Positions 1 through 57,143 of a stretch of 57,143 bases of DNA are shown one piece after another. The notes under the pieces were generated by a model. The model was not told the origin of the DNA. It was given only the letters and a program-made list of their open reading frames with translations, and searched no databases. Numbering within the stretch: the first letter of the stretch is position 1; each line of letters opens with the position of its first letter. The stretch is from a bacterium (lineage in GTDB: Bacteria; JAJRZV01), in contig JAJRZV010000130.1 in assembly GCA_024275095.1 (NCBI GenBank), positions 1 through 57,143 of the forward strand, written 5' to 3'. The position numbers and the translations under genes were made by a program.

Positions 1-780
1 AACGCCGAATGAGAAATATATCCATAGAACCCCGATAATAAGAGCACCGAACGAGCCGTAAATAATGTTAACACGTGTAATGTGGGTCATGTACCAGTTG
101 AAGATGGCGCGCCCTACTTCCCATACCACAGCAGCGCTGGCGCCCCCGACGATAGCGGCGTTTTTTTCCACCCTTCTGGAAGGGAGGGTATAGTAGATAA
201 ATGCTGAAAAAATCGCGTAAACAAAAGGTGGCAAGACGTGATTGGCCACGAACCCCTGGCTGTTTACGTGAAGTCCTTTTCCAATAAGCAAACCCTTCAA
301 GTACGCGCGAAATATGTTTCCACCGATGACAAAGAGCATGAGAGAGAAGCTGAGTATGAAAACCAGGGTGAGAGAAATGAGATGCCTTCTCAGTCCCTTG
401 CTTTCTCCTGTTTTGAAGATTTTATCGAGGGCGTTCCCCATGGACGAGAATACGAGCGTGGAAGCCCACAGCAAAATAGCGACTCCGATGTAACCCAGTG
501 CTGAACGATGCGGAAACACGTAAGATATGCTGCTTTCGAGACCAGAGGGGAGTTCCGGAAAAAAACGATGAATGTAATCGAGAAACGCGTTGAATGTGTT
601 GGGACTGTATCCATACCAGTACCCAAGGCCCGCGGTGGCAATGATAGCGATGGGTATAAGCGAGAGTATGGCATAATAGGAGACAGCAGCAGTGAGAAAG
701 AAACCCTCGTCCGAGAAAAAGCGACGCAGCGCAGACAGGAACAGGCGAAACAGGTTCCAGAGGGCGTGTAGGTATTTCAT
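1..780 (-). CDS. YihY/BrkB family inner-membrane protein (3' end beyond window)
   Basis: The frame runs off the left edge, so only the N-terminal 260 residues are seen. It encodes a polytopic inner-membrane protein of the YihY/BrkB family (formerly misnamed RNase BN), whose biochemical role is unsettled. After a short basic N-terminus come hydrophobic segments typical of the family: AAVSYYAILSLIPIAIIA, GYIGVAILLWASTLVFSSM, ISLTLVFILSFSLMLFVIGG and, near the edge, YGSFGALIIGVLWIYFSFG. The ATG at 780 overlaps the der stop by four bases (777-780), so this is the last gene seen in the desulfurase-to-der operon and is probably translationally coupled to der. Family assignment is by recognised pattern and is good; function is unknown. 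Confidence 0.85.
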   Translation of the reverse strand, partial: MKYLHALWNLFRLFLSALRRFFSDEGFFLTAAVSYYAILSLIPIAIIATAGLGYWYGYSPNTFNAFLDYIHRFFPELPSGLESSISYVFPHRSALGYIGVAILLWASTLVFSSMGNALDKIFKTGESKGLRRHLISLTLVFILSFSLMLFVIGGNIFRAYLKGLLIGKGLHVNSQGFVANHVLPPFVYAIFSAFIYYTLPSRRVEKNAAIVGGASAAVVWEVGRAIFNWYMTHITRVNIIYGSFGALIIGVLWIYFSFGV

Positions 781-2105
781 CGGCTCAACCTCACGTCCAC
801 CAGAATTTCTGTTCCTGTAAAATGAAAGTGTTCCCGGAGTCTGTTCTTGAGGAAGCGTATGTAAGAGCCTGGGATGTCTTCCGCGTTGGCAAAAAGAACA
901 AAGTGGGGAGGCCGCGTGGACACCTGGGTCATGTACCGTACCTTCACAGGCTTTTTGCCTCTCGCAACTGGAGGGGAGTTTTCCAGTATTTCCTGAAGCA
1001 CCCGATTGACCTGAGCTGTTGGCACTCGCATGCTCCAGGATGAGACTGCTTTCTGCAAAGCACTTATAAGCTTATTGAGTCCAAAACGGTCTTTTGCAGA
1101 TATGGGTACTACAGGGACAAAGGCAAACGGCTTCATCCGGAGGCTCAACGTTTTATCAAGATGCACCTTCGCCCGCTTTGAAGATTCTACCAGATCCCAC
1201 TTGTTGAGTGCCAACACGGCGGCACGGCCTTTGCGCAGTGCCAGTGATAGTAACCGTATATCTTGGGCCACCAGCCCTTCGGCCGCGTCGGCAACAACAA
1301 TGACTGCATCCGCACGTTCTATTACTTCAAGGCTGCGCCCGGCCGAGAAGAATTCTATTCCGTACCGCACTTTAGAAGGACGGCGCACGCCTGCTGTGTC
1401 CACCAGGGTGAGAGTGATTTTCCCTTTGCGCACTGTTTCAATGATGGGATCGCGTGTGGTGCCGGGAATGTCCGTGACGATTGCTCTTTCCTGACCGGTC
1501 AATGCATTGAGAAGCGTGGATTTTCCCACATTCGGGCGGCCTGCAATGGCCACGAAAACCCCCTTGTCCGCCTCTTCTTCTCGATGGATGCTCCGGAGGT
1601 GCTTTTGTCCTGTCGATAGCAAGGTGTTCAGCAGTTCGTAGATGCCGAGTCCGCTTTGTGCGGATACGGCAAGTACTTTTTCAAAGCCCAATGAGTGAAA
1701 TTCTGCTGTTAAATATTCCATGTCAGCACTGTCTATTTTATTGACTGCTACCGTCACTTTCTCACTCAAGGGGCGCAGCAAAGCGGCAATTTCTTCATCT
1801 GAAGGAGTTACACCTGCACGCCCGTCCACAACAAATAATACTACATCACAATTTTTGATTCGTTCCTGTATTTTCACATTTACCGCTTTTTCTATGTCGT
1901 TCCCCGGCTTGGGGATAAAACCTCCTGTGTCCCAGAGTACAAGAGTTGTACCCTCGTGTTCTACTTCTCCACGCACGGGATCGCGGGTTACCCGTGGGGT
2001 TTTGTCTACGATGGCGAGTCTCCGGCCGAGCAAACGGTTGAACAGGGTTGATTTGCCCACATTGATCCGTCCCACAATGGCAACTTCTATTGCCGGTTTT
2101 TTCAT
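777..2105 (-). CDS. der: Ribosome-assembly GTPase Der (EngA)
   Basis: Der is a tandem-GTPase protein needed for late assembly of the 50S ribosomal subunit in the cytoplasm. The 442 residues match the family length (about 440-490). The first G domain begins with P-loop GRINVGKST (about residue 12), where Ile replaces the usual Pro, followed by DTGG and NKID. The second begins with GRPNVGKSTLLNALTG (about residue 190), followed by DTAG and NKWD. The C-terminal KH-like domain ends the protein (KKPVKVRYMTQVSTRPPHFV, then the family's FANAEDIPGSYIRFL stretch). It starts two bases after the era stop and its own stop overlaps the yihY start. Grouping with era and rnc is common in bacteria and suits a ribosome and RNA-maturation operon. 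Confidence 0.97.
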   Translation of the reverse strand: MKKPAIEVAIVGRINVGKSTLFNRLLGRRLAIVDKTPRVTRDPVRGEVEHEGTTLVLWDTGGFIPKPGNDIEKAVNVKIQERIKNCDVVLFVVDGRAGVTPSDEEIAALLRPLSEKVTVAVNKIDSADMEYLTAEFHSLGFEKVLAVSAQSGLGIYELLNTLLSTGQKHLRSIHREEEADKGVFVAIAGRPNVGKSTLLNALTGQERAIVTDIPGTTRDPIIETVRKGKITLTLVDTAGVRRPSKVRYGIEFFSAGRSLEVIERADAVIVVADAAEGLVAQDIRLLSLALRKGRAAVLALNKWDLVESSKRAKVHLDKTLSLRMKPFAFVPVVPISAKDRFGLNKLISALQKAVSSWSMRVPTAQVNRVLQEILENSPPVARGKKPVKVRYMTQVSTRPPHFVLFANAEDIPGSYIRFLKNRLREHFHFTGTEILVDVRLSR

Positions 2106-2107
2106 TT

Positions 2108-2998
2108 TTAACGGAGCCCCAGCTGGCGCAAAAAATGTTCAGAACGAGTCCAGTTCTTGGTAACTTTTACCCATAAATCGAGATACACTTTTCGGCCAAA
2201 GTTTGCTTCCAGGTCTTCTCTCGCCAGTGTTCCAATGCGTTTGATCATGCTGCCGTCACGGCCGATAATAATACCTTTTTGAGAAGATTTCTCCACGTGG
2301 ATTTCTGCCCGTATGTAGATTTTATTGTCACTTTCACGAAATTCCTCGATGGTTACAGCAGTGGAATAAGGGATTTCTTCGCCTGTGTTGTTGATGATTT
2401 TTTCCCGGATGATTTCTGCAGCAACGAACCTTTCTGTAATATCAGAGGCATCTTCCGGGGGATAAAACGGTGGACCCTCAGGAAGCATTTCTCTGAGTAC
2501 ATCCAGGAGCCTGTCCACGTTCTCACCGGTGAGGGCGGAAATAGGAACGTAATGCTGATAAGCACCAAAGCGAGAGAAGTGATCAATAAGGGGTAAAACC
2601 TTACTTTTTTTCAGGGTGTCTATTTTATTGAGAGCCAACACGGCGGACCTTTTCAGAGAACAAATGCGCCGGGCCACATCCTCGTCGGTAAGAGAGGGTT
2701 CTTTGGTTGCATCAATTAAATGCAGAATAACGTCAACGTCTGCCATGACTTTTTCCACAATATCAGCCATGATTTTGTAGATCAGGCCCTTTCGATGCTG
2801 AATCCCTGGTGTGTCTACAAAAACCATCTGACATTCATCGGTGGTATGAATTCCCGCGATTTTGTTGCGTGTTGTTTGAGGTTTGGGAGTGACAATGGCG
2901 ATTTTGCGACCCACAATTCGATTGAGGAGTGTGGATTTGCCGGTATTGGGCAGCCCGATGATTCCCACATACCCTGATTTGAAGTGTTCTTTTATCAT
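2108..2998 (-). CDS. era: GTPase Era
   Basis: Era binds the 3' end of 16S rRNA and assists 30S subunit maturation. At 296 residues it has normal family length. The N-terminal G domain shows P-loop GLPNTGKSTLLNRIVG (about residues 15-30), switch region KPQTTRNKIAGI, DTPG and NKID. The C-terminal KH domain has the expected IIIGRDGSMIKRIG stretch and ends in DLWVKVTKNW. The ATG overlaps the rnc stop by four bases (2995-2998), so translation is likely coupled to rnc upstream and der lies two bases downstream. Nothing is unusual apart from Thr in place of Val in the P-loop (NTGKS for NVGKS). Confidence 0.97.
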   Translation of the reverse strand: MIKEHFKSGYVGIIGLPNTGKSTLLNRIVGRKIAIVTPKPQTTRNKIAGIHTTDECQMVFVDTPGIQHRKGLIYKIMADIVEKVMADVDVILHLIDATKEPSLTDEDVARRICSLKRSAVLALNKIDTLKKSKVLPLIDHFSRFGAYQHYVPISALTGENVDRLLDVLREMLPEGPPFYPPEDASDITERFVAAEIIREKIINNTGEEIPYSTAVTIEEFRESDNKIYIRAEIHVEKSSQKGIIIGRDGSMIKRIGTLAREDLEANFGRKVYLDLWVKVTKNWTRSEHFLRQLGLR

Positions 2999-3798
2999 TG
3001 ATGATTCAGTGGAAAACGCTGGAGTGCGTTTTTCGCAGCCTCTTGTTGTGCTTCCTTTTTGCTTTTTCCTGTACCTGTGCCGTACTCAATTCCGTTGATT
3101 TGAACTTTCATTGTAAAACGTTTGCTATGATCAGGCCCCTCTTCTCCTACCAGTATGTAAACAGGTTTTGTTTTCATGATTTGCTGGGCAAGTTCCTGAA
3201 GCCTGCTTTTGTAGTCTGTCAGTTCATCAATGTTTTCAATGGTGTTCAGACAATCTTCAAAGAACGGTTTAAGAAGTTGATATGTGGCGTCGAACCCTTT
3301 TTGAAGAAAAAACGCTCCTGTAATTGCTTCAAAAGTTGATGCAAGAATGTTCTCGTTTTCCCGTGCTCCTGATTGCTCTGCACTTTTGGATAGAAGTATA
3401 TAGTCTCCCAGATTGATGCTCCGTGCAATTTGTGCAAGGGTTCGGGTGCTCACGAGAAAGCTTTTGGCTTTGGAGAGAGTTCCTTCCCGAACCCTGGGAT
3501 ACCGGTCATAAAGAAGTTTAGACACACACGCGTTAAGCACTGCGTCTCCGAGAAACTCCAGCCGTTCATTGTTGTCCACGTTGGACCGTCTTCGTGACAG
3601 GGAACTGTGTCTGAGAGCCAGGTTGTACAGTGTCACATCCTCGAACACTTCGCCTGTAATCTTCTCCCACGTGCGGAGAAAGCTGGCGACTCTACGCGGG
3701 AGCCGGAGATACGATTTCTCCGAGGCAGATTTTTCCCTTCGTTTTTGTGAGTTTGACAGAAACGATTTGATTCGGTTGAGGAGACCACCCTTTTTCAT
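2995..3798 (-). CDS. rnc: Ribonuclease III
   Basis: RNase III cleaves double-stranded RNA and processes rRNA precursors and some mRNAs. The catalytic signature NNERLEFLGDAVLN is present (about residues 76-89), and a C-terminal double-stranded RNA-binding domain ends in GTGKSKKEAQQEAAKNAL. At 267 residues it is about 35 longer than usual because of a basic N-terminal tail (KKGGLLNRIKSFLSNSQKRR). That tail is encoded within the last 107 bases of the upstream mtaB frame. AGGG lies six bases before the ATG at 3798, and I see no convincing internal start before the RNase domain, so I keep the long form. The stop overlaps the era start (ATGA). Confidence 0.95.
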   Translation of the reverse strand: MKKGGLLNRIKSFLSNSQKRREKSASEKSYLRLPRRVASFLRTWEKITGEVFEDVTLYNLALRHSSLSRRRSNVDNNERLEFLGDAVLNACVSKLLYDRYPRVREGTLSKAKSFLVSTRTLAQIARSINLGDYILLSKSAEQSGARENENILASTFEAITGAFFLQKGFDATYQLLKPFFEDCLNTIENIDELTDYKSRLQELAQQIMKTKPVYILVGEEGPDHSKRFTMKVQINGIEYGTGTGKSKKEAQQEAAKNALQRFPLNHQ

Positions 3799-4216
3799 AC
3801 CAAGCCCTGACCTTAATGTAATTGGAAGTAATTCCTTTCACTTCACCATTATCCACCTTTTCTACCAGCAATTCCAATACCCGGGAGAGGAAAGCAGAGA
3901 TGTATCTGTGGCGCAGCTCAGCATCTATTCTGCGAAGCATCTGGACGCGTTCTCTTACCACCCTGGCGGGAATTTGAGGTTGCATTTCTGCAGCCGGTGT
4001 GAGCGGTCGCGGGGAGAACGGAAATATGTGCAAATAATTGACTACCGCATTACGAACAACTTCAACAGTCGCAGAAAAGTCTTTTTCGGTTTCCCCGGGA
4101 AATCCCACAATCACATCTGCTCCCACGTTGGTTTCGGGAAGTATGCGGTGGATTTTGTGGACGATCCGGACGAATTCGTCAGGCTTTGTTCTCCGGCCCA
4201 TACGGTGAAGGATGCG
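3692..4216 (-). pseudogene. mtaB: mtaB, C-terminal part after an in-frame TAA
   Basis: This is the continuation of mtaB in the same reading frame, directly after the TAA at 4217-4219. It reads RILHRMGRRTKPDEF, which is what MiaB-family enzymes have right after HIPLQSGS plus one residue. It then gives the radical-SAM C-terminal segment GADVIVGFPGETEKDF and a TRAM-like tail (SNYIKVRAWYEKGWSP...VSVKLTKTKGKICLGEIV). The first ATG in this part is at 4201, inside the domain and without a convincing ribosome-binding site. As sequenced, this half would not be made unless the stop is read through or is an error. Its last 107 bases overlap the start of rnc. Confidence 0.85.
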
Positions 4217-4945
4217 TTATGAACCGCTTTGTAGAGGAATGTGAAAATGCCTGCAGATGCGTCTGGTTGAAGATGCGAGGTCCAGAAGTCCAGGTGTGAT
4301 CTCGTCAGGGTCAAGTGATGATAGTCGAAAATGTACACTGTGCGTATTGCTGAGCAGTGCTTCGAGTAACCGTTCAAGCCCGTTGTTCCATCCCCGGTCC
4401 CGCCCGTAAAGCGCAAGGTGGGTTCCGGTAACGACGATTTCTTTGGCACCCTCAGCTTCAAATTTTTGGGCCTCTTCGATCACCCGTTCGAGTGGTTTGC
4501 TCCTGGGTGTGCCCCGGACGTAAGGCACAATACAGAAAGCACACATTCTGTCGCAGCCTTCCTGAACTTTGAGGAGGGGCCGCGTTCTGTAGTGAAGTCC
4601 GCTCGGTTTATCCTCTGGCTGTGCACGTGCGGTGAAAAGACTTTTTAATTCTTCCAGAGGCATTGTGCGTATGCGCGGTGGCAGAGACTGGCGGATGCGA
4701 GTGGCAAGGTATGCCGGACATCCCGTGATGATGATGTGAGCAGAGGAGTGCTTTTTTGCGAGCTTACGCGCTTCTTTCACCACGTCTCGTGCTGCACGTT
4801 CAGTGACCACGCATCCATTGATAATGACGAGGTCTGGAATTCCTTTTTCAACAGGCGTAATTCCCAGACTGCTTAAAAACTGCAAAAGTTCCTGGGTATC
4901 CGCCTGGTTGACGCGACAGCCGAATGTTTTTACAAGCACTTTCAT
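4217..4945 (-). pseudogene. mtaB: mtaB, N-terminal part (tRNA t6A37 methylthiotransferase), ends at in-frame TAA
   Basis: MtaB is a radical-SAM MiaB-family enzyme that adds a methylthio group to N6-threonylcarbamoyl-adenosine 37 of tRNA. This part holds the N-terminal MTTase domain (KTFGCRVNQAD with the first cluster Cys; INGCVVTERAARD) and the radical-SAM cluster motif EGCDRMCAFCIVPYVRG. It stops at HFHIPLQSGS followed by TAA. The same frame continues with correct family sequence for 174 more codons, giving a normal total of about 418. The loss is therefore a single codon, not a shift. A one-base change from CAA, GAA or AAA would explain it. The ATG overlaps the mnmA stop (4942-4945). It is either a real nonsense allele or a sequence error. 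Confidence 0.88.
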
Positions 4946-5997
4946 TTCTTCGCAATCTCTCCACCTGCAACAATAATGTCGCCGTGATAGAACACTGCTG
5001 CCTGACCGGGTGTGACCGCCCGCTGAGCTTCCAGAAATTTGACTTCAATCACTTTATCAGATACACGCGTTATTTCGCACGGTGCAGCGGGATGGCGATG
5101 CCTGATCTGAACGCTGAGTCTTGTACCAGGTTTGAGTTGATCCCCATGCAGTACGACTCTTTCTACTTTCATTGATTCACTGTAAATATCATTTTCATAG
5201 CCCAGAACCACGATGTTTTCACCGGCACGTATTTCTTTTACATACATCTTGCGATTTGCACTTACACGGAGTCCTTTTCTTTGACCCACAGTGTAGAACC
5301 AGTAACCGCGGTGTTCTCCGAGAGGGTTGTTGTCTGGACCTATAAATGCCCCGGGTTGTTCGCCAAGGCGGCGTCGCAAAAATTCTACATGCCCCTTTTC
5401 CGGCAGGAAACAGGCTTGCTGACTTTCACGCTTGCGGGATACGGGCAATCCTGATTCACGGGCGATTTTTCGAACTTCTTCTTTGGTTGTTTCTGCAAGA
5501 GGAAATAGGACCTTCCGCAGGATGGTGTGGTCAATGGTGTAAAGGAAATAGGACTGATCCTTGCTTCGATCCTTTGCTCGTGCAGGAGCGAACTTTCCAT
5601 TCAGGCGGACGATTTGAGCGTAATGCCCTGTAGCAACCTTGTCTGCTCCCAGCATTTCTGCAATTTCCAGGAGAAAACGAAATTTAATTTCCCGATTACA
5701 CCATGTGCACGGGTTGGGTGTGAGTCCACGCCTGTAGTAATCCAGATAACGCTGTATGATAGCCTTGTGGAAGAGTTCCCTTCTGTCGATGATGTAATGG
5801 GGTATGTTGAGAGCATCTGCCACTCGTGCAGCGTCAAAAAGGTCTTCAGGTGAACAACAGGAACGATGATGTACGTCTTCAGCGTCCAGGAGCCGCAGGC
5901 TCACTGCAATAACGTTGTATCCTTCTGCGAGCAATTTCAGCGCTGCCACTGCGCTATCAACGCCGCCGCTTAATCCGAGGACTACAACGGGTTTCAT
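4942..5997 (-). CDS. mnmA: tRNA-uridine 2-sulfurtransferase MnmA (TrmU)
   Basis: MnmA adenylates and thiolates C2 of the wobble uridine in tRNAs for Lys, Glu and Gln, using sulfur that comes from a cysteine desulfurase. The 351 residues match the family. The N-terminal PP-loop is GLSGGVDSAVAALKLL (about residues 8-23). The catalytic cysteines lie in NPCTWCNREIKF and SQQACFLPEKGHVEFL. The C-terminal beta-barrel contains YTVGQRKGL. It follows the desulfurase gene with a four-base overlap (5994-5997), so sulfur donor and acceptor are made together, and it overlaps mtaB, another tRNA thiolation enzyme. The order desulfurase-mnmA-mtaB makes a coherent tRNA-sulfur module. Confidence 0.97.
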   Translation of the reverse strand: MKPVVVLGLSGGVDSAVAALKLLAEGYNVIAVSLRLLDAEDVHHRSCCSPEDLFDAARVADALNIPHYIIDRRELFHKAIIQRYLDYYRRGLTPNPCTWCNREIKFRFLLEIAEMLGADKVATGHYAQIVRLNGKFAPARAKDRSKDQSYFLYTIDHTILRKVLFPLAETTKEEVRKIARESGLPVSRKRESQQACFLPEKGHVEFLRRRLGEQPGAFIGPDNNPLGEHRGYWFYTVGQRKGLRVSANRKMYVKEIRAGENIVVLGYENDIYSESMKVERVVLHGDQLKPGTRLSVQIRHRHPAAPCEITRVSDKVIEVKFLEAQRAVTPGQAAVFYHGDIIVAGGEIAKK

Positions 5998-7160
5998 GGC
6001 ACCGGTTGCTTTTTCCTGAGTTTGTCGACAATGCGTGCGATTGTAGCAGAGGCCTCTTCCACGTCCTCGCGGGTGGTAAACCTTCCAATACTGATGCGGA
6101 TGGCACTTGCAGCATCTTTACGGGACAGACCCATGGCAATAAGCACACGTGATGGTTCAGGTGTGCCGGAGGCACAGGCAGAGCCTGTTGAAATCATTAC
6201 CCCTGCGAGGTCAAGGGCCATTGTCAGTGCTTCACCGTCAACACCTTCAAAGGAGATGTTAATAACACCGGGGAAACGGGTGGGAGAATCGCCGTTAATA
6301 CGACTTCCGGGAATTTGAAGAAGCTTTCCCGCCATGAGGCGGCCCAGGCTTTCCACGTGATGTCTTACTTCTTCCATATCCCGTAGTGCAATTTCACATG
6401 CTTTGCCCAGTCCCACTATCGCTGGCACGGCAAGAGTCCCTGCTCGCAGTCCTCTTTCCTGGTGACCTCCGTGAAGCAGCGGCTCAAGCAGAGTCCCCTT
6501 CTTGATATAGAGCGCACCTGCTCCCTTGAGGGCGTAGAGCTTGTGCCCGGAGATGCTGATAAAATGCGCCCGTATTTTTCGAACGCTGATCGGAATTTTC
6601 CCTGCAGATTGAACTGCATCAACGTGAAATAAAATCCCGAATTTTTGAAGGGCTTTGCCGATGCGTTCAACAGGATAGACCACTCCTGTTTCATTGTTCA
6701 CGTGCATGACCGAGACCAGTGCTGTGTTTTCACGAATGGAAGAAAGGATTTTTTCTTCGTCTATGTAGCCGTCCCGATAAGGGGTTATGTAGGTGACCTC
6801 GAAACCTTCTTTTTCCAGATAACGACATGTCTCGTATACGGAAGCATGTTCAACAGCGGTGGTTACAATGTGTTTCTTGCCCTCACGGCGCAGAATTTTC
6901 AATGCTCCTTTTACAGCCATGTTGTTGGCTTCGGTTCCGGAGGATGTGAATACAACCTCGGACGGCATGCAGCCCAGCAACGCTGCAACCTGTTCCCTTG
7001 CAATCTCGACGGCTTTGCGGGCCACCCTTCCGGCAATATGCACGCTTGAGGGGTTACCGTACTCCTCCTGCAGGTACGGCATTACTGCTTCTTTCACTTC
7101 AGGGTGTACCGGAGTGGTTGCGTTGTAATCCAGATAAATTTTCTTTTTGGCACGCTCCAT
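5994..7160 (-). CDS. iscS: Cysteine desulfurase (NifS/IscS family)
   Basis: This PLP enzyme takes sulfur from L-cysteine and passes it as persulfide to acceptors such as MnmA and Fe-S assembly proteins. The family start KKKIYLDYNATTPVHPEV is present. The PLP lysine is in ISGHKLYALKGAGALY, and the persulfide cysteine loop is STGSACASGTPEPS, close to the short NifS/IscS type. I chose the ATG at 7160 (388 residues). A longer form would begin at a TTG at 7208 and add 16 polar residues that the family does not need. SD (Shine-Dalgarno) support is weak in both cases. It heads the minus-strand operon and overlaps mnmA by four bases. The nifS/iscS subdivision is not certain from sequence alone. Confidence 0.93.
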   Translation of the reverse strand: MERAKKKIYLDYNATTPVHPEVKEAVMPYLQEEYGNPSSVHIAGRVARKAVEIAREQVAALLGCMPSEVVFTSSGTEANNMAVKGALKILRREGKKHIVTTAVEHASVYETCRYLEKEGFEVTYITPYRDGYIDEEKILSSIRENTALVSVMHVNNETGVVYPVERIGKALQKFGILFHVDAVQSAGKIPISVRKIRAHFISISGHKLYALKGAGALYIKKGTLLEPLLHGGHQERGLRAGTLAVPAIVGLGKACEIALRDMEEVRHHVESLGRLMAGKLLQIPGSRINGDSPTRFPGVINISFEGVDGEALTMALDLAGVMISTGSACASGTPEPSRVLIAMGLSRKDAASAIRISIGRFTTREDVEEASATIARIVDKLRKKQPVP

Positions 7161-7270
7161 CTTTCTCGTGTGGCCGTCTTTTGTTGAATCCGTCTTTACT
7201 TTATTCAAAATAGGATTTTATCCCACGCCCAGCTGGTTCTCTACCCGCCTGAAAGAAAATAAACTTATCC

Positions 7271-7299
7271 TTGACAATAAGGCCGTTGCTCATTAAAAC
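7271..7299 (+). promoter_or_regulatory. Predicted sigma-70 promoter of the GcvH-like gene
   Basis: TTGACA (7271-7276), a perfect -35 box, is followed after exactly 17 bases by TAAAAC (7294-7299), which matches four of six -10 positions. It sits in the only sizeable gap (7161-7335) between the divergent desulfurase operon and the plus-strand gene at 7336. A strong SD (GAGGTG) lies seven bases before that ATG. I see no convincing second promoter for the minus strand in this gap. Confidence 0.5.
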
Positions 7300-7335
7300 T
7301 CCTGTGTTCAACGTAAAAACGGAGTGAGGTGAAGC

Positions 7336-7734
7336 ATGAGCGATCGGATTCTCTATTCACCAGACCATTTGTGGGTTCGAATTCTGGGTGAACGTGCCCG
7401 CATCGGCATAACTCCTCAGAAAGTAGAGAGGTTTGAAGAGGTGACTTATATAGAACTGCCCGACGAAGGAGACAGCATCGAAAAGGGTGAACCCTTTGGT
7501 GAAGTGGAAACAGGAGAGGAGGTGTTTGAACTGGTCGCTCCTGTTACAGGTGTGGTTGTTAATGTAAACGAAGAGATTATCGAAGAGCCCGAACTTCTAC
7601 TGGATGACCCTGTGGAAGATGGATGGTTACTGGAAGTGAGCATCGAAGATCCTACCGAACTGGACGAATTTCTTACAGAAGAAGAATACGAAGCCCTCAG
7701 TGAAGAGGAGCTCGAGAGAGAGGAAGAAGAATAA
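7336..7734 (+). CDS. GcvH-like protein lacking the lipoyl lysine
   Basis: The protein (132 residues) has the overall pattern of glycine cleavage H proteins: LYSPDHLWVRI, ARIGIT, VTYIELPDEGDSIEKGEPFGEVET, LVAPVTGVVVNVNEEI, DGWLLEVSIEDP and a final EEYEAL. In true GcvH the lipoylated lysine lies in ESVKA. Aligned here is ETGEE, so the lysine position is Glu61 (codon 7516-7518). It therefore cannot be lipoylated at the usual site and probably does not serve the glycine cleavage complex. No gcvT or gcvP gene is in the window. The C-terminus is very acidic (EEEYEALSEEELEREEEE). SD GAGGTGAAGC precedes the ATG. It may be a scaffold or regulator descended from GcvH; the role is unknown. Confidence 0.85.
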   Translation: MSDRILYSPDHLWVRILGERARIGITPQKVERFEEVTYIELPDEGDSIEKGEPFGEVETGEEVFELVAPVTGVVVNVNEEIIEEPELLLDDPVEDGWLLEVSIEDPTELDEFLTEEEYEALSEEELEREEEE

Positions 7735-7807
7735 CAAACAAAAAAGAAGAATAGCAAACAAAATATTATTTTTTATTTATTTTCCTTTAAAGGTTGGACG
7801 GGGACAA

Positions 7808-8605
7808 TCAGGTTTTTTGTTCAGGCGGGGTGGTTTTTAAAACTCTGTATCCGTAGAAAAGCCGCTGGAGGGCTGTGTAATTGGCAAAAACAGCAATGAG
7901 CAGTAGTGCAAACAGGTACAGATACTCTGGTGGATTGTGCATGTAGAAGCTGAGAGCATATGTGAGCAGAGGACTGAGGGCTGAACAGATTCCGAGGTAA
8001 ACAATACGTTCAGGGCGTTGCATGATTCCGTGCGTGATGCTTACTCCAAGCGCTTCTCCTCGTGCGCGGGTGTAAGAGACCATGAAGGAGCCGATGATCA
8101 TCAGCAGAACAACGTAGAAGAAAATGCCTTCGCGGTGATGAAGAAGAATACCAGTGTACGTAAAAAACTCCGAGTATCTGTCCAGTACAGAGTCGAGAAA
8201 CGCCCCTGATCGGGTTGCCTGTCCTGTTTCTCGTGCAACCCTCCCATCAATAAGGTCAAGGGTTCCGTATATCAGGGTAATCCAGCCGCCCAGCGCGATT
8301 TCTCCATAATAGTACGCCACACCCGCTGCCACAGCGAGGATCACCGAGGCGGTGGTTATCACATCAGGATTGATGCGGTTTCTGATAAAAAAGTTTGTTA
8401 TCGGGCGTATTACCCAGAGCCACCATTGCCGCATCCACATCCCGATAAAGGCGCTGTCTCCTCTTTTCAGCAGTTCTTCGTCATCCTTTACGCGGCCCCG
8501 GCGCCTGAGAATTATGTAGACGAACAGAGATATGACAAACATGAAATTGAACAGTGCCAGTGGCACGATGGCTACGAGAAAATGGTGATATTGAGAGCTG
8601 CTCAT
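7808..8605 (-). CDS. CDP-alcohol phosphatidyltransferase family membrane protein
   Basis: Integral membrane enzyme of the class that joins a CDP-linked lipid to an alcohol to make phospholipids. The full signature DG-x2-AR-x8-G-x3-D-x3-D is visible as DGRVARETGQATRSGAFLD followed by SVLD (about residues 136-158), so the catalytic aspartates are intact. An extra N-terminal helix (about residues 10-33) and a linker precede the usual core. The alcohol substrate cannot be told from sequence (glycerol phosphate, inositol phosphate and others are possible). Its start overlaps the mlaC stop by four bases (8602-8605), so it is the last gene of the tolC-mlaC operon, which suggests a part in envelope lipid upkeep. 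Confidence 0.85.
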   Translation of the reverse strand: MSSSQYHHFLVAIVPLALFNFMFVISLFVYIILRRRGRVKDDEELLKRGDSAFIGMWMRQWWLWVIRPITNFFIRNRINPDVITTASVILAVAAGVAYYYGEIALGGWITLIYGTLDLIDGRVARETGQATRSGAFLDSVLDRYSEFFTYTGILLHHREGIFFYVVLLMIIGSFMVSYTRARGEALGVSITHGIMQRPERIVYLGICSALSPLLTYALSFYMHNPPEYLYLFALLLIAVFANYTALQRLFYGYRVLKTTPPEQKT

Positions 8606-9147
8606 TTGTGATGACGGAGTTTGTTCACTTTATTTCTGAGTTTTTTCAGCAATCCGGTGAATCCGTCACGCTCGATAATGCGTGAAAATTGGGAATGAAA
8701 ATTTTCTGTGATCCGAGTGCCATCTACTTCCATATAGTAAATTTTCCAGAGTTTGTTTTTTTTATGAAGAAAGTATATTACTTCCACTTTCTCTCCGCGA
8801 TAATAAATGACAGCTTTTACAGTGGCGCTGGTGTTGTTTGTTTTTACTGCTGGATATATGCGTGTGTGGTCAGATTTTTTCCCCAGGATTTTTCTTACGG
8901 AAGACTGTACAAATAACGTGTGAAACAGGCGGTGATATTCCTTTACTTCGCCGGCCCGTGCTTTGCGCTTTAAATCGCCCAGGGCCATTGAAGCAAGGCT
9001 TTTCACGTCAACCGCTTCTTCAATAATAGCCGTGACTTTCTTCTCATCCTGAACGTGCTGGACTTCACGCGTGAGAACCTTTACAAGCTCTACAGGGTTG
9101 TTGGGAAGTGCAAAAAATACCAGAGCGACGCTGATGAGTAATCTCAC
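8602..9147 (-). CDS. mlaC: MlaC/Ttg2D family periplasmic phospholipid-binding protein
   Basis: MlaC-type proteins carry phospholipids across the periplasm between outer and inner membrane in the Mla system. The 181-residue product has a short signal peptide (MRLLISVALVFFALP), then the family pattern: VEEAVDVKSLA-like DVKSLASMALGD, YHRLFHTLFVQSS, and a C-terminal segment (KLWKIYYMEVDGTRITENFHSQFSRII, which I break here as KLWKIYYMEVDG and TENFHSQFSRII). The start overlaps the tolC-like stop and the stop overlaps the CDP-alcohol transferase start. No mlaD, mlaE or mlaF is in the window, so partners must be encoded elsewhere. The family call is solid; direction of transport is not known. Confidence 0.85.
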   Translation of the reverse strand: MRLLISVALVFFALPNNPVELVKVLTREVQHVQDEKKVTAIIEEAVDVKSLASMALGDLKRKARAGEVKEYHRLFHTLFVQSSVRKILGKKSDHTRIYPAVKTNNTSATVKAVIYYRGEKVEVIYFLHKKNKLWKIYYMEVDGTRITENFHSQFSRIIERDGFTGLLKKLRNKVNKLRHHK

Positions 9148-10478
9148 GGGAGGTACTCCTGTCCGTCGTAAAAAGACATTTCAGTAAGCCCTGCAGCAAG
9201 ATTGTATTTTTCTTTCAGATATTCCCATTTTACATTCAAATATTGAGAATAGGCATCTATTACGTCTTTAAGCTCAGCCACACCCATGTCAAAGTTCAAT
9301 AGAGCTGTAGACACATTGCTTCGTGCGTACTTCAGGGCGCTGTCGAGCTCAGAAAGAATTTTCCACGAGGCCAGGGTTTTGGAAAAGGCATTCAACCATT
9401 CGGTTCTGAGTTTTTCCTGCAAAGCCTCTAACGCCGCCCGTGCGGCTTCCCATCGAGCTTTCGCTCTGGCCACATCGAGCCGGGTCTCCAGATAGTTGAG
9501 ATTGAGCCTGACCCCGAGACCACCCCCATAGCTGAAGCAGTTGGGATTGAGCGTGCATGAGACCATTTTCATGGGCCACAGCGGCGCGTAGGAATATTTC
9601 ACCTGTCCGGAAAGAAAAATGTCAGGATAATATTTTGCTCGAGCGGCCATATAGGCTTCTTCTAAAGCCCGCACCTTGAACTCCATCTCGCGGATTTCAG
9701 GGTGGTTTTCAAGGTCAGGTTGGTTTTTTCTTAACCAGCGTCCAGTGGTCTCCTCCGGATAGAAGTCCAGTAATTTTATCTTCACATCGGGGGTGTTAAG
9801 CAGTATGCCCAAGGCCTGAGTTATCCCTGTTCTTTGGGATTTGATTTTTTCAATGCGGCCGTGAGTGTAGTGGATAAAAAGTTTCAATTTGTTAAGTTCG
9901 GTCGTGGTGACTTCAGGTCCTTCGCCTGATTGTATTTTTTCGAGGAGGTTTTTACTCTTCTGGTAGGCATCGGTGAGCATTTGTTCTGCTTCCTGCAGAA
10001 GTGATGCCTGGACCACTGCGTATCTCAGTCGCTGGGTCAATTCTCTTTTAAGTTTTTCCACGTTCTCTTTTTCAGAAGAAACCAGTGCTTTAAAAGATCG
10101 AGAGACATGAGATATTTTTCCAAAAGTGTAGAGAGGCTGAACGATGTTGAGCTCGGTTCTCACAATTGGGCCGATTTCTCCATAATCGAGCTCATAGGCC
10201 CAGGGAGGTATTTCAGAATCTGCAGGTGCGTTTTTTACTCCCGGGGCGGCTACTGCGAATATTCGAAGGTCAAAACGCTGTAAAAATTTTTTCGAGTGGT
10301 AATAATCTGCATTTTTTTGGGCTGCTTCAACCCGGGCAAGCCCTGCACGCACAGCGACAAACTGTTCCACAAGTTGAGGAGAATTTTCATAGGAAAGAGT
10401 AAGAGAAAGCGCACTCAATACTATGAATAGAGATACAGACACGTCCCAAATTGTATTTGAGGCAGACCTTACTGACAA
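9144..10478 (-). CDS. TolC-family outer-membrane efflux protein
   Basis: A TolC-like outer-membrane channel protein, normally the outer part of type I secretion or RND efflux systems. The 444-residue product has a hydrophobic signal (SLFIVLSALSLTLS), two long coiled-coil repeats rich in Leu, Ala, Glu and Lys, and the typical beta-strand phrases LNIVQPLYTFG and GVRLNLNYLETRLDVARAK, one per repeat. The start at 10478 is a TTG. A GTG at 10442 would give a shorter signal peptide, and neither has a clear SD. It is first in a three-gene operon with mlaC and a phospholipid-synthesis enzyme, which points to a role in envelope lipid handling more than drug efflux. No pump genes are nearby. Confidence 0.85.
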   Translation of the reverse strand: MSVRSASNTIWDVSVSLFIVLSALSLTLSYENSPQLVEQFVAVRAGLARVEAAQKNADYYHSKKFLQRFDLRIFAVAAPGVKNAPADSEIPPWAYELDYGEIGPIVRTELNIVQPLYTFGKISHVSRSFKALVSSEKENVEKLKRELTQRLRYAVVQASLLQEAEQMLTDAYQKSKNLLEKIQSGEGPEVTTTELNKLKLFIHYTHGRIEKIKSQRTGITQALGILLNTPDVKIKLLDFYPEETTGRWLRKNQPDLENHPEIREMEFKVRALEEAYMAARAKYYPDIFLSGQVKYSYAPLWPMKMVSCTLNPNCFSYGGGLGVRLNLNYLETRLDVARAKARWEAARAALEALQEKLRTEWLNAFSKTLASWKILSELDSALKYARSNVSTALLNFDMGVAELKDVIDAYSQYLNVKWEYLKEKYNLAAGLTEMSFYDGQEYLP

Positions 10479-10620
10479 GGCTCAAGCACGGCTAAAAAAA
10501 AGTTATGAAATAATGAGGTCTTACTATATACCCTTGGGATGGGCCGGTCATCCTGTCAAAGCCCAGGTGGACTGCAAAAAGCCTTTTATACAGGCTCTCG
10601 GGCTGCTCGGTAAAAATTTC

Positions 10621-10649
10621 TTGGTCACGTAAATTGCCATTGCTATATA
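10621..10649 (+). promoter_or_regulatory. Possible sigma-70 promoter of the ribonucleotide reductase gene
   Basis: TTGGTC (10621-10626) and TATATA (10644-10649) lie 17 bases apart in the 228-base gap between the divergent tolC-like gene and the reductase gene. The rest of the gap (10479-10620) shows nothing I can name; in particular I see no cobalamin-riboswitch pattern before this B12-dependent enzyme. Confidence 0.3.
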
Positions 10650-10706
10650 TTGCATGTTTGTGTGGGGTGAAATTCCCTGGAAAGTGTTATGTGGTGGAGG
10701 TGAAGG

Positions 10707-13061
10707 ATGATTGATAAAATAGTAGAGGAAATTTTTCAAGATCCTGAGGGCCTTGAGAAAATGAAAAAGCTGGAAGAGGGCAGGGTGACCATTCGACTTT
10801 CAGAAAATGCGATCAGGGTGCTGGAGAAGAGGTATCTCCGGCGCAACGAAAAGGGAGAAATTGTAGAAAATCCTGAGCAGATGTTTGAACGTGTTGCCAG
10901 GGCTATTGCCGAGGTGGAGAGAGAGTATAAAGGAGATGTCGAGTACTGGGCGGAGGTGTTTTACAACCTGATGGTAACAGCGCGCTTTCTTCCCAACTCT
11001 CCCACGTTGATGAATGCGGGCACTGAACTTGGCCAGCTCTCCGCGTGTTTTGTACTTCCTGTTGAGGATTCCATGGAACAGATTTTTGAAACCATCAAGC
11101 ACACGGCCATTATTCACAAAACGGGCGGGGGTACAGGGTTTTCTTTTTCACGCTTGAGACCAAAGGACGATGTGGTTCAGACCACAGGAGGAATTGCTTC
11201 GGGTCCCATCTCCTTTATGACGGTATTTGATGCGGCAACAGAGGTTATCAAACAGGGCGGCAAGAGACGTGGCGCAAACATGGGTATCCTGCGAGTTGAC
11301 CATCCGGATATCATGGACTTTATCACCGCAAAAGACGAAGAAAGCCGACTCAATAATTTCAACATTTCCGTTGCTGTAACTGATGCTTTTATGGAGGCGT
11401 TGAAAAAGGACGGCGAGTACGACCTCATCAATCCGCGTACAAAGAAGGTCGCTGGCCGGCTCAAGGCAAGAGACGTGTTCACAAAGATGGTGGAGCAGGC
11501 ATGGAAGAATGGCGAGCCAGGGGTAATATACATTGACACTGTGAACCGGTACAATCCCACTCCCCATGTGGGAGAAATCGAAGCGACCAATCCCTGCGGC
11601 GAGCAACCACTGCTTCCGTACGAGTCATGTAATCTTGGCTCAATTAATCTGGCTCGGTTTGTAAAAGAGAAGTCGGGGGAGATGGTAGTTGACTTTGAGG
11701 AACTTGGTGAGACAGTGGAACACGCGGTTCGATTCCTGGACAACGTAATAGATGCCAACAGATTCCCCATTCCACAGATCAAAGAAAAAACGCTTGCCAA
11801 CAGGAAGATCGGATTGGGTGTGATGGGATTCGCCGATTTGCTCATCAAGATGGGTATTCCTTATGATAGTGAAAAGGCGCGCGATATTGCAGAGCAGGTT
11901 ATGGCATTTATTCAGCATAAGGGGCATGAAACGTCTGCGCGTCTTGCTGAAGAGAGGGGAGTTTTCCCAAATTTCGAAGGGAGTGTGTGGGATAGAAAAG
12001 GCCAGCCCATGCGTAATGCCACTGTGACCACCATTGCACCCACGGGGTCAATCAGTATTGTGGCTGGGTGTTCCAGTGGAGTAGAACCTCTTTTCGCTCT
12101 CGCTTATTTCAGGCAGGTGCTTGATAATGAGAAACTGCAGGAGGTTCATCCCCTTTTCGTGGAGGTGGCTGAAAAAGAAGGCTTTTATTCAGAGAGTCTT
12201 ATGGATGAAGTGAAGGAGAAAGGACGTGTTGGTGACTTGAGGGCCGTACCGGAAAAGTGGCGAAGGGTTTTCAAAACAGCACTTGAAATAGAACCTGAAG
12301 CTCACGTGCGCATGCAGGCTGCTTTTCAAAAGTACACAGACAATGCTGTCAGCAAGACCATTAATTTTCCCAACAGTGCCACTGTAGAGGATGTGGCAAA
12401 GTCGTACCTCCTGGCCTATCGCTTGGGGTGTAAAGGTATAACTGTATACCGGGATGGTTCCCGGAGTGTTCAGGTGCTTAACGTGGGTACAGTCGAGAAA
12501 AAGGGTGAAGCCGACTCCGGTGAAGGTCTTGTCCGTTCAGAAAGGAGTTCTGCGGTACATCTGACACCGCGGCCGCGACCTGAGGTGATTTCTGGTAAAA
12601 CCCTCCGCATGAAGACTGGATGTGGGAATCTTTATGTGACCATTAATGAAGATGAACACGGCCTCTTCGAGGTTTTCGCTGCCATGGGTAAAGCTGGTGG
12701 ATGCGCTGCTTCCCAGAGCGAAGCCATTTGTCGGTTGATATCTCTTTCCCTGAGGGCAGGCGTGGATACTGCTTCCATTCTCAAACAACTCAAGGGTATC
12801 CGCTGCCCCGTGCCCACCTGGGATGCCGGTGGAGACATGATCCTTTCATGTGCTGATGCTATCGCCAAGGCGATGGAGAGGTATCTGGAAGAAAAAGGAG
12901 AACTGGATGCGGAAACGTTTGATACCAGCATGAAGGCAATCCGCAGTGAACTCTACGGTGCCGATAGGGTGGTGGCAACCTGCCCTGAATGTGGAAGCAC
13001 CATGGAGCCCGAAGAAGGATGCTTTATATGCCGTGCATGCGGATTTTCCAAGTGTAGCTGA
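10707..13061 (+). CDS. nrdJ: Adenosylcobalamin-dependent (class II) ribonucleotide reductase
   Basis: This enzyme makes deoxyribonucleotides by radical chemistry using coenzyme B12, with no need for oxygen, as suits an anaerobe. At 784 residues it is a full-length NrdJ. Landmarks in order are [20 protein letters not shown] (first redox cysteine), [38 protein letters not shown] (finger-loop radical cysteine), [20 protein letters not shown], and [13 protein letters not shown]-terminal extension has a Cys-rich zinc-ribbon-like tail, [20 protein letters not shown], ending in FSKCS, which probably helps re-reduce the active site. SD GGAGGTGAAGG directly precedes the ATG. No class I or III reductase genes are in the window. 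Confidence 0.97.
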
Positions 13062-13068
13062 AGACGCA

Positions 13069-13476
13069 ATGGACTTACACAATGACATGCCTGTTTTCGC
13101 AGGTGTATGGCTTTTACCCCAGGATGTAAAAGGTTTTGTTGCTTTCCTGGAGAAAGCCCTGGGTAAACTGGAGATGGAGACGTACGTGTGGTCTGAAAAG
13201 TTGAGGGAGAGAAGATGCTTTTTAAAAGACCACAAACACTTTGTCAGCGTTATAGAAAAAGAGAGTGATGCTTTTTCTGATGCAGTGTTTGAGGATAATG
13301 GACTACCGGTGTTTTACTACCGTGGTGACCCGGTAAAGTGGGCCGAAAGGAATGGACTGCATGTAATTGGTACCTGGACATCTCCCGATGCGCAGCAGTG
13401 TTATATGGTAAAAACCCAGGGTGGAATTTTCACGTTTCTTTTGCTTTGTGAAGCTGATAGAGCACATTCTTCCTGA
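13069..13476 (+). CDS. Uncharacterised protein with a weak DprA-like phrase
   Basis: I do not recognise this 135-residue product with confidence. The ATG at 13069 lies seven bases after the reductase stop. A longer frame inside the reductase gene is open but unlikely. The only suggestive stretch is GLPVFYYRGDPVKWAERNGL followed by HVIGTW, which recalls the start of the DprA Rossmann domain (P-V-L-Y-Y-x-G ... V-A-I-V-G-x-R), but the key GxR is replaced by GTW and the rest of DprA is missing. It could be a degraded DprA N-terminus or something unrelated. It overlaps the next gene by 56 bases, in a different frame. Confidence 0.5.
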   Translation: MDLHNDMPVFAGVWLLPQDVKGFVAFLEKALGKLEMETYVWSEKLRERRCFLKDHKHFVSVIEKESDAFSDAVFEDNGLPVFYYRGDPVKWAERNGLHVIGTWTSPDAQQCYMVKTQGGIFTFLLLCEADRAHSS

Positions 13477-14461
13477 TGTGGAAAACATACCGCGTGTCCC
13501 CATTTTAGAGGGACCCACGCCGGTAAAATTTCTGGAAGGTATCAGTAAATTCACGGGTGTTGAAATATGGATGAAGGATGATGGAGTAACTTCTTCCCTT
13601 TATGGAGGCAACAAAGCGCGTAAGTTCGAGTTTATTATTGGAGAAGCACTTGTTAAGAAGGCTCAAACTCTCGTTACATCCGGTGGTACGGGCACAAATC
13701 ACGGTGTGGCTGCTGTTGTGTTTGGACGCAAGTGGGGATTGAGAGTGGTGCTTCATCTTTTTGAACAGTATCTTACCGAGTACAGTCGGATGAATTATCA
13801 GGCGCTTTTAAAACTGGCGGATGAAGTTCACGTCCATGCTCGCCCGGAAAAAGCGTTTATAAAGGCATACGTGGATGCTCGCAGGCGCGCCCACGCATTT
13901 TATGTGCCTCCGGGGGGTTCAACTCCTGTGGCAAATCTTGGGTACGTGCTCGCAGCACTGGAATTGTGGGCACAAATCGACGCTGGAGAAGCCCCTTTCC
14001 CTGAAAAGATTTTTGTGCCAGCAGGTTCCCTGGGCACTGCGTGTGGGCTTATTGTGGGAAGTGCTCTGATTCCGCAACCCTTTGAAATTGTGCTTGTAAG
14101 GGTTGTGGACAGGATGGCGGTGAATTCTCTCGTGGTTCACTATTATCTCTGGAGATTAAAGAGGCTTGTAACGGCCTTGGGAGGTAAGATTGTATCCCAG
14201 CCGGTGTGGCATGTTGAGCACACGTGTTTTGGACGTGCTTACGGTGAACCCACACCAGAAGGGCTTCGTGCCATGGAGTTGTTTCATCGTTATGACAATG
14301 TACGATTGGAACCTGTCTATACAGCCAAAAGCGCAGCTGCTTTGTTGAAATATGCGAGGAGAAACACTAAAGGGCCTCTACTGTTGTGGAAAACCAACTC
14401 AGGCGTATCAGCAGATGAGCTTCTCAGGCGTACGAGTGAAGACCGGATAGAAAGAGATTGA
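13421..14461 (+). CDS. PLP-dependent D-cysteine desulfhydrase / ACC deaminase-like enzyme
   Basis: Fold type II PLP enzyme of the D-cysteine desulfhydrase and 1-aminocyclopropane-1-carboxylate deaminase group. The family pattern GPTPVKFLEGISKFTGVEIW is followed by KDDG and then LYGGNKARKFEF, which holds the Schiff-base lysine. TSGGTGTNHG and FVPAGSLGTACGL supply the phosphate-binding loops. The protein is 346 residues from a GTG at 13421; true starts slightly downstream (GTG at 13448 or 13478) are possible because no SD is clear. Substrate cannot be fixed from sequence. Its 3' end overlaps the convergent ccsA gene by 38 bases. Confidence 0.8.
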   Translation: MEFSRFFCFVKLIEHILPDVENIPRVPILEGPTPVKFLEGISKFTGVEIWMKDDGVTSSLYGGNKARKFEFIIGEALVKKAQTLVTSGGTGTNHGVAAVVFGRKWGLRVVLHLFEQYLTEYSRMNYQALLKLADEVHVHARPEKAFIKAYVDARRRAHAFYVPPGGSTPVANLGYVLAALELWAQIDAGEAPFPEKIFVPAGSLGTACGLIVGSALIPQPFEIVLVRVVDRMAVNSLVVHYYLWRLKRLVTALGGKIVSQPVWHVEHTCFGRAYGEPTPEGLRAMELFHRYDNVRLEPVYTAKSAAALLKYARRNTKGPLLLWKTNSGVSADELLRRTSEDRIERD

Positions 14462-15227
14462 CTCCGAGAAAACAAAAAAGTGTTACAACAAAGCCGATGA
14501 TTGCCATGATAGCTGTTCTATGGCCTTTCCATCCTGCACGGAAGCGGGCATGGAGAAGTGCACCGTAGACGAGCCATGTGATGAGGGACCACGTTTCCTT
14601 GGGATCCCATGACCAGTAAGACCCCCAGGCATAATTGGCCCATACGGCACCAGTGATAATGCCCAGAGTAAGAGTAATAAAACCGAATCCCACCGCCACG
14701 TAGATGGTGTTATCAACAGCGTCAAGAAGTGACTGCTCTGCCCGCTTTTCCTGGAAAAGGTAGAAAATACCTGCTCCAAAAGCCACGGCAAACCCTGCGT
14801 AACCGAGAAAGCTGGTAATGACATGTACCGTAAGCCAGTTGCTCTGCAGCGCTGGCACGAGAGGTTCTATTTCGTTGTTGAGGAAGGACGTGTATCCGAG
14901 AGTGAGAAAGACTACAGGCATTACAAATGTACCTATCCATTTGAGGCGGAAACGGTATTCTATGACCAGAAATATGAGAGTGATGACCATGGCGAAAAAT
15001 ACAAGTGCCTCGTAAAGATTCGCAGCCGGAAAGTGTCCTGCTCCCACCTGATAGGATTCGTACCACCTGAGAAAAAAGCCAATAACCTGAAGGGCACCTC
15101 CTGTAGCAGCAGTGTAAAGTGCAACTCTATTAATCTGTTCGCTCTTGCGCAGGTAAGATATGGTATATATGAGCCATGCAATAAAATAAACAGCAAGGGC
15201 AGCAGTGGTGAATTTTTCATTCATCAT
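14424..15227 (-). CDS. ccsA: Cytochrome c biogenesis protein CcsA/ResC family (heme handling)
   Basis: Polytopic inner-membrane protein of the heme-handling family (CcmC/CcsA/ResC) that delivers heme for covalent attachment to CxxCH motifs in the periplasm. About eight membrane segments are visible, with the hallmark tryptophan-rich loop WGSYWSWDPKETWSLITWLV (about residues 206-225) and histidines in VHVITSFLGY and HSYA. At 267 residues it is of normal length for CcsA alone. The SD AGGAGAGG lies six bases before ATGATG. No ccsB/resB partner is adjacent. Its place just before more than ten multiheme cytochrome genes fits a role in maturing them. Confidence 0.93.
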   Translation of the reverse strand: MMNEKFTTAALAVYFIAWLIYTISYLRKSEQINRVALYTAATGGALQVIGFFLRWYESYQVGAGHFPAANLYEALVFFAMVITLIFLVIEYRFRLKWIGTFVMPVVFLTLGYTSFLNNEIEPLVPALQSNWLTVHVITSFLGYAGFAVAFGAGIFYLFQEKRAEQSLLDAVDNTIYVAVGFGFITLTLGIITGAVWANYAWGSYWSWDPKETWSLITWLVYGALLHARFRAGWKGHRTAIMAIIGFVVTLFCFLGVNLFLSGLHSYA

Positions 15228-15321
15228 TGGTTCCTCTCCTGTGTTTTATAGTTTTGGTGGCTTTCATTATGACAGGTTCCCCTCGTGGCACACAAGAGGG
15301 ACGCGAACAAGAGGAAAACAA

Positions 15322-15360
15322 AAACCCCACCCGCTTTGCGACAGGTGGGGTTGAGTTTTT
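15322..15360 (-). terminator. Rho-independent terminator after the first c3-type cytochrome
   Basis: CCCCACC (15325-15331) pairs with GGTGGGG (15344-15350) around a 12-base loop, extended by an AA/TT pair. Read on the minus strand the stem is followed by a T-run (the plus strand has AAAACAAAAA before it), 34 bases after the cytochrome stop at 15384. The plus strand also has TTTTT after the stem, so it may act in both directions. Confidence 0.75.
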
Positions 15361-15383
15361 GATGTTTGCAGATAACTGAGCTA

Positions 15384-15749
15384 TTACTTATGGCAGCCCT
15401 TACAGGACGTGGGTGCACCTTTGGCTTTGTTTTTCTTGTGACAGTCCTTGCAGTTTTTGTGGAAAGCTGATTTGATGGACGGGGTATTCCCTTCTTTTTT
15501 TGCCTTGTGGCAGTCACCGCACTTTTGTGGTTCCTTGCCGGAGGCTTTATCCCACTTGTGGTGGCACTCGATGCAGTTATTGTTTACAATTTCTGCATGT
15601 TTTTTGTGATCGAGTTTTACTGCGGGCTTGGCTTTCTTGTAAGCATCAAGCACAATCTGGTCAGGTGGGGCAGCAAGGGCATGAGAGAAAAGTGCGAGGG
15701 TCCCTCCCGTTGCTAGCAGGAGGACAAGTTTCACGATTTTAGACTTCAT
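15384..15749 (-). CDS. Periplasmic tetraheme c3-type cytochrome (copy 1)
   Basis: Small soluble multiheme cytochrome. A signal peptide (LVLLLATGGTLALFSHALA) is followed by about 95 residues with four CxxCH sites: CIECH, CGDCH, CKDCH and CKGCH. The CIECHH doublet and Lys-rich surface fit class III cytochromes (c3 type), which shuttle electrons in the periplasm. It is a close paralog of the gene at 15958-16329: the stretch from HKWDKASGKEP to the C-terminus differs at few positions. SD GGGAGGTGAAGC precedes the ATG. It has its own upstream gap and terminator, so it can be expressed apart from the kinase operon. A role as periplasmic relay to the outer-membrane conduit genes nearby is inferred. 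Confidence 0.93.
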   Translation of the reverse strand: MKSKIVKLVLLLATGGTLALFSHALAAPPDQIVLDAYKKAKPAVKLDHKKHAEIVNNNCIECHHKWDKASGKEPQKCGDCHKAKKEGNTPSIKSAFHKNCKDCHKKNKAKGAPTSCKGCHK

Positions 15750-15881
15750 GCTTCACCTCCCTTCTTCGGTATAGTTATGTTATGCACATATTTTTTTCGC
15801 TCTTTGCACCAGTGTCACGTTAAACAGAGAGGCAAAAAATACCTGCTGAATTTTGAAGGGCAATTTTGCTGAAACACAGAA

Positions 15882-15916
15882 GAAAAAAATAAAAACCCCC
15901 ATCAGGAAGATGGGGG
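15882..15916 (-). terminator. Rho-independent terminator after the second c3-type cytochrome
   Basis: A perfect 8-bp stem, CCCCCATC (15896-15903) with GATGGGGG (15909-15916), has a five-base loop. On the minus strand it is followed by a T-rich run (plus strand GAAAAAAATAAAAA before it), 42 bases past the stop at 15958. It ends the sensor kinase-activator-cytochrome operon. The rest of the 208-base gap up to 15957 holds the leader of the downstream cytochrome gene and no other clear signal. Confidence 0.85.
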
Positions 15917-15957
15917 CCAGGAATGAAATGCTCGCTTGAGAAGGGAAGGGTGCTTAA

Positions 15958-16329
15958 TTATTTCTTGTGGCAGCCCTTACAGGAAGTGGGTGCACCTTTG
16001 GCCTTGTTTTTCTTGTGACAGTCCTTGCACTTTTTGTGGAATATGGTTTTAGCTGCAGGGGTATTACCTTCTTTCTTTGCCTTGTGACATGTCGTGCACT
16101 TTCGTGGCTCTTTGCCGGAGGCCTTATCCCACTTGTGGTGGCACTCGGCACAGTTGCCTTTTGCAATATCTTTCGCGTGCTTGCCGTGATTCAGTACCAC
16201 AGCGGGCTTGACCTTTTTGACGGCATCAATGGTCACTTTTTCGGGTGCTGCCGAAAACCCCTTGAGGGTAATAACCATAGTGGTTGCGAAGGCAACCGCT
16301 GCGACCAATGCTATCCCTCTTACCCTCAT
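15958..16329 (-). CDS. Periplasmic tetraheme c3-type cytochrome (copy 2)
   Basis: Paralog of the 15384-15749 gene. It has a signal peptide (ALVAAVAFATTMVITLKGFSA) and four heme sites CAECH, CTTCH, CKDCH and CKGCH. The C-terminal halves of the two copies are nearly the same, while signal peptides and the first 40 mature residues have diverged, which suggests tandem duplication with some conversion or strong constraint on the heme region. Its ATG overlaps the stop of the sigma-54 activator gene (16326-16329), and its SD (GGAGGTGAGGC) lies in the activator's last codons. So this copy is co-translated with the regulatory pair, while the other copy is a separate unit. Confidence 0.93.
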   Translation of the reverse strand: MRVRGIALVAAVAFATTMVITLKGFSAAPEKVTIDAVKKVKPAVVLNHGKHAKDIAKGNCAECHHKWDKASGKEPRKCTTCHKAKKEGNTPAAKTIFHKKCKDCHKKNKAKGAPTSCKGCHKK

Positions 16330-16682
16330 GCCTCACCTCCTGAATGTGTTGGAATTTCTATGCCATATTTTTTCATACGGTACTTGAGTGTGTCACGTGA
16401 AATCGACAACAACTGCGCAGCGCGAGTTTTGTTCCACTGTGCGCGCTGCAACGCCTGGATAATAAGTGATTTTTCCAGGTCTTCGAGACAAATACCTTCC
16501 GGCGGTAGGGTAAATGGAATTTCTCCGGACGAGGGTGGGGCCGGGTTCTGGGAAAAGATGAAAGCGATATCTTCTTTATCAATAACATTGCCCTCGTTCA
16601 AAATTACCGCGCGTTCAATCACGTTTTTGAGCTCCCTCACGTTACCGGGCCAGTGGTAGTCCATGAGTATTTTCAAGGCTTC
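16326..16682 (-). pseudogene. NtrC-type activator, C-terminal part in shifted frame
   Basis: This frame carries the rest of the sigma-54 activator: EALKILMDYHWPGNVRELKN, the conserved end of the AAA+ domain, and a Fis-type helix-turn-helix (LEKSLIIQALQRAQWNKTRA then AQLLSISRDTLKYRM). It joins the upstream part only if one base is restored at about 16682-16684, where the bases read GTGAA and a GTGGAA would keep the frame (DARVEALKILMDYHWPG). The first start-like codon in the frame is a TTG at 16676 inside the domain. As sequenced, DNA binding is separated from the ATPase. Confidence 0.85.
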
Positions 16683-17722
16683 ACGCGAGCATCCTTTGAT
16701 ATTTTTTTGAATTCCTGGTTGAATTCTTTGATGAAGTGCTCTACGAGAATGGGAATTTCTTCCTGTCGTTCTCGGAGAGGTGGTATGCGCAGTTGAATCA
16801 CGTTGAGCCGGTAAAAGAGGTCTTCTCTGAAATTTCCCTTTTGTACCTCTTCTACAAGATTTCTGTTTGTGGTGGCAATGGTTCTTACGTCAACAGTAAT
16901 GTCTTTTGTCCCGCCCAGGCGTTTAAACGTTTTGTTTTCAAGTACTCTCAGGAGTTTGGCCTGCGAGAGAAGGGGCATTTCCGAGACCTCATCCAACAAA
17001 ATGCTTCCTCCATCTGCCAGTTCAAAGAGCCCCTTCTTGGTTACCTTGGCATCCGTGAAGGCACCTTTTTCAAATCCAAAGAGTTCGCTTTCAAGGAGTG
17101 TTTCCGGAATGGCAGCACAGTTGATTTCCATAAAGGGTTGCTCCCGCCGGGGACTGCTGTAGTGGATGGCCCTTGAGAGAAGATCCTTCCCTGTGCCGCT
17201 TTCACCTTCGATGAGTACGGTTTGAGCATTGCTTTCAGCCACTTTCCGGGCTATTCGAATCAAATTTTTCATGCTTTCAGACGCGTGAATGATGCGTGAG
17301 AAGTCGTATGTTTGATATTCTTTTTCTTTAATAGAAAAGTATTCCTGCTGGATTCGTGATTGGTTGAGTGATTTCTTTATGACAATTTTTACTTCATCGA
17401 AGTTAAAAGGCTTTGGCAGGTAATCGAATGCGTTCATTTTCATGGCTTCTACCGCTGTGTCCACGTCTGCAAAGGCTGTGATCATGATCACAGGTACGTG
17501 AGGATCTTCGTTTTTGATTTCCTTGAGCACATCAAGCCCGCTGATTCCGGGCAGCCTGATATCAAGGATTACCAAATCCGGCCGTTCTCTTTCAAAAGTA
17601 TCAATGCCTTCTTCACCTGAAGAGGCCGTGATTACTTCGTATCCTTCTCTGGTCAATTCCTTTTCGAAGGACCACCGGATGAGCTGTTCATCATCCACTA
17701 TGAGTATTTTGCCCTTGCTCAT
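16673..17722 (-). pseudogene. NtrC-type sigma-54 response regulator, receiver and AAA+ part
   Basis: Two-component activator of sigma-54 RNA polymerase. Residues 1-120 are a receiver (KILIVDDEQLIRWSFEKEL; phospho-Asp in LVILDIRLPG; DYLPKPF). The AAA+ domain follows: Walker A GESGTGKDLLSRAIH, ELFGFEKGAFTDAKVTKKG (the sigma-54 loop GAFTGA appears as GAFTDA, a variant that also occurs in intact activators), Walker B GSILLDEVSEMPL and FREDLFYRLNVIQLRIPPLR. The frame then hits TGA at 16673 because of the one-base shift. The kinase gene upstream overlaps it by four bases (17719-17722). It is the obvious candidate regulator of the sigma-54 promoters at 19196, 22216 and 28965, if intact in the organism. 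Confidence 0.9.
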
Positions 17723-19122
17723 GATGCGTTCCAGTGCCTCACGGGCAGGATGATGGTTACTGTTGTTCCTTTACCCGTTTCACTTTCCAGGTGAATGGAG
17801 CCTCCGTGAAGTTCAACAATGCGTTTCGCTGTAAACAAGCCCAATCCTGTGCCCTGAGGTTTGGTGGTGAAAAAGGGCTCGAAGATGCGTTCCATCATTT
17901 CTTCGCGTATTCCGCAACCTGTGTCAGTTATTTTAATCTTTACCTTTTCCTTTTCAAGGAGAAGCATCTCTGTTTCTAATGTGAGCCTGCCTCCCGAGGG
18001 CATGGCCTGAACGGCATTGAGAATGATGTTGAGCAGTACCTGCTGAAGCTGTTCCGGGTCTGCCATGATGAATCCCACATCCGGGTCCAGCTTTTGTATC
18101 ACCTCTATACCGTGTTTCTGTGCCTGTTGTTCCAGCAGTGTGATGATCCGGTTCAGCAGTTGATGAAGGTCGACCTCTTCGAATCGAGGGCTGACCTCCT
18201 TCGCCATGGAGAGAAGGTCATTCACCGTCTTGGCAACCCGGCTGATCTGCCGGATGATTTCGTCAAAGATTTCCTGGTTTTTTGTATCGAGGGTAAGGTC
18301 TTCTTTGAGTACTTGGATTGCACCACTGATACCGGCAAGGGGATTTTTTATTTCATGCGCAATGGCAGAGGCCAACTGCCCCACTGTGGCGAGCCTGTCT
18401 GCCCGCTGAATCTGGCGGGAGTATTCCTCTTCCCTTTGCTTTATAAGAGCTTCCAGGGTTGTCAGGGTGTTGTTGAGATCCTTCATAAGGCGGGAAAATT
18501 CGGCTGCTTCTGCATGTGTGGTGTCCAGACGTGCGGAAAGGTTGCCTCTTTTTACCTCATTGAGTACTGTTACAACTTCTTTAATGGGACGGTCCACATA
18601 GCGGTCGAAGTAAAAGTACACCATGCCGAAGGCCCCTGTTACGGCAATCAACCCGAGGAGCAGGATAAGGTATCGTGCATGCGTAATCAGGGCGGAGAAG
18701 GAGGTGTTGTCCACGGTAATTTCAACAGTGGCGATTTTTTCACCACTGGTGTGGCATTTCACACACTCACCGTGTGAATACACCTTGAGTGTTTTGTGAA
18801 TTTTCAGATTGCTTACAGCAAGTTCTGGCGAAGGAGGTGTTGTTTCCCGAGGGAAGATACGAACATGAACATTACTCGAGATTCTTTCCAGTGATTTGAT
18901 ATGTTCTCTCAGTTCGCTCCCGTGTCCGGACAGCATGAGCATACGGATATCCCTTTCCAGCATGGCCATGTAATGCCGGGACAGATTTTCGGAGACAATA
19001 GCGAGTGCATCCACCACTGCCCGCTGGGTTAAATAGAATGCTCCACCGAGTACCATCACCAGAGCGATACCCAGGGCAGCTCCAAATTTAACCTTTAGAG
19101 AGAGACCTTTTTTCTCATTCAT
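17719..19122 (-). CDS. Membrane sensor histidine kinase with periplasmic c-heme motif
   Basis: Sensor kinase of the NtrB/HAMP type. From ATG 19122 (467 residues) it has TM1 (FGAALGIALVMVLGGAFYL), a periplasmic domain of about 130 residues, TM2 (YLILLLGLIAVTGAFGMVYF), HAMP, a phospho-acceptor helix (SAIAHEIKNPLAGISGAIQV) and an ATPase domain (NIILNAVQAMP, DTGCGI, FFTTKPQGTGLGL). The periplasmic part holds GECVKCHTSGEK (CxxCH at 18751-18765), a c-type heme attachment site, so the kinase probably senses redox state, a ligand such as NO or CO, or electron flow through heme. A longer form from ATG 19233 adds a Lys/Arg-rich 37 residues and seems less likely. It heads the operon with the activator and a c3 cytochrome. 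Confidence 0.92.
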   Translation of the reverse strand: MNEKKGLSLKVKFGAALGIALVMVLGGAFYLTQRAVVDALAIVSENLSRHYMAMLERDIRMLMLSGHGSELREHIKSLERISSNVHVRIFPRETTPPSPELAVSNLKIHKTLKVYSHGECVKCHTSGEKIATVEITVDNTSFSALITHARYLILLLGLIAVTGAFGMVYFYFDRYVDRPIKEVVTVLNEVKRGNLSARLDTTHAEAAEFSRLMKDLNNTLTTLEALIKQREEEYSRQIQRADRLATVGQLASAIAHEIKNPLAGISGAIQVLKEDLTLDTKNQEIFDEIIRQISRVAKTVNDLLSMAKEVSPRFEEVDLHQLLNRIITLLEQQAQKHGIEVIQKLDPDVGFIMADPEQLQQVLLNIILNAVQAMPSGGRLTLETEMLLLEKEKVKIKITDTGCGIREEMMERIFEPFFTTKPQGTGLGLFTAKRIVELHGGSIHLESETGKGTTVTIILPVRHWNAS

Positions 19123-19195
19123 CCCAAACTTCAGTATATAACATGTATGTTTCTGTTCATGAAAAGATTTTTTTGAGGACCTGGTGTGCCTTAAG

Positions 19196-19210
19196 AGGCA
19201 TGTTTTTTGC
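19196..19210 (+). promoter_or_regulatory. Sigma-54 (-24/-12) promoter of the receiver/13-heme operon
   Basis: AGGCATG-TTTT-TTGC followed by T: GG at 19197-19198 and GC at 19209-19210 have the invariant 12-base offset, and 10 of the 11 defined positions of TGGCAYR-N4-TTGC agree (only the first T is A). It lies 39 bases before the ATG at 19249. The core is almost the same as that at 22216. Confidence 0.75.
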
Positions 19211-19248
19211 TTTCTTGTGCCCTTTGACTTCATGGAGTTTTAAAAAGG

Positions 19249-19611
19249 ATGAAGATTTTTATTCTTGAAGATGAGGGTTTGGTCAGGTGGTCCCTTAGCA
19301 TCACCTTCGAAAAGCGGGGCCACTGCGTTGTGGCAGCTTCTACTGTCGGGGAAGCACGAACACTGGTAAAAAAGGATCGGTTTGATATATATCTGGTAGA
19401 TATATTTCTTCCCGATTGTTCGGGACTGGAGTTTATTGACTTTTTAAAAAAACATCATCCGGAGGCGCGAATATTCATTTTGACCGCGTACGATGATTTT
19501 CAGGCTGTCAGGCGAAAATACCTTGCAGGTTCCGTAAATGGTCTGATAAAAAAACCTTTCAATGTGGCCGAGATTATCAGTGTTGTGGAAAGTGGTTGCT
19601 CTCGATGCTAA
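19249..19611 (+). CDS. Stand-alone response-regulator receiver protein
   Basis: A 120-residue protein made of one CheY-like receiver domain with no output domain. Acidic pocket EDEG (residues 7-10), phospho-Asp in YLVDIFLPDCSG, Thr in ILTAYDD and Lys in IKKPF are all present, so it should be phosphorylated. It begins like the activator's receiver (EDEGLVRWSL versus DDEQLIRWSF), which suggests it came from that gene and may compete for, or buffer, phosphate from the same heme-bearing kinase. It is first in a sigma-54-type operon, divergent from the kinase. The closest SD is GGAG, 11 bases from the ATG. Confidence 0.9.
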   Translation: MKIFILEDEGLVRWSLSITFEKRGHCVVAASTVGEARTLVKKDRFDIYLVDIFLPDCSGLEFIDFLKKHHPEARIFILTAYDDFQAVRRKYLAGSVNGLIKKPFNVAEIISVVESGCSRC

Positions 19612-20635
19612 GTGGTACCAGAAGGGTACGCTTTTAGTAGGAATTGTATTTTTTCTTTTCCCTTTTTCGTTTTTTTCAGGAGGAAGTGATTTTTATATAA
19701 CCTCGGTTGCAGCGGCTCGAGACTGGTCCAACTGCCTTGCCAGTGGATGCCATGGTCCCATGCTCAAAAGGAAAAAGGTACACCCGGCGCTTGAGGAAGG
19801 AGAGTGTACCGATTGTCATGAAAAGACGGGCAAACACAAGTTTCGGTTATCAGGAGAGGGTAATGATCTCTGTCTTTCCTGTCACGAGAATCCGGTTAAA
19901 GAGGGTGAAAATGCCCATCCGGCACTTGAGGAAGGAGCATGTACCGATTGTCACGATCCGCATGCTTCCACGCACAAAAAGCTGCTCAAGGAGGGGATCC
20001 CCGAGCTGTGCTATTCATGCCATGAAAGAAAAGACGAGACGAAGTATGTTCACGGGGCTGTGCTTCTCGGCCGCTGCTTGAAGTGTCACAAGCCCCACAG
20101 TTCCCCGTACGAGCACCTGCTTACGAAACCCAGTAGTACAGAGACGTGTTTTATATGTCATTACGATGATCTCACGGGCAGGAAAAGCGTCCATCCTGCC
20201 ATTACTGAAGGCTCATGTACCGACTGTCACAATCCCCACGGAAGTGATTTTAAAAACAACCTCGTGGCACAAGTGCCTGAACTGTGTTATAATTGTCATG
20301 AATCCAAGACAGAAGGTAAGGTTGTACACGGCGCTATTGAAGAAAAAGGGTGCTTGGGGTGCCATAATCCTCATGGATCCGATTATGTGGCCATGCTGTA
20401 CAGGGACATTTATTCATTATGCACGGGTTGTCATCCGGACCAGAAGGACGGCAGCCACATTATTACAGGCTTCAGAAGAAAGTTTCACCCTGTAAAAGGG
20501 GAAAAGGATCCGAAGCGGGAAGGTCGAGCTTTTTCATGTACATCCTGTCACAATCCCCATTCCAGCGATCATCCCTTCCTTTTTTACGAGGGCGATAGCA
20601 AGATGGAGATGTGCAAGCGATGTCATTCATTTTGA
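19562..20635 (+). CDS. Secreted 13-heme cytochrome with paired-CxxCH repeats
   Basis: Multiheme c-type cytochrome with a hydrophobic signal (GTLLVGIVFFLFPFSFF) and 13 heme sites: an initial CX4CH (CLASGCH) and twelve CxxCH. The latter form six two-heme modules of about 42 residues with the phrase HPALEEGxCTDCHxPH then LCxxCH (paired-CXXCH family). This is a linear wire-like arrangement. The start is uncertain: ATG 19562 overlaps the receiver gene by 50 bases, and a GTG at 19592 gives a better signal peptide. It probably passes electrons through the periplasm or across the outer surface. It shares an operon with a triheme protein and an NHL lipoprotein. Confidence 0.92.
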   Translation: MWPRLSVLWKVVALDAKWYQKGTLLVGIVFFLFPFSFFSGGSDFYITSVAAARDWSNCLASGCHGPMLKRKKVHPALEEGECTDCHEKTGKHKFRLSGEGNDLCLSCHENPVKEGENAHPALEEGACTDCHDPHASTHKKLLKEGIPELCYSCHERKDETKYVHGAVLLGRCLKCHKPHSSPYEHLLTKPSSTETCFICHYDDLTGRKSVHPAITEGSCTDCHNPHGSDFKNNLVAQVPELCYNCHESKTEGKVVHGAIEEKGCLGCHNPHGSDYVAMLYRDIYSLCTGCHPDQKDGSHIITGFRRKFHPVKGEKDPKREGRAFSCTSCHNPHSSDHPFLFYEGDSKMEMCKRCHSF

Positions 20636-21093
20636 GAATTTTGAAGTCAGCGTTAATTGTTTTGATAATTGGAGCTGGATGGGGGGTGTTCTATGAGCAT
20701 GCCATAGGAGGAGATGCCTCATCTACCTCCGGTAAAACCGAACGTGTTACCCTGAGAAAACTCGAAGACAAAAAAGACATTCTCGTTATTTTCCATGTAA
20801 AGGATCCCGGAGATGTGGTTTTCAGTCATCGCAAGCACGTGCTTGGCACACGGGTGCCATGCGACATGTGTCATGGAACCCTTGGGGATAAATATCGTAA
20901 AAAAGCAGAGACGGAGGGTAAAACGTTTTACGAAGTCATAGATAAGGATTACTGCGCGCATTGCCATAAGGGAGGAGTGATTTTCAGCGTTGAGGATGAT
21001 AAGAAATGCTCGGTGTGTCATCATAGTAAAAAAGAAGAAGTGAAACCTGTTCAGCAGCACCAAAACCAGGAAAAAGAACACGGCGAGCAATGA
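20620..21093 (+). CDS. Triheme c7-type cytochrome domain protein
   Basis: Exported or N-terminally anchored (SALIVLIIGAGWGVFY) protein with three CxxCH sites, CDMCH, CAHCH and CSVCH. The pattern GDVVFSHRKHVLGTRVPCDM, then KDYCAHCHKGGVIFSVEDDK with CSVCHH, is that of the c(7)-type triheme domain (the TIGRFAM 'nanowire 3-heme' type). A Lys/Glu/Gln-rich tail ends the protein. The ATG at 20620 has GGAG 11 bases upstream, and a GTG at 20611 is also in frame. It overlaps the 13-heme gene by 16 bases and the following NHL gene by four, so the three are tightly coupled. Confidence 0.9.
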   Translation: MSFILRILKSALIVLIIGAGWGVFYEHAIGGDASSTSGKTERVTLRKLEDKKDILVIFHVKDPGDVVFSHRKHVLGTRVPCDMCHGTLGDKYRKKAETEGKTFYEVIDKDYCAHCHKGGVIFSVEDDKKCSVCHHSKKEEVKPVQQHQNQEKEHGEQ

Positions 21094-22127
21094 GGAACAA
21101 AAAGTATATATGGGCAGGCGTGTTGGGTGTTTTTTTGTTTTCCGCGTGTGCCGCCACAATGCCCCGGCAGCGTGTTAACCTTGTATGGCCGCCTCCACCT
21201 GACGAGCCGCGGATCAGGTGGGAGGCCCAGTACAGGAGTATTGATGACCTTATCGGGCCGCCGAACTGGTTTTTGCGCCTCATTCTGGGCGTAAAAGCAC
21301 CGCGGCCGCCACGCCTTCTTAAGCCCTGGGGTGTGGCGGCAGATGAGGGTGGCCGGATTTTCGTTACGGATACCGTACGGGGAGATGTAGTGGTGTTTGA
21401 TACTGTGGAAAAAAAGATATACTTCATTGGACACCGCGGGCAGTTCACCACGGCCTTGCCCACCGGAATTGCTGTAACGGGAGACGGTCGGGTTTACGTG
21501 AGTGACGGCGTCAAAATGATGATTCTTGTCTATACCACGGAAGGGAACTACATAACCGCTTTCGGCAGGCGAGAGGACTTGGTAAAGCCCGCGGGGCTTG
21601 CTGTGGACGAGGAAAGGCAGCGCCTTTATGTTGTAGATATTAAAGGACACAAAATATGCGTATATGACCTTGAGGGACGCCTTCTCAAGACCATTGGCAA
21701 AAGGGGTACGGGGCCCGGGGAGTTCAACTTTCCGGTGGATATTGCGGTGGACAGAGAGGGACGCATCTATGTGACGGATTTTGGAAATTTTCGAGTGCAG
21801 GTTCTGGACAGTGACGGTAATTTCATCCGGGCTTTCGGTAAACCCGGAGATGCACCTGGCAATTTCCACAGGCCCAAAGGTATTGGAGTGGATTCCGAGG
21901 GCCACATATACGTGGCTGATGCCGCGTACAATAACTTTCAGATATTTGACAGTGAAGGTCGAATCCTTACCTTTGTAGGGGAAGCTGGTGTTGGTCCCGG
22001 CAAATTTCGGCTGCCGGCAGACCTTTACATAGACCGGCACGACCGTATCTATGTGGTGGATCAGCTCAACGCCAGGGTGCAGGTGTTTCAGTATCTTGGT
22101 ACTCCCCGGGGGGCTTCAACTGAGTGA
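21090..22127 (+). CDS. NHL-repeat beta-propeller lipoprotein (1)
   Basis: Secreted beta-propeller protein. The N-terminus (YIWAGVLGVFLFSACAA) is a lipoprotein-type signal with Cys at about residue 20. About six NHL blades follow, with repeated phrases such as KPAGLAVDEERQRLYVVD, FPVDIAVDREGRIYVTDFGN and RPKGIGVDSEGHIYVADAAY. NHL propellers bind proteins, ligands or polysaccharide; here a structural role next to cytochromes is likely. From memory, an NHL-repeat gene also precedes the omcS nanowire gene in Geobacter sulfurreducens. It ends the operon that starts at the 19196 promoter. A second, related NHL gene lies at 25806. Confidence 0.92.
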   Translation: MRNKKYIWAGVLGVFLFSACAATMPRQRVNLVWPPPPDEPRIRWEAQYRSIDDLIGPPNWFLRLILGVKAPRPPRLLKPWGVAADEGGRIFVTDTVRGDVVVFDTVEKKIYFIGHRGQFTTALPTGIAVTGDGRVYVSDGVKMMILVYTTEGNYITAFGRREDLVKPAGLAVDEERQRLYVVDIKGHKICVYDLEGRLLKTIGKRGTGPGEFNFPVDIAVDREGRIYVTDFGNFRVQVLDSDGNFIRAFGKPGDAPGNFHRPKGIGVDSEGHIYVADAAYNNFQIFDSEGRILTFVGEAGVGPGKFRLPADLYIDRHDRIYVVDQLNARVQVFQYLGTPRGASTE

Positions 22128-22215
22128 TATGACCCAGAAATGGAGGATAGCACCCAGTGGTGTCGGGGCATATAAGAAAAGATGTGAATAATCAGGAGGT
22201 TAAATTGGTATTTTT

Positions 22216-22230
22216 TGGCATGTTTTGTGC
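22216..22230 (+). promoter_or_regulatory. Sigma-54 (-24/-12) promoter of the OmcE-like cytochrome gene
   Basis: TGGCATG-TTTT-GTGC followed by TT: GG at 22217-22218 and GC at 22229-22230 are 12 bases apart. The only mismatch to TGGCAYR-N4-TTGC is one base of the -12 box. The gene's ATG is 74 bases further on. The predicted leader contains a small hairpin, GGGTC/GACCC (22264-22279), and a strong SD (22291-22299). The gap before it (22128-22215) shows no other clear signal. Confidence 0.7.
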
Positions 22231-22303
22231 TTCTCCCCAAAGAAATAAAAATCAGTCCCACGGGGGTCTAGAATGACCCTACTAAACGAAGGAGGGGGGT
22301 AAC

Positions 22304-23068
22304 ATGAGAAAGGTTATTACCGCCGCAGCAGCAGGTACAATGGTTCTGGGGATGGCGTATTCCGCGCTGGCGACCATTGCAGGCACGCCTCACGACCTGA
22401 GCGTGGGGAGTGGTGGCGTCGAGTTCAACACTGATCGGGTGTGCGTGTTCTGCCACTATCCCCACAATGCAAATCCTGCGGTGCCTCTCTGGAACCACAC
22501 GTTGTCTACTTCCACCTATGATCTTTACACCTCTTCGACCATTGATTCTGATTATGCCGCAGGAATCACCCCACCGACGGGTGTTTCCTTGAGCAACACC
22601 TCCAGCGGGCTTTGCCTGTCGTGTCATGATGGTACTGTGGCTGTAAATTCCGTGAACACAGGACCATCCGGAATCACGGAAGTTGTGAGTACGGGTGGTG
22701 GTGTAATAGACGCTACCACTTATGCGATATCCAGTACTGTAAGTGTGTATATTGGCACTGACCTTACCAATGACCACCCTGTGGATATTATTTACCGGGG
22801 AAGCAGCGATGATCCTGACCTGAACGACCCTTCCACGGTGATCTGTACCAATGCTGCCACCGGTCAGGATATTACGGTTCAGGATCTTCTTCGCCCGGGC
22901 AATAATGGTCTGCAGAACACGGTGCAGTGCACTTCCTGTCACGAGCCTCATAAAAGTTTAACGGCTGATACGGATATTTGTGGTAATTCCTACACTGGCG
23001 CCAGCAAGAACTTTATGAGGATTGATTTGGCAGGTAGCTTGCTTTGTTATGGTTGTCATAACAAGTAA
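22304..23068 (+). CDS. OmcE-like tetraheme cytochrome (nanowire type, copy 1)
   Basis: Secreted 254-residue protein with a signal peptide (TAAAAGTMVLGMAYSALA) and four CxxCH sites: RVCVFCHYPHNANPAVPLWN, GLCLSCHDGTVAV, QCTSCHEPH and LCYGCHNK at the C-terminus. This order and the phrases between (NDHPVDI before the third heme) match the OmcE family of Geobacter, tetraheme proteins that polymerise into extracellular cytochrome filaments. Family membership is judged from recognised phrases, not from a search. The SD GGAGGGGGG and sigma-54 promoter suggest strong, controlled expression. A second member is at 26842. A role in long-range extracellular electron transfer is inferred. Confidence 0.88.
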   Translation: MRKVITAAAAGTMVLGMAYSALATIAGTPHDLSVGSGGVEFNTDRVCVFCHYPHNANPAVPLWNHTLSTSTYDLYTSSTIDSDYAAGITPPTGVSLSNTSSGLCLSCHDGTVAVNSVNTGPSGITEVVSTGGGVIDATTYAISSTVSVYIGTDLTNDHPVDIIYRGSSDDPDLNDPSTVICTNAATGQDITVQDLLRPGNNGLQNTVQCTSCHEPHKSLTADTDICGNSYTGASKNFMRIDLAGSLLCYGCHNK

Positions 23069-23085
23069 TACTCCTTCTATGTACT

Positions 23086-23105
23086 GGGTGTGAGCGTGCG
23101 CACCC
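23086..23105 (+). other. Hairpin after the first OmcE-like gene (weak terminator or attenuator)
   Basis: GGGTGTG (23086-23092) pairs with CGCACCC (23099-23105), six Watson-Crick pairs plus one G-T, 17 bases past the stop. The T-rich stretch (ATTTTTATAT) comes only about 14 bases later, so it is a poor classical terminator. It may lower read-through into the barrel genes. A TATAAT (23126-23131) before the next gene has no matching -35 box. Confidence 0.35.
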
Positions 23106-23158
23106 CCGTGGGACGAAAATTTTTATATAATGGAAGGGACGGATGAGACGGGAAGAAG

Positions 23159-24115
23159 ATGCGCAAAGAAGAAATCCAGTTGGGATGGAAGATATGGGTT
23201 GTACTTGGATGGATGTGCGCTGTCCAGGCGAGTGCATCCCTTTCCCCGCTGGGGACCTCTGGAAGTCGGTTTACGCTCAGCGCTCAGGGCGCGTCCCAGT
23301 ACGGGTATACACTCGTTATTTCTTTGAAAGGGCAATCACGGGGAAGCTTCTTTCAGCCGGGTCCGTTTGGTCTGGGCATAGACTTTTCTTCCCGTACCGG
23401 ATTTTTTTTGTTCGGCGATGTGCCATCCCGTGCCGGCCCTTTTGATACATCTACCGAACTTTCCTTAGGCTTTGGCACCCGGATTTTAATCTCCCGCGAA
23501 AAACAGAAGGTCCCTGCTGTAGGAATAGGGGCCTACATAAAAAAAATAGGCGGCAACACAGATGGGGAAATTCGCACCATTGTTTCCAAAATAATAAAAA
23601 CGAATGAATTAATTGGAAACCTCGGCTACTCTTACGAGAGAGACTCGGCGCTTTCTGCGCACCATTTCCTTTTTTTATCAATGCTATGGCGAAGGTTCAT
23701 CACCTCTCGCTGGGAGGTGTTGGGTGAAGGTGCATTCTGGATTTCAAAAAATTTGGTCTTTGCCCTCAGCACAGGTGGCCAGTTTTTCCTGACCAAGCGC
23801 TTTTCCATAATGCTTTCCGCAGAAGCCCACTACGGAGGCAACGCGGTGGATGGCTCCACGGTGATTTCGTTGGCATATCGCACGTACGATGAACGCAGGC
23901 GTGACAGTGACGGAGACGGGATCTTTAACTTTCAAGACCGGTGCCCTTTTCAGCCGGAGGATAGAGACGGATTCGAAGACAGTGACGGCTGCCCGGATCC
24001 TGATAATGATGGTGATGGAATTCCCGATGCTCTTGACCCCACTCCCAACGGCGAGAGTCCCCAGAACCGGCATTTTGAAAAATCCTATCCCACTTTTAAG
24101 TTGCGGATTCTGTGA
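23159..24115 (+). CDS. Outer-membrane beta-barrel-like protein with thrombospondin type 3 repeats
   Basis: The 318-residue product has a signal peptide (WKIWVVLGWMCAVQASA), then about 220 residues of alternating hydrophobic strands ending in aromatic residues (GLGIDFSSRTGFFLFG, FALSTGGQFFLTKRFSIMLS), as in small outer-membrane barrels. It closes with calcium-binding thrombospondin type 3 repeats rich in Asp (DSDGDGIFNFQDRCPFQPED, then DNDGDGIPDALDP). OmpA-like proteins often have barrel plus these repeats plus a peptidoglycan-binding domain, which is absent here. The stop overlaps the start of the next barrel gene by one base. It may be an accessory subunit of that porin. Confidence 0.75.
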   Translation: MRKEEIQLGWKIWVVLGWMCAVQASASLSPLGTSGSRFTLSAQGASQYGYTLVISLKGQSRGSFFQPGPFGLGIDFSSRTGFFLFGDVPSRAGPFDTSTELSLGFGTRILISREKQKVPAVGIGAYIKKIGGNTDGEIRTIVSKIIKTNELIGNLGYSYERDSALSAHHFLFLSMLWRRFITSRWEVLGEGAFWISKNLVFALSTGGQFFLTKRFSIMLSAEAHYGGNAVDGSTVISLAYRTYDERRRDSDGDGIFNFQDRCPFQPEDRDGFEDSDGCPDPDNDGDGIPDALDPTPNGESPQNRHFEKSYPTFKLRIL

Positions 24116-25809
24116 TGCAGATACAACGATGCCTCTGGCCGATTGTTGCAGCGGCGGTGATCTGCGGGTTCCATTCTGAAACACGGGCTTTTTATTATTC
24201 TTTAAATGGACACGGTGCCCTGAATTTTTACCAGTATGGTATTCGTGCAAGTCACAGCCGGTCGCTTTTGGAGGAAGAACTCAGTACCAGCAGCGAATCT
24301 TTCTTTTATTCTCCAGAAGTAGAACGAACCTATCTCAATCTGGCTCTTCGCAACATCAATAATTTGGCATCAAAATCAACCCCGGGTAACTTCGCGTGGG
24401 GTGGTTATCTGCGTTCTTCTTTCTTTAGACGTCGTATGTTTCCCTTTTCATTTTCTCTTTATCGGAACGATACGTTTACCACTACCGAAGGTATTGGCTA
24501 CCGCGCGTTGGGGCAGGGATATGGAGTTGTATTAAATTCAAATATACCGCGGCTCCCTCTTTTGCGCGTTTCATGGAATGATGACTATCACAAGCAACTT
24601 CGAGACCGGGAAGGAACGGACGGGATGCTTGTTTTGTCCCGCGGGAGACATCGTCGTTTGAATCTGGAAGGTTTTCTGACTTCGTGGGAACAACGCACAA
24701 ATTTTATATTTAATTATTCCATTTTCGATGATTTTTTGAGAAATTCTAAGAAATCCAGCTGGTCTTTTGGATTTTACAATTATCTCACCCCCCTCAAAAG
24801 ATTAAATATGCGAAACCAGTTCAGCGTGAACAGGGTGAACTCGAGCGCAGGGGGTTCTTATACCAATCAATCCATCAGATTTTCTCACGTGACCTCCTTC
24901 AGGTTTTCAAATACGCAACGCATGGGGGTGTATTTCAATACAGGACAATCGAAAAGTGACGGGATAGAAAATCGCAGTGATGCACTGAATATCAGTTTTT
25001 TCTGGCGGCCGCGTTCAACCTATCAGCTCAGCGGAGGCGCGAGCTTTCGGTATTTCCGTTATGCTGATGGACTCACCGGCGGGAGCTTTATTTACACCAA
25101 CCACGGTGGCATAAAGGCCCAAATGAATTTTTTGAAAATACCCCTCATTCTGGGATACGACATTGGCATGGGAGTCCTGATACCCGAACAGGGCAGGGAA
25201 GGATTTTACATGTCCAATGCAGGCGGTATGTCTTTCGGAGTGGCCTGGCCCCGCTATTCACTCAAACACAGGGTGTCTCTTTCTGCGAGCAACACTTTCA
25301 ATACCTCATCCAATTCTTTGCGCACAGACGGGTTTCAGGCTCGTTATGATATTTTTTCGAGGGAGTTCGCCGGGCTTTTGAGGTTTTTAGGGAGAAGCTC
25401 GTACTTTTACAAAGATGTTGTTCAGGCACACAAAAAGAGTATTTCACGGGTCGGTAATGTGGAGATACAGATGTATTGTCGCTACAACGCTTATCTTTCT
25501 GGCAATGTGGTGACGGGGTTTCGCCGAAATTCTTCTGAATCCGGGGTTAATCGCTCAGTATTCGTACGAATGAGTGCAAAAGTAAAACCCCGATACGATA
25601 TTGAAGGCAATGTGTATGTATCCAGCTCATGGGCTTTCGTGCAATCGCAGCCAGCCCGCAGAACAACGAATACAGGCTTCAGAATTTCATGGATTCTGGG
25701 ACGTTTATTCATGAATTTTTCTGCCAATTTTGTGTTTCGCGATAGAGGGGTGGGTTACAACGTGTTCTTCTCACTCCGTCGCACTTTCTCTGTAAGGACC
25801 TGGACATGA
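24115..25809 (+). CDS. Large outer-membrane beta-barrel protein (candidate porin of an electron conduit)
   Basis: A 564-residue protein with a signal peptide (LWPIVAAAVICGFHSETRA) and many amphipathic strands separated by polar turns, with frequent terminal Phe, Tyr and Arg (NISFFWRPRSTYQLSGGASF, SVFVRMSAKVKPRYDIEGNV). No heme motif is present. Length and composition suit a large (perhaps 20 or more strand) porin of the kind that houses a multiheme cytochrome in porin-cytochrome conduits. It does not look like MtrB, nor clearly like the Geobacter OmbB/ExtI types as far as I can judge. It is flanked by OmcE-like cytochrome genes and overlaps an NHL gene by four bases (25806-25809). The conduit role is inferred from context. 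Confidence 0.75.
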   Translation: MQIQRCLWPIVAAAVICGFHSETRAFYYSLNGHGALNFYQYGIRASHSRSLLEEELSTSSESFFYSPEVERTYLNLALRNINNLASKSTPGNFAWGGYLRSSFFRRRMFPFSFSLYRNDTFTTTEGIGYRALGQGYGVVLNSNIPRLPLLRVSWNDDYHKQLRDREGTDGMLVLSRGRHRRLNLEGFLTSWEQRTNFIFNYSIFDDFLRNSKKSSWSFGFYNYLTPLKRLNMRNQFSVNRVNSSAGGSYTNQSIRFSHVTSFRFSNTQRMGVYFNTGQSKSDGIENRSDALNISFFWRPRSTYQLSGGASFRYFRYADGLTGGSFIYTNHGGIKAQMNFLKIPLILGYDIGMGVLIPEQGREGFYMSNAGGMSFGVAWPRYSLKHRVSLSASNTFNTSSNSLRTDGFQARYDIFSREFAGLLRFLGRSSYFYKDVVQAHKKSISRVGNVEIQMYCRYNAYLSGNVVTGFRRNSSESGVNRSVFVRMSAKVKPRYDIEGNVYVSSSWAFVQSQPARRTTNTGFRISWILGRLFMNFSANFVFRDRGVGYNVFFSLRRTFSVRTWT

Positions 25810-26828
25810 TAAAGGCTTTTTACAGAATTCATCCAATGGTAACAGTACTGTTTTTCGGGCTCCCCTTTTCGTGTGCAGCAGTAAAAACCGTGTCAATTTT
25901 TGAAAAAAGCGTAACACACCAGCGGGGTGTTGATTTGAAGGTCACCGGCATTCAGTACATTGGAGCAGCCTCATCCTTTACCGAGCTGGGCGCGAAAAAG
26001 AAGTTAGCAATGCGATTTGTTGAGTTGCTCACGGGCCTGAAGCCTGACAGAATTGAAAGACCCCTGGGGATATGGGCTGAAAATAACGTGATTGCAGTTG
26101 TGGAGCCCGTGAAAAAACGGGTGGCTGTGGTGGACCTGCGTGAAAAAAGGGGACGGGCTGTGGGAGGATTTTACTACCCGGTAGATGTGGCGGTTGTGTG
26201 GAACAGGGTGTTTGTCTCAGATGCAGATGCAGGACAGGTGTTCGTGTTTGATATGGATTTAAAACTCCTTGATACTGTTGGCCTGGGCTTTAAGCGACCG
26301 GTGGGACTCTGCGGTTCTGAAGGTGCAGGGCATTTGTTTGTTGTGGATACCTGGGCGCACACGGTTTATGGATACAACCGAATGCTGAAGAGGGTTCTGG
26401 AGATAGGTGGGAGAGGAGATGCCCCCGGACAGTTTAATTTTCCAACTTTCTGCGATGTAGACTCGAGAGGTTTGCTTTACGTGGTTGATTCCATGAACTT
26501 CCGTGTCCAGATTTTCAATGCGTACGATGGAGCTGTTGTCGGGACCTTCGGGTGTCATGCGATGGTGAGTGGTTGCATGGCTCAGCCCAAGGGGATAGGT
26601 GTTGACTCCCGGGGACACATATACCTGGCGGATGCGATTTTCGATGCTGTCCAGGTGTTCGATCGTGATGGGACACTGCTGGCTGTGATAGGACGACGTG
26701 GACGGGCTCCAGCGCAGTTCTGGTCACCCGCTGATGTTGACGTGGACGAAAAAGATCGGGTGTTTATAAGTGACATGTTCAACGATCGCATTCAGGTGTT
26801 TCAATATTACCCGGAAGCTCTCACGTGA
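25806..26828 (+). CDS. NHL-repeat beta-propeller protein, probable lipoprotein (2)
   Basis: Secreted 340-residue propeller similar to the NHL gene at 21090. A signal ending in GLPFSCAA suggests a lipoprotein, though the lipobox is not ideal. NHL phrases recur: YPVDVAVVWNRVFVSDADAG, FNFPTFCDVDSRGLLYVVDS, QPKGIGVDSRGHIYLADAIF and WSPADVDVDEKDRVFISDMF. Both NHL proteins share the ending DRIQVFQY / ARVQVFQY. It overlaps the large barrel gene upstream and sits 13 bases before the second OmcE-like gene, so barrel, propeller and filament-type cytochrome form one unit. A role in anchoring or assembling the extracellular cytochromes is an inference. Confidence 0.9.
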   Translation: MIKAFYRIHPMVTVLFFGLPFSCAAVKTVSIFEKSVTHQRGVDLKVTGIQYIGAASSFTELGAKKKLAMRFVELLTGLKPDRIERPLGIWAENNVIAVVEPVKKRVAVVDLREKRGRAVGGFYYPVDVAVVWNRVFVSDADAGQVFVFDMDLKLLDTVGLGFKRPVGLCGSEGAGHLFVVDTWAHTVYGYNRMLKRVLEIGGRGDAPGQFNFPTFCDVDSRGLLYVVDSMNFRVQIFNAYDGAVVGTFGCHAMVSGCMAQPKGIGVDSRGHIYLADAIFDAVQVFDRDGTLLAVIGRRGRAPAQFWSPADVDVDEKDRVFISDMFNDRIQVFQYYPEALT

Positions 26829-26841
26829 GGGAGGTGGCACG

Positions 26842-27561
26842 GTGAGCGGGGGTGTTTTATCACAGGGCAGGAAGGGTTGGTGGAAATGGCTGGTGTGTGT
26901 GATCTCGGTGTGTGGTTTTTCCGCTTCTGCAACGGCTGACATCGCTTCAACAAAGCACAACCTTTCCACTTCCGGTCCTGGCCCTGTCAAGGCAGTATCT
27001 GAGACCCGGATTTGTGTGTTTTGTCACACGCCTCACGGAGCCAATCCCTCAATACCTCTGTGGAATCGTGATGTTTCTTACCAGAGTGGAATCGTTTACG
27101 TACCCTATTCCTCCGCGACACTTAATGCTTCCCCGGGCCAGCCTACAGGAGCAACAAAGTTGTGCCTTTCGTGTCATGACGGTACAGTCGCGGTGGGACA
27201 GCTGCTGAGAAACCCTGCTGTTTCCATGACCGATTCGGGTACAGGGAGGCTGACCCCTGAGGGCAAACTTTCTCCCTCGGCTCCGGGTTATATCGGGACG
27301 GACCTCAGCGGTTCCCATCCTGTGTCCTTTCAGGTGACAGAGGCCCTTATTGCAGCCAACAACTCCAGCGGTGATACCCCGCTCAATCCACTTTCTGCAA
27401 TGACCTCCGATCCTGACGGGGTGCGACTGGATGCAAACAACGAGCTTCAGTGCACGGCATGCCATGACCCTCACGACGACTCCAACCGTGCCACATCCGG
27501 CGCTCCCTTCTGGCGCAAGCCGGGATGGAGCGACGTGTGCCGGGTGTGTCACGGGATATAG
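26842..27561 (+). CDS. OmcE-like tetraheme cytochrome (nanowire type, copy 2)
   Basis: A 239-residue secreted protein from a GTG at 26842, four bases after the purine-rich SD GGGAGGTGG. The frame is open further upstream, but that part lies within the NHL gene. The signal peptide (WLVCVISVCGFSASATA) is followed by STKHNLSTSGPGP, a hallmark of OmcE relatives, and four CxxCH sites: RICVFCHTPHGANPSIPLWN, KLCLSCHDGTVAVG, LQCTACHDPHDD and VCRVCHGI. It is more typical of OmcE than copy 1 and differs widely from it between the hemes. Two filament-type cytochromes in one locus could form separate or mixed filaments. Confidence 0.9.
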   Translation: MSGGVLSQGRKGWWKWLVCVISVCGFSASATADIASTKHNLSTSGPGPVKAVSETRICVFCHTPHGANPSIPLWNRDVSYQSGIVYVPYSSATLNASPGQPTGATKLCLSCHDGTVAVGQLLRNPAVSMTDSGTGRLTPEGKLSPSAPGYIGTDLSGSHPVSFQVTEALIAANNSSGDTPLNPLSAMTSDPDGVRLDANNELQCTACHDPHDDSNRATSGAPFWRKPGWSDVCRVCHGI

Positions 27562-27604
27562 GTTAATGGGGGCGTGGTGGTAATAGCGGTGATAGTGGGG
27601 GGGA

Positions 27605-27669
27605 GCTCCATCCGCGTGAGCAGGGCATTCCCGCCGGAGGCGGGAAGTATATATCAGGCGCGGTTGGAG
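27605..27669 (+). ncRNA. Structured intergenic RNA element (long two-part hairpin)
   Basis: In the 158-base gap before the 8-heme gene, GCTCCA-T-CCGCG (27605-27616) pairs with CGCGG-T-TGGAGC (27658-27669), eleven pairs around one T-T mismatch. Inside lies a perfect 8-bp stem, TTCCCGCC (27628-27635) with GGCGGGAA (27639-27646). Two asymmetric internal loops (27617-27627 and 27647-27657) separate the stems. No T-run follows, so it is not a plain terminator. It matches no riboswitch I know: the GCAAAGC core of GEMM (c-di-GMP/cGAMP) elements is missing. It could be an mRNA leader element. Confidence 0.45.
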
Positions 27670-27719
27670 CATGTGGTGAGTGAGAGAAGCATGAGAAGTG
27701 CACAAAGAAAGGAGACACG

Positions 27720-28739
27720 ATGAGTAAAAACGTGGTGAAGGTATTGTTACCCTTATTTTTTGTTTTGGTATTTCCTCTTTCACAGGCTTTTACAGGCATG
27801 GGCACCAATCCTCACATGAGGGGTCCCTTTAAAAAACGCGGCTGTGGTGTGTGTCACGTGGGACACGGAGCACCCCGGACCCCAATGCTTCCCGAGCCTG
27901 AAGAGAAGGCGTGTTACAGGTGCCATGGTGAGGAATGGTCCAAAACAAAGGAGATCCTGAACATTGAGCTGCCCGAGGACGAGGAACCCGTAAATGTGGA
28001 AAGGTCGTTCGAGAAACCGTACAGGCACCCTGTGGAGTTGAAGAAGGGTAAAAACGAAAGGGGTGCTGAGTGTACGGATTGTCATAATCCTCATGAAATG
28101 CGGTCCATGAGGAAAAAGCGTGCTCCAGGGACCAGAAAGGAAAACCCGTATAATGGCCAGGGGTATGAGTATGAACTGTGTTTTAAGTGCCACGCAGACG
28201 TAGCTGACCTTCCGCCCACTGAGAAAGATAAAAAGATGGAATTTGAAGGAATGCGGTCATCACACCCGGTTGTCTACGCGAAACGCTCTGGTCCTGTGCC
28301 CAGCTTAAAACCGGCTCTGTGGGAGGGTGCTTTTATCAACTGTACTGATTGCCACGGAAGCGACGATTTGGCAGACAGGGGGGTTCACGGGTCAATCTAT
28401 CCTCATATCCTCAGGTACAATTATCAGGAAGAAGACGGTACTGCTGAGAGTGAGTACACATATGCCCTTTGCTATTCGTGCCACGACAGAATGAGTATTT
28501 TGAGGGACGAGTCTTTCCGGTACCATTCGCTTCACGTGAGTGAGAATCAGATTTCCTGTCATTCTTGCCATGATCCTCACGGTTCTAACAATCCATATCT
28601 TATCAGGTTTTCTTCCGAGGGATTAACAGAAGTAGAACCTTCTTCGTCCGGAAAGCTGGAGTATGAAAGTTATGGCCCCAGGAGCGGAGCGTGTTTTGTC
28701 TCCTGCCATGGGAAAGACCATGACCCTGCGAGGTATTAA
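27720..28739 (+). CDS. Octaheme c-type cytochrome
   Basis: Secreted protein of 339 residues with a clear signal peptide (VVKVLLPLFFVLVFPLSQA) and eight heme sites: CGVCH, CYRCH, CTDCH, CFKCH, CTDCH, CYSCH, CHSCH and a final CX3CH (CFVSCH). The phrases CTDCHNPHEMRSM and CHSCHDPHGSNNPYLIRF place it among paired-CXXCH cytochromes of extracellular electron transfer. The middle is rich in Lys and Glu. The unusual last motif needs a heme lyase that tolerates an extra residue. SD AGGAG is well placed before the ATG. It may be the partner that sits in or on the barrel, but no direct evidence shows this. Confidence 0.92.
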   Translation: MSKNVVKVLLPLFFVLVFPLSQAFTGMGTNPHMRGPFKKRGCGVCHVGHGAPRTPMLPEPEEKACYRCHGEEWSKTKEILNIELPEDEEPVNVERSFEKPYRHPVELKKGKNERGAECTDCHNPHEMRSMRKKRAPGTRKENPYNGQGYEYELCFKCHADVADLPPTEKDKKMEFEGMRSSHPVVYAKRSGPVPSLKPALWEGAFINCTDCHGSDDLADRGVHGSIYPHILRYNYQEEDGTAESEYTYALCYSCHDRMSILRDESFRYHSLHVSENQISCHSCHDPHGSNNPYLIRFSSEGLTEVEPSSSGKLEYESYGPRSGACFVSCHGKDHDPARY

Positions 28740-28772
28740 ATTTTTGTATAGAGAAAGCGAGGGGTTGTGGTG

Positions 28773-28828
28773 TGTCAAATAATTGACAGGAAAAGGGCAA
28801 ATAACTCACAAAGTGGAGTAAAATACTC
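28773..28828. promoter_or_regulatory. Two short palindromes upstream of a sigma-54 promoter (possible activator sites)
   Basis: TGTCAA-ATAA-TTGACA (28773-28788) is a perfect 6-bp inverted repeat, and GAGTA-AAA-TACTC (28816-28828) a perfect 5-bp one. They lie about 140-190 bases before the -24/-12 promoter at 28965, where sigma-54 activators usually bind. I do not see the same palindromes upstream of the other two sigma-54 promoters, which weakens the case. Confidence 0.35.
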
Positions 28829-28851
28829 AGCAGGGTGAAGTATTAAACGAG

Positions 28852-29025
28852 ATGCTCAGAATCGAAGAGAAAAACACTTCAAAAATTTTTAATAAATTCA
28901 ATGGGTTAGGGAGTACGCCTTTTCTCAAATACAGAGGGCGGTCTTCTGGTTCTGTTTCCGGTTATGGCATTTTTATTGCCTTCTCCTTAGGAGAAGATAA
29001 AAAGGAGAGGTGTGTAATCGCCTGA
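28852..29025 (+). CDS. Possible small ORF (57 codons) before the Ig/NHL/heme giant gene
   Basis: An ATG frame of 57 codons (MLRIEEKNTSKIFNKFNGLG and on to CVIA) fills most of the 293-base gap between the octaheme gene and the giant gene. It has no near SD and matches nothing I know. It spans the predicted sigma-54 promoter at 28965, so it is probably fortuitous. The gap also has a hairpin CTTCTCC/GGAGAAG (28980-28996) next to that promoter. Confidence 0.15.
   Translation: MLRIEEKNTSKIFNKFNGLGSTPFLKYRGRSSGSVSGYGIFIAFSLGEDKKERCVIA
28965..28979 (+). promoter_or_regulatory. Sigma-54 (-24/-12) promoter of the Ig/NHL/heme giant gene
   Basis: TGGCATT-TTTA-TTGC: GG at 28966-28967 and GC at 28978-28979 have the required offset, and all positions except one in the -24 flank agree with TGGCAYR-N4-TTGC. 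The gene's start is 54 bases after it. A hairpin (28980-28996) falls over the predicted start of transcription. Confidence 0.75.
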
Positions 29026-29032
29026 AGGGGGG

Positions 29033-29470
29033 ATGGTGAGGAGGGGCCTGTTCATAATTGTTCTGCTGGTAAGTGCGCACGCATATGCCAACCTTGCACC
29101 TGTGGTGGATAATATCACTGTGAATCCGGGATTAAGAGTAAGACCGGGTACGGAAGTCACCATCACGATTAATGCCCACGACCCTGATTGCCCGGATGTG
29201 TGTGTGCCAACGCCGGGAATTAACACCTGTGGCCTTTATATCAGAAACGATACCACCACCTGGAGCGCCACAGGGGGAACGTTCTCTTACATTGATGCAG
29301 GGGATGCTGCATCTCCCTATGTTACCAGGGCAACCTGGATAGCACCGGATACAACAGGGGCCTACACTATCGAGGTGTATCTGGCCGACAGCGGGAGCTG
29401 GCTCTGCGGTGGGCGACAGAGCACAACTGCAAGCATTTCTATCTCCGTAGCAACAGGTCAGCCACCCTAG
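29033..29470 (+). CDS. Giant Ig/NHL/PKD/cytochrome protein, N-terminal part before an in-frame TAG
   Basis: This is the start of the 1,605-residue frame. It has a signal peptide (RGLFIIVLLVSAHAYA) and one Ig-like domain (LAPVVDNITVNPGLRVRPGT, TWSATGGTFSYIDAGDAASP, WIAPDTTGAYTIEVYLADSG) and ends at SVATGQPP then TAG (29468-29470). The same frame continues at once with VKSVIVQPGLVPPGGTSKII, a second copy of the same Ig-like domain. The following part has no signal peptide or start of its own. The TAG is therefore a nonsense codon within one gene (CAG or AAG one base away) or a sequence error. A 144-residue secreted Ig protein on its own is the alternative reading. Confidence 0.8.
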   Translation: MVRRGLFIIVLLVSAHAYANLAPVVDNITVNPGLRVRPGTEVTITINAHDPDCPDVCVPTPGINTCGLYIRNDTTTWSATGGTFSYIDAGDAASPYVTRATWIAPDTTGAYTIEVYLADSGSWLCGGRQSTTASISISVATGQPP

Positions 29471-32400
29471 GTAAAGTCCGTTATTGTACAACCGGGCCTG
29501 GTACCTCCGGGTGGCACCTCGAAGATTATAGTAAGGGCGGTAGACCCTGATTATTCTGGACCGATGACCTACACCTTCACCGCTTCAGGTGGAAGCATCA
29601 GCGTTCCTGACTCATCGCGTCCTGACGAGGCTGTATGGCGTGCGCCTCAACGAGACGGCACCTACACCATTACCGTTACCGTTACCGACCCGGAAGGAAA
29701 TGCAACGCAGGTTCAGCGTACGGTGAAGGTTAAATTGCTCCAGCCCGTGGGAAATGTACAGGCGGGTTCGAGGTTGATCAGACCGGTGGATGTGAGTGTT
29801 GACGGTGTTGGGCGTATTTACGTGGTTGACGGTCGTACGAGAGATGTGCTGATCTTTCAGGCTTCCGGGATGCTGGAAAGAAGGGTGGGCTTGCGCAGGG
29901 CACTTTCTGCAGATCCTTCACCTGACGGCTTATTATGGATTACCACTTCAGATCATTGCCTGCTGGCACTGAATACGAGTGCTGGCGATAAGGTGGTTGT
30001 GGAAAACTGTGACGTGCTTAAACTTCCAGTGGATGTAAAGTGTGCGTTCTCACGCGGTTACGTGTACGTGGCCGATGTGAAAGCCCAGGAAGTAAAAATT
30101 TTTGATTTGCAGGGCGCTTATCTTTTCCCCATCACGGGGCTTGTGGCTCCGGTGGGCGTTGATTTTCTGGAAGGTTCAGGTGAAGTCGCGGTTGTGGACG
30201 AAGCGGGTAAAAAAGTCGCCTTCTACACTCCAGAGGGAGCTTTTATCGACAGCTGGGGTGTTGCGGGCAATAACGAGGGGGAGTTTGTCAGACCTCACGG
30301 CGTTGCACACGATGCGGCCGGTAGAATTTACGTGACAGACGCTTACCTTGACACTCTCCAGGTTTTCACTAGGAGCGGCGGGTTCGTGGGCTCTGCAGGT
30401 GGACACTGTACCTCGAAAGGTTGTTTGGTTCTTCCTCGAGATGTAACTCTGGATGTTTTCGGCCGGGTACTCGTTGCTTCTGCCGGAACCGGCCGTGTGG
30501 AAATCTATTCCCCGTGCATCAACGATTCAGATTGCGATGGAATGGATGATGCTTATGAACGCGATCAGGGATTTAATCCCTTTGATCCCCGGGATGCAGC
30601 TGCGGATGCCGACGGGGACGGACTTTCCAACCTCCGGGAATATTTGCTTGGAACGTCTCCGCTGAACCCTGATACGGATGGAGACGGACTTGCGGACGGC
30701 AGGGAGGTGGCTATTGGTACCAATCCACTTTCACCGTATGATTATTTACCCGTTGCCGTGGCTACCACCCCCTATTCCATTGTAGAGCCGACAGTAATTA
30801 CTCTTTATGGTACCGGCTCGTACGATCCCGCAGGAGAGAGCATCATCAGCTATGTATGGAGACAGATAAAAGGACCGGAAAATGTGATGGAGGAGGCCAC
30901 CGGGGATGCTGTCCAGGTGCTTCTGAGACGCGCAGGTAAATATACTTTCGGTCTCAGAGTGTTTGACGGGCGGCTGTGGAGTGACGAGGCTTTGGTAGAT
31001 GTGTATGTGGAAAACGTATTGCCCTCGGTAGAAGTTCCATCAACAGTGTTTGCGCGTGCTGGAGAGGAGGTGCACGTACCCGTATCTGCCGAGGATGCAA
31101 ACGGAGACTTCGTGCGGTGCTGGTGGGAGCGGAAGTCTGCTGCAGCTCCTGAACCCGTGCAATCAGGGGATTGTAGTGCGTATATCAGGACAGATAAGCC
31201 TGGTGTTTATGAATACACGATCAAGGCCTCCGATGGTACGGGAGTTACCGAAAAGGAAACAAGATTGTACGTATGGTCCGATGAAGAGAAGCCTCCCGTT
31301 GTGAAGGCATCAGGTCGTTATCTGGAGGAAATTAATACGATTGAATTGAGCAGTAATGTTTTCTTTAAGAGAGATTCTTCAAAAGTAGTGCGATGGCTGC
31401 AAAAGGGAGGTCCTGATGTTGTGTTGCCTCCGGGAGGGATTGTTGGAGACACCGTTCGAATAAGAGTTCAAAAGCCCGGACAGTACACCTTTGCAGCTCT
31501 TCTCGATGGTTATCCAGAGGCATTGTCCCACAAGGTGAGCGTGAACGTTTGTCCGGATGGGGATGTTCTTGAAGTAAGCGGTGGTTCTGACAGGGTGGTG
31601 AAGGTGGGAGACCTTGTGGAGATGTTCCCTCAGACAAACACCATCCGTGGAGCTACTGTTGTGTATCAGTGGAGGCAGGTTGCAGGACCCCACGCGTTTT
31701 TGATGAAAACCGGCGAAGGCGTGGATTTTTATCCTGTGCTCCCGGGTGTATATGAATTTGAGGTGATTGCGACAGAGGCTGCTTCCGGATGTTCAGCCCG
31801 GTCACGGGTGAAAGTGTTTGTAGAGGGCTCGATGCCGCTTCCGCGGGTTTCGGTAGATGATGGGCGATGTGTGGACTGTGACACGGTCGCGGTGCTGGCC
31901 ACTCCCGTACCCTCAAGTGCAGATGTGACCTGGGAACCCGAAGAGCCCGAACCTGCACTCCCGTTCAATTCAACGGAAGAACTTTTGAAGGTTTGGGCTC
32001 CGGAGCCCGGCGTGTATGTGTTTCGTGCACGCCCGTTTGATGCTCCAGTTGCAGGGGTGGAGACGGGGGCTATGGCAACATTCGAAAAAGGAGAGAATGT
32101 TGTTCCGCAGGTCGACGTGGTGCACGGCATGTTTATAAAACCCGGGGAGACGGCGAGGATTAACGTGAAAATGAAAGGTTCAGGCGAGGGAGATCTTTCC
32201 CTCCAGTGGGAATACATGGGTGGTTACATTCCGGAAAAGTGGGATGTAAATGATTCGATCCTTGAAATTGCAGGTGGATTACCCGGAGACTTTTACCGTT
32301 TCAGAGTGGTTGCGTATAAGGGTCACTACAGGAGTGTACCCGAAAGTGTGTGGATTGCGATAGCGCAGAGACCTCTCACGGTCACTGTGCCGGATGCAAA

Positions 32401-33850
32401 CGGCGAGGAGGTTTCGGCCACAGTTGAAGATGAGGTGTTGAAGAAGATTACGGTAACGTTTTCGCAGATAGAAGAGAAGGCTGTCGGGCTCGGGCTCAAC
32501 GAGTATACAGGAGCGGTTCCGGAAGGCTATCGTGTTGCCGGAGGAGAAATATTTATTGCCCCCGGTGGGGTCCCTGTCGAGGCTTCTTTGAGAATAGAGC
32601 TGAATGTACCAATTGATGATGCAAAGGTGTTTTACCTTGTTTCGTCACAGGCATACCCCGTGAGAGATGTCACAGTAGAGGACAACGCTGTTGTAGCGAA
32701 AATCAGAGCTACAGGACGATATGTAATACTGGTAAAGGAGAGGAAGGTTGTGTTGCCTGTTGCATCCCGGACCAGGAGTTTCTGTTTGATCGCGGGCGTT
32801 TCGAAAGGATTTTATGGAACTTCGTTTGTGCAGGCGTTGAGGCATTTCCGGGATCAATTCCTCCGCAAGAGCCATGTTGGCAGAAAAATAGTAAGTGTGT
32901 ACTATGCTGTCAGTACAAAATATTATAAACATGTGATGAAACACTCAGCTGTAAAAACAGGACTGCGGGCCCTTCTTTTACCTGCATACCTGGGGAGTGT
33001 TCTGGCCAGACACGGTGGCCTGGCAGGTATGCTGGCAATGATAGTACTCGGCTTTATTTTAATGTTTCGGGTCGTTCAGATAAGTGGCGGCAGGTGGACA
33101 CTTTTGCTTTGTATAATAAGCGCTGCTGTAATGATGGGTTATCAGTTCGCGCATGCACTGGATTCCCCCCACGACCTGTTGAACTGCAACGATTGCCATA
33201 CGGTTCACAGCGCCCCGGGGCTTGCACTGACCTCTTCGTGGGGCAACTGGTATCTGTGCACTTCCTGCCATTCGTCCGGCAACATGGCGTCCAACTACGC
33301 TTTCAGCATCGGAGACCAGGCCGTTCCCGGCCAGCAGGGATATTCTCACAGGTGGGACGCGTATGCGAATAATACCACCTATCAGACCGTTACCCCAACC
33401 AACAGCGAGCTCTCTGTCCGGCTGGACGGCGGTAAAATAATGTGCTCCACGTGCCATGACCAGCACAGCCAGGCCGACACACCGTTTGACCCTTCTGCTC
33501 CTGCATCGGGAGCAGGTCGGCATTTTCAGCGCATTTCCAACGATGCCAATCAGATGTGTTTGGACTGCCATTCTGCGAGAAACGTAACCGATGTAAGAAC
33601 CTACACCGGAGAAAAGCTCAGCCATCCTGTGGGAGTCGCCTATGACCCTGCGACCTATGAAAACCTCAATGCAGCAATAAAGGATATTAACGGTGCTGCG
33701 CAGAGCGGCACGCGGTATGAAGTGGATGCGCCCGGTGATACGAATCCCACCAATAATTTAATTCTGGATGGTACAGGTGCTGTGAACTGCATGACGTGTC
33801 ACTGGGTACATTACACAGATGGCAATCCCTACACCATAGATAAAAGGTGA
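29471..33850 (+). CDS. Giant secreted protein: Ig - NHL - thrombospondin 3 - PKD - CFI-box - TM - pentaheme cytochrome (after TAG)
   Basis: This is the body of the giant gene, 1,459 codons in frame with the N-terminal part. In order: an Ig-like domain; an NHL propeller (about 29750-30510; RPVDVSVDGVGRIYVVDGRT); Ca-binding repeats (DADGDGLSNLREYLLGTSPL); several PKD/Ig-like domains (about 30750-32700); a CFI-box-like sorting region (CLIAGVSKGFYGTSF, RHFRDQFLRKSHVGRKIVSV, YY...S; from 32783); a TM helix (33016-33083); then a second signal-like helix ending AHA-LDS (33096-33158); and five CxxCH sites (CNDCH, CTSCH, CSTCH, CLDCH, CMTCH). The CFI-box normally ends a protein, so cleavage into a surface protein and a pentaheme cytochrome is plausible. 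The first internal ATG (29564) lies within an Ig domain. Confidence 0.85.
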   Translation, partial: VKSVIVQPGLVPPGGTSKIIVRAVDPDYSGPMTYTFTASGGSISVPDSSRPDEAVWRAPQRDGTYTITVTVTDPEGNATQVQRTVKVKLLQPVGNVQAGSRLIRPVDVSVDGVGRIYVVDGRTRDVLIFQASGMLERRVGLRRALSADPSPDGLLWITTSDHCLLALNTSAGDKVVVENCDVLKLPVDVKCAFSRGYVYVADVKAQEVKIFDLQGAYLFPITGLVAPVGVDFLEGSGEVAVVDEAGKKVAFYTPEGAFIDSWGVAGNNEGEFVRPHGVAHDAAGRIYVTDAYLDTLQVFTRSGGFVGSAGGHCTSKGCLVLPRDVTLDVFGRVLVASAGTGRVEIYSPCINDSDCDGMDDAYERDQGFNPFDPRDAAADADGDGLSNLREYLLGTSPLNPDTDGDGLADGREVAIGTNPLSPYDYLPVAVATTPYSIVEPTVITLYGTGSYDPAGESIISYVWRQIKGPENVMEEATGDAVQVLLRRAGKYTFGLRVFDGRLWSDEALVDVYVENVLPSVEVPSTVFARAGEEVHVPVSAEDANGDFVRCWWERKSAAAPEPVQSGDCSAYIRTDKPGVYEYTIKASDGTGVTEKETRLYVWSDEEKPPVVKASGRYLEEINTIELSSNVFFKRDSSKVVRWLQKGGPDVVLPPGGIVGDTVRIRVQKPGQYTFAALLDGYPEALSHKVSVNVCPDGDVLEVSGGSDRVVKVGDLVEMFPQTNTIRGATVVYQWRQVAGPHAFLMKTGEGVDFYPVLPGVYEFEVIATEAASGCSARSRVKVFVEGSMPLPRVSVDDGRCVDCDTVAVLATPVPSSADVTWEPEEPEPALPFNSTEELLKVWAPEPGVYVFRARPFDAPVAGVETGAMATFEKGENVVPQVDVVHGMFIKPGETARINVKMKGSGEGDLSLQWEYMGGYIPEKWDVNDSILEIAGGLPGDFYRFRVVAYKGHYRSVPESVWIAIAQRPLTVTVPDANGEEVSATVEDEVLKKITVTFSQIEEKAVGLGLNEYTGAVPEGYRVAGGEIFIAPGGVPVEASLRIELNVPIDDAKVFYLVSSQAYPVRDVTVEDNAVVAKIRATGRYVILVKERKVVLPVASRTRSFCLIAGVSKGFYGTSFVQALRHFRDQFLRKSHVGRKIVSVYYAVSTKYYKHVMKHSAVKTGLRALLLPAYLGSVLARHGGLAGMLAMIVLGFILMFRVVQISGGRWTLLLCIISAAVMMGYQFAHALDSPHDLLNCNDCHTVHSAPGLALTSSWGNWYLCTSCHSSGNMASNYAFSIGDQAVPGQQGYSHRWDAYANNTTYQTVTPTNSELSVRLDGGKIMCSTCHDQHSQADTPFDPSAPASGAGRHFQRISNDANQMCLDCHSARNVTDVRTYTGEKLSHPVGVAYDPATYENLNAAIKDINGAAQSGTRYEVDAPGDTNPTNNLILDGTGAVNCMTCHWVHYTDGNPYTIDKR

Positions 33851-33855
33851 GGACC

Positions 33856-35919
33856 ATGAGGAAAGAGACAGGAGCAGTAAAAATTCTTTTATTTGCACTC
33901 GCTGTAACAGCCTTTTTCTTCGCTGTTCAAACCTGGGCGACGACACTGACCCTCCGCTCGAGCGGCAAGGACGCCTCTGATCCCGGGGACTGGACATGGA
34001 CGGGTTCGGAACTCGGTGACAACTCGGATGCCACCTACGCCAGTGCTGCGGGTAGCGGTCTCTGGTTGAGGTCGGATATTCAGCGTCCGTTTATACCGTC
34101 GGATGCTGTGATCAACTCGGTGGTCGTGTACGTGAGGGCCCGACAAACCGGGAATGAATACATAGAATTTGGCGTTTACTGTGCAGCATCGGGAACCGAT
34201 TCAACGGGCTCCAACGTTCCGAGACCCGGAAGTTCCTTTACCGACTATTCCAACTCTTTTGTCACCAATCCCTGCACGAATTCGTCCTGGACGATCACGG
34301 ATATAGAGAACCTTGTTGTCTCCATTGGAACGATCCGGAGCGGTCGCTGGTGGAGCGGAGAAATGCAGGTATCTGAGGTATGGGTGGTGGTTGATTACAG
34401 CCGGAGTTCTCTCCAGGTATTACAGAACAGGGCTGCGGTGGACTCGGATGTCCAGATCACTGTTTCTGCATTTTTCTCAGACGATGCCAATGGTAACAGT
34501 TCCACGGATTTTGAGCTCTGTTACGATTCCGGCTGCGTTTCTTCTGTTCCTGTGTGCTCTGGTGTTACAGGTTCTTCTCCGCGAAGTTGCGTATTTTCCG
34601 GACTTGCCCAGAATACGAGTTACTGGTTTCGCGTGACTCACTCGGATCCTGACGGGGTGAACGGCTCCAATCCCCAGATTATCGGGCCTTACAGGACATC
34701 CAATAACCGTGTTATTCCCGACCCTGCTGAGGCCGCTGTTGAAAGCAGTACAACGATTACCGTATCCGCTCCTTTCACCGGTGATGCAAACGGCGACTCT
34801 TCCACCACGGTTGAGCGGTGTACTGACAGTTCCTGTTCCTCTCCGGTGACCATTTGTTCCGATCTTGCCGGGTCTTCACCCCGCACGTGCGTGGACAATT
34901 CACTCAGTTCCCAAACTTCTTACTGGTTTCGTATTACATTTTCCGACCCCGACGGTGTGAACACGAGCAATGCTTCCAACCCGCAGATTATCGGGCCCTA
35001 TACAACTCCTGCTCCTGATACAACCCCTCCCGTGTTCGGTGGAATAGCGCTTGCGGAGGACATGGGCAGGGGAAGGCGCGTCAGGCTGGAATTTGATGCA
35101 GCCACGGACGAGTCTCCACCGATTAAATACAATGTCTATTACAACCTCGCTTCCAGCTGGAATGATGCTGACTGGTCACAAAATAATGTGTTGAGAGACG
35201 TGAACACGCGGCCCGGGAAAACGTACCAGTTGAAGACGTATCTGGATGGCCTGGAAGAAGGTGAAGAATATGTCGTGGGCGTAAGAGCAGAGGATGCAAG
35301 GGGCAATGAAGATACGAACAGTGTTACTCTTACGGTAATTCCCTATCCACGAATGATGAAATCAGAAGGGTATTATCTCGTTGCAGATGGACTTGCACCG
35401 GCGTCGGGCTTTAACAGGCCGTCTCAGGTGTTTGGAGACGATGTTGGTGGTACTCTGCTGGTTTATACCTGGGTTTCTTCAGGACTTGGTTTCAATGCAC
35501 CTTTTCAGGGACGCTATGAGGTTCCTTCTGTGATCACCCCTGGCAAGGCTTACTGGGTGTACAACTGGCAGCCCGGCAACCTTCTGGACGATGATTACGG
35601 ATCCCGAAACACCAGTTCACAAACCATTGTGGACCTTTTGCCCGGGTGGAACATGATCGCAAATCCATACCACAAGAACGTGCGTTTGAGAGACGTGGTG
35701 GTCACCAAGGTGAACAATCCAGGGGCCGGAGATTATACATTTGAAGAAGCCGTGCTTAACGGCTGGCTTGTAAATGCAGTGTACTGGTGGAATGGTTCGG
35801 GATACAACTGGGCAGCCTACAACGACAATCCACCTGCTAAACTGGTTCCCTGGCGGGGTTACTGGATTTATCAGAGCGATGACAGTGTGCAACTCCAGCT
35901 GAAGTTTACCAGACCGTAA
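33856..35919 (+). CDS. Secreted fibronectin-like repeat protein without hemes
   Basis: A 687-residue exported protein (signal LLFALAVTAFFFAVQTWA). The N-terminal 160 residues form a beta-rich unit. Two tandem fibronectin-III-like repeats follow (ELCYDSGCVSSVPVCSGVTG ... YWFRVTHSDPDGVNGSNPQI and VERCTDSSCSSPVTICSDLA ... YWFRITFSDPDGVNTSN), then another domain of this type. The C-terminus has Trp-rich phrases LPGWNMIANPYHKNV and VPWRGYWIYQSDD, seen in other secreted structural proteins. There is no CxxCH. The ATG at 33856 follows SD GGTGAGG; a GTG at 33847 overlaps the giant gene's stop. It is probably a surface or matrix component made together with the cytochromes. Function unknown. Confidence 0.8.
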   Translation: MRKETGAVKILLFALAVTAFFFAVQTWATTLTLRSSGKDASDPGDWTWTGSELGDNSDATYASAAGSGLWLRSDIQRPFIPSDAVINSVVVYVRARQTGNEYIEFGVYCAASGTDSTGSNVPRPGSSFTDYSNSFVTNPCTNSSWTITDIENLVVSIGTIRSGRWWSGEMQVSEVWVVVDYSRSSLQVLQNRAAVDSDVQITVSAFFSDDANGNSSTDFELCYDSGCVSSVPVCSGVTGSSPRSCVFSGLAQNTSYWFRVTHSDPDGVNGSNPQIIGPYRTSNNRVIPDPAEAAVESSTTITVSAPFTGDANGDSSTTVERCTDSSCSSPVTICSDLAGSSPRTCVDNSLSSQTSYWFRITFSDPDGVNTSNASNPQIIGPYTTPAPDTTPPVFGGIALAEDMGRGRRVRLEFDAATDESPPIKYNVYYNLASSWNDADWSQNNVLRDVNTRPGKTYQLKTYLDGLEEGEEYVVGVRAEDARGNEDTNSVTLTVIPYPRMMKSEGYYLVADGLAPASGFNRPSQVFGDDVGGTLLVYTWVSSGLGFNAPFQGRYEVPSVITPGKAYWVYNWQPGNLLDDDYGSRNTSSQTIVDLLPGWNMIANPYHKNVRLRDVVVTKVNNPGAGDYTFEEAVLNGWLVNAVYWWNGSGYNWAAYNDNPPAKLVPWRGYWIYQSDDSVQLQLKFTRP

Positions 35920-35928
35920 GGGAGGCAA

Positions 35929-36720
35929 ATGATGAAACCTGTGAACACCTTAAAATTTTTGATCGCCGTGGGAGGTGTGGTGGAGGTGCTCCTCTTTTAC
36001 AGGAGTTCCGCAACCGCATTGGAAATTCAGATGCAGGTGAATGTTGGAGAATATTCTCAGCGTCTCGTGCTTGGTGCCACCCCTTATGCACATTCAGGAT
36101 ATGATGCGCTTTTTGATGTTCCGGCCATGAAGGACGGTGGAGAGCCTTTTTTTGTGTATATCGAGAACCCCGATTCGGGTTTTGAGGTGGATGCATTCTG
36201 GAGAGATTTCGTGGACTACCTTCCACACACGTGGAAAATTGTGCTGGAAGGGGCGGCGGGTCAGGACGTGGTGTTTTCCTGGAAGGTGGACAGCGGTCCA
36301 TCATTTCGCCTCAACCGTTGCTTCCGGTCACAGGTGTTTTTCGTCGATCCTGCATCGGGCCTCAAGGTTTCCATGACAGGGCAGTCCGGTTATGCGGGAG
36401 CCGTCACTGCGGACCCCGCTGTTTTTTATGTGGAGGCTACGGATAGAAAAGTTAAACGGGTTTTACCACCGGAATGGATAAAGGTGGAAGATCGCGGAGA
36501 TTACTATCTTGTAAGGTGGGGGACAGCACGCTCCCAAGACATGGAAATAGAAGGTTACCTTCTTTATGTGGAGGAAGGGGGCAGGCTCAAGCGCGTTACC
36601 CGAGAACTCTTGAAGGGAAATGCGTACATCATCAAAAAGGAGAAGGGTGCTTCAGCTCGTTTCGGTGTACAGGCGGTTGCTGGAGGGATTTGTAGAAGTA
36701 ACATTAAATTGTCTCCGTAA
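35929..36720 (+). CDS. Secreted protein of unknown function
   Basis: A 263-residue product with an N-terminal hydrophobic signal (FLIAVGGVVEVLLFYRSSATA). The mature start EYSQRLVLGATPYAHSGYDA followed by LFDVPA resembles the 'leading' domain of many exported surface proteins, where a G-x-D-x-x-A-T-D-G-Y-D phrase is common. A fibronectin-like C-terminus (YYLVRWGTARSQDMEIEGYL then LYVEEGG) follows. No heme site is present and only two cysteines lie in the mature part. GGGAGG is well placed before ATGATG. It sits between the fibronectin-like protein and the giant Ig-heme cytochrome, with 9- and 21-base gaps, so all are likely one operon. Confidence 0.75.
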   Translation: MMKPVNTLKFLIAVGGVVEVLLFYRSSATALEIQMQVNVGEYSQRLVLGATPYAHSGYDALFDVPAMKDGGEPFFVYIENPDSGFEVDAFWRDFVDYLPHTWKIVLEGAAGQDVVFSWKVDSGPSFRLNRCFRSQVFFVDPASGLKVSMTGQSGYAGAVTADPAVFYVEATDRKVKRVLPPEWIKVEDRGDYYLVRWGTARSQDMEIEGYLLYVEEGGRLKRVTRELLKGNAYIIKKEKGASARFGVQAVAGGICRSNIKLSP

Positions 36721-36741
36721 GGAGAGGGTGCTGGAGAGAAG

Positions 36742-39700
36742 ATGAAAAAGATTTTTGCCAGGCTTGGTTCTATTAGATGGAAATTTGTGCTTCTTGCGGG
36801 AGGCGTGATATTAGGATTAATGGTATGGACGCTCAAGGGATATGCGCCGCCTCCCCCACCATCCACCGTAACCATGTACCCCCTCAACGTGGCTCCTGCA
36901 AGTATTGAGGAAGGGAGCACGGACGATTTCATTCGTTTTTATTTTCTCACGGACCAGGGCCAGGCATACGTAACCAGCATTACCGTGACAAAGGCAGGAA
37001 CAATTGCAGAAGGTGACGTGCAGGTGTCTCTTTACAAATCCACCAATAATGTGTGGGACGCCTCGGATACACTTCTTGCGGGACCCCAGTCCTTTGTGGG
37101 TGGTGTCACCACCTTCACCGGCTTGAGCGAGGCTGTGACAGATACCATCCAGGCCTATTATTTCATCGTGCTTTCCGTTGCCCCCGGTACAGCGGGGACT
37201 ACAGCAGGGGTAAATCTCGTTGACCCGTGCTTCAGCGTGGATGTGGGAGCACCCATATGTACCACAACCGATTACGCGCCTGTTCCTGTCCTCGCCGCAG
37301 GTCAGGTTCCGGACGTTCTTGTGGTGGAGCCTTACGATATCGCACCTTTTTACGCTGCACCAGGGGAAACGGATGTTCCCGTGCTTAAACTGGACATGTA
37401 TGCACTTTCCAATACGGTGGTGTGGACTGCCCTGACAGTGTATCTCTCCGGCACAAATGCAGCGGATACTGATGTCGCCAGCGTGAAAATCTACAAGGAA
37501 AGCGGGGTCACCCCCGGATTCCAGTCCTCGGAGGACACGTTGATTTCCTCGGGGACAGATGTTTTTTCCGGCGGCGTTACCACTGTTGATATCCTCACAT
37601 CTGAGGTGATCGGAGGCACACCTGAAACATACTACCTTGTTTATGACGTGGCCTCCGGCGCCAATACGAATGCGAACATAGGGGCCACTGTCCTGAGCGA
37701 TTCGTTTGCGGTGGCTTCTCCGGACGTGGTATCCTCCCTGAATCTGCCTTTCTCCAGCAAAGAGATTGACATTATTGTGCCCGATTCCACTATCGGCACG
37801 CTGGACTACGTGGTTTCCTCCTGCAACCAGGTGGTCCTTTCCTGGTTTTTTACAGGGGATGAGAACAATAATAGCTACACGTATTTTGAATCAAGTACGG
37901 ATGCAACGTGGGGTAATGCAGATGACGTGGTTGTTTGTGCAGAGGTTTCTAGTGTGCCTCCGAGAAATTGCACGGTGGTCGGCATAGACCTGTCGACGAC
38001 TCCACTCTACTTTCGTGCGGTCCACTATGATCCCGATGGTACGTCAGGCGGGACTTTTGTCACTGCCCAAACGGCATACGTTGATGTGGGGCCGGTGGAT
38101 TGCACAGTTGTCACCGGCAATCCACCGGTGGTGAACATTCTTAACCCCGCAGATGGTACAGTTGTGGCCGGCAACGCGGCATATCCTGTAACCGTCCAGG
38201 TATCGGTGTGGGACCTTGAAACAGCTCCTTCAAACCTCACTGTGGAGATTTCCGTTGATGGCGGTGCATGGGATTCCACAGGATGGCTTTACAATCCCAA
38301 CTGGGAAAACGTGGATATCAATCTTTACGTGTACGAGTGGCCTTGGAGACCCACGACACCGGGTCTGCATACACTCGCTGTGAGGGCACGCGATGGGGAT
38401 GGCAATGCGGGGTATGCTTACTACAACGTGCGTGTGTATGTGAACGCAGTTACCACCGTGTCCGTGGGTGATTATGAAATGTTCCCCGGGAGCGGCCTGT
38501 TGCTCGTGAGGGGTGGAGCGAGCATCATGTGCATGTCGTGTCATAATGTATCCACCCATGGCGGTTACGTGTGGTCCAGTACAAAGTACGGTAACTGGGC
38601 AATTAACTGTCGCATCTGTCACGTGCCTCACGGCACGCGGAATATTTACCTTATCACGGAGAACATAAAGACACCCTCCAGCGGTGTGAAGAGTGTGGAT
38701 TTCCGGGCCATTACCGGAGACCCCGCTGTGGATCTGGGGCTCATGGGTAACATGCAGGACGGTGTGGATTCCAACGTGTGCGAGGTCTGTCATACGAAAA
38801 CCACGCATTATAAGAACACCAACCTCGGTGATGACCACGGAGGAAAGGACGGCATCGACTGCACGGCGTGCCACCCTCACGCACAGGGATTCAAGCCGGA
38901 ACCCGAAGGGCGTGGTGGGTACAACTGTGCCATCTGCCACCCCGATCTTTTCCAGCCCATTAACACCTCAACCACCACCTATCACCACTATCTGAACAAT
39001 GCAGAACCCATTTATCCCGAAATTCTCACACCGTCAGAATTGCCCACCGACACCACGGATAGGAACTGTCTTATATGTCACGCAGACCATGATATATTCA
39101 GGCCTGATCTCAATCCCGACAACACCATCGGTCGCGCCGCCAACCTGAGGGTGGACATATCGACGGCTCCAACAACCACCTCGGGATTTACCAACACAGA
39201 TTTTGACTCGTCCACAGGAACGAGCATATGCATTTCATGCCCCAAAGACGTGATGAACAAGAACACGACCACCCGGAACAGCAGCGATGGAGTGACTCAG
39301 ACAATCGTTATAGATGGCACGGCATTCCTCTCCAGCATTCACAATTACACCATACCCATGACCATTGCCACGGATGGTTCTATATTCAATGCCAACTGCA
39401 TCAAGTGTCATAACGACACCATGTCTCCCAAGAGTTCAGTCAATGCCTATACGGGCTCTCCCTTCGAGCTTGCGCCTCATGACTCAGCTCTTCGCTGGAT
39501 TCTCAACCCCTTTGATTTGATTGCCAGTGACCCGCTGGAGGAGGATTTCTGTTACAAATGTCATTCTGGAGATGTGGCCGGGAAGGACTATTTTGGGGTT
39601 GCTTCTATGACTGCAAGGGCGAGAGGCATCCAGTCACAGTTTGCAAAAACATACATTCACCCCATCACTGCATCAGGCAGGCACAAGACCATCGAGGGCT

Positions 39701-41031
39701 CATCGTACGGCTGGTTGCCTGCTGATTCACGCCATGTGGAATGCACGGACTGTCACAATCCTCACAAGACCGCCCAGGGAAACCACACCCCGGGAAGCGG
39801 GGGCTTGGGCGCTGCCAATCAGGGTGTATGGGGCGTGCAGATTACGTCCGAGGGCGACGTGTATTCGGCAGGAACCGCGGATTTCACCAATGGTTCCTGT
39901 ACGGTCACTGGAACCGGCACGGCGTGGACCACCATACCCAATCCCACAGAATGTAACATCCACTGCACCACGGATACCAAGAAGATCAACTATCCGATAG
40001 CTTCGGTTGACAGCGACACCCAACTCACCATTCTGGACCTGAGGGGTTCGGGGGCATGTTACGAGGGATCCTGTGGTGCCGGGTCCAGCTACGAAATCGT
40101 ATGCCCGCGTAATCTCCAGTACGCGCGCGTGGAATCAGTGAACAACCAGTACGAAATCTGCTTTAAGTGTCACACCCCCTATGCTTGGGACCTTACGCCT
40201 CCGGTGACCCTTTCGGGTGGTCCCAACGGGCAGGTGTGGGCGGAAACCGATGTCGCTCAGGACTTCAGCACGCATAATCTTGCATACCATCCACTATTTG
40301 CCCCGGGCCTTTTTCAGCCCCCGGATGACGCCAATCCGTATTGGGATGGCAGTGCCGCCTATGGCAACAAGGCAACGACAGCTACCGCCTGTCCCAATGC
40401 CAATCCCAACGCAGGCTATGACAACACCTTTGTGGATTGCTGGGGCAAGCAGTCACTGGTTACGTGTTCCGACTGTCACTCCACGGATGCTCCCGGGAAT
40501 GACATCCCCGAGGGACCCCACGGGTCCGCGTTCAAGTGGTTGCTCAGGGGTGTTGACCCGAATGTTACTGTTACGCTGGCGGACGGTACTGTAATTTACC
40601 TTAACCAGGATGCCAATGTACAAACATATCCCCGGATGTTCTGCGTGAACTGCCACCGTGCAGACGTGTATTTCCCATTGTATTCTTCAAGTACGTTTTA
40701 CTGGGATCTTTCTCGCTACCAGCACGACGACCCCAACTCCAGTTGTTTCGGTACAGACCTTGTGGATGGAGAGGGTACGCGATTTGAAAACCCGTGCATG
40801 AACTGTCACGGCGGGCGCTCGCCCGGTCAGATCCACGGCTCCAACTTGGGAGTGGGCTCCCTGGGTTCCTCGCCCCAAGGATTCCGCTTCATGAACGGTT
40901 CTTCGTGGGTGGGGCACACCACGGGCCTCACGGGCGGGACGTGTTATACTCTCAGCGCGGCGAACGATTTGAGCACGTGTACCCAGCATTCCACAGGAAG
41001 GAGTTATACGGGCATGAACTTTTCGTATTGA
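36742..41031 (+). CDS. Giant Ig-like multiheme cytochrome with 13 CxxCH plus one CISCP
   Basis: A 1,429-residue protein with an N-terminal membrane anchor or signal (FVLLAGGVILGLMVWTLKGY). Residues to about 570 are heme-free beta domains: two related repeats (about 50-160 and 195-330), a fibronectin-like unit (CNQVVLSWFFTGDENNNSYT) and an Ig-like unit (NPPVVNILNPADGTVVAGNA). The rest carries 13 CxxCH sites from CMSCH (about residue 595) to CMNCH. One further site reads CISCP (39229-39243): a single base, CAC to CCC, would turn a heme motif into this. Long inserts separate many hemes. It probably lies outside the cell, as a terminal reductase or filament partner. It is the last cytochrome gene of the locus. 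Confidence 0.9.
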   Translation: MKKIFARLGSIRWKFVLLAGGVILGLMVWTLKGYAPPPPPSTVTMYPLNVAPASIEEGSTDDFIRFYFLTDQGQAYVTSITVTKAGTIAEGDVQVSLYKSTNNVWDASDTLLAGPQSFVGGVTTFTGLSEAVTDTIQAYYFIVLSVAPGTAGTTAGVNLVDPCFSVDVGAPICTTTDYAPVPVLAAGQVPDVLVVEPYDIAPFYAAPGETDVPVLKLDMYALSNTVVWTALTVYLSGTNAADTDVASVKIYKESGVTPGFQSSEDTLISSGTDVFSGGVTTVDILTSEVIGGTPETYYLVYDVASGANTNANIGATVLSDSFAVASPDVVSSLNLPFSSKEIDIIVPDSTIGTLDYVVSSCNQVVLSWFFTGDENNNSYTYFESSTDATWGNADDVVVCAEVSSVPPRNCTVVGIDLSTTPLYFRAVHYDPDGTSGGTFVTAQTAYVDVGPVDCTVVTGNPPVVNILNPADGTVVAGNAAYPVTVQVSVWDLETAPSNLTVEISVDGGAWDSTGWLYNPNWENVDINLYVYEWPWRPTTPGLHTLAVRARDGDGNAGYAYYNVRVYVNAVTTVSVGDYEMFPGSGLLLVRGGASIMCMSCHNVSTHGGYVWSSTKYGNWAINCRICHVPHGTRNIYLITENIKTPSSGVKSVDFRAITGDPAVDLGLMGNMQDGVDSNVCEVCHTKTTHYKNTNLGDDHGGKDGIDCTACHPHAQGFKPEPEGRGGYNCAICHPDLFQPINTSTTTYHHYLNNAEPIYPEILTPSELPTDTTDRNCLICHADHDIFRPDLNPDNTIGRAANLRVDISTAPTTTSGFTNTDFDSSTGTSICISCPKDVMNKNTTTRNSSDGVTQTIVIDGTAFLSSIHNYTIPMTIATDGSIFNANCIKCHNDTMSPKSSVNAYTGSPFELAPHDSALRWILNPFDLIASDPLEEDFCYKCHSGDVAGKDYFGVASMTARARGIQSQFAKTYIHPITASGRHKTIEGSSYGWLPADSRHVECTDCHNPHKTAQGNHTPGSGGLGAANQGVWGVQITSEGDVYSAGTADFTNGSCTVTGTGTAWTTIPNPTECNIHCTTDTKKINYPIASVDSDTQLTILDLRGSGACYEGSCGAGSSYEIVCPRNLQYARVESVNNQYEICFKCHTPYAWDLTPPVTLSGGPNGQVWAETDVAQDFSTHNLAYHPLFAPGLFQPPDDANPYWDGSAAYGNKATTATACPNANPNAGYDNTFVDCWGKQSLVTCSDCHSTDAPGNDIPEGPHGSAFKWLLRGVDPNVTVTLADGTVIYLNQDANVQTYPRMFCVNCHRADVYFPLYSSSTFYWDLSRYQHDDPNSSCFGTDLVDGEGTRFENPCMNCHGGRSPGQIHGSNLGVGSLGSSPQGFRFMNGSSWVGHTTGLTGGTCYTLSAANDLSTCTQHSTGRSYTGMNFSY

Positions 41032-41052
41032 TTTTCCCGCAACCGAGGGGAA

Positions 41053-41076
41053 GGGGTCAGGTCTTGACATTTGACA
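41053..41076 (+). repeat. Left 24-bp terminal inverted repeat of the RAYT element
   Basis: It begins GGGGTCAGGTCTTGAC and ends TTTGACA. It is the exact reverse complement of 42060-42083. It lies 21 bases after the cytochrome stop at 41031. Confidence 0.92.
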
Positions 41077-41119
41077 TTTTTGGTTGAATAAAAATTTTCT
41101 GTCTTTTAAAATACTTTTC

Positions 41120-42079
41120 ATGGCGCGTCCTTTAAGAGTCCAGTTTGAAGGTGCTTTTTATCACGTATTTGCCAGAGGTAATCGTAAGGAGCATATTTTC
41201 TATTCTTACAGGGATTATTCAGTGTTTCTTGAGAAACTTGCAGAAGCAGCGAAAAAATACAGCCTTCTTATTTATGCCTATGCACTCATGCCCAATCACT
41301 ATCATCTGGCGGTTGAGACTCCATTTGCCAATTTGAGCGAAGCCATACATTTTCTTAACAGTGCTTATACAAACTGGTTTAGAGAAAAACACCAGATTGT
41401 GGGACCAATTTTTCAGGGCAGATTTAAGTCCGTTATCGTGGATAAGGATTCTTACCTGCTTTCTCTTGTTGCCTACATTCATTTGAATCCAGTTAAAGGT
41501 CGCCTAGCCGAGTCGCCTGAAAAATATCTCTGGAGCAGTCACAGATTTTATGTGAAAGAGAAAAGGGCTCCTGAATGGCTTGCTGTGGGTCCGGTTCTTT
41601 CAATGTTTTCTTCTGGATCAGGAAAAGGGAGAAAGGCTTTTCATCGTTTCGTTACAGGGTTCCGAATAGATCTTGAGCAAGAGATAAAAAAGGGTTTTAT
41701 TCTGGGGGATGAAAGTTTTGTAAATATGATTCAGGAGAGGGTGAAATCATCCAGGTTGTCTCCGGAAATTCCTGAGGCAAAGAGGTTGATGTGGAAAGTG
41801 GATGCTCCTGAAAGAGCTGTGGAGCTCATACGTAAAATTGAAGGGTGGAGCGAGAAAGAGGTGTTTTCTCCGAGAAGTGATGCTCATAAAATCACTGTCT
41901 ACCTTCTTAAGAAATTTTCACCCTTTTCCCTTCAGGAAATTGCTGAGTTATTTAAAACCCATTACTCCAGTCTAACGGTAAAGGTAAAGAGATTTGAAAA
42001 GAGAATGGCCAACGACCGGAAACTGCGAGAGAAAGTTGAGGAAATAAAAAAGAGGTATTTGTCAAATGTCAAGACCTGA
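41120..42079 (+). CDS. REP-associated tyrosine transposase (RAYT, Y1_Tnp family)
   Basis: HUH-type single-strand transposase related to IS200/IS605 TnpA. MARPLRVQFEGAFYHVFARG and the HUH motif PNHYHLAVET (about residues 60-70) are present, and YIHLNPVKGRL holds the likely catalytic Tyr. RAYTs act on short palindromic repeats. The C-terminal 110 residues, missing from the smallest members, look like a DnaA-C-type DNA-binding helical domain (SPFSLQEIAELFKTHYSSLT). I took ATG 41120 (319 residues); the frame is open from a TTG at 41084 without support. The stop is inside the right inverted repeat. Base composition is AT-richer than the flanking cytochrome genes, which fits recent arrival. Confidence 0.92.
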   Translation: MARPLRVQFEGAFYHVFARGNRKEHIFYSYRDYSVFLEKLAEAAKKYSLLIYAYALMPNHYHLAVETPFANLSEAIHFLNSAYTNWFREKHQIVGPIFQGRFKSVIVDKDSYLLSLVAYIHLNPVKGRLAESPEKYLWSSHRFYVKEKRAPEWLAVGPVLSMFSSGSGKGRKAFHRFVTGFRIDLEQEIKKGFILGDESFVNMIQERVKSSRLSPEIPEAKRLMWKVDAPERAVELIRKIEGWSEKEVFSPRSDAHKITVYLLKKFSPFSLQEIAELFKTHYSSLTVKVKRFEKRMANDRKLREKVEEIKKRYLSNVKT

Positions 42080-42083
42080 CCCC
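42060..42083 (-). repeat. Right 24-bp terminal inverted repeat of the RAYT element
   Basis: It reads TGTCAAATGTCAAGACCTG then ACCCC, the exact reverse complement of 41053-41076. It contains the transposase stop (42077-42079) and the ATG (42066) from which the downstream lipoprotein is read. Confidence 0.92.
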
Positions 42084-43544
42084 AAGGGGGTTGTTGTATG
42101 GGTTGTGTGGGTTTTGGTAATTGTGTGTGGATGTGCAGAGGGAAAGCAGGCCTGGAAGCTCGATTCTTTTCTGGGACGCACGATTTTTGAGACCGATGCC
42201 ACAGGTTACTTTCGGGTGGAGCAAAGGAATAGAACGTGGTGGATCATAACACCGGAAGGTCACCCATTTTTTTCCACCGGTGTCAATGCTGTGCATCCCT
42301 ACGGCTATTACGTGAAGGCACTGGGATATTCCCCGTACCGGGAAGCGGTGAAGTCAAAATACGGGGATGAAGATGCATGGGCTTCTGCCACCCTTCAAAG
42401 ATTGTTAAGCTGGAATTTCAACACCCTTGGAGCATGGAGCGCTTATGACCTTTTCAATAAGGTGGGAATCCATTCGCCTTCTGTGGACGAGCTGGAGGAG
42501 CAGGCATATTCAACACCGGCAACATTCCGAATGCCGTACACGGTGATTCTCTACACCTCGGGTGCCTCATGGCTGAGAGGAACGATTGTGGATTTCTTTT
42601 CCCAGGAATTCAGAGACCACGCCTATAAGGTGGCAGAAAGTTATTGCAAGCCGTTGAGTACAGACCCCTATCTCCTTGGTTATTTTCTGGATAACGAGAT
42701 GAGGTGGGGAGTCGACTGGCGTGGAGCTAAAACATTCTTTCAGGAATATTTTTCACTGCCTGCAACAGCTCCCGGGAAGCAAAAGCTGGTGTCATTTCTC
42801 AGGTCCCGATACAGAAACGATGTGAATTCTTTGAACTCTGCATGGTGTGTGTCTGTAAACGATTTTGATGACCTGCTCTCGATGACCGAACTTCAGGGTT
42901 GCCGACCGGAGACACCGGAGGCAAAGGAAGACCGCTCGGAATTCCTCTACCTTGCTGCAGGCGAATATTTCCGTGTGAGTGCTGAAGCCATTCATGCCTA
43001 CGATCCCAATCATTTAATCCTGGGTGCTCGCATACAGGCACTCGTTGCTCCTCCGGAGGTGGTGAGAGCGTGTGGAGAACATTCGGATGTTGTGAGCATC
43101 AATTTCTACGAACTGGAAGGATTGCTCGAGGAATATATCCAGCGTGCAGGAGAGGCATTCGGATATCCTTCGGGCTATCTTTCTGCAGAGGACAACTTCA
43201 GGCTTTTTTATGAAATTACGGGCAAGCCGATTCTCATCAGCGAATTTGGTTACCGGGCCGCGGATTCTGGACTTCCCAATTCGTATCCTCCCGGCTTTCT
43301 CACTCTTCCGAATCAGTATGAACGTGCCGCTGCCTTTGAGCGTTTTGCTGTTCGTGTGGCTTCGGCACCGTGGATTGTGGGGTATCACTGGTTTTCCTGG
43401 GTGGATGAGCCGGAGGAGGGCCGCTTTGACGGTGAAGATTCTAACTGGGGAATTGTCAATGAAGACGACGAGCCTTACCTTCCACTTGTGGATAAAATGA
43501 CAGAAGTGAACAATTCTGTGTGGGAAATCCATAAAGATCACTGA
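42066..43544 (+). CDS. Glycoside-hydrolase-like lipoprotein (GH50 agarase-like fold)
   Basis: A 492-residue, probably lipid-anchored protein (VVVWVVWVLVIVCGCAEG, lipobox Cys about residue 23). The phrases RTWWIITPEGHPFFSTGVNA, WNFNTLGAWSAYDLFNKVGI, LLGYFLDNEMRWGVDW (candidate acid/base Glu in DNE) and GKPILISEFGYRA (candidate nucleophile Glu) match the TIM-barrel clan of GH50-type beta-agarases and beta-galactosidases. Substrate is unknown. Its ATG lies inside the RAYT right repeat, and the repeat encodes the first residues (MSRPDP), including the only positive charge before Lys7. The native start seems to have been replaced by the element; SD GAGG lies in the transposase's last codons. Confidence 0.8.
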   Translation: MSRPDPKGVVVWVVWVLVIVCGCAEGKQAWKLDSFLGRTIFETDATGYFRVEQRNRTWWIITPEGHPFFSTGVNAVHPYGYYVKALGYSPYREAVKSKYGDEDAWASATLQRLLSWNFNTLGAWSAYDLFNKVGIHSPSVDELEEQAYSTPATFRMPYTVILYTSGASWLRGTIVDFFSQEFRDHAYKVAESYCKPLSTDPYLLGYFLDNEMRWGVDWRGAKTFFQEYFSLPATAPGKQKLVSFLRSRYRNDVNSLNSAWCVSVNDFDDLLSMTELQGCRPETPEAKEDRSEFLYLAAGEYFRVSAEAIHAYDPNHLILGARIQALVAPPEVVRACGEHSDVVSINFYELEGLLEEYIQRAGEAFGYPSGYLSAEDNFRLFYEITGKPILISEFGYRAADSGLPNSYPPGFLTLPNQYERAAAFERFAVRVASAPWIVGYHWFSWVDEPEEGRFDGEDSNWGIVNEDDEPYLPLVDKMTEVNNSVWEIHKDH

Positions 43545-43566
43545 AAGCCCAGCTTTTGCGTGAATG

Positions 43567-43575
43567 TGGTATAAT
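43567..43575 (+). promoter_or_regulatory. Extended -10 promoter of the helicase operon
   Basis: TGG-TATAAT (TATAAT at 43570-43575) is a perfect extended -10 box in the 65-base gap after the GH-like gene, 35 bases before the ATG at 43610. No good -35 box is at the right distance, as is usual for extended -10 promoters. Confidence 0.5.
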
Positions 43576-43609
43576 GAAATATTCAAAATAATAAAGGTGT
43601 ATCTTTCTC

Positions 43610-44911
43610 ATGGTTGAAATCAACCCCGGAAAGCCTCTCCTTGATGCGTTGCTTGCGCACGTGATGATTTTCCAGGATATTCCCCGACCGGAAGGTTTGT
43701 TTGGAGGAGAGATCGTTCAGAAACATGTTGACTACCTTCTTGGGCAGGGACTTGTAAAAGAAGAGGGCGGTAAAATTCTCATCGCCGAAAAAAAACATCG
43801 TGTGTTGGATTTCCTTCCGTGGGTTGGTCATACGACCGCGTTTCTTTCCCGCTCCGCTCTTAACATGCCGCCGGAGGCAATACGCATGATGATAAACACC
43901 GCGATGAACGCGGAGGAGGTTCGTTCCGCTTTTGATAAAATCCCTGAACGTTTCCGCGGAATTATTCTCTCTGCCGAGTACAGAAGAAAGGTTTTGTTCA
44001 CACGGGGTGAAGCGGAGGAAATCGCGCGTGTTTGTCCACCACCGTTCCTCTTTTTTCTCAGGTGCCGCGGTCACTTTCGTGTTGTTGTTCCCCTGGAGGT
44101 AGAGAACGTGTTTGCTGGACATACGCTTCGCTATCACGAGGGATTCCCTCTTTTCTCGTTCGCCCTCAGTGGTATTCACCAGGATGGCCCCTCTCAGCTG
44201 GCACCGGTGGATTTGCTTGTTTCGCGGTTGATCAGTGACGGGCTCAGATGTCACCGGCACACTGGAAGAATCCTCATTTCCGAAATTCGTTCCCTGATAG
44301 ATGTCGCTGACTATTCTAAGGAAGTACTCGAGAAAGCAGGAAAATTTGTATCTGCACACCTTGCAGAAAAGAACAATAATTGTCTGTATATTCCACAGGA
44401 TACATTTTTGCTTGTTACAGATGATCGGGGCTGGGAAAGAGCTCTCGCGGAATACCTGCAACGAGTATATCCCGAAGTGTCGTGGTTCTTTTTTCTCCTG
44501 CCGAAGGACGGAGCTTTTCATTTGCCCGCCGCGGGAACCGTTACCGGAGCCCCTGAACGTGTAAAGGAAGCAGTGGATTGGCTGGAAGAAATGGGTGCAG
44601 GCACCAGGCAATCGAGCGATGTATTTGTTCTTTACGCGAGAAGGTCTTATCAACACACCCGGGTGTATGCCCAATCTAATGGAGAAATTCATGTTACCGG
44701 TCCCCCGGATCGGGTTCGAGTGTTCGCGTTGTCAGCATTTGCGAGACTCGCGAGGGCGGGCCAGTATCACACTGTTTTGGTGCTTCGCAGGGACGTTGTT
44801 CTCAGGAATGCGTGGAGATTTGGAACGTCAGAGCAGGCTTTAAAGGTTTTCCGTAAAGAAACCGGTGACACTGTACTTCTTCATCGTCTCAAAAACTTGC
44901 TGAAGTATTAA
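43610..44911 (+). CDS. XPB-helicase partner with Helicase_C_3-like domain (ends at TAA, frame continues)
   Basis: The 433-residue product has no name I can give with certainty. The last 100 residues (RVFALSAFARLARAGQYHTV, LVLRRDVVLRNAWRFGTSEQ, ALKVFRKETGDTVLLHRLKN) line up with the N-terminal region of the XPB gene two genes on (TYLSRFAELIRSPEYIHTYT ... ISSGMSVEEIIHVLHTYSRY), i.e. the Helicase_C_3 (XPB/Ssl2 N-terminal) domain. In actinobacteria such proteins (Rv0862c type) accompany XPB and end in a WYL-like domain. Here the frame meets TAA (44909-44911) and stays open into exactly such a domain. So this may be the front of a single 604-residue protein. Role presumed in DNA repair with XPB. 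Confidence 0.75.
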   Translation: MVEINPGKPLLDALLAHVMIFQDIPRPEGLFGGEIVQKHVDYLLGQGLVKEEGGKILIAEKKHRVLDFLPWVGHTTAFLSRSALNMPPEAIRMMINTAMNAEEVRSAFDKIPERFRGIILSAEYRRKVLFTRGEAEEIARVCPPPFLFFLRCRGHFRVVVPLEVENVFAGHTLRYHEGFPLFSFALSGIHQDGPSQLAPVDLLVSRLISDGLRCHRHTGRILISEIRSLIDVADYSKEVLEKAGKFVSAHLAEKNNNCLYIPQDTFLLVTDDRGWERALAEYLQRVYPEVSWFFFLLPKDGAFHLPAAGTVTGAPERVKEAVDWLEEMGAGTRQSSDVFVLYARRSYQHTRVYAQSNGEIHVTGPPDRVRVFALSAFARLARAGQYHTVLVLRRDVVLRNAWRFGTSEQALKVFRKETGDTVLLHRLKNLLKY

Positions 44912-45424
44912 CGCCCCATAAGAGAGTGGTCTGATAAACTGGAACGGAGGAGTGGAAATGATTCTAAGGTTTCTTTACTTGACCCAGACTATCATGCAAG
45001 GGTTGCTGCGTGCCTTCGACTCTTGAGACACCTGGCTGCTGACTCAAACCTGGAAGAAGAATTGCGCAGGCTTGAAGAGAAAGCAACGATGTTCGTGCCC
45101 AACATGGAGGATATAGAAAGTCACTATTACCTGCTTCTTCAATATTTTGGCATGTTATCACAGCGTGCAGTGAAGAATTCCCGGATTGCCAGAAATGGAA
45201 GATCAGTCAAGTCTCAACTGCAAAAAGCTTTCAAAAAAGGGAAGCCGCTGGATCTTGTGGTAGAAGAACCGTGTATGAATGGAAAACGTCGGCGACTGAT
45301 TACTGCAGAGATCGTTGAGCTTCAGGATGGTGTGGTTGATGTGTGGAGGCGCGATAAGCATTACCTTGTAAGAATACCCTTGGAATACATCATGGGTGTG
45401 GTTGAGAAGTCACTTTCGAAATGA
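44912..45424 (+). CDS. WYL-like C-terminal part of the XPB partner, no good start codon
   Basis: This frame is the direct continuation of 43610-44911 after its TAA. It has no ATG or GTG before TTG 45023. It reads RPIREWSDKLERRSG, then a helical stretch (ARVAACLRLLRHLAADSNLE), then a WYL/Sm-like beta unit (GKPLDLVVEEPCMNGKRRRL then ITAEIVELQDG, ending HYLVRIPLEYIMGVVE). Two explanations compete: a nonsense codon within one long gene, or a separate gene whose ATG at 44958 (preceded by a strong SD, GGAGGAG) lost one base right after it, since that ATG is one frame off. Starting at TTG 45023 leaves a 133-residue product without an SD. Its stop overlaps the XPB start. Confidence 0.65.
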   Translation, partial: RPIREWSDKLERRSGNDSKVSLLDPDYHARVAACLRLLRHLAADSNLEEELRRLEEKATMFVPNMEDIESHYYLLLQYFGMLSQRAVKNSRIARNGRSVKSQLQKAFKKGKPLDLVVEEPCMNGKRRRLITAEIVELQDGVVDVWRRDKHYLVRIPLEYIMGVVEKSLSK

Positions 45425-47100
45425 AAGACGGTCCCATTATTGTTCAGGGTGACCTCACTGTACTTGCAGAGGCCCGGCATCCTGATTATTCGAAGGTAAG
45501 AACATATTTATCACGATTTGCAGAGTTAATTCGTTCTCCCGAGTATATTCACACATACACCATCAGCGATGTGTCGATATGGAATGCCATTTCTTCCGGC
45601 ATGAGCGTCGAAGAGATTATCCACGTACTCCACACGTACAGTCGTTATCCCGTACCCCCCCAGGTAGAAGAATTTATCACAGATATGGCCAGTCGCTACG
45701 GCCTTCTTTCCATTCTCCCGTGTGAAGAGGATCTGCTTCTGCTGAAAAGCCGGGAGCCCTCGGTGCTCGACATGGTAATGAATATCCGCGAGATAAAACA
45801 GATGGGCCTGCGTCGCCTGAGTCCCACGGAAGCGGTGTTTCCAAAACAGTATCGGGGAGAAGTGAAAAGGCGCCTCACAGAGGAACGTTTGCCTCCTCTC
45901 GATGAAGCAGGATACGAACCGGGAGCTCCTCTGAAAGTACGACTTCGAAGACGTTCAACGCGTGGTGAAAATTTTGAGTTGAGGTGGTACCAGCGAGAGG
46001 CGGTGGATTCATTCTGGAAAGACGGAGGCTTGCGGGGAGGTCACGGTATCATCGTACTCCCCTGTGGCGCGGGCAAGACCATTGTAGGCCTTGCAGTGAT
46101 GGAGAAGGTCTCAGCAGAAACCCTCATTGTTGTTACCAGCCGCACGGCCATACACCAGTGGATAGAAGAAATCCTTGACAAGACCGACCTCCAGGCGCAC
46201 CAGGTAAAAGAGTACAAAGGAAATGCTTCTGAACTCGCCCCGGTGACACTTACAACCTATCAGATGCTGACATACCGTCGTAGCAGGGATGAGGATTTCA
46301 GGCATTTTTCTGTTTTTCAAAATCGACAGTGGGGACTGATCATTTACGATGAGGTCCATGTGCTCCCTGCACCGGTGTTCAGGGTTACGGCTTTGATTCA
46401 GTCACGCAGGAGATTGGGTCTCACCGCGACCCTTATCAGAGAAGATGGTAGAGAGTACGACGTTTTCAGCCTTGTGGGTCCCAAGGTTTACGATGCTGCC
46501 TGGCGGGGCCTGGAATCTGAGGGTTTTATCGCACCGGTAAGATGTTTTGAGGTGCGCGTACCAATGACTTCCCGGACGTGGCACAGCTACATTAATGCGG
46601 GGAAGAGGCAGAAGTTTCGCATCGCCTCGGAAAATCCTCTCAAGGACGATGTTGCAGCGTTAATTGTTGAACAGCATCGTAACGATGGTGTGCTGGTGAT
46701 CGGTCACTACATTACCCAGCTCAAGCGGATGGCTCAAAGACTTGGTGCACCCATTATCACCGGTTCTACCCCTCAAAAGGAAAGGGATGAACTTTACAGG
46801 AGGTTTCGAGAGGGCAGGATGCGCGTATTAATTGTTTCGCGGGTTGCTAATTTCGCTGTAAACCTGCCTGATGCCACCGTGGCCGTTCAGATTTCGGGCA
46901 CGTTCGGTTCTCGCCAGGAAGAGGCCCAGCGGCTCGGCCGCATACTCAGGCCCAAGCGTGATGGGCGTGTGGCCCGGTTCTACTCCCTCGTTTCCGACGG
47001 GACCGTGGAGGTGGAATTTGCAGAAAAGCGCCAGCTGTTTCTTGCGGAACAAGGTTACATGTATGAAATCGTCAGGATGGAAGATTTAGTTGAACCATAA
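45421..47100 (+). CDS. XPB/Ssl2-type superfamily 2 DNA helicase
   Basis: DNA helicase of the XPB (ERCC3) family; in eukaryotes XPB opens DNA in repair and transcription, and its bacterial homologs are thought to act in DNA repair. The N-terminal about 110 residues are a Helicase_C_3 domain (PIIVQGDLTVLAEARHPDYS). The motor has FELRWYQREAVDSFW (Q-like motif), Walker A LPCGAGKTIVGL, DEVH box IIYDEVHVLPAPVF, motif III GLTATLIREDGRE (RED motif of XPB) and motif VI EAQRLGRILRPKRDG. The length of 559 is typical of bacterial XPB. It overlaps the WYL-like partner by four bases (ATGA), supporting a two-part system. Bacterial XPB is patchily distributed. Confidence 0.95.
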   Translation: MKDGPIIVQGDLTVLAEARHPDYSKVRTYLSRFAELIRSPEYIHTYTISDVSIWNAISSGMSVEEIIHVLHTYSRYPVPPQVEEFITDMASRYGLLSILPCEEDLLLLKSREPSVLDMVMNIREIKQMGLRRLSPTEAVFPKQYRGEVKRRLTEERLPPLDEAGYEPGAPLKVRLRRRSTRGENFELRWYQREAVDSFWKDGGLRGGHGIIVLPCGAGKTIVGLAVMEKVSAETLIVVTSRTAIHQWIEEILDKTDLQAHQVKEYKGNASELAPVTLTTYQMLTYRRSRDEDFRHFSVFQNRQWGLIIYDEVHVLPAPVFRVTALIQSRRRLGLTATLIREDGREYDVFSLVGPKVYDAAWRGLESEGFIAPVRCFEVRVPMTSRTWHSYINAGKRQKFRIASENPLKDDVAALIVEQHRNDGVLVIGHYITQLKRMAQRLGAPIITGSTPQKERDELYRRFREGRMRVLIVSRVANFAVNLPDATVAVQISGTFGSRQEEAQRLGRILRPKRDGRVARFYSLVSDGTVEVEFAEKRQLFLAEQGYMYEIVRMEDLVEP

Positions 47101-47178
47101 AAAAAGCATGATAAACTTCTGACTTGGGAGTTGTGAAGGAGGGTTGACTCTCTCAGATTTTATGAGTGGGGGTAAAAT

Positions 47179-48165
47179 ATGAAGCGAGTAATAGTGTTAT
47201 TCCTGCTGCTTGTTGTACCTCTGGCTGCCGGGGCGCAGAAAAAAATTATTATCAAACTGGGTACTGTTGCGCCAGAGGGCTCGACCTACATGGACGTGGC
47301 ACACCAGCTCGAAAAGGCTGTTGAAGCCCGCAGTGGCGGCCGTGTGGATGTAAGGTGGTATGCCGGAGGCGTCCTGGGTGATGAGCCTGACATGATAAGG
47401 CTCATGAAGTTGGGACAGCTTCACGGCGCAGGACTTACAGGAATGGGGCTCGGGCAGATTGATATCGCCATCAGGGCGGTGGAGCTTCCTTTTCTCATGA
47501 AAAATTACAGTGAAGTGGACAAGGTGCTGAACGGTTTGTTTCCTGTGTTCAAATCGCGAATCCTGGAGAGGGGATTTGTGATTATAGGAATAGCAGAAAA
47601 CGGGTTTGTGTACTTTTTTGGCAAACGGCCGATTCGAACAGTCGATGATATCAGGGGTTACAAGATGTGGGTCTGGGCTGCTGACTCATTTGCAATTGAA
47701 GCTTTTAAATCTATCCCGGGAGTCCTCAGCATTCCCCTTCCTCTGACAGATGTGCTGACAGCTCTTGCAACAGGAATCATAGAAGGTTTTTACAACACCC
47801 CTCTGGCTGCCGTGGCCCTTCAATGGACCACGCGTGTAAAGTACATGCTGGACATTCCCGTGGTTTACGGGAGTGCGTGGTTCATCATGGAAAAACGCTT
47901 TTTTGATTCACTTCCTGCAGACATTCAGAGGATCATCGTAGAGGTGGGGAACCATTACTTCAATATCATTCGCAAAAGTGCCCGCGAGGATAACAAGAAG
48001 GCCCTCAAGGCCATTGCCGAGTCGGGTATTGAAATCATAAAACCCTCACCCGAGGAGGAGAAGAGATTTGGACAGATAGGACTTGAGGCAAGAAAGAAGG
48101 TGATTAAAAAGTTCATTCCGCCGGAAATCATGCAGAGAATAGAGAAAATATTAGGACACCGTTGA
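47179..48165 (+). CDS. dctP: TRAP transporter solute-binding protein, DctP family
   Basis: Periplasmic ligand-binding protein of a TRAP transporter. The signal peptide (VIVLFLLLVVPLAAGA) precedes the family start KIIIKLGTVAPEGSTYMDVA. Further marks are GGRVDVRWYAGGVLGDEPDM, RPIRTVDDIRGYKMWVW and TGIIEGFYNTPLAAVALQW. Ligands of DctP proteins are often organic acids, and the Arg-rich loop suits a carboxylate, but the substrate is not known. No membrane subunits (DctQ, DctM) are adjacent, so it is an orphan or works with a transporter elsewhere. GGGGG lies six bases before the ATG. It starts the long operon that continues to 55077. Confidence 0.92.
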   Translation: MKRVIVLFLLLVVPLAAGAQKKIIIKLGTVAPEGSTYMDVAHQLEKAVEARSGGRVDVRWYAGGVLGDEPDMIRLMKLGQLHGAGLTGMGLGQIDIAIRAVELPFLMKNYSEVDKVLNGLFPVFKSRILERGFVIIGIAENGFVYFFGKRPIRTVDDIRGYKMWVWAADSFAIEAFKSIPGVLSIPLPLTDVLTALATGIIEGFYNTPLAAVALQWTTRVKYMLDIPVVYGSAWFIMEKRFFDSLPADIQRIIVEVGNHYFNIIRKSAREDNKKALKAIAESGIEIIKPSPEEEKRFGQIGLEARKKVIKKFIPPEIMQRIEKILGHR

Positions 48166-48178
48166 TAGGAGGCCGTCA

Positions 48179-49003
48179 ATGAGTGAAAAGGTTTCTTTTG
48201 GACCATGGGAAGTTACTCAGGAGAGTATTCTCAAGTATGCAGAAGGTATATCTGATACCAACCCCCGGCATACTGACCCTTCGAGAGAGGATTTCTGTGC
48301 ACCTCCCATGTACTCCGCCGTGTTCATCATTCCTGGCACTGCCAAGATCCTTTTTGAAAAAGACCTCGGCCTCAACGTGAGCAAGCTCGTTCACGGAGGC
48401 ATTGATATTCGGTTTGAGCGGCTTTTGCATCCTGGGGATTCGGTGACACTTTACGCCCGGCTTGACTCTGTTGAAGATAAAGGTAGTGGTAAGCTTGTCA
48501 ATATCACCTTTAGCGGAGTGGATTCTGAGGGTACAGAGGTGGTTTCAGGAATCACCAGGTATTTTGTTCGCGGAGATAAAAAGGGACAAAAAAGCGGAAC
48601 AAAAGAGGCAGCCGAGCAAGAGCGAGAGCCTGATCTCACGGGGACGCTTGTCGTGGCCGAGGATCAGCCACTCAAATATGCCGATGGTTCAGGAGACCGG
48701 TTCCCCATTCACACCGATGATAATTTTGCCCGCTCGGTTGGTCTTCCCGGCATTATTCTTCACGGAATGTGCACCCTTGCATTCGCAAGCAGAATATTTA
48801 TTGATAAATACCTGAAGGGTGACTCGTCACGTTTCAAGCGTATCGGCGTGCGTTTTTCGAGATACGTGCTTCCACGCGATGAATTAACACTGAAGGCTTG
48901 GAAAACAGGAGAGGAAGAAGGAAAGGAGCGGTTTTCATATATCATGGTCAACCAGAAGGGCGAGAAGGTTCTGGACGAGGGAGTGGCAGAGGTGGTCCCT
49001 TGA
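48179..49003 (+). CDS. MaoC-like double hot-dog hydratase/dehydratase family protein
   Basis: A 274-residue protein with two hot-dog domains as in MaoC-type enoyl-CoA hydratases and 3-hydroxyacyl dehydratases. The first half resembles the N-terminal MaoC_dehydrat_N domain (ILKYAEGISDTNPRHTDPSR). The second keeps the catalytic motif: KYADGSGDRFPIHTDDNFAR then GLPGIILHGMCTLAF, with Asp and His of the hydratase 4 type. Both halves are probably needed for an active site. A Lys/Glu-rich linker (GDKKGQKSGTKEAAEQERE) joins them. SD AGGAGG sits six bases before the ATG. It may serve fatty-acid or polyketide-like acyl chemistry; the substrate is unknown. Confidence 0.85.
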   Translation: MSEKVSFGPWEVTQESILKYAEGISDTNPRHTDPSREDFCAPPMYSAVFIIPGTAKILFEKDLGLNVSKLVHGGIDIRFERLLHPGDSVTLYARLDSVEDKGSGKLVNITFSGVDSEGTEVVSGITRYFVRGDKKGQKSGTKEAAEQEREPDLTGTLVVAEDQPLKYADGSGDRFPIHTDDNFARSVGLPGIILHGMCTLAFASRIFIDKYLKGDSSRFKRIGVRFSRYVLPRDELTLKAWKTGEEEGKERFSYIMVNQKGEKVLDEGVAEVVP

Positions 49004-49056
49004 CTTGAGAACCCCACTTCCCAATAATTACAGGATTCTGGATGCGGGAGGATGGT

Positions 49057-49365
49057 ATGGTAGATTCAAAACGTCCTGATGATGAATATTTTGTAAAGCT
49101 TGATCAGAAGAAACTTCAGGAGTTGCGTCGCAAGCTTAATGAGGAGCGAGAACGTTTAAAGAGACAAATGGAAAAGGAACTTCACTGGATGAAGTGTCCC
49201 AAGTGCGGTGCTGATCTGCAGGAGGAACTTCTCAGGGGTATTGTTGTGGATGTGTGCACGTCGTGTGGTGGTATATGGTTTGACAAGGGAGAACTGGACC
49301 TGCTTCTGGGCAGGGAATCCGCTTTTGTAGAATCCTTGATGGCCATGCTGAGGAAGAAGAGATGA
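49057..49365 (+). CDS. Small zinc-ribbon protein (zf-TFIIB family)
   Basis: A 102-residue cytoplasmic protein: an N-terminal charged helix (KLQELRRKLNEERERLKRQM) and a zinc ribbon CPKCGADLQEELLRGIVV then CTSCGGIWFDKGEL, the mark of the bacterial zf-TFIIB family, whose function is unknown. I chose ATG 49057 because GGGAGG lies in front of it; an ATG at 49042 would add five residues. It overlaps gatC by four bases, which is a common type of gene packing in this window and need not mean a shared function. Confidence 0.85.
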   Translation: MVDSKRPDDEYFVKLDQKKLQELRRKLNEERERLKRQMEKELHWMKCPKCGADLQEELLRGIVVDVCTSCGGIWFDKGELDLLLGRESAFVESLMAMLRKKR

Positions 49366-49652
49366 AGGAACTTTCGCGCGAAGAGGTTTTGAAGATTGCC
49401 CGGCTGGCTCGACTGGAACTTGAGGACAAGGAGATAGAGACCCTTCGGCGCGAGCTCGGGGCCATTCTTGGTTATGTGGCACGATTGGGCGAGGCTGGTG
49501 CGGATAATCTTGACCCCACATTTCAGACCCTGGCGAAACCCACCCCCATGCGAGAGGATGAGCCGGACGAACCGCTCGGAGCAGACGGGGTTCTTGCCAA
49601 TGCTCCGCGTAAAAAGGACGGCTTTTTTGTTGTTCCCAAGGTCATTGAGTAA
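49362..49652 (+). CDS. gatC: Aspartyl/glutamyl-tRNA(Asn/Gln) amidotransferase subunit C
   Basis: Small subunit of the GatCAB amidotransferase, which converts Glu-tRNA(Gln) and Asp-tRNA(Asn) into Gln-tRNA(Gln) and Asn-tRNA(Asn). The 96-residue product shows the family's helix-rich start ([20 protein letters not shown]), the [20 protein letters not shown] belt and the C-terminal FFVVPKVIE. It is followed by gatA (8 bases away) and gatB. All three subunits together predict the transamidation route for Gln- and/or Asn-tRNA in this organism. Confidence 0.96.
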
Positions 49653-49660
49653 GGAAGGAG

Positions 49661-51121
49661 ATGGATCTTTATCGCTTAGGCGCATGGCAGTTGAGGGAAT
49701 TGTTGAAAAAGAGGGAAGTCTCACCCCTTGAGGTGGTAAAAGCTCTGCTTCAGCGCATAAAGGAAAAAGACGGGCGGATCAACGCGTTTCTTACCGTTGA
49801 CGAAGAGGGTGCTCTGGAACAGGCCCGCCGGTCAGAGGCACTGATTCAGGACGTGGAGCAGTATCCACTCGCCGGTGTACCTGTGGGAATTAAGGATGTT
49901 CTGGTGACATGGGGACTGCGTACAACCGCAGGTTCGCGTATGCTTGAAAATTTTGTTCCTCCGTATGATGCCACTGCAGTAAAGCGTCTCAAAGAAGCCG
50001 GTGCCATTATCATCGGTAAGCTCAACATGGACGAGTTCGCCATGGGCTCGTCGAATGAGAATTCTGCCTTTGGACCGGTGCACAATCCGTATGACCTGCA
50101 AAGAGTTCCAGGGGGCTCCAGCGGTGGTTCTGCTGCTGCTGTTGCAGCAGGACTTGTGCCGGTGGCACTGGGTAGTGACACGGGAGGTTCAATCCGCCAG
50201 CCAGCTGCTTTTTGCGGTATTGTGGGATTGAAGCCCACGTACGGTCGAGTGTCACGATTCGGGCTCATCGCCTTTGCATCTTCACTGGATCAGGTGGGTC
50301 CGATGACGCGGAACGTGCGTGATGCAGCACTGCTGTATCGCGTTATTTCCGGACATGACCCTGCCGATTCCACTTCAGCACAGCTGCCTCCCCACGATGT
50401 GCTGGATGTGGTTGAGAACAGTCAATCGCTTAAAGGCCTTAAAATCGCCGTGCCATGGAAGGAGCTGGAAGGTGCTGACGAAATTGTGAAGGACCGATTC
50501 GAACGTGTTGTGGAGACTCTTCGTTCCCTCGGTGCAGAGGTGGGGGAAGTTGAGATGCCGTCCTTCAGGTATGCGGTTGCTGTTTACTACATCATTGCCC
50601 CTTCTGAGGCGAGCAGCAATCTTGCCCGTTACGATGGCGTAAAGTACGGCCTGCGGATAGAGGGAGAAGACCTGGTGGATACGTATTTTAAAACCCGTGG
50701 CAGGGGTTTTGGGCGTGAGGTCAAACGACGCATAATGCTGGGTACGTACGCACTTTCGGCCGGTTATTACGATGCGTACTATTTGAAGGCCCAACGCGTG
50801 AGAACGTTGATTAAACAGGACTTCGAAAATGTATTTGCCGAACATGACCTTGTCATCATGCCCACTTCACCCACTCCAGCGTTCAAGATCGGAGAGAAAA
50901 TTCAGGATCCCCTGACCATGTATTTAAATGATATTTTTACCATTCCCGCCAACCTTGCCGGTGTTCCCGCCATTTCCCTTCCGTGCGGATTTTCACCCGA
51001 GGGTTTGCCCGTGGGTTTCCAGTTCATGGGACCGCTTTTTAAAGAAGATGTGCTTTTTGCAGCTGCAGCAGCTTATGAAAAAGCTCGCGGCGAATATTTC
51101 AACCGGGTAGCAGAAATATGA
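49661..51121 (+). CDS. gatA: Glutamyl-tRNA(Gln) amidotransferase subunit A
   Basis: GatA is the glutaminase subunit of GatCAB and frees ammonia from glutamine. The amidase signature is intact: catalytic Lys in [34 protein letters not shown] with the cis-Ser, and the nucleophile Ser in [16 protein letters not shown]. At 486 residues it has normal length. The SD AAGGAAGGAG abuts the ATG, and the stop overlaps gatB (ATGA at 51118-51121). Nothing is unusual. Confidence 0.97.
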
Positions 51122-52563
51122 AAGGCGATTACGAAGCAGTTATAGGACTTGAAATTCACGTGCAGATGTCCACCCGGACAAAGATGTTTTGTTCGTGTCC
51201 TGTTGAGTTCGGTGCTCCACCCAATCAGAACACGTGTCCTGTGTGCACGGGAATGCCGGGGGTGCTTCCCGTGATAAACGCCAGGGCTGTGGAATATGCA
51301 GTGAAAGCAGCGCTTGCGCTCGGTGCAAAAGTTAATCTTAAAAGTGTAATGGCCAGAAAAAATTACTTCTACCCGGATTTGCCCAAAGGGTACCAGATTT
51401 CACAATATGAACTCCCTCTTGCAGAAGGGGGGCAGGTGGTAATTGAAACAGAGAACGGTGAGAAGGTTATTCGTCTTGTCAGGCTTCATATTGAAGAGGA
51501 TGCCGGCAAACTCATTCATGATGAGAAGGGTGAGAGTCTTGTGGATCTCAATCGTGCGGGCACTCCGCTGATGGAAATTGTAACCATGCCGGACCTTTCC
51601 AGTCCTCAAGAAGCCAGTGCTTTTATGCGGGAAGTCAGGAAAATCATGAGGTACCTGGGCATTTCCGAGGGTGATATGGAAAAAGGACATTTGAGGTGTG
51701 ACGCCAATGTTTCTGTCCGACGCAGGGGAGAGGCACAGCTGGGCACGAAGACGGAAGTAAAAAACATGAACTCCTTTCGGTTCGTTGAGAAGGCGCTGGA
51801 ATACGAAATACGGAGACAAGTTCAGATTCTGGAGGAGGGTGGGGAAGTTGTTCAGGAAACGCGTCTTTTCGACCCTTCAACAGGGACGACCAGGTCAATG
51901 CGGTCCAAAGAGGAAGCGCACGATTATCGCTACTTTCCCGATCCAGACCTCATACCCCTTGTTCTTGATAAGAACTGGGTGGACCGCATTGAAGAAAATT
52001 TACCCGAACTCCCGCGTGCCAAGAAAGAGCGTTACATCAAAGAGTTGAACCTTCCTCCTTACGATGCAGGCGTTCTCACTGAAACAAAGGAAATTGCAGA
52101 GTTTTTTGAAAAGGTGGTTGCCGAGGGGGTCAGTCCCAAGAAGGCAAGCAACTGGGTGATGGTGGAAGTGATGCGGATTATTAAGGAAAAAGAATTAAAT
52201 ATCAGGCATCTCGCATTGAGTCCATCCAGTCTTGCAAAACTCATACGCATGGTAGAAGAGGGGAAACTCACGGGGAATATGGCAAAAGACGTTCTGGATG
52301 TGTGTGCTTCTACTGGGAAAGACCCTGAAGAAGTGGCACAGGAGAAGGGTTATGAGGTGCTTTCGGATGAAGGTGAGCTGGAAAGTGTGGTTAGAAAAAT
52401 TGTGGATGAGCATCCGGACGAGGTGCAAAAGTACCTTTCGGGCAAAGATAAAATCATCGGGTGGTTTGTGGGGCAGGTGATGAGAGAGCTGAAAGGGAAG
52501 GCTGATCCGCGAAAGGCCGGTGAGCTTGTGCGTCGAATCCTCAACGAAAAGAAAGGGTCTTGA
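51118..52563 (+). CDS. gatB: Aspartyl/glutamyl-tRNA(Asn/Gln) amidotransferase subunit B
   Basis: GatB binds the misacylated tRNA, phosphorylates the acid side chain and receives ammonia from GatA. Recognised parts are [20 protein letters not shown], the Zn-type cysteines [20 protein letters not shown], and [19 protein letters not shown]. The catalytic cradle includes [19 protein letters not shown], and the C-terminal GatB/YqeY domain ends the 481 residues. Overlaps at both ends (gatA, mtnA) show tight coupling. Confidence 0.97.
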
Positions 52564-53600
52564 AAGAACAGGCATTTTTTACCATTTCCTGGAAAGATGA
52601 AAAAATAATTGTTCTGGACCAGCGGCTGCTGCCGACCGAAGAGAAATATGTTGAGCTCGGATGCGTGGAGGAAGTGCATCGGGCCATTCGCAATATGGTC
52701 GTTCGTGGTGCCCCCCTTATCGGTGTTACAGCCGCCTATGGCGTTGCCCTTGCTGCCGTGAAGGCTTCGCGTGGAAGGGTGCGCTCAGATGTAAAAGCAG
52801 CCGTTGAGTTTTTGAAAACCTCTCGTCCCACCGCTGTCAATCTTTTCTGGGCTTTAGAACGCATGGAAAGAGTCCTGCAAAAGGATTGCACTGAAGAGGA
52901 CCTTGTAAAATGTCTTGTAGAAGAAGCACGGCTTATTGAAAAAGAAGATGTTGAGTCCAATCAGTGCATCGGTGAATTCGGCGCCGAACTTCTAAAAGAT
53001 GGGTTTCGTGTTCTCACTCATTGCAATGCCGGTGCTCTTGCAACTGCAGGCTGGGGAACAGCACTGGGTGTGGTGAGAAGCGCAGTTGCATCAGGCAAAC
53101 GGGTACATGTGTATGCAGATGAAACCAGACCTGTCCTTCAGGGTGCAAGGCTTACCGCCTGGGAACTCATGAAGGATGGAATACCTGTGACCCTCATTCC
53201 CGACAATGCCGCGGCTTTTCTCATGGAAAAGGGCCGCGTGGACTGCGTGATTGTGGGGGCCGACCGCATCGCCGCCAACGGGGACGTGGCCAACAAAATA
53301 GGCACATTGAAACTCGCCATAGCTGCCAGGTACTACGATATTCCCTTTTATGTGGCAGCCCCTCGCAGCACGATTGATTATGAAGTTTCGTGTGGAGAGG
53401 AAATCCCCATTGAAGAACGCTCCCCGGATGAGGTGAAGAACATCGCAACGTGCAAAATTGCCCCTTGTGATGTAGGTGTATGGAATCCTGCTTTTGACGT
53501 AACGCCTGCAGAACTCGTTACAGCGATCGTAACCGATTATGGTGTGCTCGCCCCACCGTTTGAAAAGAGCATTGAGAGGATCAGATACCTGGAGCGGTGA
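52560..53600 (+). CDS. mtnA: S-methyl-5-thioribose-1-phosphate isomerase
   Basis: MtnA turns S-methyl-5-thioribose 1-phosphate into the ribulose 1-phosphate form in the methionine salvage pathway, or does a similar job in anaerobic salvage. Family phrases are IIVLDQRLLPTEEKYVEL, MVVRGAPLIGVTAAYGVALA, the catalytic Cys in THCNAGALATAGWGTALG and the catalytic Asp in VIVGADRIAANGDVANKIG. The start is a TTG at 52560 that overlaps the gatB stop by four bases. At 346 residues the length is normal. Other Mtn enzymes are not in the window, and related isomerases with another substrate cannot be fully excluded. Confidence 0.93.
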   Translation: MKEQAFFTISWKDEKIIVLDQRLLPTEEKYVELGCVEEVHRAIRNMVVRGAPLIGVTAAYGVALAAVKASRGRVRSDVKAAVEFLKTSRPTAVNLFWALERMERVLQKDCTEEDLVKCLVEEARLIEKEDVESNQCIGEFGAELLKDGFRVLTHCNAGALATAGWGTALGVVRSAVASGKRVHVYADETRPVLQGARLTAWELMKDGIPVTLIPDNAAAFLMEKGRVDCVIVGADRIAANGDVANKIGTLKLAIAARYYDIPFYVAAPRSTIDYEVSCGEEIPIEERSPDEVKNIATCKIAPCDVGVWNPAFDVTPAELVTAIVTDYGVLAPPFEKSIERIRYLER

Positions 53601-54205
53601 ACGCTTTTGCAAATAACAGTGTGCTGATTCTGTCTGTCGTTGCAGCGGGAACGCTTCATATTTTTATACCCATTCACTGGGTGGCATTCGTCAGCGAAGG
53701 TAAACGCAGGAATATGAGCTCCTCTCGGGTGCTGTTTTATTCTACTTTTTCTGCGTGTGTGCACGTGTCATCCACCTCATTTCTCGCTGTACTGGGTTTC
53801 GTGGCGGGAAGGGGTACGGTGGATATTGCTGGCAGATATGCAAACATTGTCACAGCTTTGCTCCTCTGTCTGCTGGCCGTGTGGATCATGTGGTCCCGGA
53901 ATCGTCCAGCGCATGAACACAAAGTGGCATCCAGAACCATGTGGGGCATCACTTTTGCTGCAGGACTGCATCCCAGTATAGAAGTGGCGGTCCTGTTCAT
54001 GTCCTTTCCATCGGTTGATGCGGCTGTGGCTGGATGGTTTTTTTACGCTGTTTCAGTGCTTCTTGTCCAGGCTGTACTTGTTACTGCATCGCTGCGTCTT
54101 GCTGAACTTTCCCTTACCTGGATGGTGAAACGGGGGAAATTGATCACCAGTGTCGTGCTCCTCGCCGTAGCAGTGTACGTGGTTACAGGAGGTCATTCAG
54201 GTTGA
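53597..54205 (+). CDS. Polytopic inner-membrane protein of unknown function
   Basis: A 202-residue product with about six membrane helices, starting at a GTG that overlaps the mtnA stop. Helix 1 (VLILSVVAAGTLHIFIPIHW) and the following loop (VAFVSEGKRRNMSSSRVLF) have the His/Pro pattern seen in UreH/NicO/SulE-like transporters for metals or sulfur compounds, and a second half-repeat (WGITFAAGLHPSIEVAVLFM) is similar. The homology is only suggestive. The gene is embedded in the operon between mtnA and the RNase HII-like gene, which starts four bases before its stop ends. I would not assign a substrate. Confidence 0.65.
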   Translation: MNAFANNSVLILSVVAAGTLHIFIPIHWVAFVSEGKRRNMSSSRVLFYSTFSACVHVSSTSFLAVLGFVAGRGTVDIAGRYANIVTALLLCLLAVWIMWSRNRPAHEHKVASRTMWGITFAAGLHPSIEVAVLFMSFPSVDAAVAGWFFYAVSVLLVQAVLVTASLRLAELSLTWMVKRGKLITSVVLLAVAVYVVTGGHSG

Positions 54206-55077
54206 AAATTATCGGGGTGGACGAGAACGGTTACGGTCCGGTAATGGGCCCCCTGGTGGTGACGGGGGTTTGTGTGGAAATAAAACGCCCGGAGGCAGAC
54301 CGTGTTAAAAACGATGTGTTTCACCTTCGAAAATTCGCATTCGGAGATTTGAAGGAGAGCAAATCCACCTTTTCAAAAACCGGCGCGCGTGAGAAAGCCG
54401 CTCACCTCTTGTTTGAAGCCTCAAATAACCTTGCGCATTTTGTTGTGCTTCCCTCACCTTCGTTGAAAAATTGCTCTCGAGAAGAAGCTTCCTTTTGCAT
54501 TTCTCCACAGGAACTGTGCAGTCGCGTTTGGGACCTTTTCAGATCCACACGCATGGTCGCGAGTATTGATGACTGTTTCAGCTACCGGGGTGTTGTTTGT
54601 GCTCTTGTGTGTCCCCGGGATTTTAATGCGTATCTTCGCCAGGAAGGCAAAAAGTCACGTGTGCTTGTAAGGGTTCTTGATGAAATCGTTTCAAGTTTTG
54701 AACTGGACGGTGAAACCCTTGTTGTGTGTGACAACCTTGGTGGAACGAAACATTATTCCAGGGTTTTCCCCGAAAAATTCTGTGACGAACATCTAGGACA
54801 GGGGTATGTACAAACGCAAATGATCCTCAGCACCGGAAGAACTGTGCCTGTACTGTTTGCCGTAAGGGGGGATCAGCAGTTTCCGATTGTGGCTCTTGCT
54901 TCTAACATAGGAAAACTGATGAGAGAAATTGCCATGGACGCGCTTAATGAAGGTTTGGCCCGCGATGGATGGAAGGGGAAGCGCGTTAGCGGTTACCGCG
55001 ACATCTTTACGCGCGGTGCAGTAAGGTTCTTGCGCGAGCGTCCTTTTTCTACTGAATGCCTGTTCCGCGCCAGGTAA
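54202..55077 (+). CDS. Divergent RNase HII-like protein
   Basis: A 291-residue protein with an RNase H-fold start MKIIGVDENGYGPVMGPLVV, which lines up with the RNase HII phrase VDEAGRGPLAGPVV; the first two catalytic acids (Asp6, Glu7) are kept. A later acid is offered by VVCDNLGG (about residue 174). The usual AASILAKVTRD end is represented by LASNIGKLMREIAMDALNE, where RE replaces RD. About 90 more residues than RNase HII lie between these points. It might cleave RNA-DNA hybrids or be a derived nuclease or structural relative. It starts at TTG 54202 with SD GGAGGT, and ends the operon that began at dctP. Confidence 0.65.
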   Translation: MKIIGVDENGYGPVMGPLVVTGVCVEIKRPEADRVKNDVFHLRKFAFGDLKESKSTFSKTGAREKAAHLLFEASNNLAHFVVLPSPSLKNCSREEASFCISPQELCSRVWDLFRSTRMVASIDDCFSYRGVVCALVCPRDFNAYLRQEGKKSRVLVRVLDEIVSSFELDGETLVVCDNLGGTKHYSRVFPEKFCDEHLGQGYVQTQMILSTGRTVPVLFAVRGDQQFPIVALASNIGKLMREIAMDALNEGLARDGWKGKRVSGYRDIFTRGAVRFLRERPFSTECLFRAR

Positions 55078-55288
55078 CAGGATCAATCGCTTGCCGGTAC
55101 AGGAGCGGAAAAAGAAGTGAAGCGCTTTTGACTCCTAAGAAGATTGTTTCTTTCACGGAGTGCCGGGTTCCCGGGGCGGAGAGGGAGCAGCAGGCAGGTG
55201 CTTTTCTATGGCACCCGTGCAGGGCTTGATATGATCGTGATGTAAGTGGTAAAAATTGGCCCGTTATTTTCTTTCTCAGGAGGCAGAA

Positions 55289-55816
55289 ATGACGGTGGAA
55301 GAGCTCAAGGCGAAAATCAGGGAAATTCCTGACTTTCCCAAAAAGGGAATTCTATTTTATGACATCACCACCCTTATCCGTGACGGTAAATACTTCAAAG
55401 AAGCGATTGACATGATGTGCCAGCAATACAAGGGCCAGAAAATAGACGGGATACTGGCCATAGAGGCGCGGGGACTTATCATCGGCTCGGCCATGGCATA
55501 TAGGCTCGGGTGCGGTGTGATCCCCATGCGTAAGAAAGGAAAACTGCCCTTTCGCACGATTGTCGCTACCTATGAACTGGAATACGGGACGGACGAGGCG
55601 GAGATTCACGAAGACGCAATTTCGAAAGGCGAAAACATTTTGATAGTTGATGACCTGCTGGCCACGGGGGGTACGGCCTCTGCTGCCGTGCAGCTTGTTG
55701 AAAAAGCCGGCGGCAACCCCCTCGGATGCTGCTTCCTCGTGGAACTGACAAATTTAAAGGGACGGGAAAAGCTGTTTCCCGTCCCTGTATTTTCCCTCAT
55801 TCAGTACGAAGAATAG
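55289..55816 (+). CDS. apt: Adenine phosphoribosyltransferase
   Basis: Apt salvages adenine by joining it to PRPP to give AMP. The 175 residues from ATG 55289 (SD AGGAGG, six bases upstream) show the family start VEELKAKIREIPDFPKKGIL then FYDITTLI, EARGLIIGSAMAYRLGCG, and the PRPP-binding loop ENILIVDDLLATGGTASAA. The 211-base gap before it (55078-55288) shows no gene. It has a GGTGC/GCACC stem and a possible promoter: TTGATA at 55209-55214 followed 18 bases later by TAAAAA. A strong hairpin lies in its last coding segment (55759-55785). Confidence 0.96.
   Translation: MTVEELKAKIREIPDFPKKGILFYDITTLIRDGKYFKEAIDMMCQQYKGQKIDGILAIEARGLIIGSAMAYRLGCGVIPMRKKGKLPFRTIVATYELEYGTDEAEIHEDAISKGENILIVDDLLATGGTASAAVQLVEKAGGNPLGCCFLVELTNLKGREKLFPVPVFSLIQYEE
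55759..55793. terminator. Hairpin terminator inside the 3' end of apt, possibly two-way
   Basis: GGGACGGGAAA (55759-55769) and TTTCCCGTCCC (55775-55785) form a perfect 11-bp stem with a five-base loop. TGTATTTT follows on the plus strand, and on the minus strand the stem is followed by TTTAAATTT. Only seven bases separate the stops of apt and the convergent gene at 55824, so a terminator must lie within coding sequence. For plus-strand transcripts it would cut the apt message 31 bases before the stop, so it is more likely to serve the minus-strand gene. Confidence 0.6.
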
Positions 55817-55823
55817 CTTTTTA

Positions 55824-57143
55824 TCAGAACTGACTGCACACGTCGTCCGAAGATGTGGCGCTTTCAAAATCGTTCACAGGTATTATTCTGGAGATGCGTC
55901 CTGAAGAATCGACTTCGAATTCTATCACCCGCCATACGTCGTTGGAGGTGCTGTCGGGATTGAATGACGGCACATTGTAAGTGTAAAGCCAGGAAGAATT
56001 CAGGTCGAGAAATGTCACTTTCGCTTCAGAGTTTTCAATAGGCCACTCGTCCTGCCCCGAGTAATTGTGTATACAGTATACATATTTTCCAGGGGTCAGT
56101 TTTGTAATGGTAATGATTTCAGGCCCGTAACTGGAAGTATCGTCAGTGTCCAGTGCGGCGAAGGGGCTGCTGCTGAGGCTGCCCATATCACCGTAATATA
56201 CGTGATACGTATTGCCGGAACCATCTGGCAGAGGTCCTCTCAGATGACTGTCAAGATCGGAAGGTTTTTCTCCCCAGGTGAGTGTGATCTGCACCAGCGG
56301 CACTGCGTCAATGATCAGGTCTCCAATGTCTATTTCTTCTCCAGGTGCAGGTGTATCAACTGTGACGGTGGAACTGATTGTAGAGCCCTTTCTCGCCCAT
56401 ACTTTCGCCCGGGCGTTTGCCTTCACAGGAATGCGAAATGTTCCGTCCGAACGTGTGTACACATTGCTTGAACCGCTGTAATTGACGCCTTCGTGGAGCA
56501 CCTGTGCCCAGGCCACCGGCTCTCCGTCTGCAGTAATTACCCTGCCCGTTATATAGGCCGTATCATAGGGCATGTCCACGTTCCAGTAGGTAAAATGAGC
56601 CACAGTTGCTTTGTAGGAGTCAGTATTTGCATCGTATGTTGCAGTGCCTTCCTGGTGCCAGACCCCGTCAGCCTGGTCGTAATACCAGAGAGGAATTTCA
56701 GCAGGAGGTGTGCCTCCAAGGGAATTTGCAGGAATAACGATTTCTGCAGTCTGACCCGGGGCGAGCTGAAGTGGCTCGTCACCCTGCCAGAGTTCTACGT
56801 TGATGAATCCGAACGTTTCAAAGCGCACGACATTGCCGGATGCATCAATGCCTTTGAAATCTCCAGGAAACGCCTGGAGGTTTTCGGAGGATGTCGGATC
56901 GAAATAGGTAAGGTTAACCTCCACATCCCCTGTCACCGTATTACCGCTTGAGTCCACAATTCCGTTTGCTGGAATCTGGACCGAAGCTCCTCCGGTACTT
57001 AGCGTACCACCTGAGGTCGCACTGATTGTCGTCGATATACCGGTTTCTATAAGGGTGGCACTGAGGTACACAGAGGTCCCGGTCGGTATTTCAACGAGCC
57101 GATACGTGCGGTTGTACCCTTCCTTGGAGAACGAAACCACCAC
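55824..57143 (-). CDS. Secreted beta-domain protein (5' end beyond window)
   Basis: The frame is open to the right edge, so the N-terminus is missing and the start cannot be known. The 439 residues seen begin within a carboxypeptidase-regulatory-like repeat (VSFSKEGYNRTYRLVEIPTG). A ZU5/FAM171-like unit follows (GGTLSTGGASVQIPANGIVD, GFINVELWQGDEPL). A second carboxypeptidase-regulatory domain comes next (AYITGRVITADGEPVAWAQV). A domain of the YfaP/DUF2135 type closes the protein (VQITLTWGEKPSDLDSHLRG). Such proteins sit outside the cell or in the outer envelope. No heme site is present. It is convergent with apt. Function is unknown. Confidence 0.8.
   Translation of the reverse strand: MVVSFSKEGYNRTYRLVEIPTGTSVYLSATLIETGISTTISATSGGTLSTGGASVQIPANGIVDSSGNTVTGDVEVNLTYFDPTSSENLQAFPGDFKGIDASGNVVRFETFGFINVELWQGDEPLQLAPGQTAEIVIPANSLGGTPPAEIPLWYYDQADGVWHQEGTATYDANTDSYKATVAHFTYWNVDMPYDTAYITGRVITADGEPVAWAQVLHEGVNYSGSSNVYTRSDGTFRIPVKANARAKVWARKGSTISSTVTVDTPAPGEEIDIGDLIIDAVPLVQITLTWGEKPSDLDSHLRGPLPDGSGNTYHVYYGDMGSLSSSPFAALDTDDTSSYGPEIITITKLTPGKYVYCIHNYSGQDEWPIENSEAKVTFLDLNSSWLYTYNVPSFNPDSTSNDVWRVIEFEVDSSGRISRIIPVNDFESATSSDDVCSQF

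Follow-up and report, generated by a model that had tools for sequence, protein, structure and literature searches.

The window, the whole 57,143-nucleotide stretch of bacterial DNA analyzed here, carries a 1,031-bp element at positions 41053 to 42083, in which perfect 24-bp inverted repeats flank a gene for a 319-amino-acid Y1 transposase. The left repeat (41053 to 41076, minus strand) is complementary to the right repeat (42060 to 42083, plus strand) at 24 of 24 positions (100%); the right repeat has the sequence TGTCAAATGTCAAGACCTGACCCC. The transposase gene (41120 to 42079, plus strand) is intact, running from an ATG at 41120 to a TGA at 42077 to 42079, and its RAYT/TIRYT-like product has an HUH motif (NHYHL in the alignment) and a tentatively DnaA-like C-terminal stretch. 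Its last codons (SNVKT-stop; GTC AAG ACC TGA) are encoded by the right arm, which holds the transposase stop in one frame and reads MSRPDP in another. The second of these frames leads into the gene for a 492-residue GH50-agarase-like lipoprotein (42066 to 43544, plus strand), of which codons 1 to 6, ATG TCA AGA CCT GAC CCC, are the last 18 nt of the right arm. Since the end of the transposase gene and ATG 42066 both lie in this arm, the two genes overlap by 14 nt.

The transposase matched the Pfam family Y1_Tnp (PF01797) with 41.2 bits, against a cut-off of 23. Its score with the NCBIfam model for REP-associated tyrosine transposases, NF047646, was 64 bits, under the cut-off of 80, and we therefore term it RAYT-like, not a canonical RAYT. 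NCBIfam DnaA models matched residues 253 to 312 (E value of 6e-6, with scores far below their cut-offs), and Pfam Bac_DnaA_C gave no match to the transposase at an E value of 0.01. No GTAG tag is present in the flanking GGGGTCAGGTCTTGACATTTGACA inverted repeats, which in this differ from GTAG-tagged palindromic REPs. The sequence GGGGTCAG, which begins the left repeat, fits the GGGGWSAS consensus given for the inverted repeats of TIRtrons (TIRYT) in the sections consulted of Di Nocera et al. (2013; PMC3733652); the same sections describe TIR-family repeats found also as single copies and dimers, and the legends mark as 3'ov an overlap with the 3' end of the transposase gene. In the sections consulted of PMC6006769, RAYT group 1 of Bertels is placed in TnpA_REP subclass 2.1, for which a C-terminal helix-turn-helix (Bac_DnaA_C, HTH_23, or HTH_28) and an absence of REP-like sequences near the genes are reported. 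Judged from its sequence, the window element fits an IS-like TIRtron whose HUH transposase is of the RAYT family, whose repeats are of the GGGGTCAG type, and whose transposition activity is putative; it also fits subclass 2.1, an assignment made by features and not by a tree. The likeness to both groups lies in the Y1/HUH transposase, a tentatively DnaA_C-like C terminus, and GGGGWSAS repeats that are also found single and dimeric. A full element in genome G039 (L237) has the identical overlap of transposase stop and ATG, and its transposase also ends in SNVKT-stop. The transposases of the two elements are only 32% identical, yet the 24-bp repeat and the in-repeat SNVKT-stop end are identical.

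The lipoprotein profile matched the beta-agarases 4bq2 (E value of 4e-78) and 4bq4 (3e-77); for the GH50 entries 4bq2, 4bq4, 5z6p, and 6xj9, the E values ranged from 4e-78 to 7e-67. Pfam Glyco_hydro_42 was matched with 24.9 bits (cut-off, 21). The protein appears from these matches to be related to the solved GH50 beta-agarases; agarase activity is putative. The first-pass annotation had placed the start codon inside the right repeat, its Shine-Dalgarno (SD) sequence in the last codons of the transposase, and the residues MSRPDP in the repeat, and all three placements were confirmed: ATG 42066 falls within 42060 to 42083, codons 1 to 6 coincide with the arm as given above, and an SD-like GAGGT lies at 42052 to 42056 (plus strand). 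The duplex energy of GAGGT, -7.2, is near the median of -6.3 that is obtained when the best-scoring start of each of 44 window ORFs is taken; among random positions inside genes, 7.3% reach a value this low. Only 6 open codons precede ATG 42066 in its frame, and there is no other ATG, GTG, or TTG among them. Three in-frame starts were tested with a PS51257-type lipobox pattern. The signal passed from ATG 42066, with the cysteine of the lipobox (VCGC) at residue 23, and failed from GTG 42105 and TTG 42114; the pattern is strict, with 5 of 7 chosen homologue N termini passing and those of L057 and L059 rejected. The repeat had also been credited with the positive charge of the export signal, and this is wrong: R3 and D5 cancel to a net charge of zero, and K7 is the first codon outside the repeat. 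The best reading is that ATG 42066, in the end of the element, is the start of the window lipoprotein gene.

A different start has to be weighed against this one. The element could lie just upstream of the gene, with a fortuitous open frame through the repeat, and translation could begin at the in-frame GTG 42105 (42105 to 42107, plus strand), giving a short uncharged signal. The homologues L057 and L059 make this GTG a fair rival, since their signals are very short (MIAILLLACTQ and MWFLLLYACSP), with 8 uncharged residues before the cysteine, and the product from GTG 42105, MWVLVIVCGC..., resembles them. Upstream of the GTG is a strong SD-like G-run (42086 to 42090, just outside the repeat; energy of -10.1 for this start), and it counts against ATG 42066 that this run is a stronger SD-like sequence than GAGGT. 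It ends 14 nt from GTG 42105, however, and the only start at a good distance from it is ATG 42098, which is out of frame. Moreover, from GTG 42105 there are 9 uncharged residues before the cysteine and the lipobox pattern failed (as it also did for L057 and L059), and VVVWV just upstream of the GTG extends the h-region unbroken. For N-terminal REPs in general, Di Nocera et al. (PMC3733652, in the sections consulted) suspect that most of those in N-terminal coding regions are extragenic and that the starts are misannotated. As an observation in its own right, the GGGGG run with ATG 42098 seven nucleotides on (42086 to 42100), out of the lipoprotein frame, has an SD energy of -11.5, the lowest of 7 sites.

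The open frames that start in the repeat are also at chance level, which favors the GTG. The 24-mer occurs at 20 places in the window genome (up to 3 mismatches), and among the 21 ends listed for this genome, 2 give an ORF of more than 100 codons from the repeat ATG: the lipoprotein gene and a 127-codon ORF antisense to a cytochrome gene. From genomes G000, G037, G039, G061, G073, G399, and G400 we collected 80 distinct ends that carry the exact 18-mer, with orthologous copies included and identical ones merged. At 14 of the 80 ends, the ATG frame stayed open for 120 codons or more in the outer flank, compared with 19.8% of random outward positions; the next frame was open to this length at 10 of 80 ends and the third, which meets a TGA within the repeat, at 6 of 80. 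Raw ORF length from the repeat was rejected as evidence on this comparison, and the 127-codon ORF (L002) and a 225-codon ORF in L237 were dropped as unsupported. Taking both sides together, we regard a start at GTG 42105 as possible and rather doubtful. It is fairly probable that the right repeat of the TIRtron, placed at the 5' edge of the gene, supplies ATG 42066, aided by the SD sequence in the transposase codons and by the 14-nt overlap. We infer both the use of ATG 42066 in the window and the loss of the native start on insertion.

The window genome is the sole member of its phylum in the genome set, and relatives of the lipoprotein are distant. Five of 59 genomes gave a match, its own included, with 43% identity for the best other one; a scan of genome contigs yielded 164 relatives, and the best 80 of these reach at most 48% identity over the best segment; a scan of viral sequences for relatives of the lipoprotein found none. 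The first-pass annotation had looked to relatives without the insertion for the native 5' end. That comparison gained little from such distant homologues of the window gene; it did bear fruit at two loci in another phylum, where the N termini with and without the repeat differ.

Exact copies of the 18-mer are present in three of four genomes of one genus of that phylum, with 13 in G073, 34 in G399, and 14 in G400; G316 has none. In G073, G399, and G400, which represent three species, a CCA-adding-enzyme-like gene is immediately preceded by a full element of the same orientation. The head domain of the product, PolyA_pol, scored above the Pfam cut-off, and the NCBIfam CCA tRNA nucleotidyltransferase models scored below theirs. 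From the upstream in-frame stop to the GTG of the conserved IVGG motif, the repeat ATG is the sole ATG, GTG, or TTG in all three genomes (CTG codons in G399 were not treated as starts). The N termini with the repeat start read MSRPDPIVPIVEIKLIAEKYPDSYIVGGAVRD (G400), MSRPDPIVEIKLIAEKYPDSYIVGG (G073), and MSRPDPIYELKLIAEKYPGSYIVGG (G399). A match of more than 50% identity was found in 6 of the 16 genomes of the phylum, and the 3 without the element differ at the N terminus, with presumed starts giving MKSEIKIRDAAIPREIEFIASKYPG (G316, from a GTG), MEEIINEMNFIAG (G199), and MKNRIEEIANTLEFLAG (G401). Codons 7 to 46 differ between G073 and G399 by 21 synonymous and 5 nonsynonymous changes, and codons 47 to 170 by 40 and 24, respectively; G400 has a 9-nt in-frame duplication right next to the repeat. 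The changes in codons 7 to 46 and the in-frame duplication indicate that the stretch past the repeat evolves as coding sequence. These genomes have a second, more distant CCA-family gene (30 to 33% identity), so the CCA-like gene cannot be called essential from sequence.

The surroundings of this gene differ between carriers and noncarriers of the element. The upstream gene, which was named by eye as that of a peptide-transporter-type ATPase, extends past the start of the CCA-like gene in G316. In the carriers G073, G399, and G400, the upstream gene enters the left repeat (...GSGLDI) and stops there (G399) or a few codons on (G073 and G400), and the right repeat holds the start of the CCA-like gene. 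In G316, 101 nt separate the shared parts of the two genes, and nothing outside the element corresponds to them in the carriers; the insertion may have deleted them, or G316 may differ for another reason.

A peptidase-U32 gene (Pfam PF01136) also starts in the repeat, with the N termini MSRPDPQLFQLLAPAGS in G073 and MSRPDPQLLAPVGS in G399 and with no alternative start nearby. TrhP and UbiU models, scoring below cut-off, match the protein from residues 5 and 7. The U32 protein of G316 begins MELLAPVGS, and its ATG overlaps the stop codon of ispG (named by eye), the gene upstream. In G399 a repeat pair ends the upstream gene (...KNGVRS-stop) and starts the U32 gene; in G073 the upstream gene stops before the single repeat that remains at this locus. 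The junction CCCC-CAATTATT is alike in G073 and G399, so a single insertion may account for the U32 case. G399 has a second U32 copy, which, like the U32 gene of G400, begins MPRIELLAPAGS; from the start onward the two agree at all of 3,034 nt. Given this identity and the 6% contamination of G399, the second copy may not belong to G399. The CCA-like gene in three species and the U32 gene in two lend good support to the view that a repeat of this type can stand in for a native start, both clear loci being in one genus. The end repeat would then start two unrelated genes in one genus and probably the window gene in another phylum, and the supply of a start by the repeat is probably an exaptation. 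The earlier proposal that the element replaced the native start of the window gene is strengthened by the same repeat at the CCA-like and U32 loci, where element-free relatives have other N termini, and is weakened in that the window alone leaves GTG 42105 as a rival.

Several further loci were set aside. An XDH-like gene (named by eye; L177/L181) that seemed repeat-started in G073 and G400 has a GTG just downstream. It was dropped on the comparison with G316, which has a broken repeat at this locus (the exact 12-mer repeat core is absent from the 1.02 Mb examined of this genome); there, a stop between the broken repeat and the GTG makes the downstream GTG the likely native start. The gene is thus, in the genus of G073, a case of the downstream start that GTG 42105 would represent in the window. 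A ComF-like gene (L241; named by eye), a permease gene (L237), and a PTS IIB gene (L223) were ambiguous, each with an in-frame start just past the repeat, and MurB (L225) and MurG (L227) have in-frame ATGs after it.

Whole repeat pairs are open in another frame, from a TTG start (LTFDI...NVKCQDLTP), at L228 and L161 (both G399) and at L180 (G400). These second-frame reads reach LpxB, NadB, and an NTP-transferase gene; the only possible starts are TTG codons that precede the repeat end, and from there to the conserved part of these three there is no ATG, GTG, or TTG. G316 has other N termini for LpxB and the NTP transferase and gave no match to NadB in the part examined. The second-frame TTG cases were not used for the main claim of start supply.

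Two further readings compete with a repeat-supplied start in the window. The gene might be a relic, the insertion having removed the native start and left no useful translation, with the frame intact only because the insertion is recent. The perfect repeats and intact transposase fit a recent insertion, and there is no ATG, GTG, or TTG in the 21 nt from the cytochrome stop to the left repeat. The 492-residue frame is intact, however, with a usable SD sequence and a predicted signal, and genes elsewhere are retained with the repeat start; we consider a relic improbable. A pre-insertion start at TTG 41028, overlapping the cytochrome stop, was noticed by eye and is not claimed: its SD sequence is weak (-2.5), and a one-base overlap would be required at the junction. 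Alternatively, the junction could be an assembly artefact at the repeated 24-mer, of which the assembly has three exact copies, one of them (L245, 3889 to 3912) at the end of contig C86. That contig ends one base past the copy, so the assembly broke at the repeat there. The window, however, spans both repeats and a coherent transposase gene that ends in the repeat as it does in G039, and an artefact is very improbable.

In the reading that we prefer, with the start at ATG 42066, an element inserted in the right frame at a gene's 5' edge would leave the gene translatable, with MSRPDP replacing native residues. The right repeat is short and open outward in the ATG frame and would provide an ATG and five codons for the downstream gene; ribosomes would start at ATG 42066, helped by the SD sequence in the last transposase codons and by the 14-nt overlap, and the h-region and lipobox would come from sequence outside the repeat. 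Selection would remove insertions that silence needed genes. As a tentative extension, which we think somewhat unlikely, the repeat might serve as a self-sealing joint: inward, a stop in two of three frames would close the upstream gene, and outward, the ATG would open the downstream one, so that the element could land in overlapping operon genes without silencing them and be kept by host dependence. In G039, 18 of 29 repeats (up to 2 mismatches) have the ATG followed by a stop, TGA or TAA (16 with TGTGAAATGTGAAG and 2 with TGTAAAATGTAAAG), a count that does not favor selection of the repeat as a supplier of starts.

Start supply by the ends of RAYT or TIR elements was not found in the open-access papers searched, and a literature search with pieces of the repeat sequence gave no match. 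In the sections consulted of PMC3733652 and PMC6006769, the repeat as the start of a neighboring gene is undescribed, which sets the present cases apart from TIRtrons and subclass 2.1 as presented there. Related phenomena are on record. The termini of GTAG REPs often give stop codons (TAG), according to the sections consulted of PMC3733652; these and the intragenic REPs of that paper are alike in that a mobile repeat adds coding signals or codons to a host gene, and they differ in that GTAG REPs give a stop, whereas the repeat here gives a start, at 2 loci without a downstream ATG, GTG, or TTG before the conserved part. Rickettsia palindromic elements and MITE-ORF fusions (PMC2229807 and PMC10969869, as far as consulted) are small mobile repeats translated in host proteins, and the signal peptide of Yersinia YPO1552 is described as partly MITE-formed (PMC2229807). 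The likeness there is in-frame translation of a small mobile repeat, once in an export signal; the difference is that MITE fusions involve MITE bodies or internal insertions, whereas the end repeat of a transposase-bearing element acts here as start codon. Beside the known supply of stops and the MITE fusions, the supply of start codons by such ends looks like a new variation.

Such cases would mean that a mobile element can come to set the beginning of a host protein. They suggest a route by which the loss of an element becomes difficult even though its transposase is not domesticated, the end repeat being the translation start of a host gene; the CCA-adding-enzyme-like gene in three species is an example of such retention. 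N-terminal extensions of REP type have been suspected as annotation errors, and here there are cases without a downstream start, against which start-site annotation beside such repeats can be checked.

Other arrangements of these repeats were also seen. In the window genome (G000) a second repeat type, TGTCAAATGTTGAGACC[A/T]GACCCC at 17 of 20 places, one of them with TGTTAAATG, has its own transposase copy on contig C36 (L007). Many of its ends are single, most having no partner in the stretch examined (up to 1.5 kb on each side) at up to 6 mismatches. This type (MLRPDP) gave no ORF of more than 81 codons among the ends listed, which, like the count in G039, speaks against a dedicated function. 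G399 contains 13 inverted repeat pairs with starts 49 to 60 nt apart, an arrangement like that of REPINs. A DEAD-box helicase gene of G039 with an MrfA Zn-binding domain (L236, 943 to 4212) contains a single in-frame copy of the repeat, which encodes ECQMSRPDP between conserved parts.
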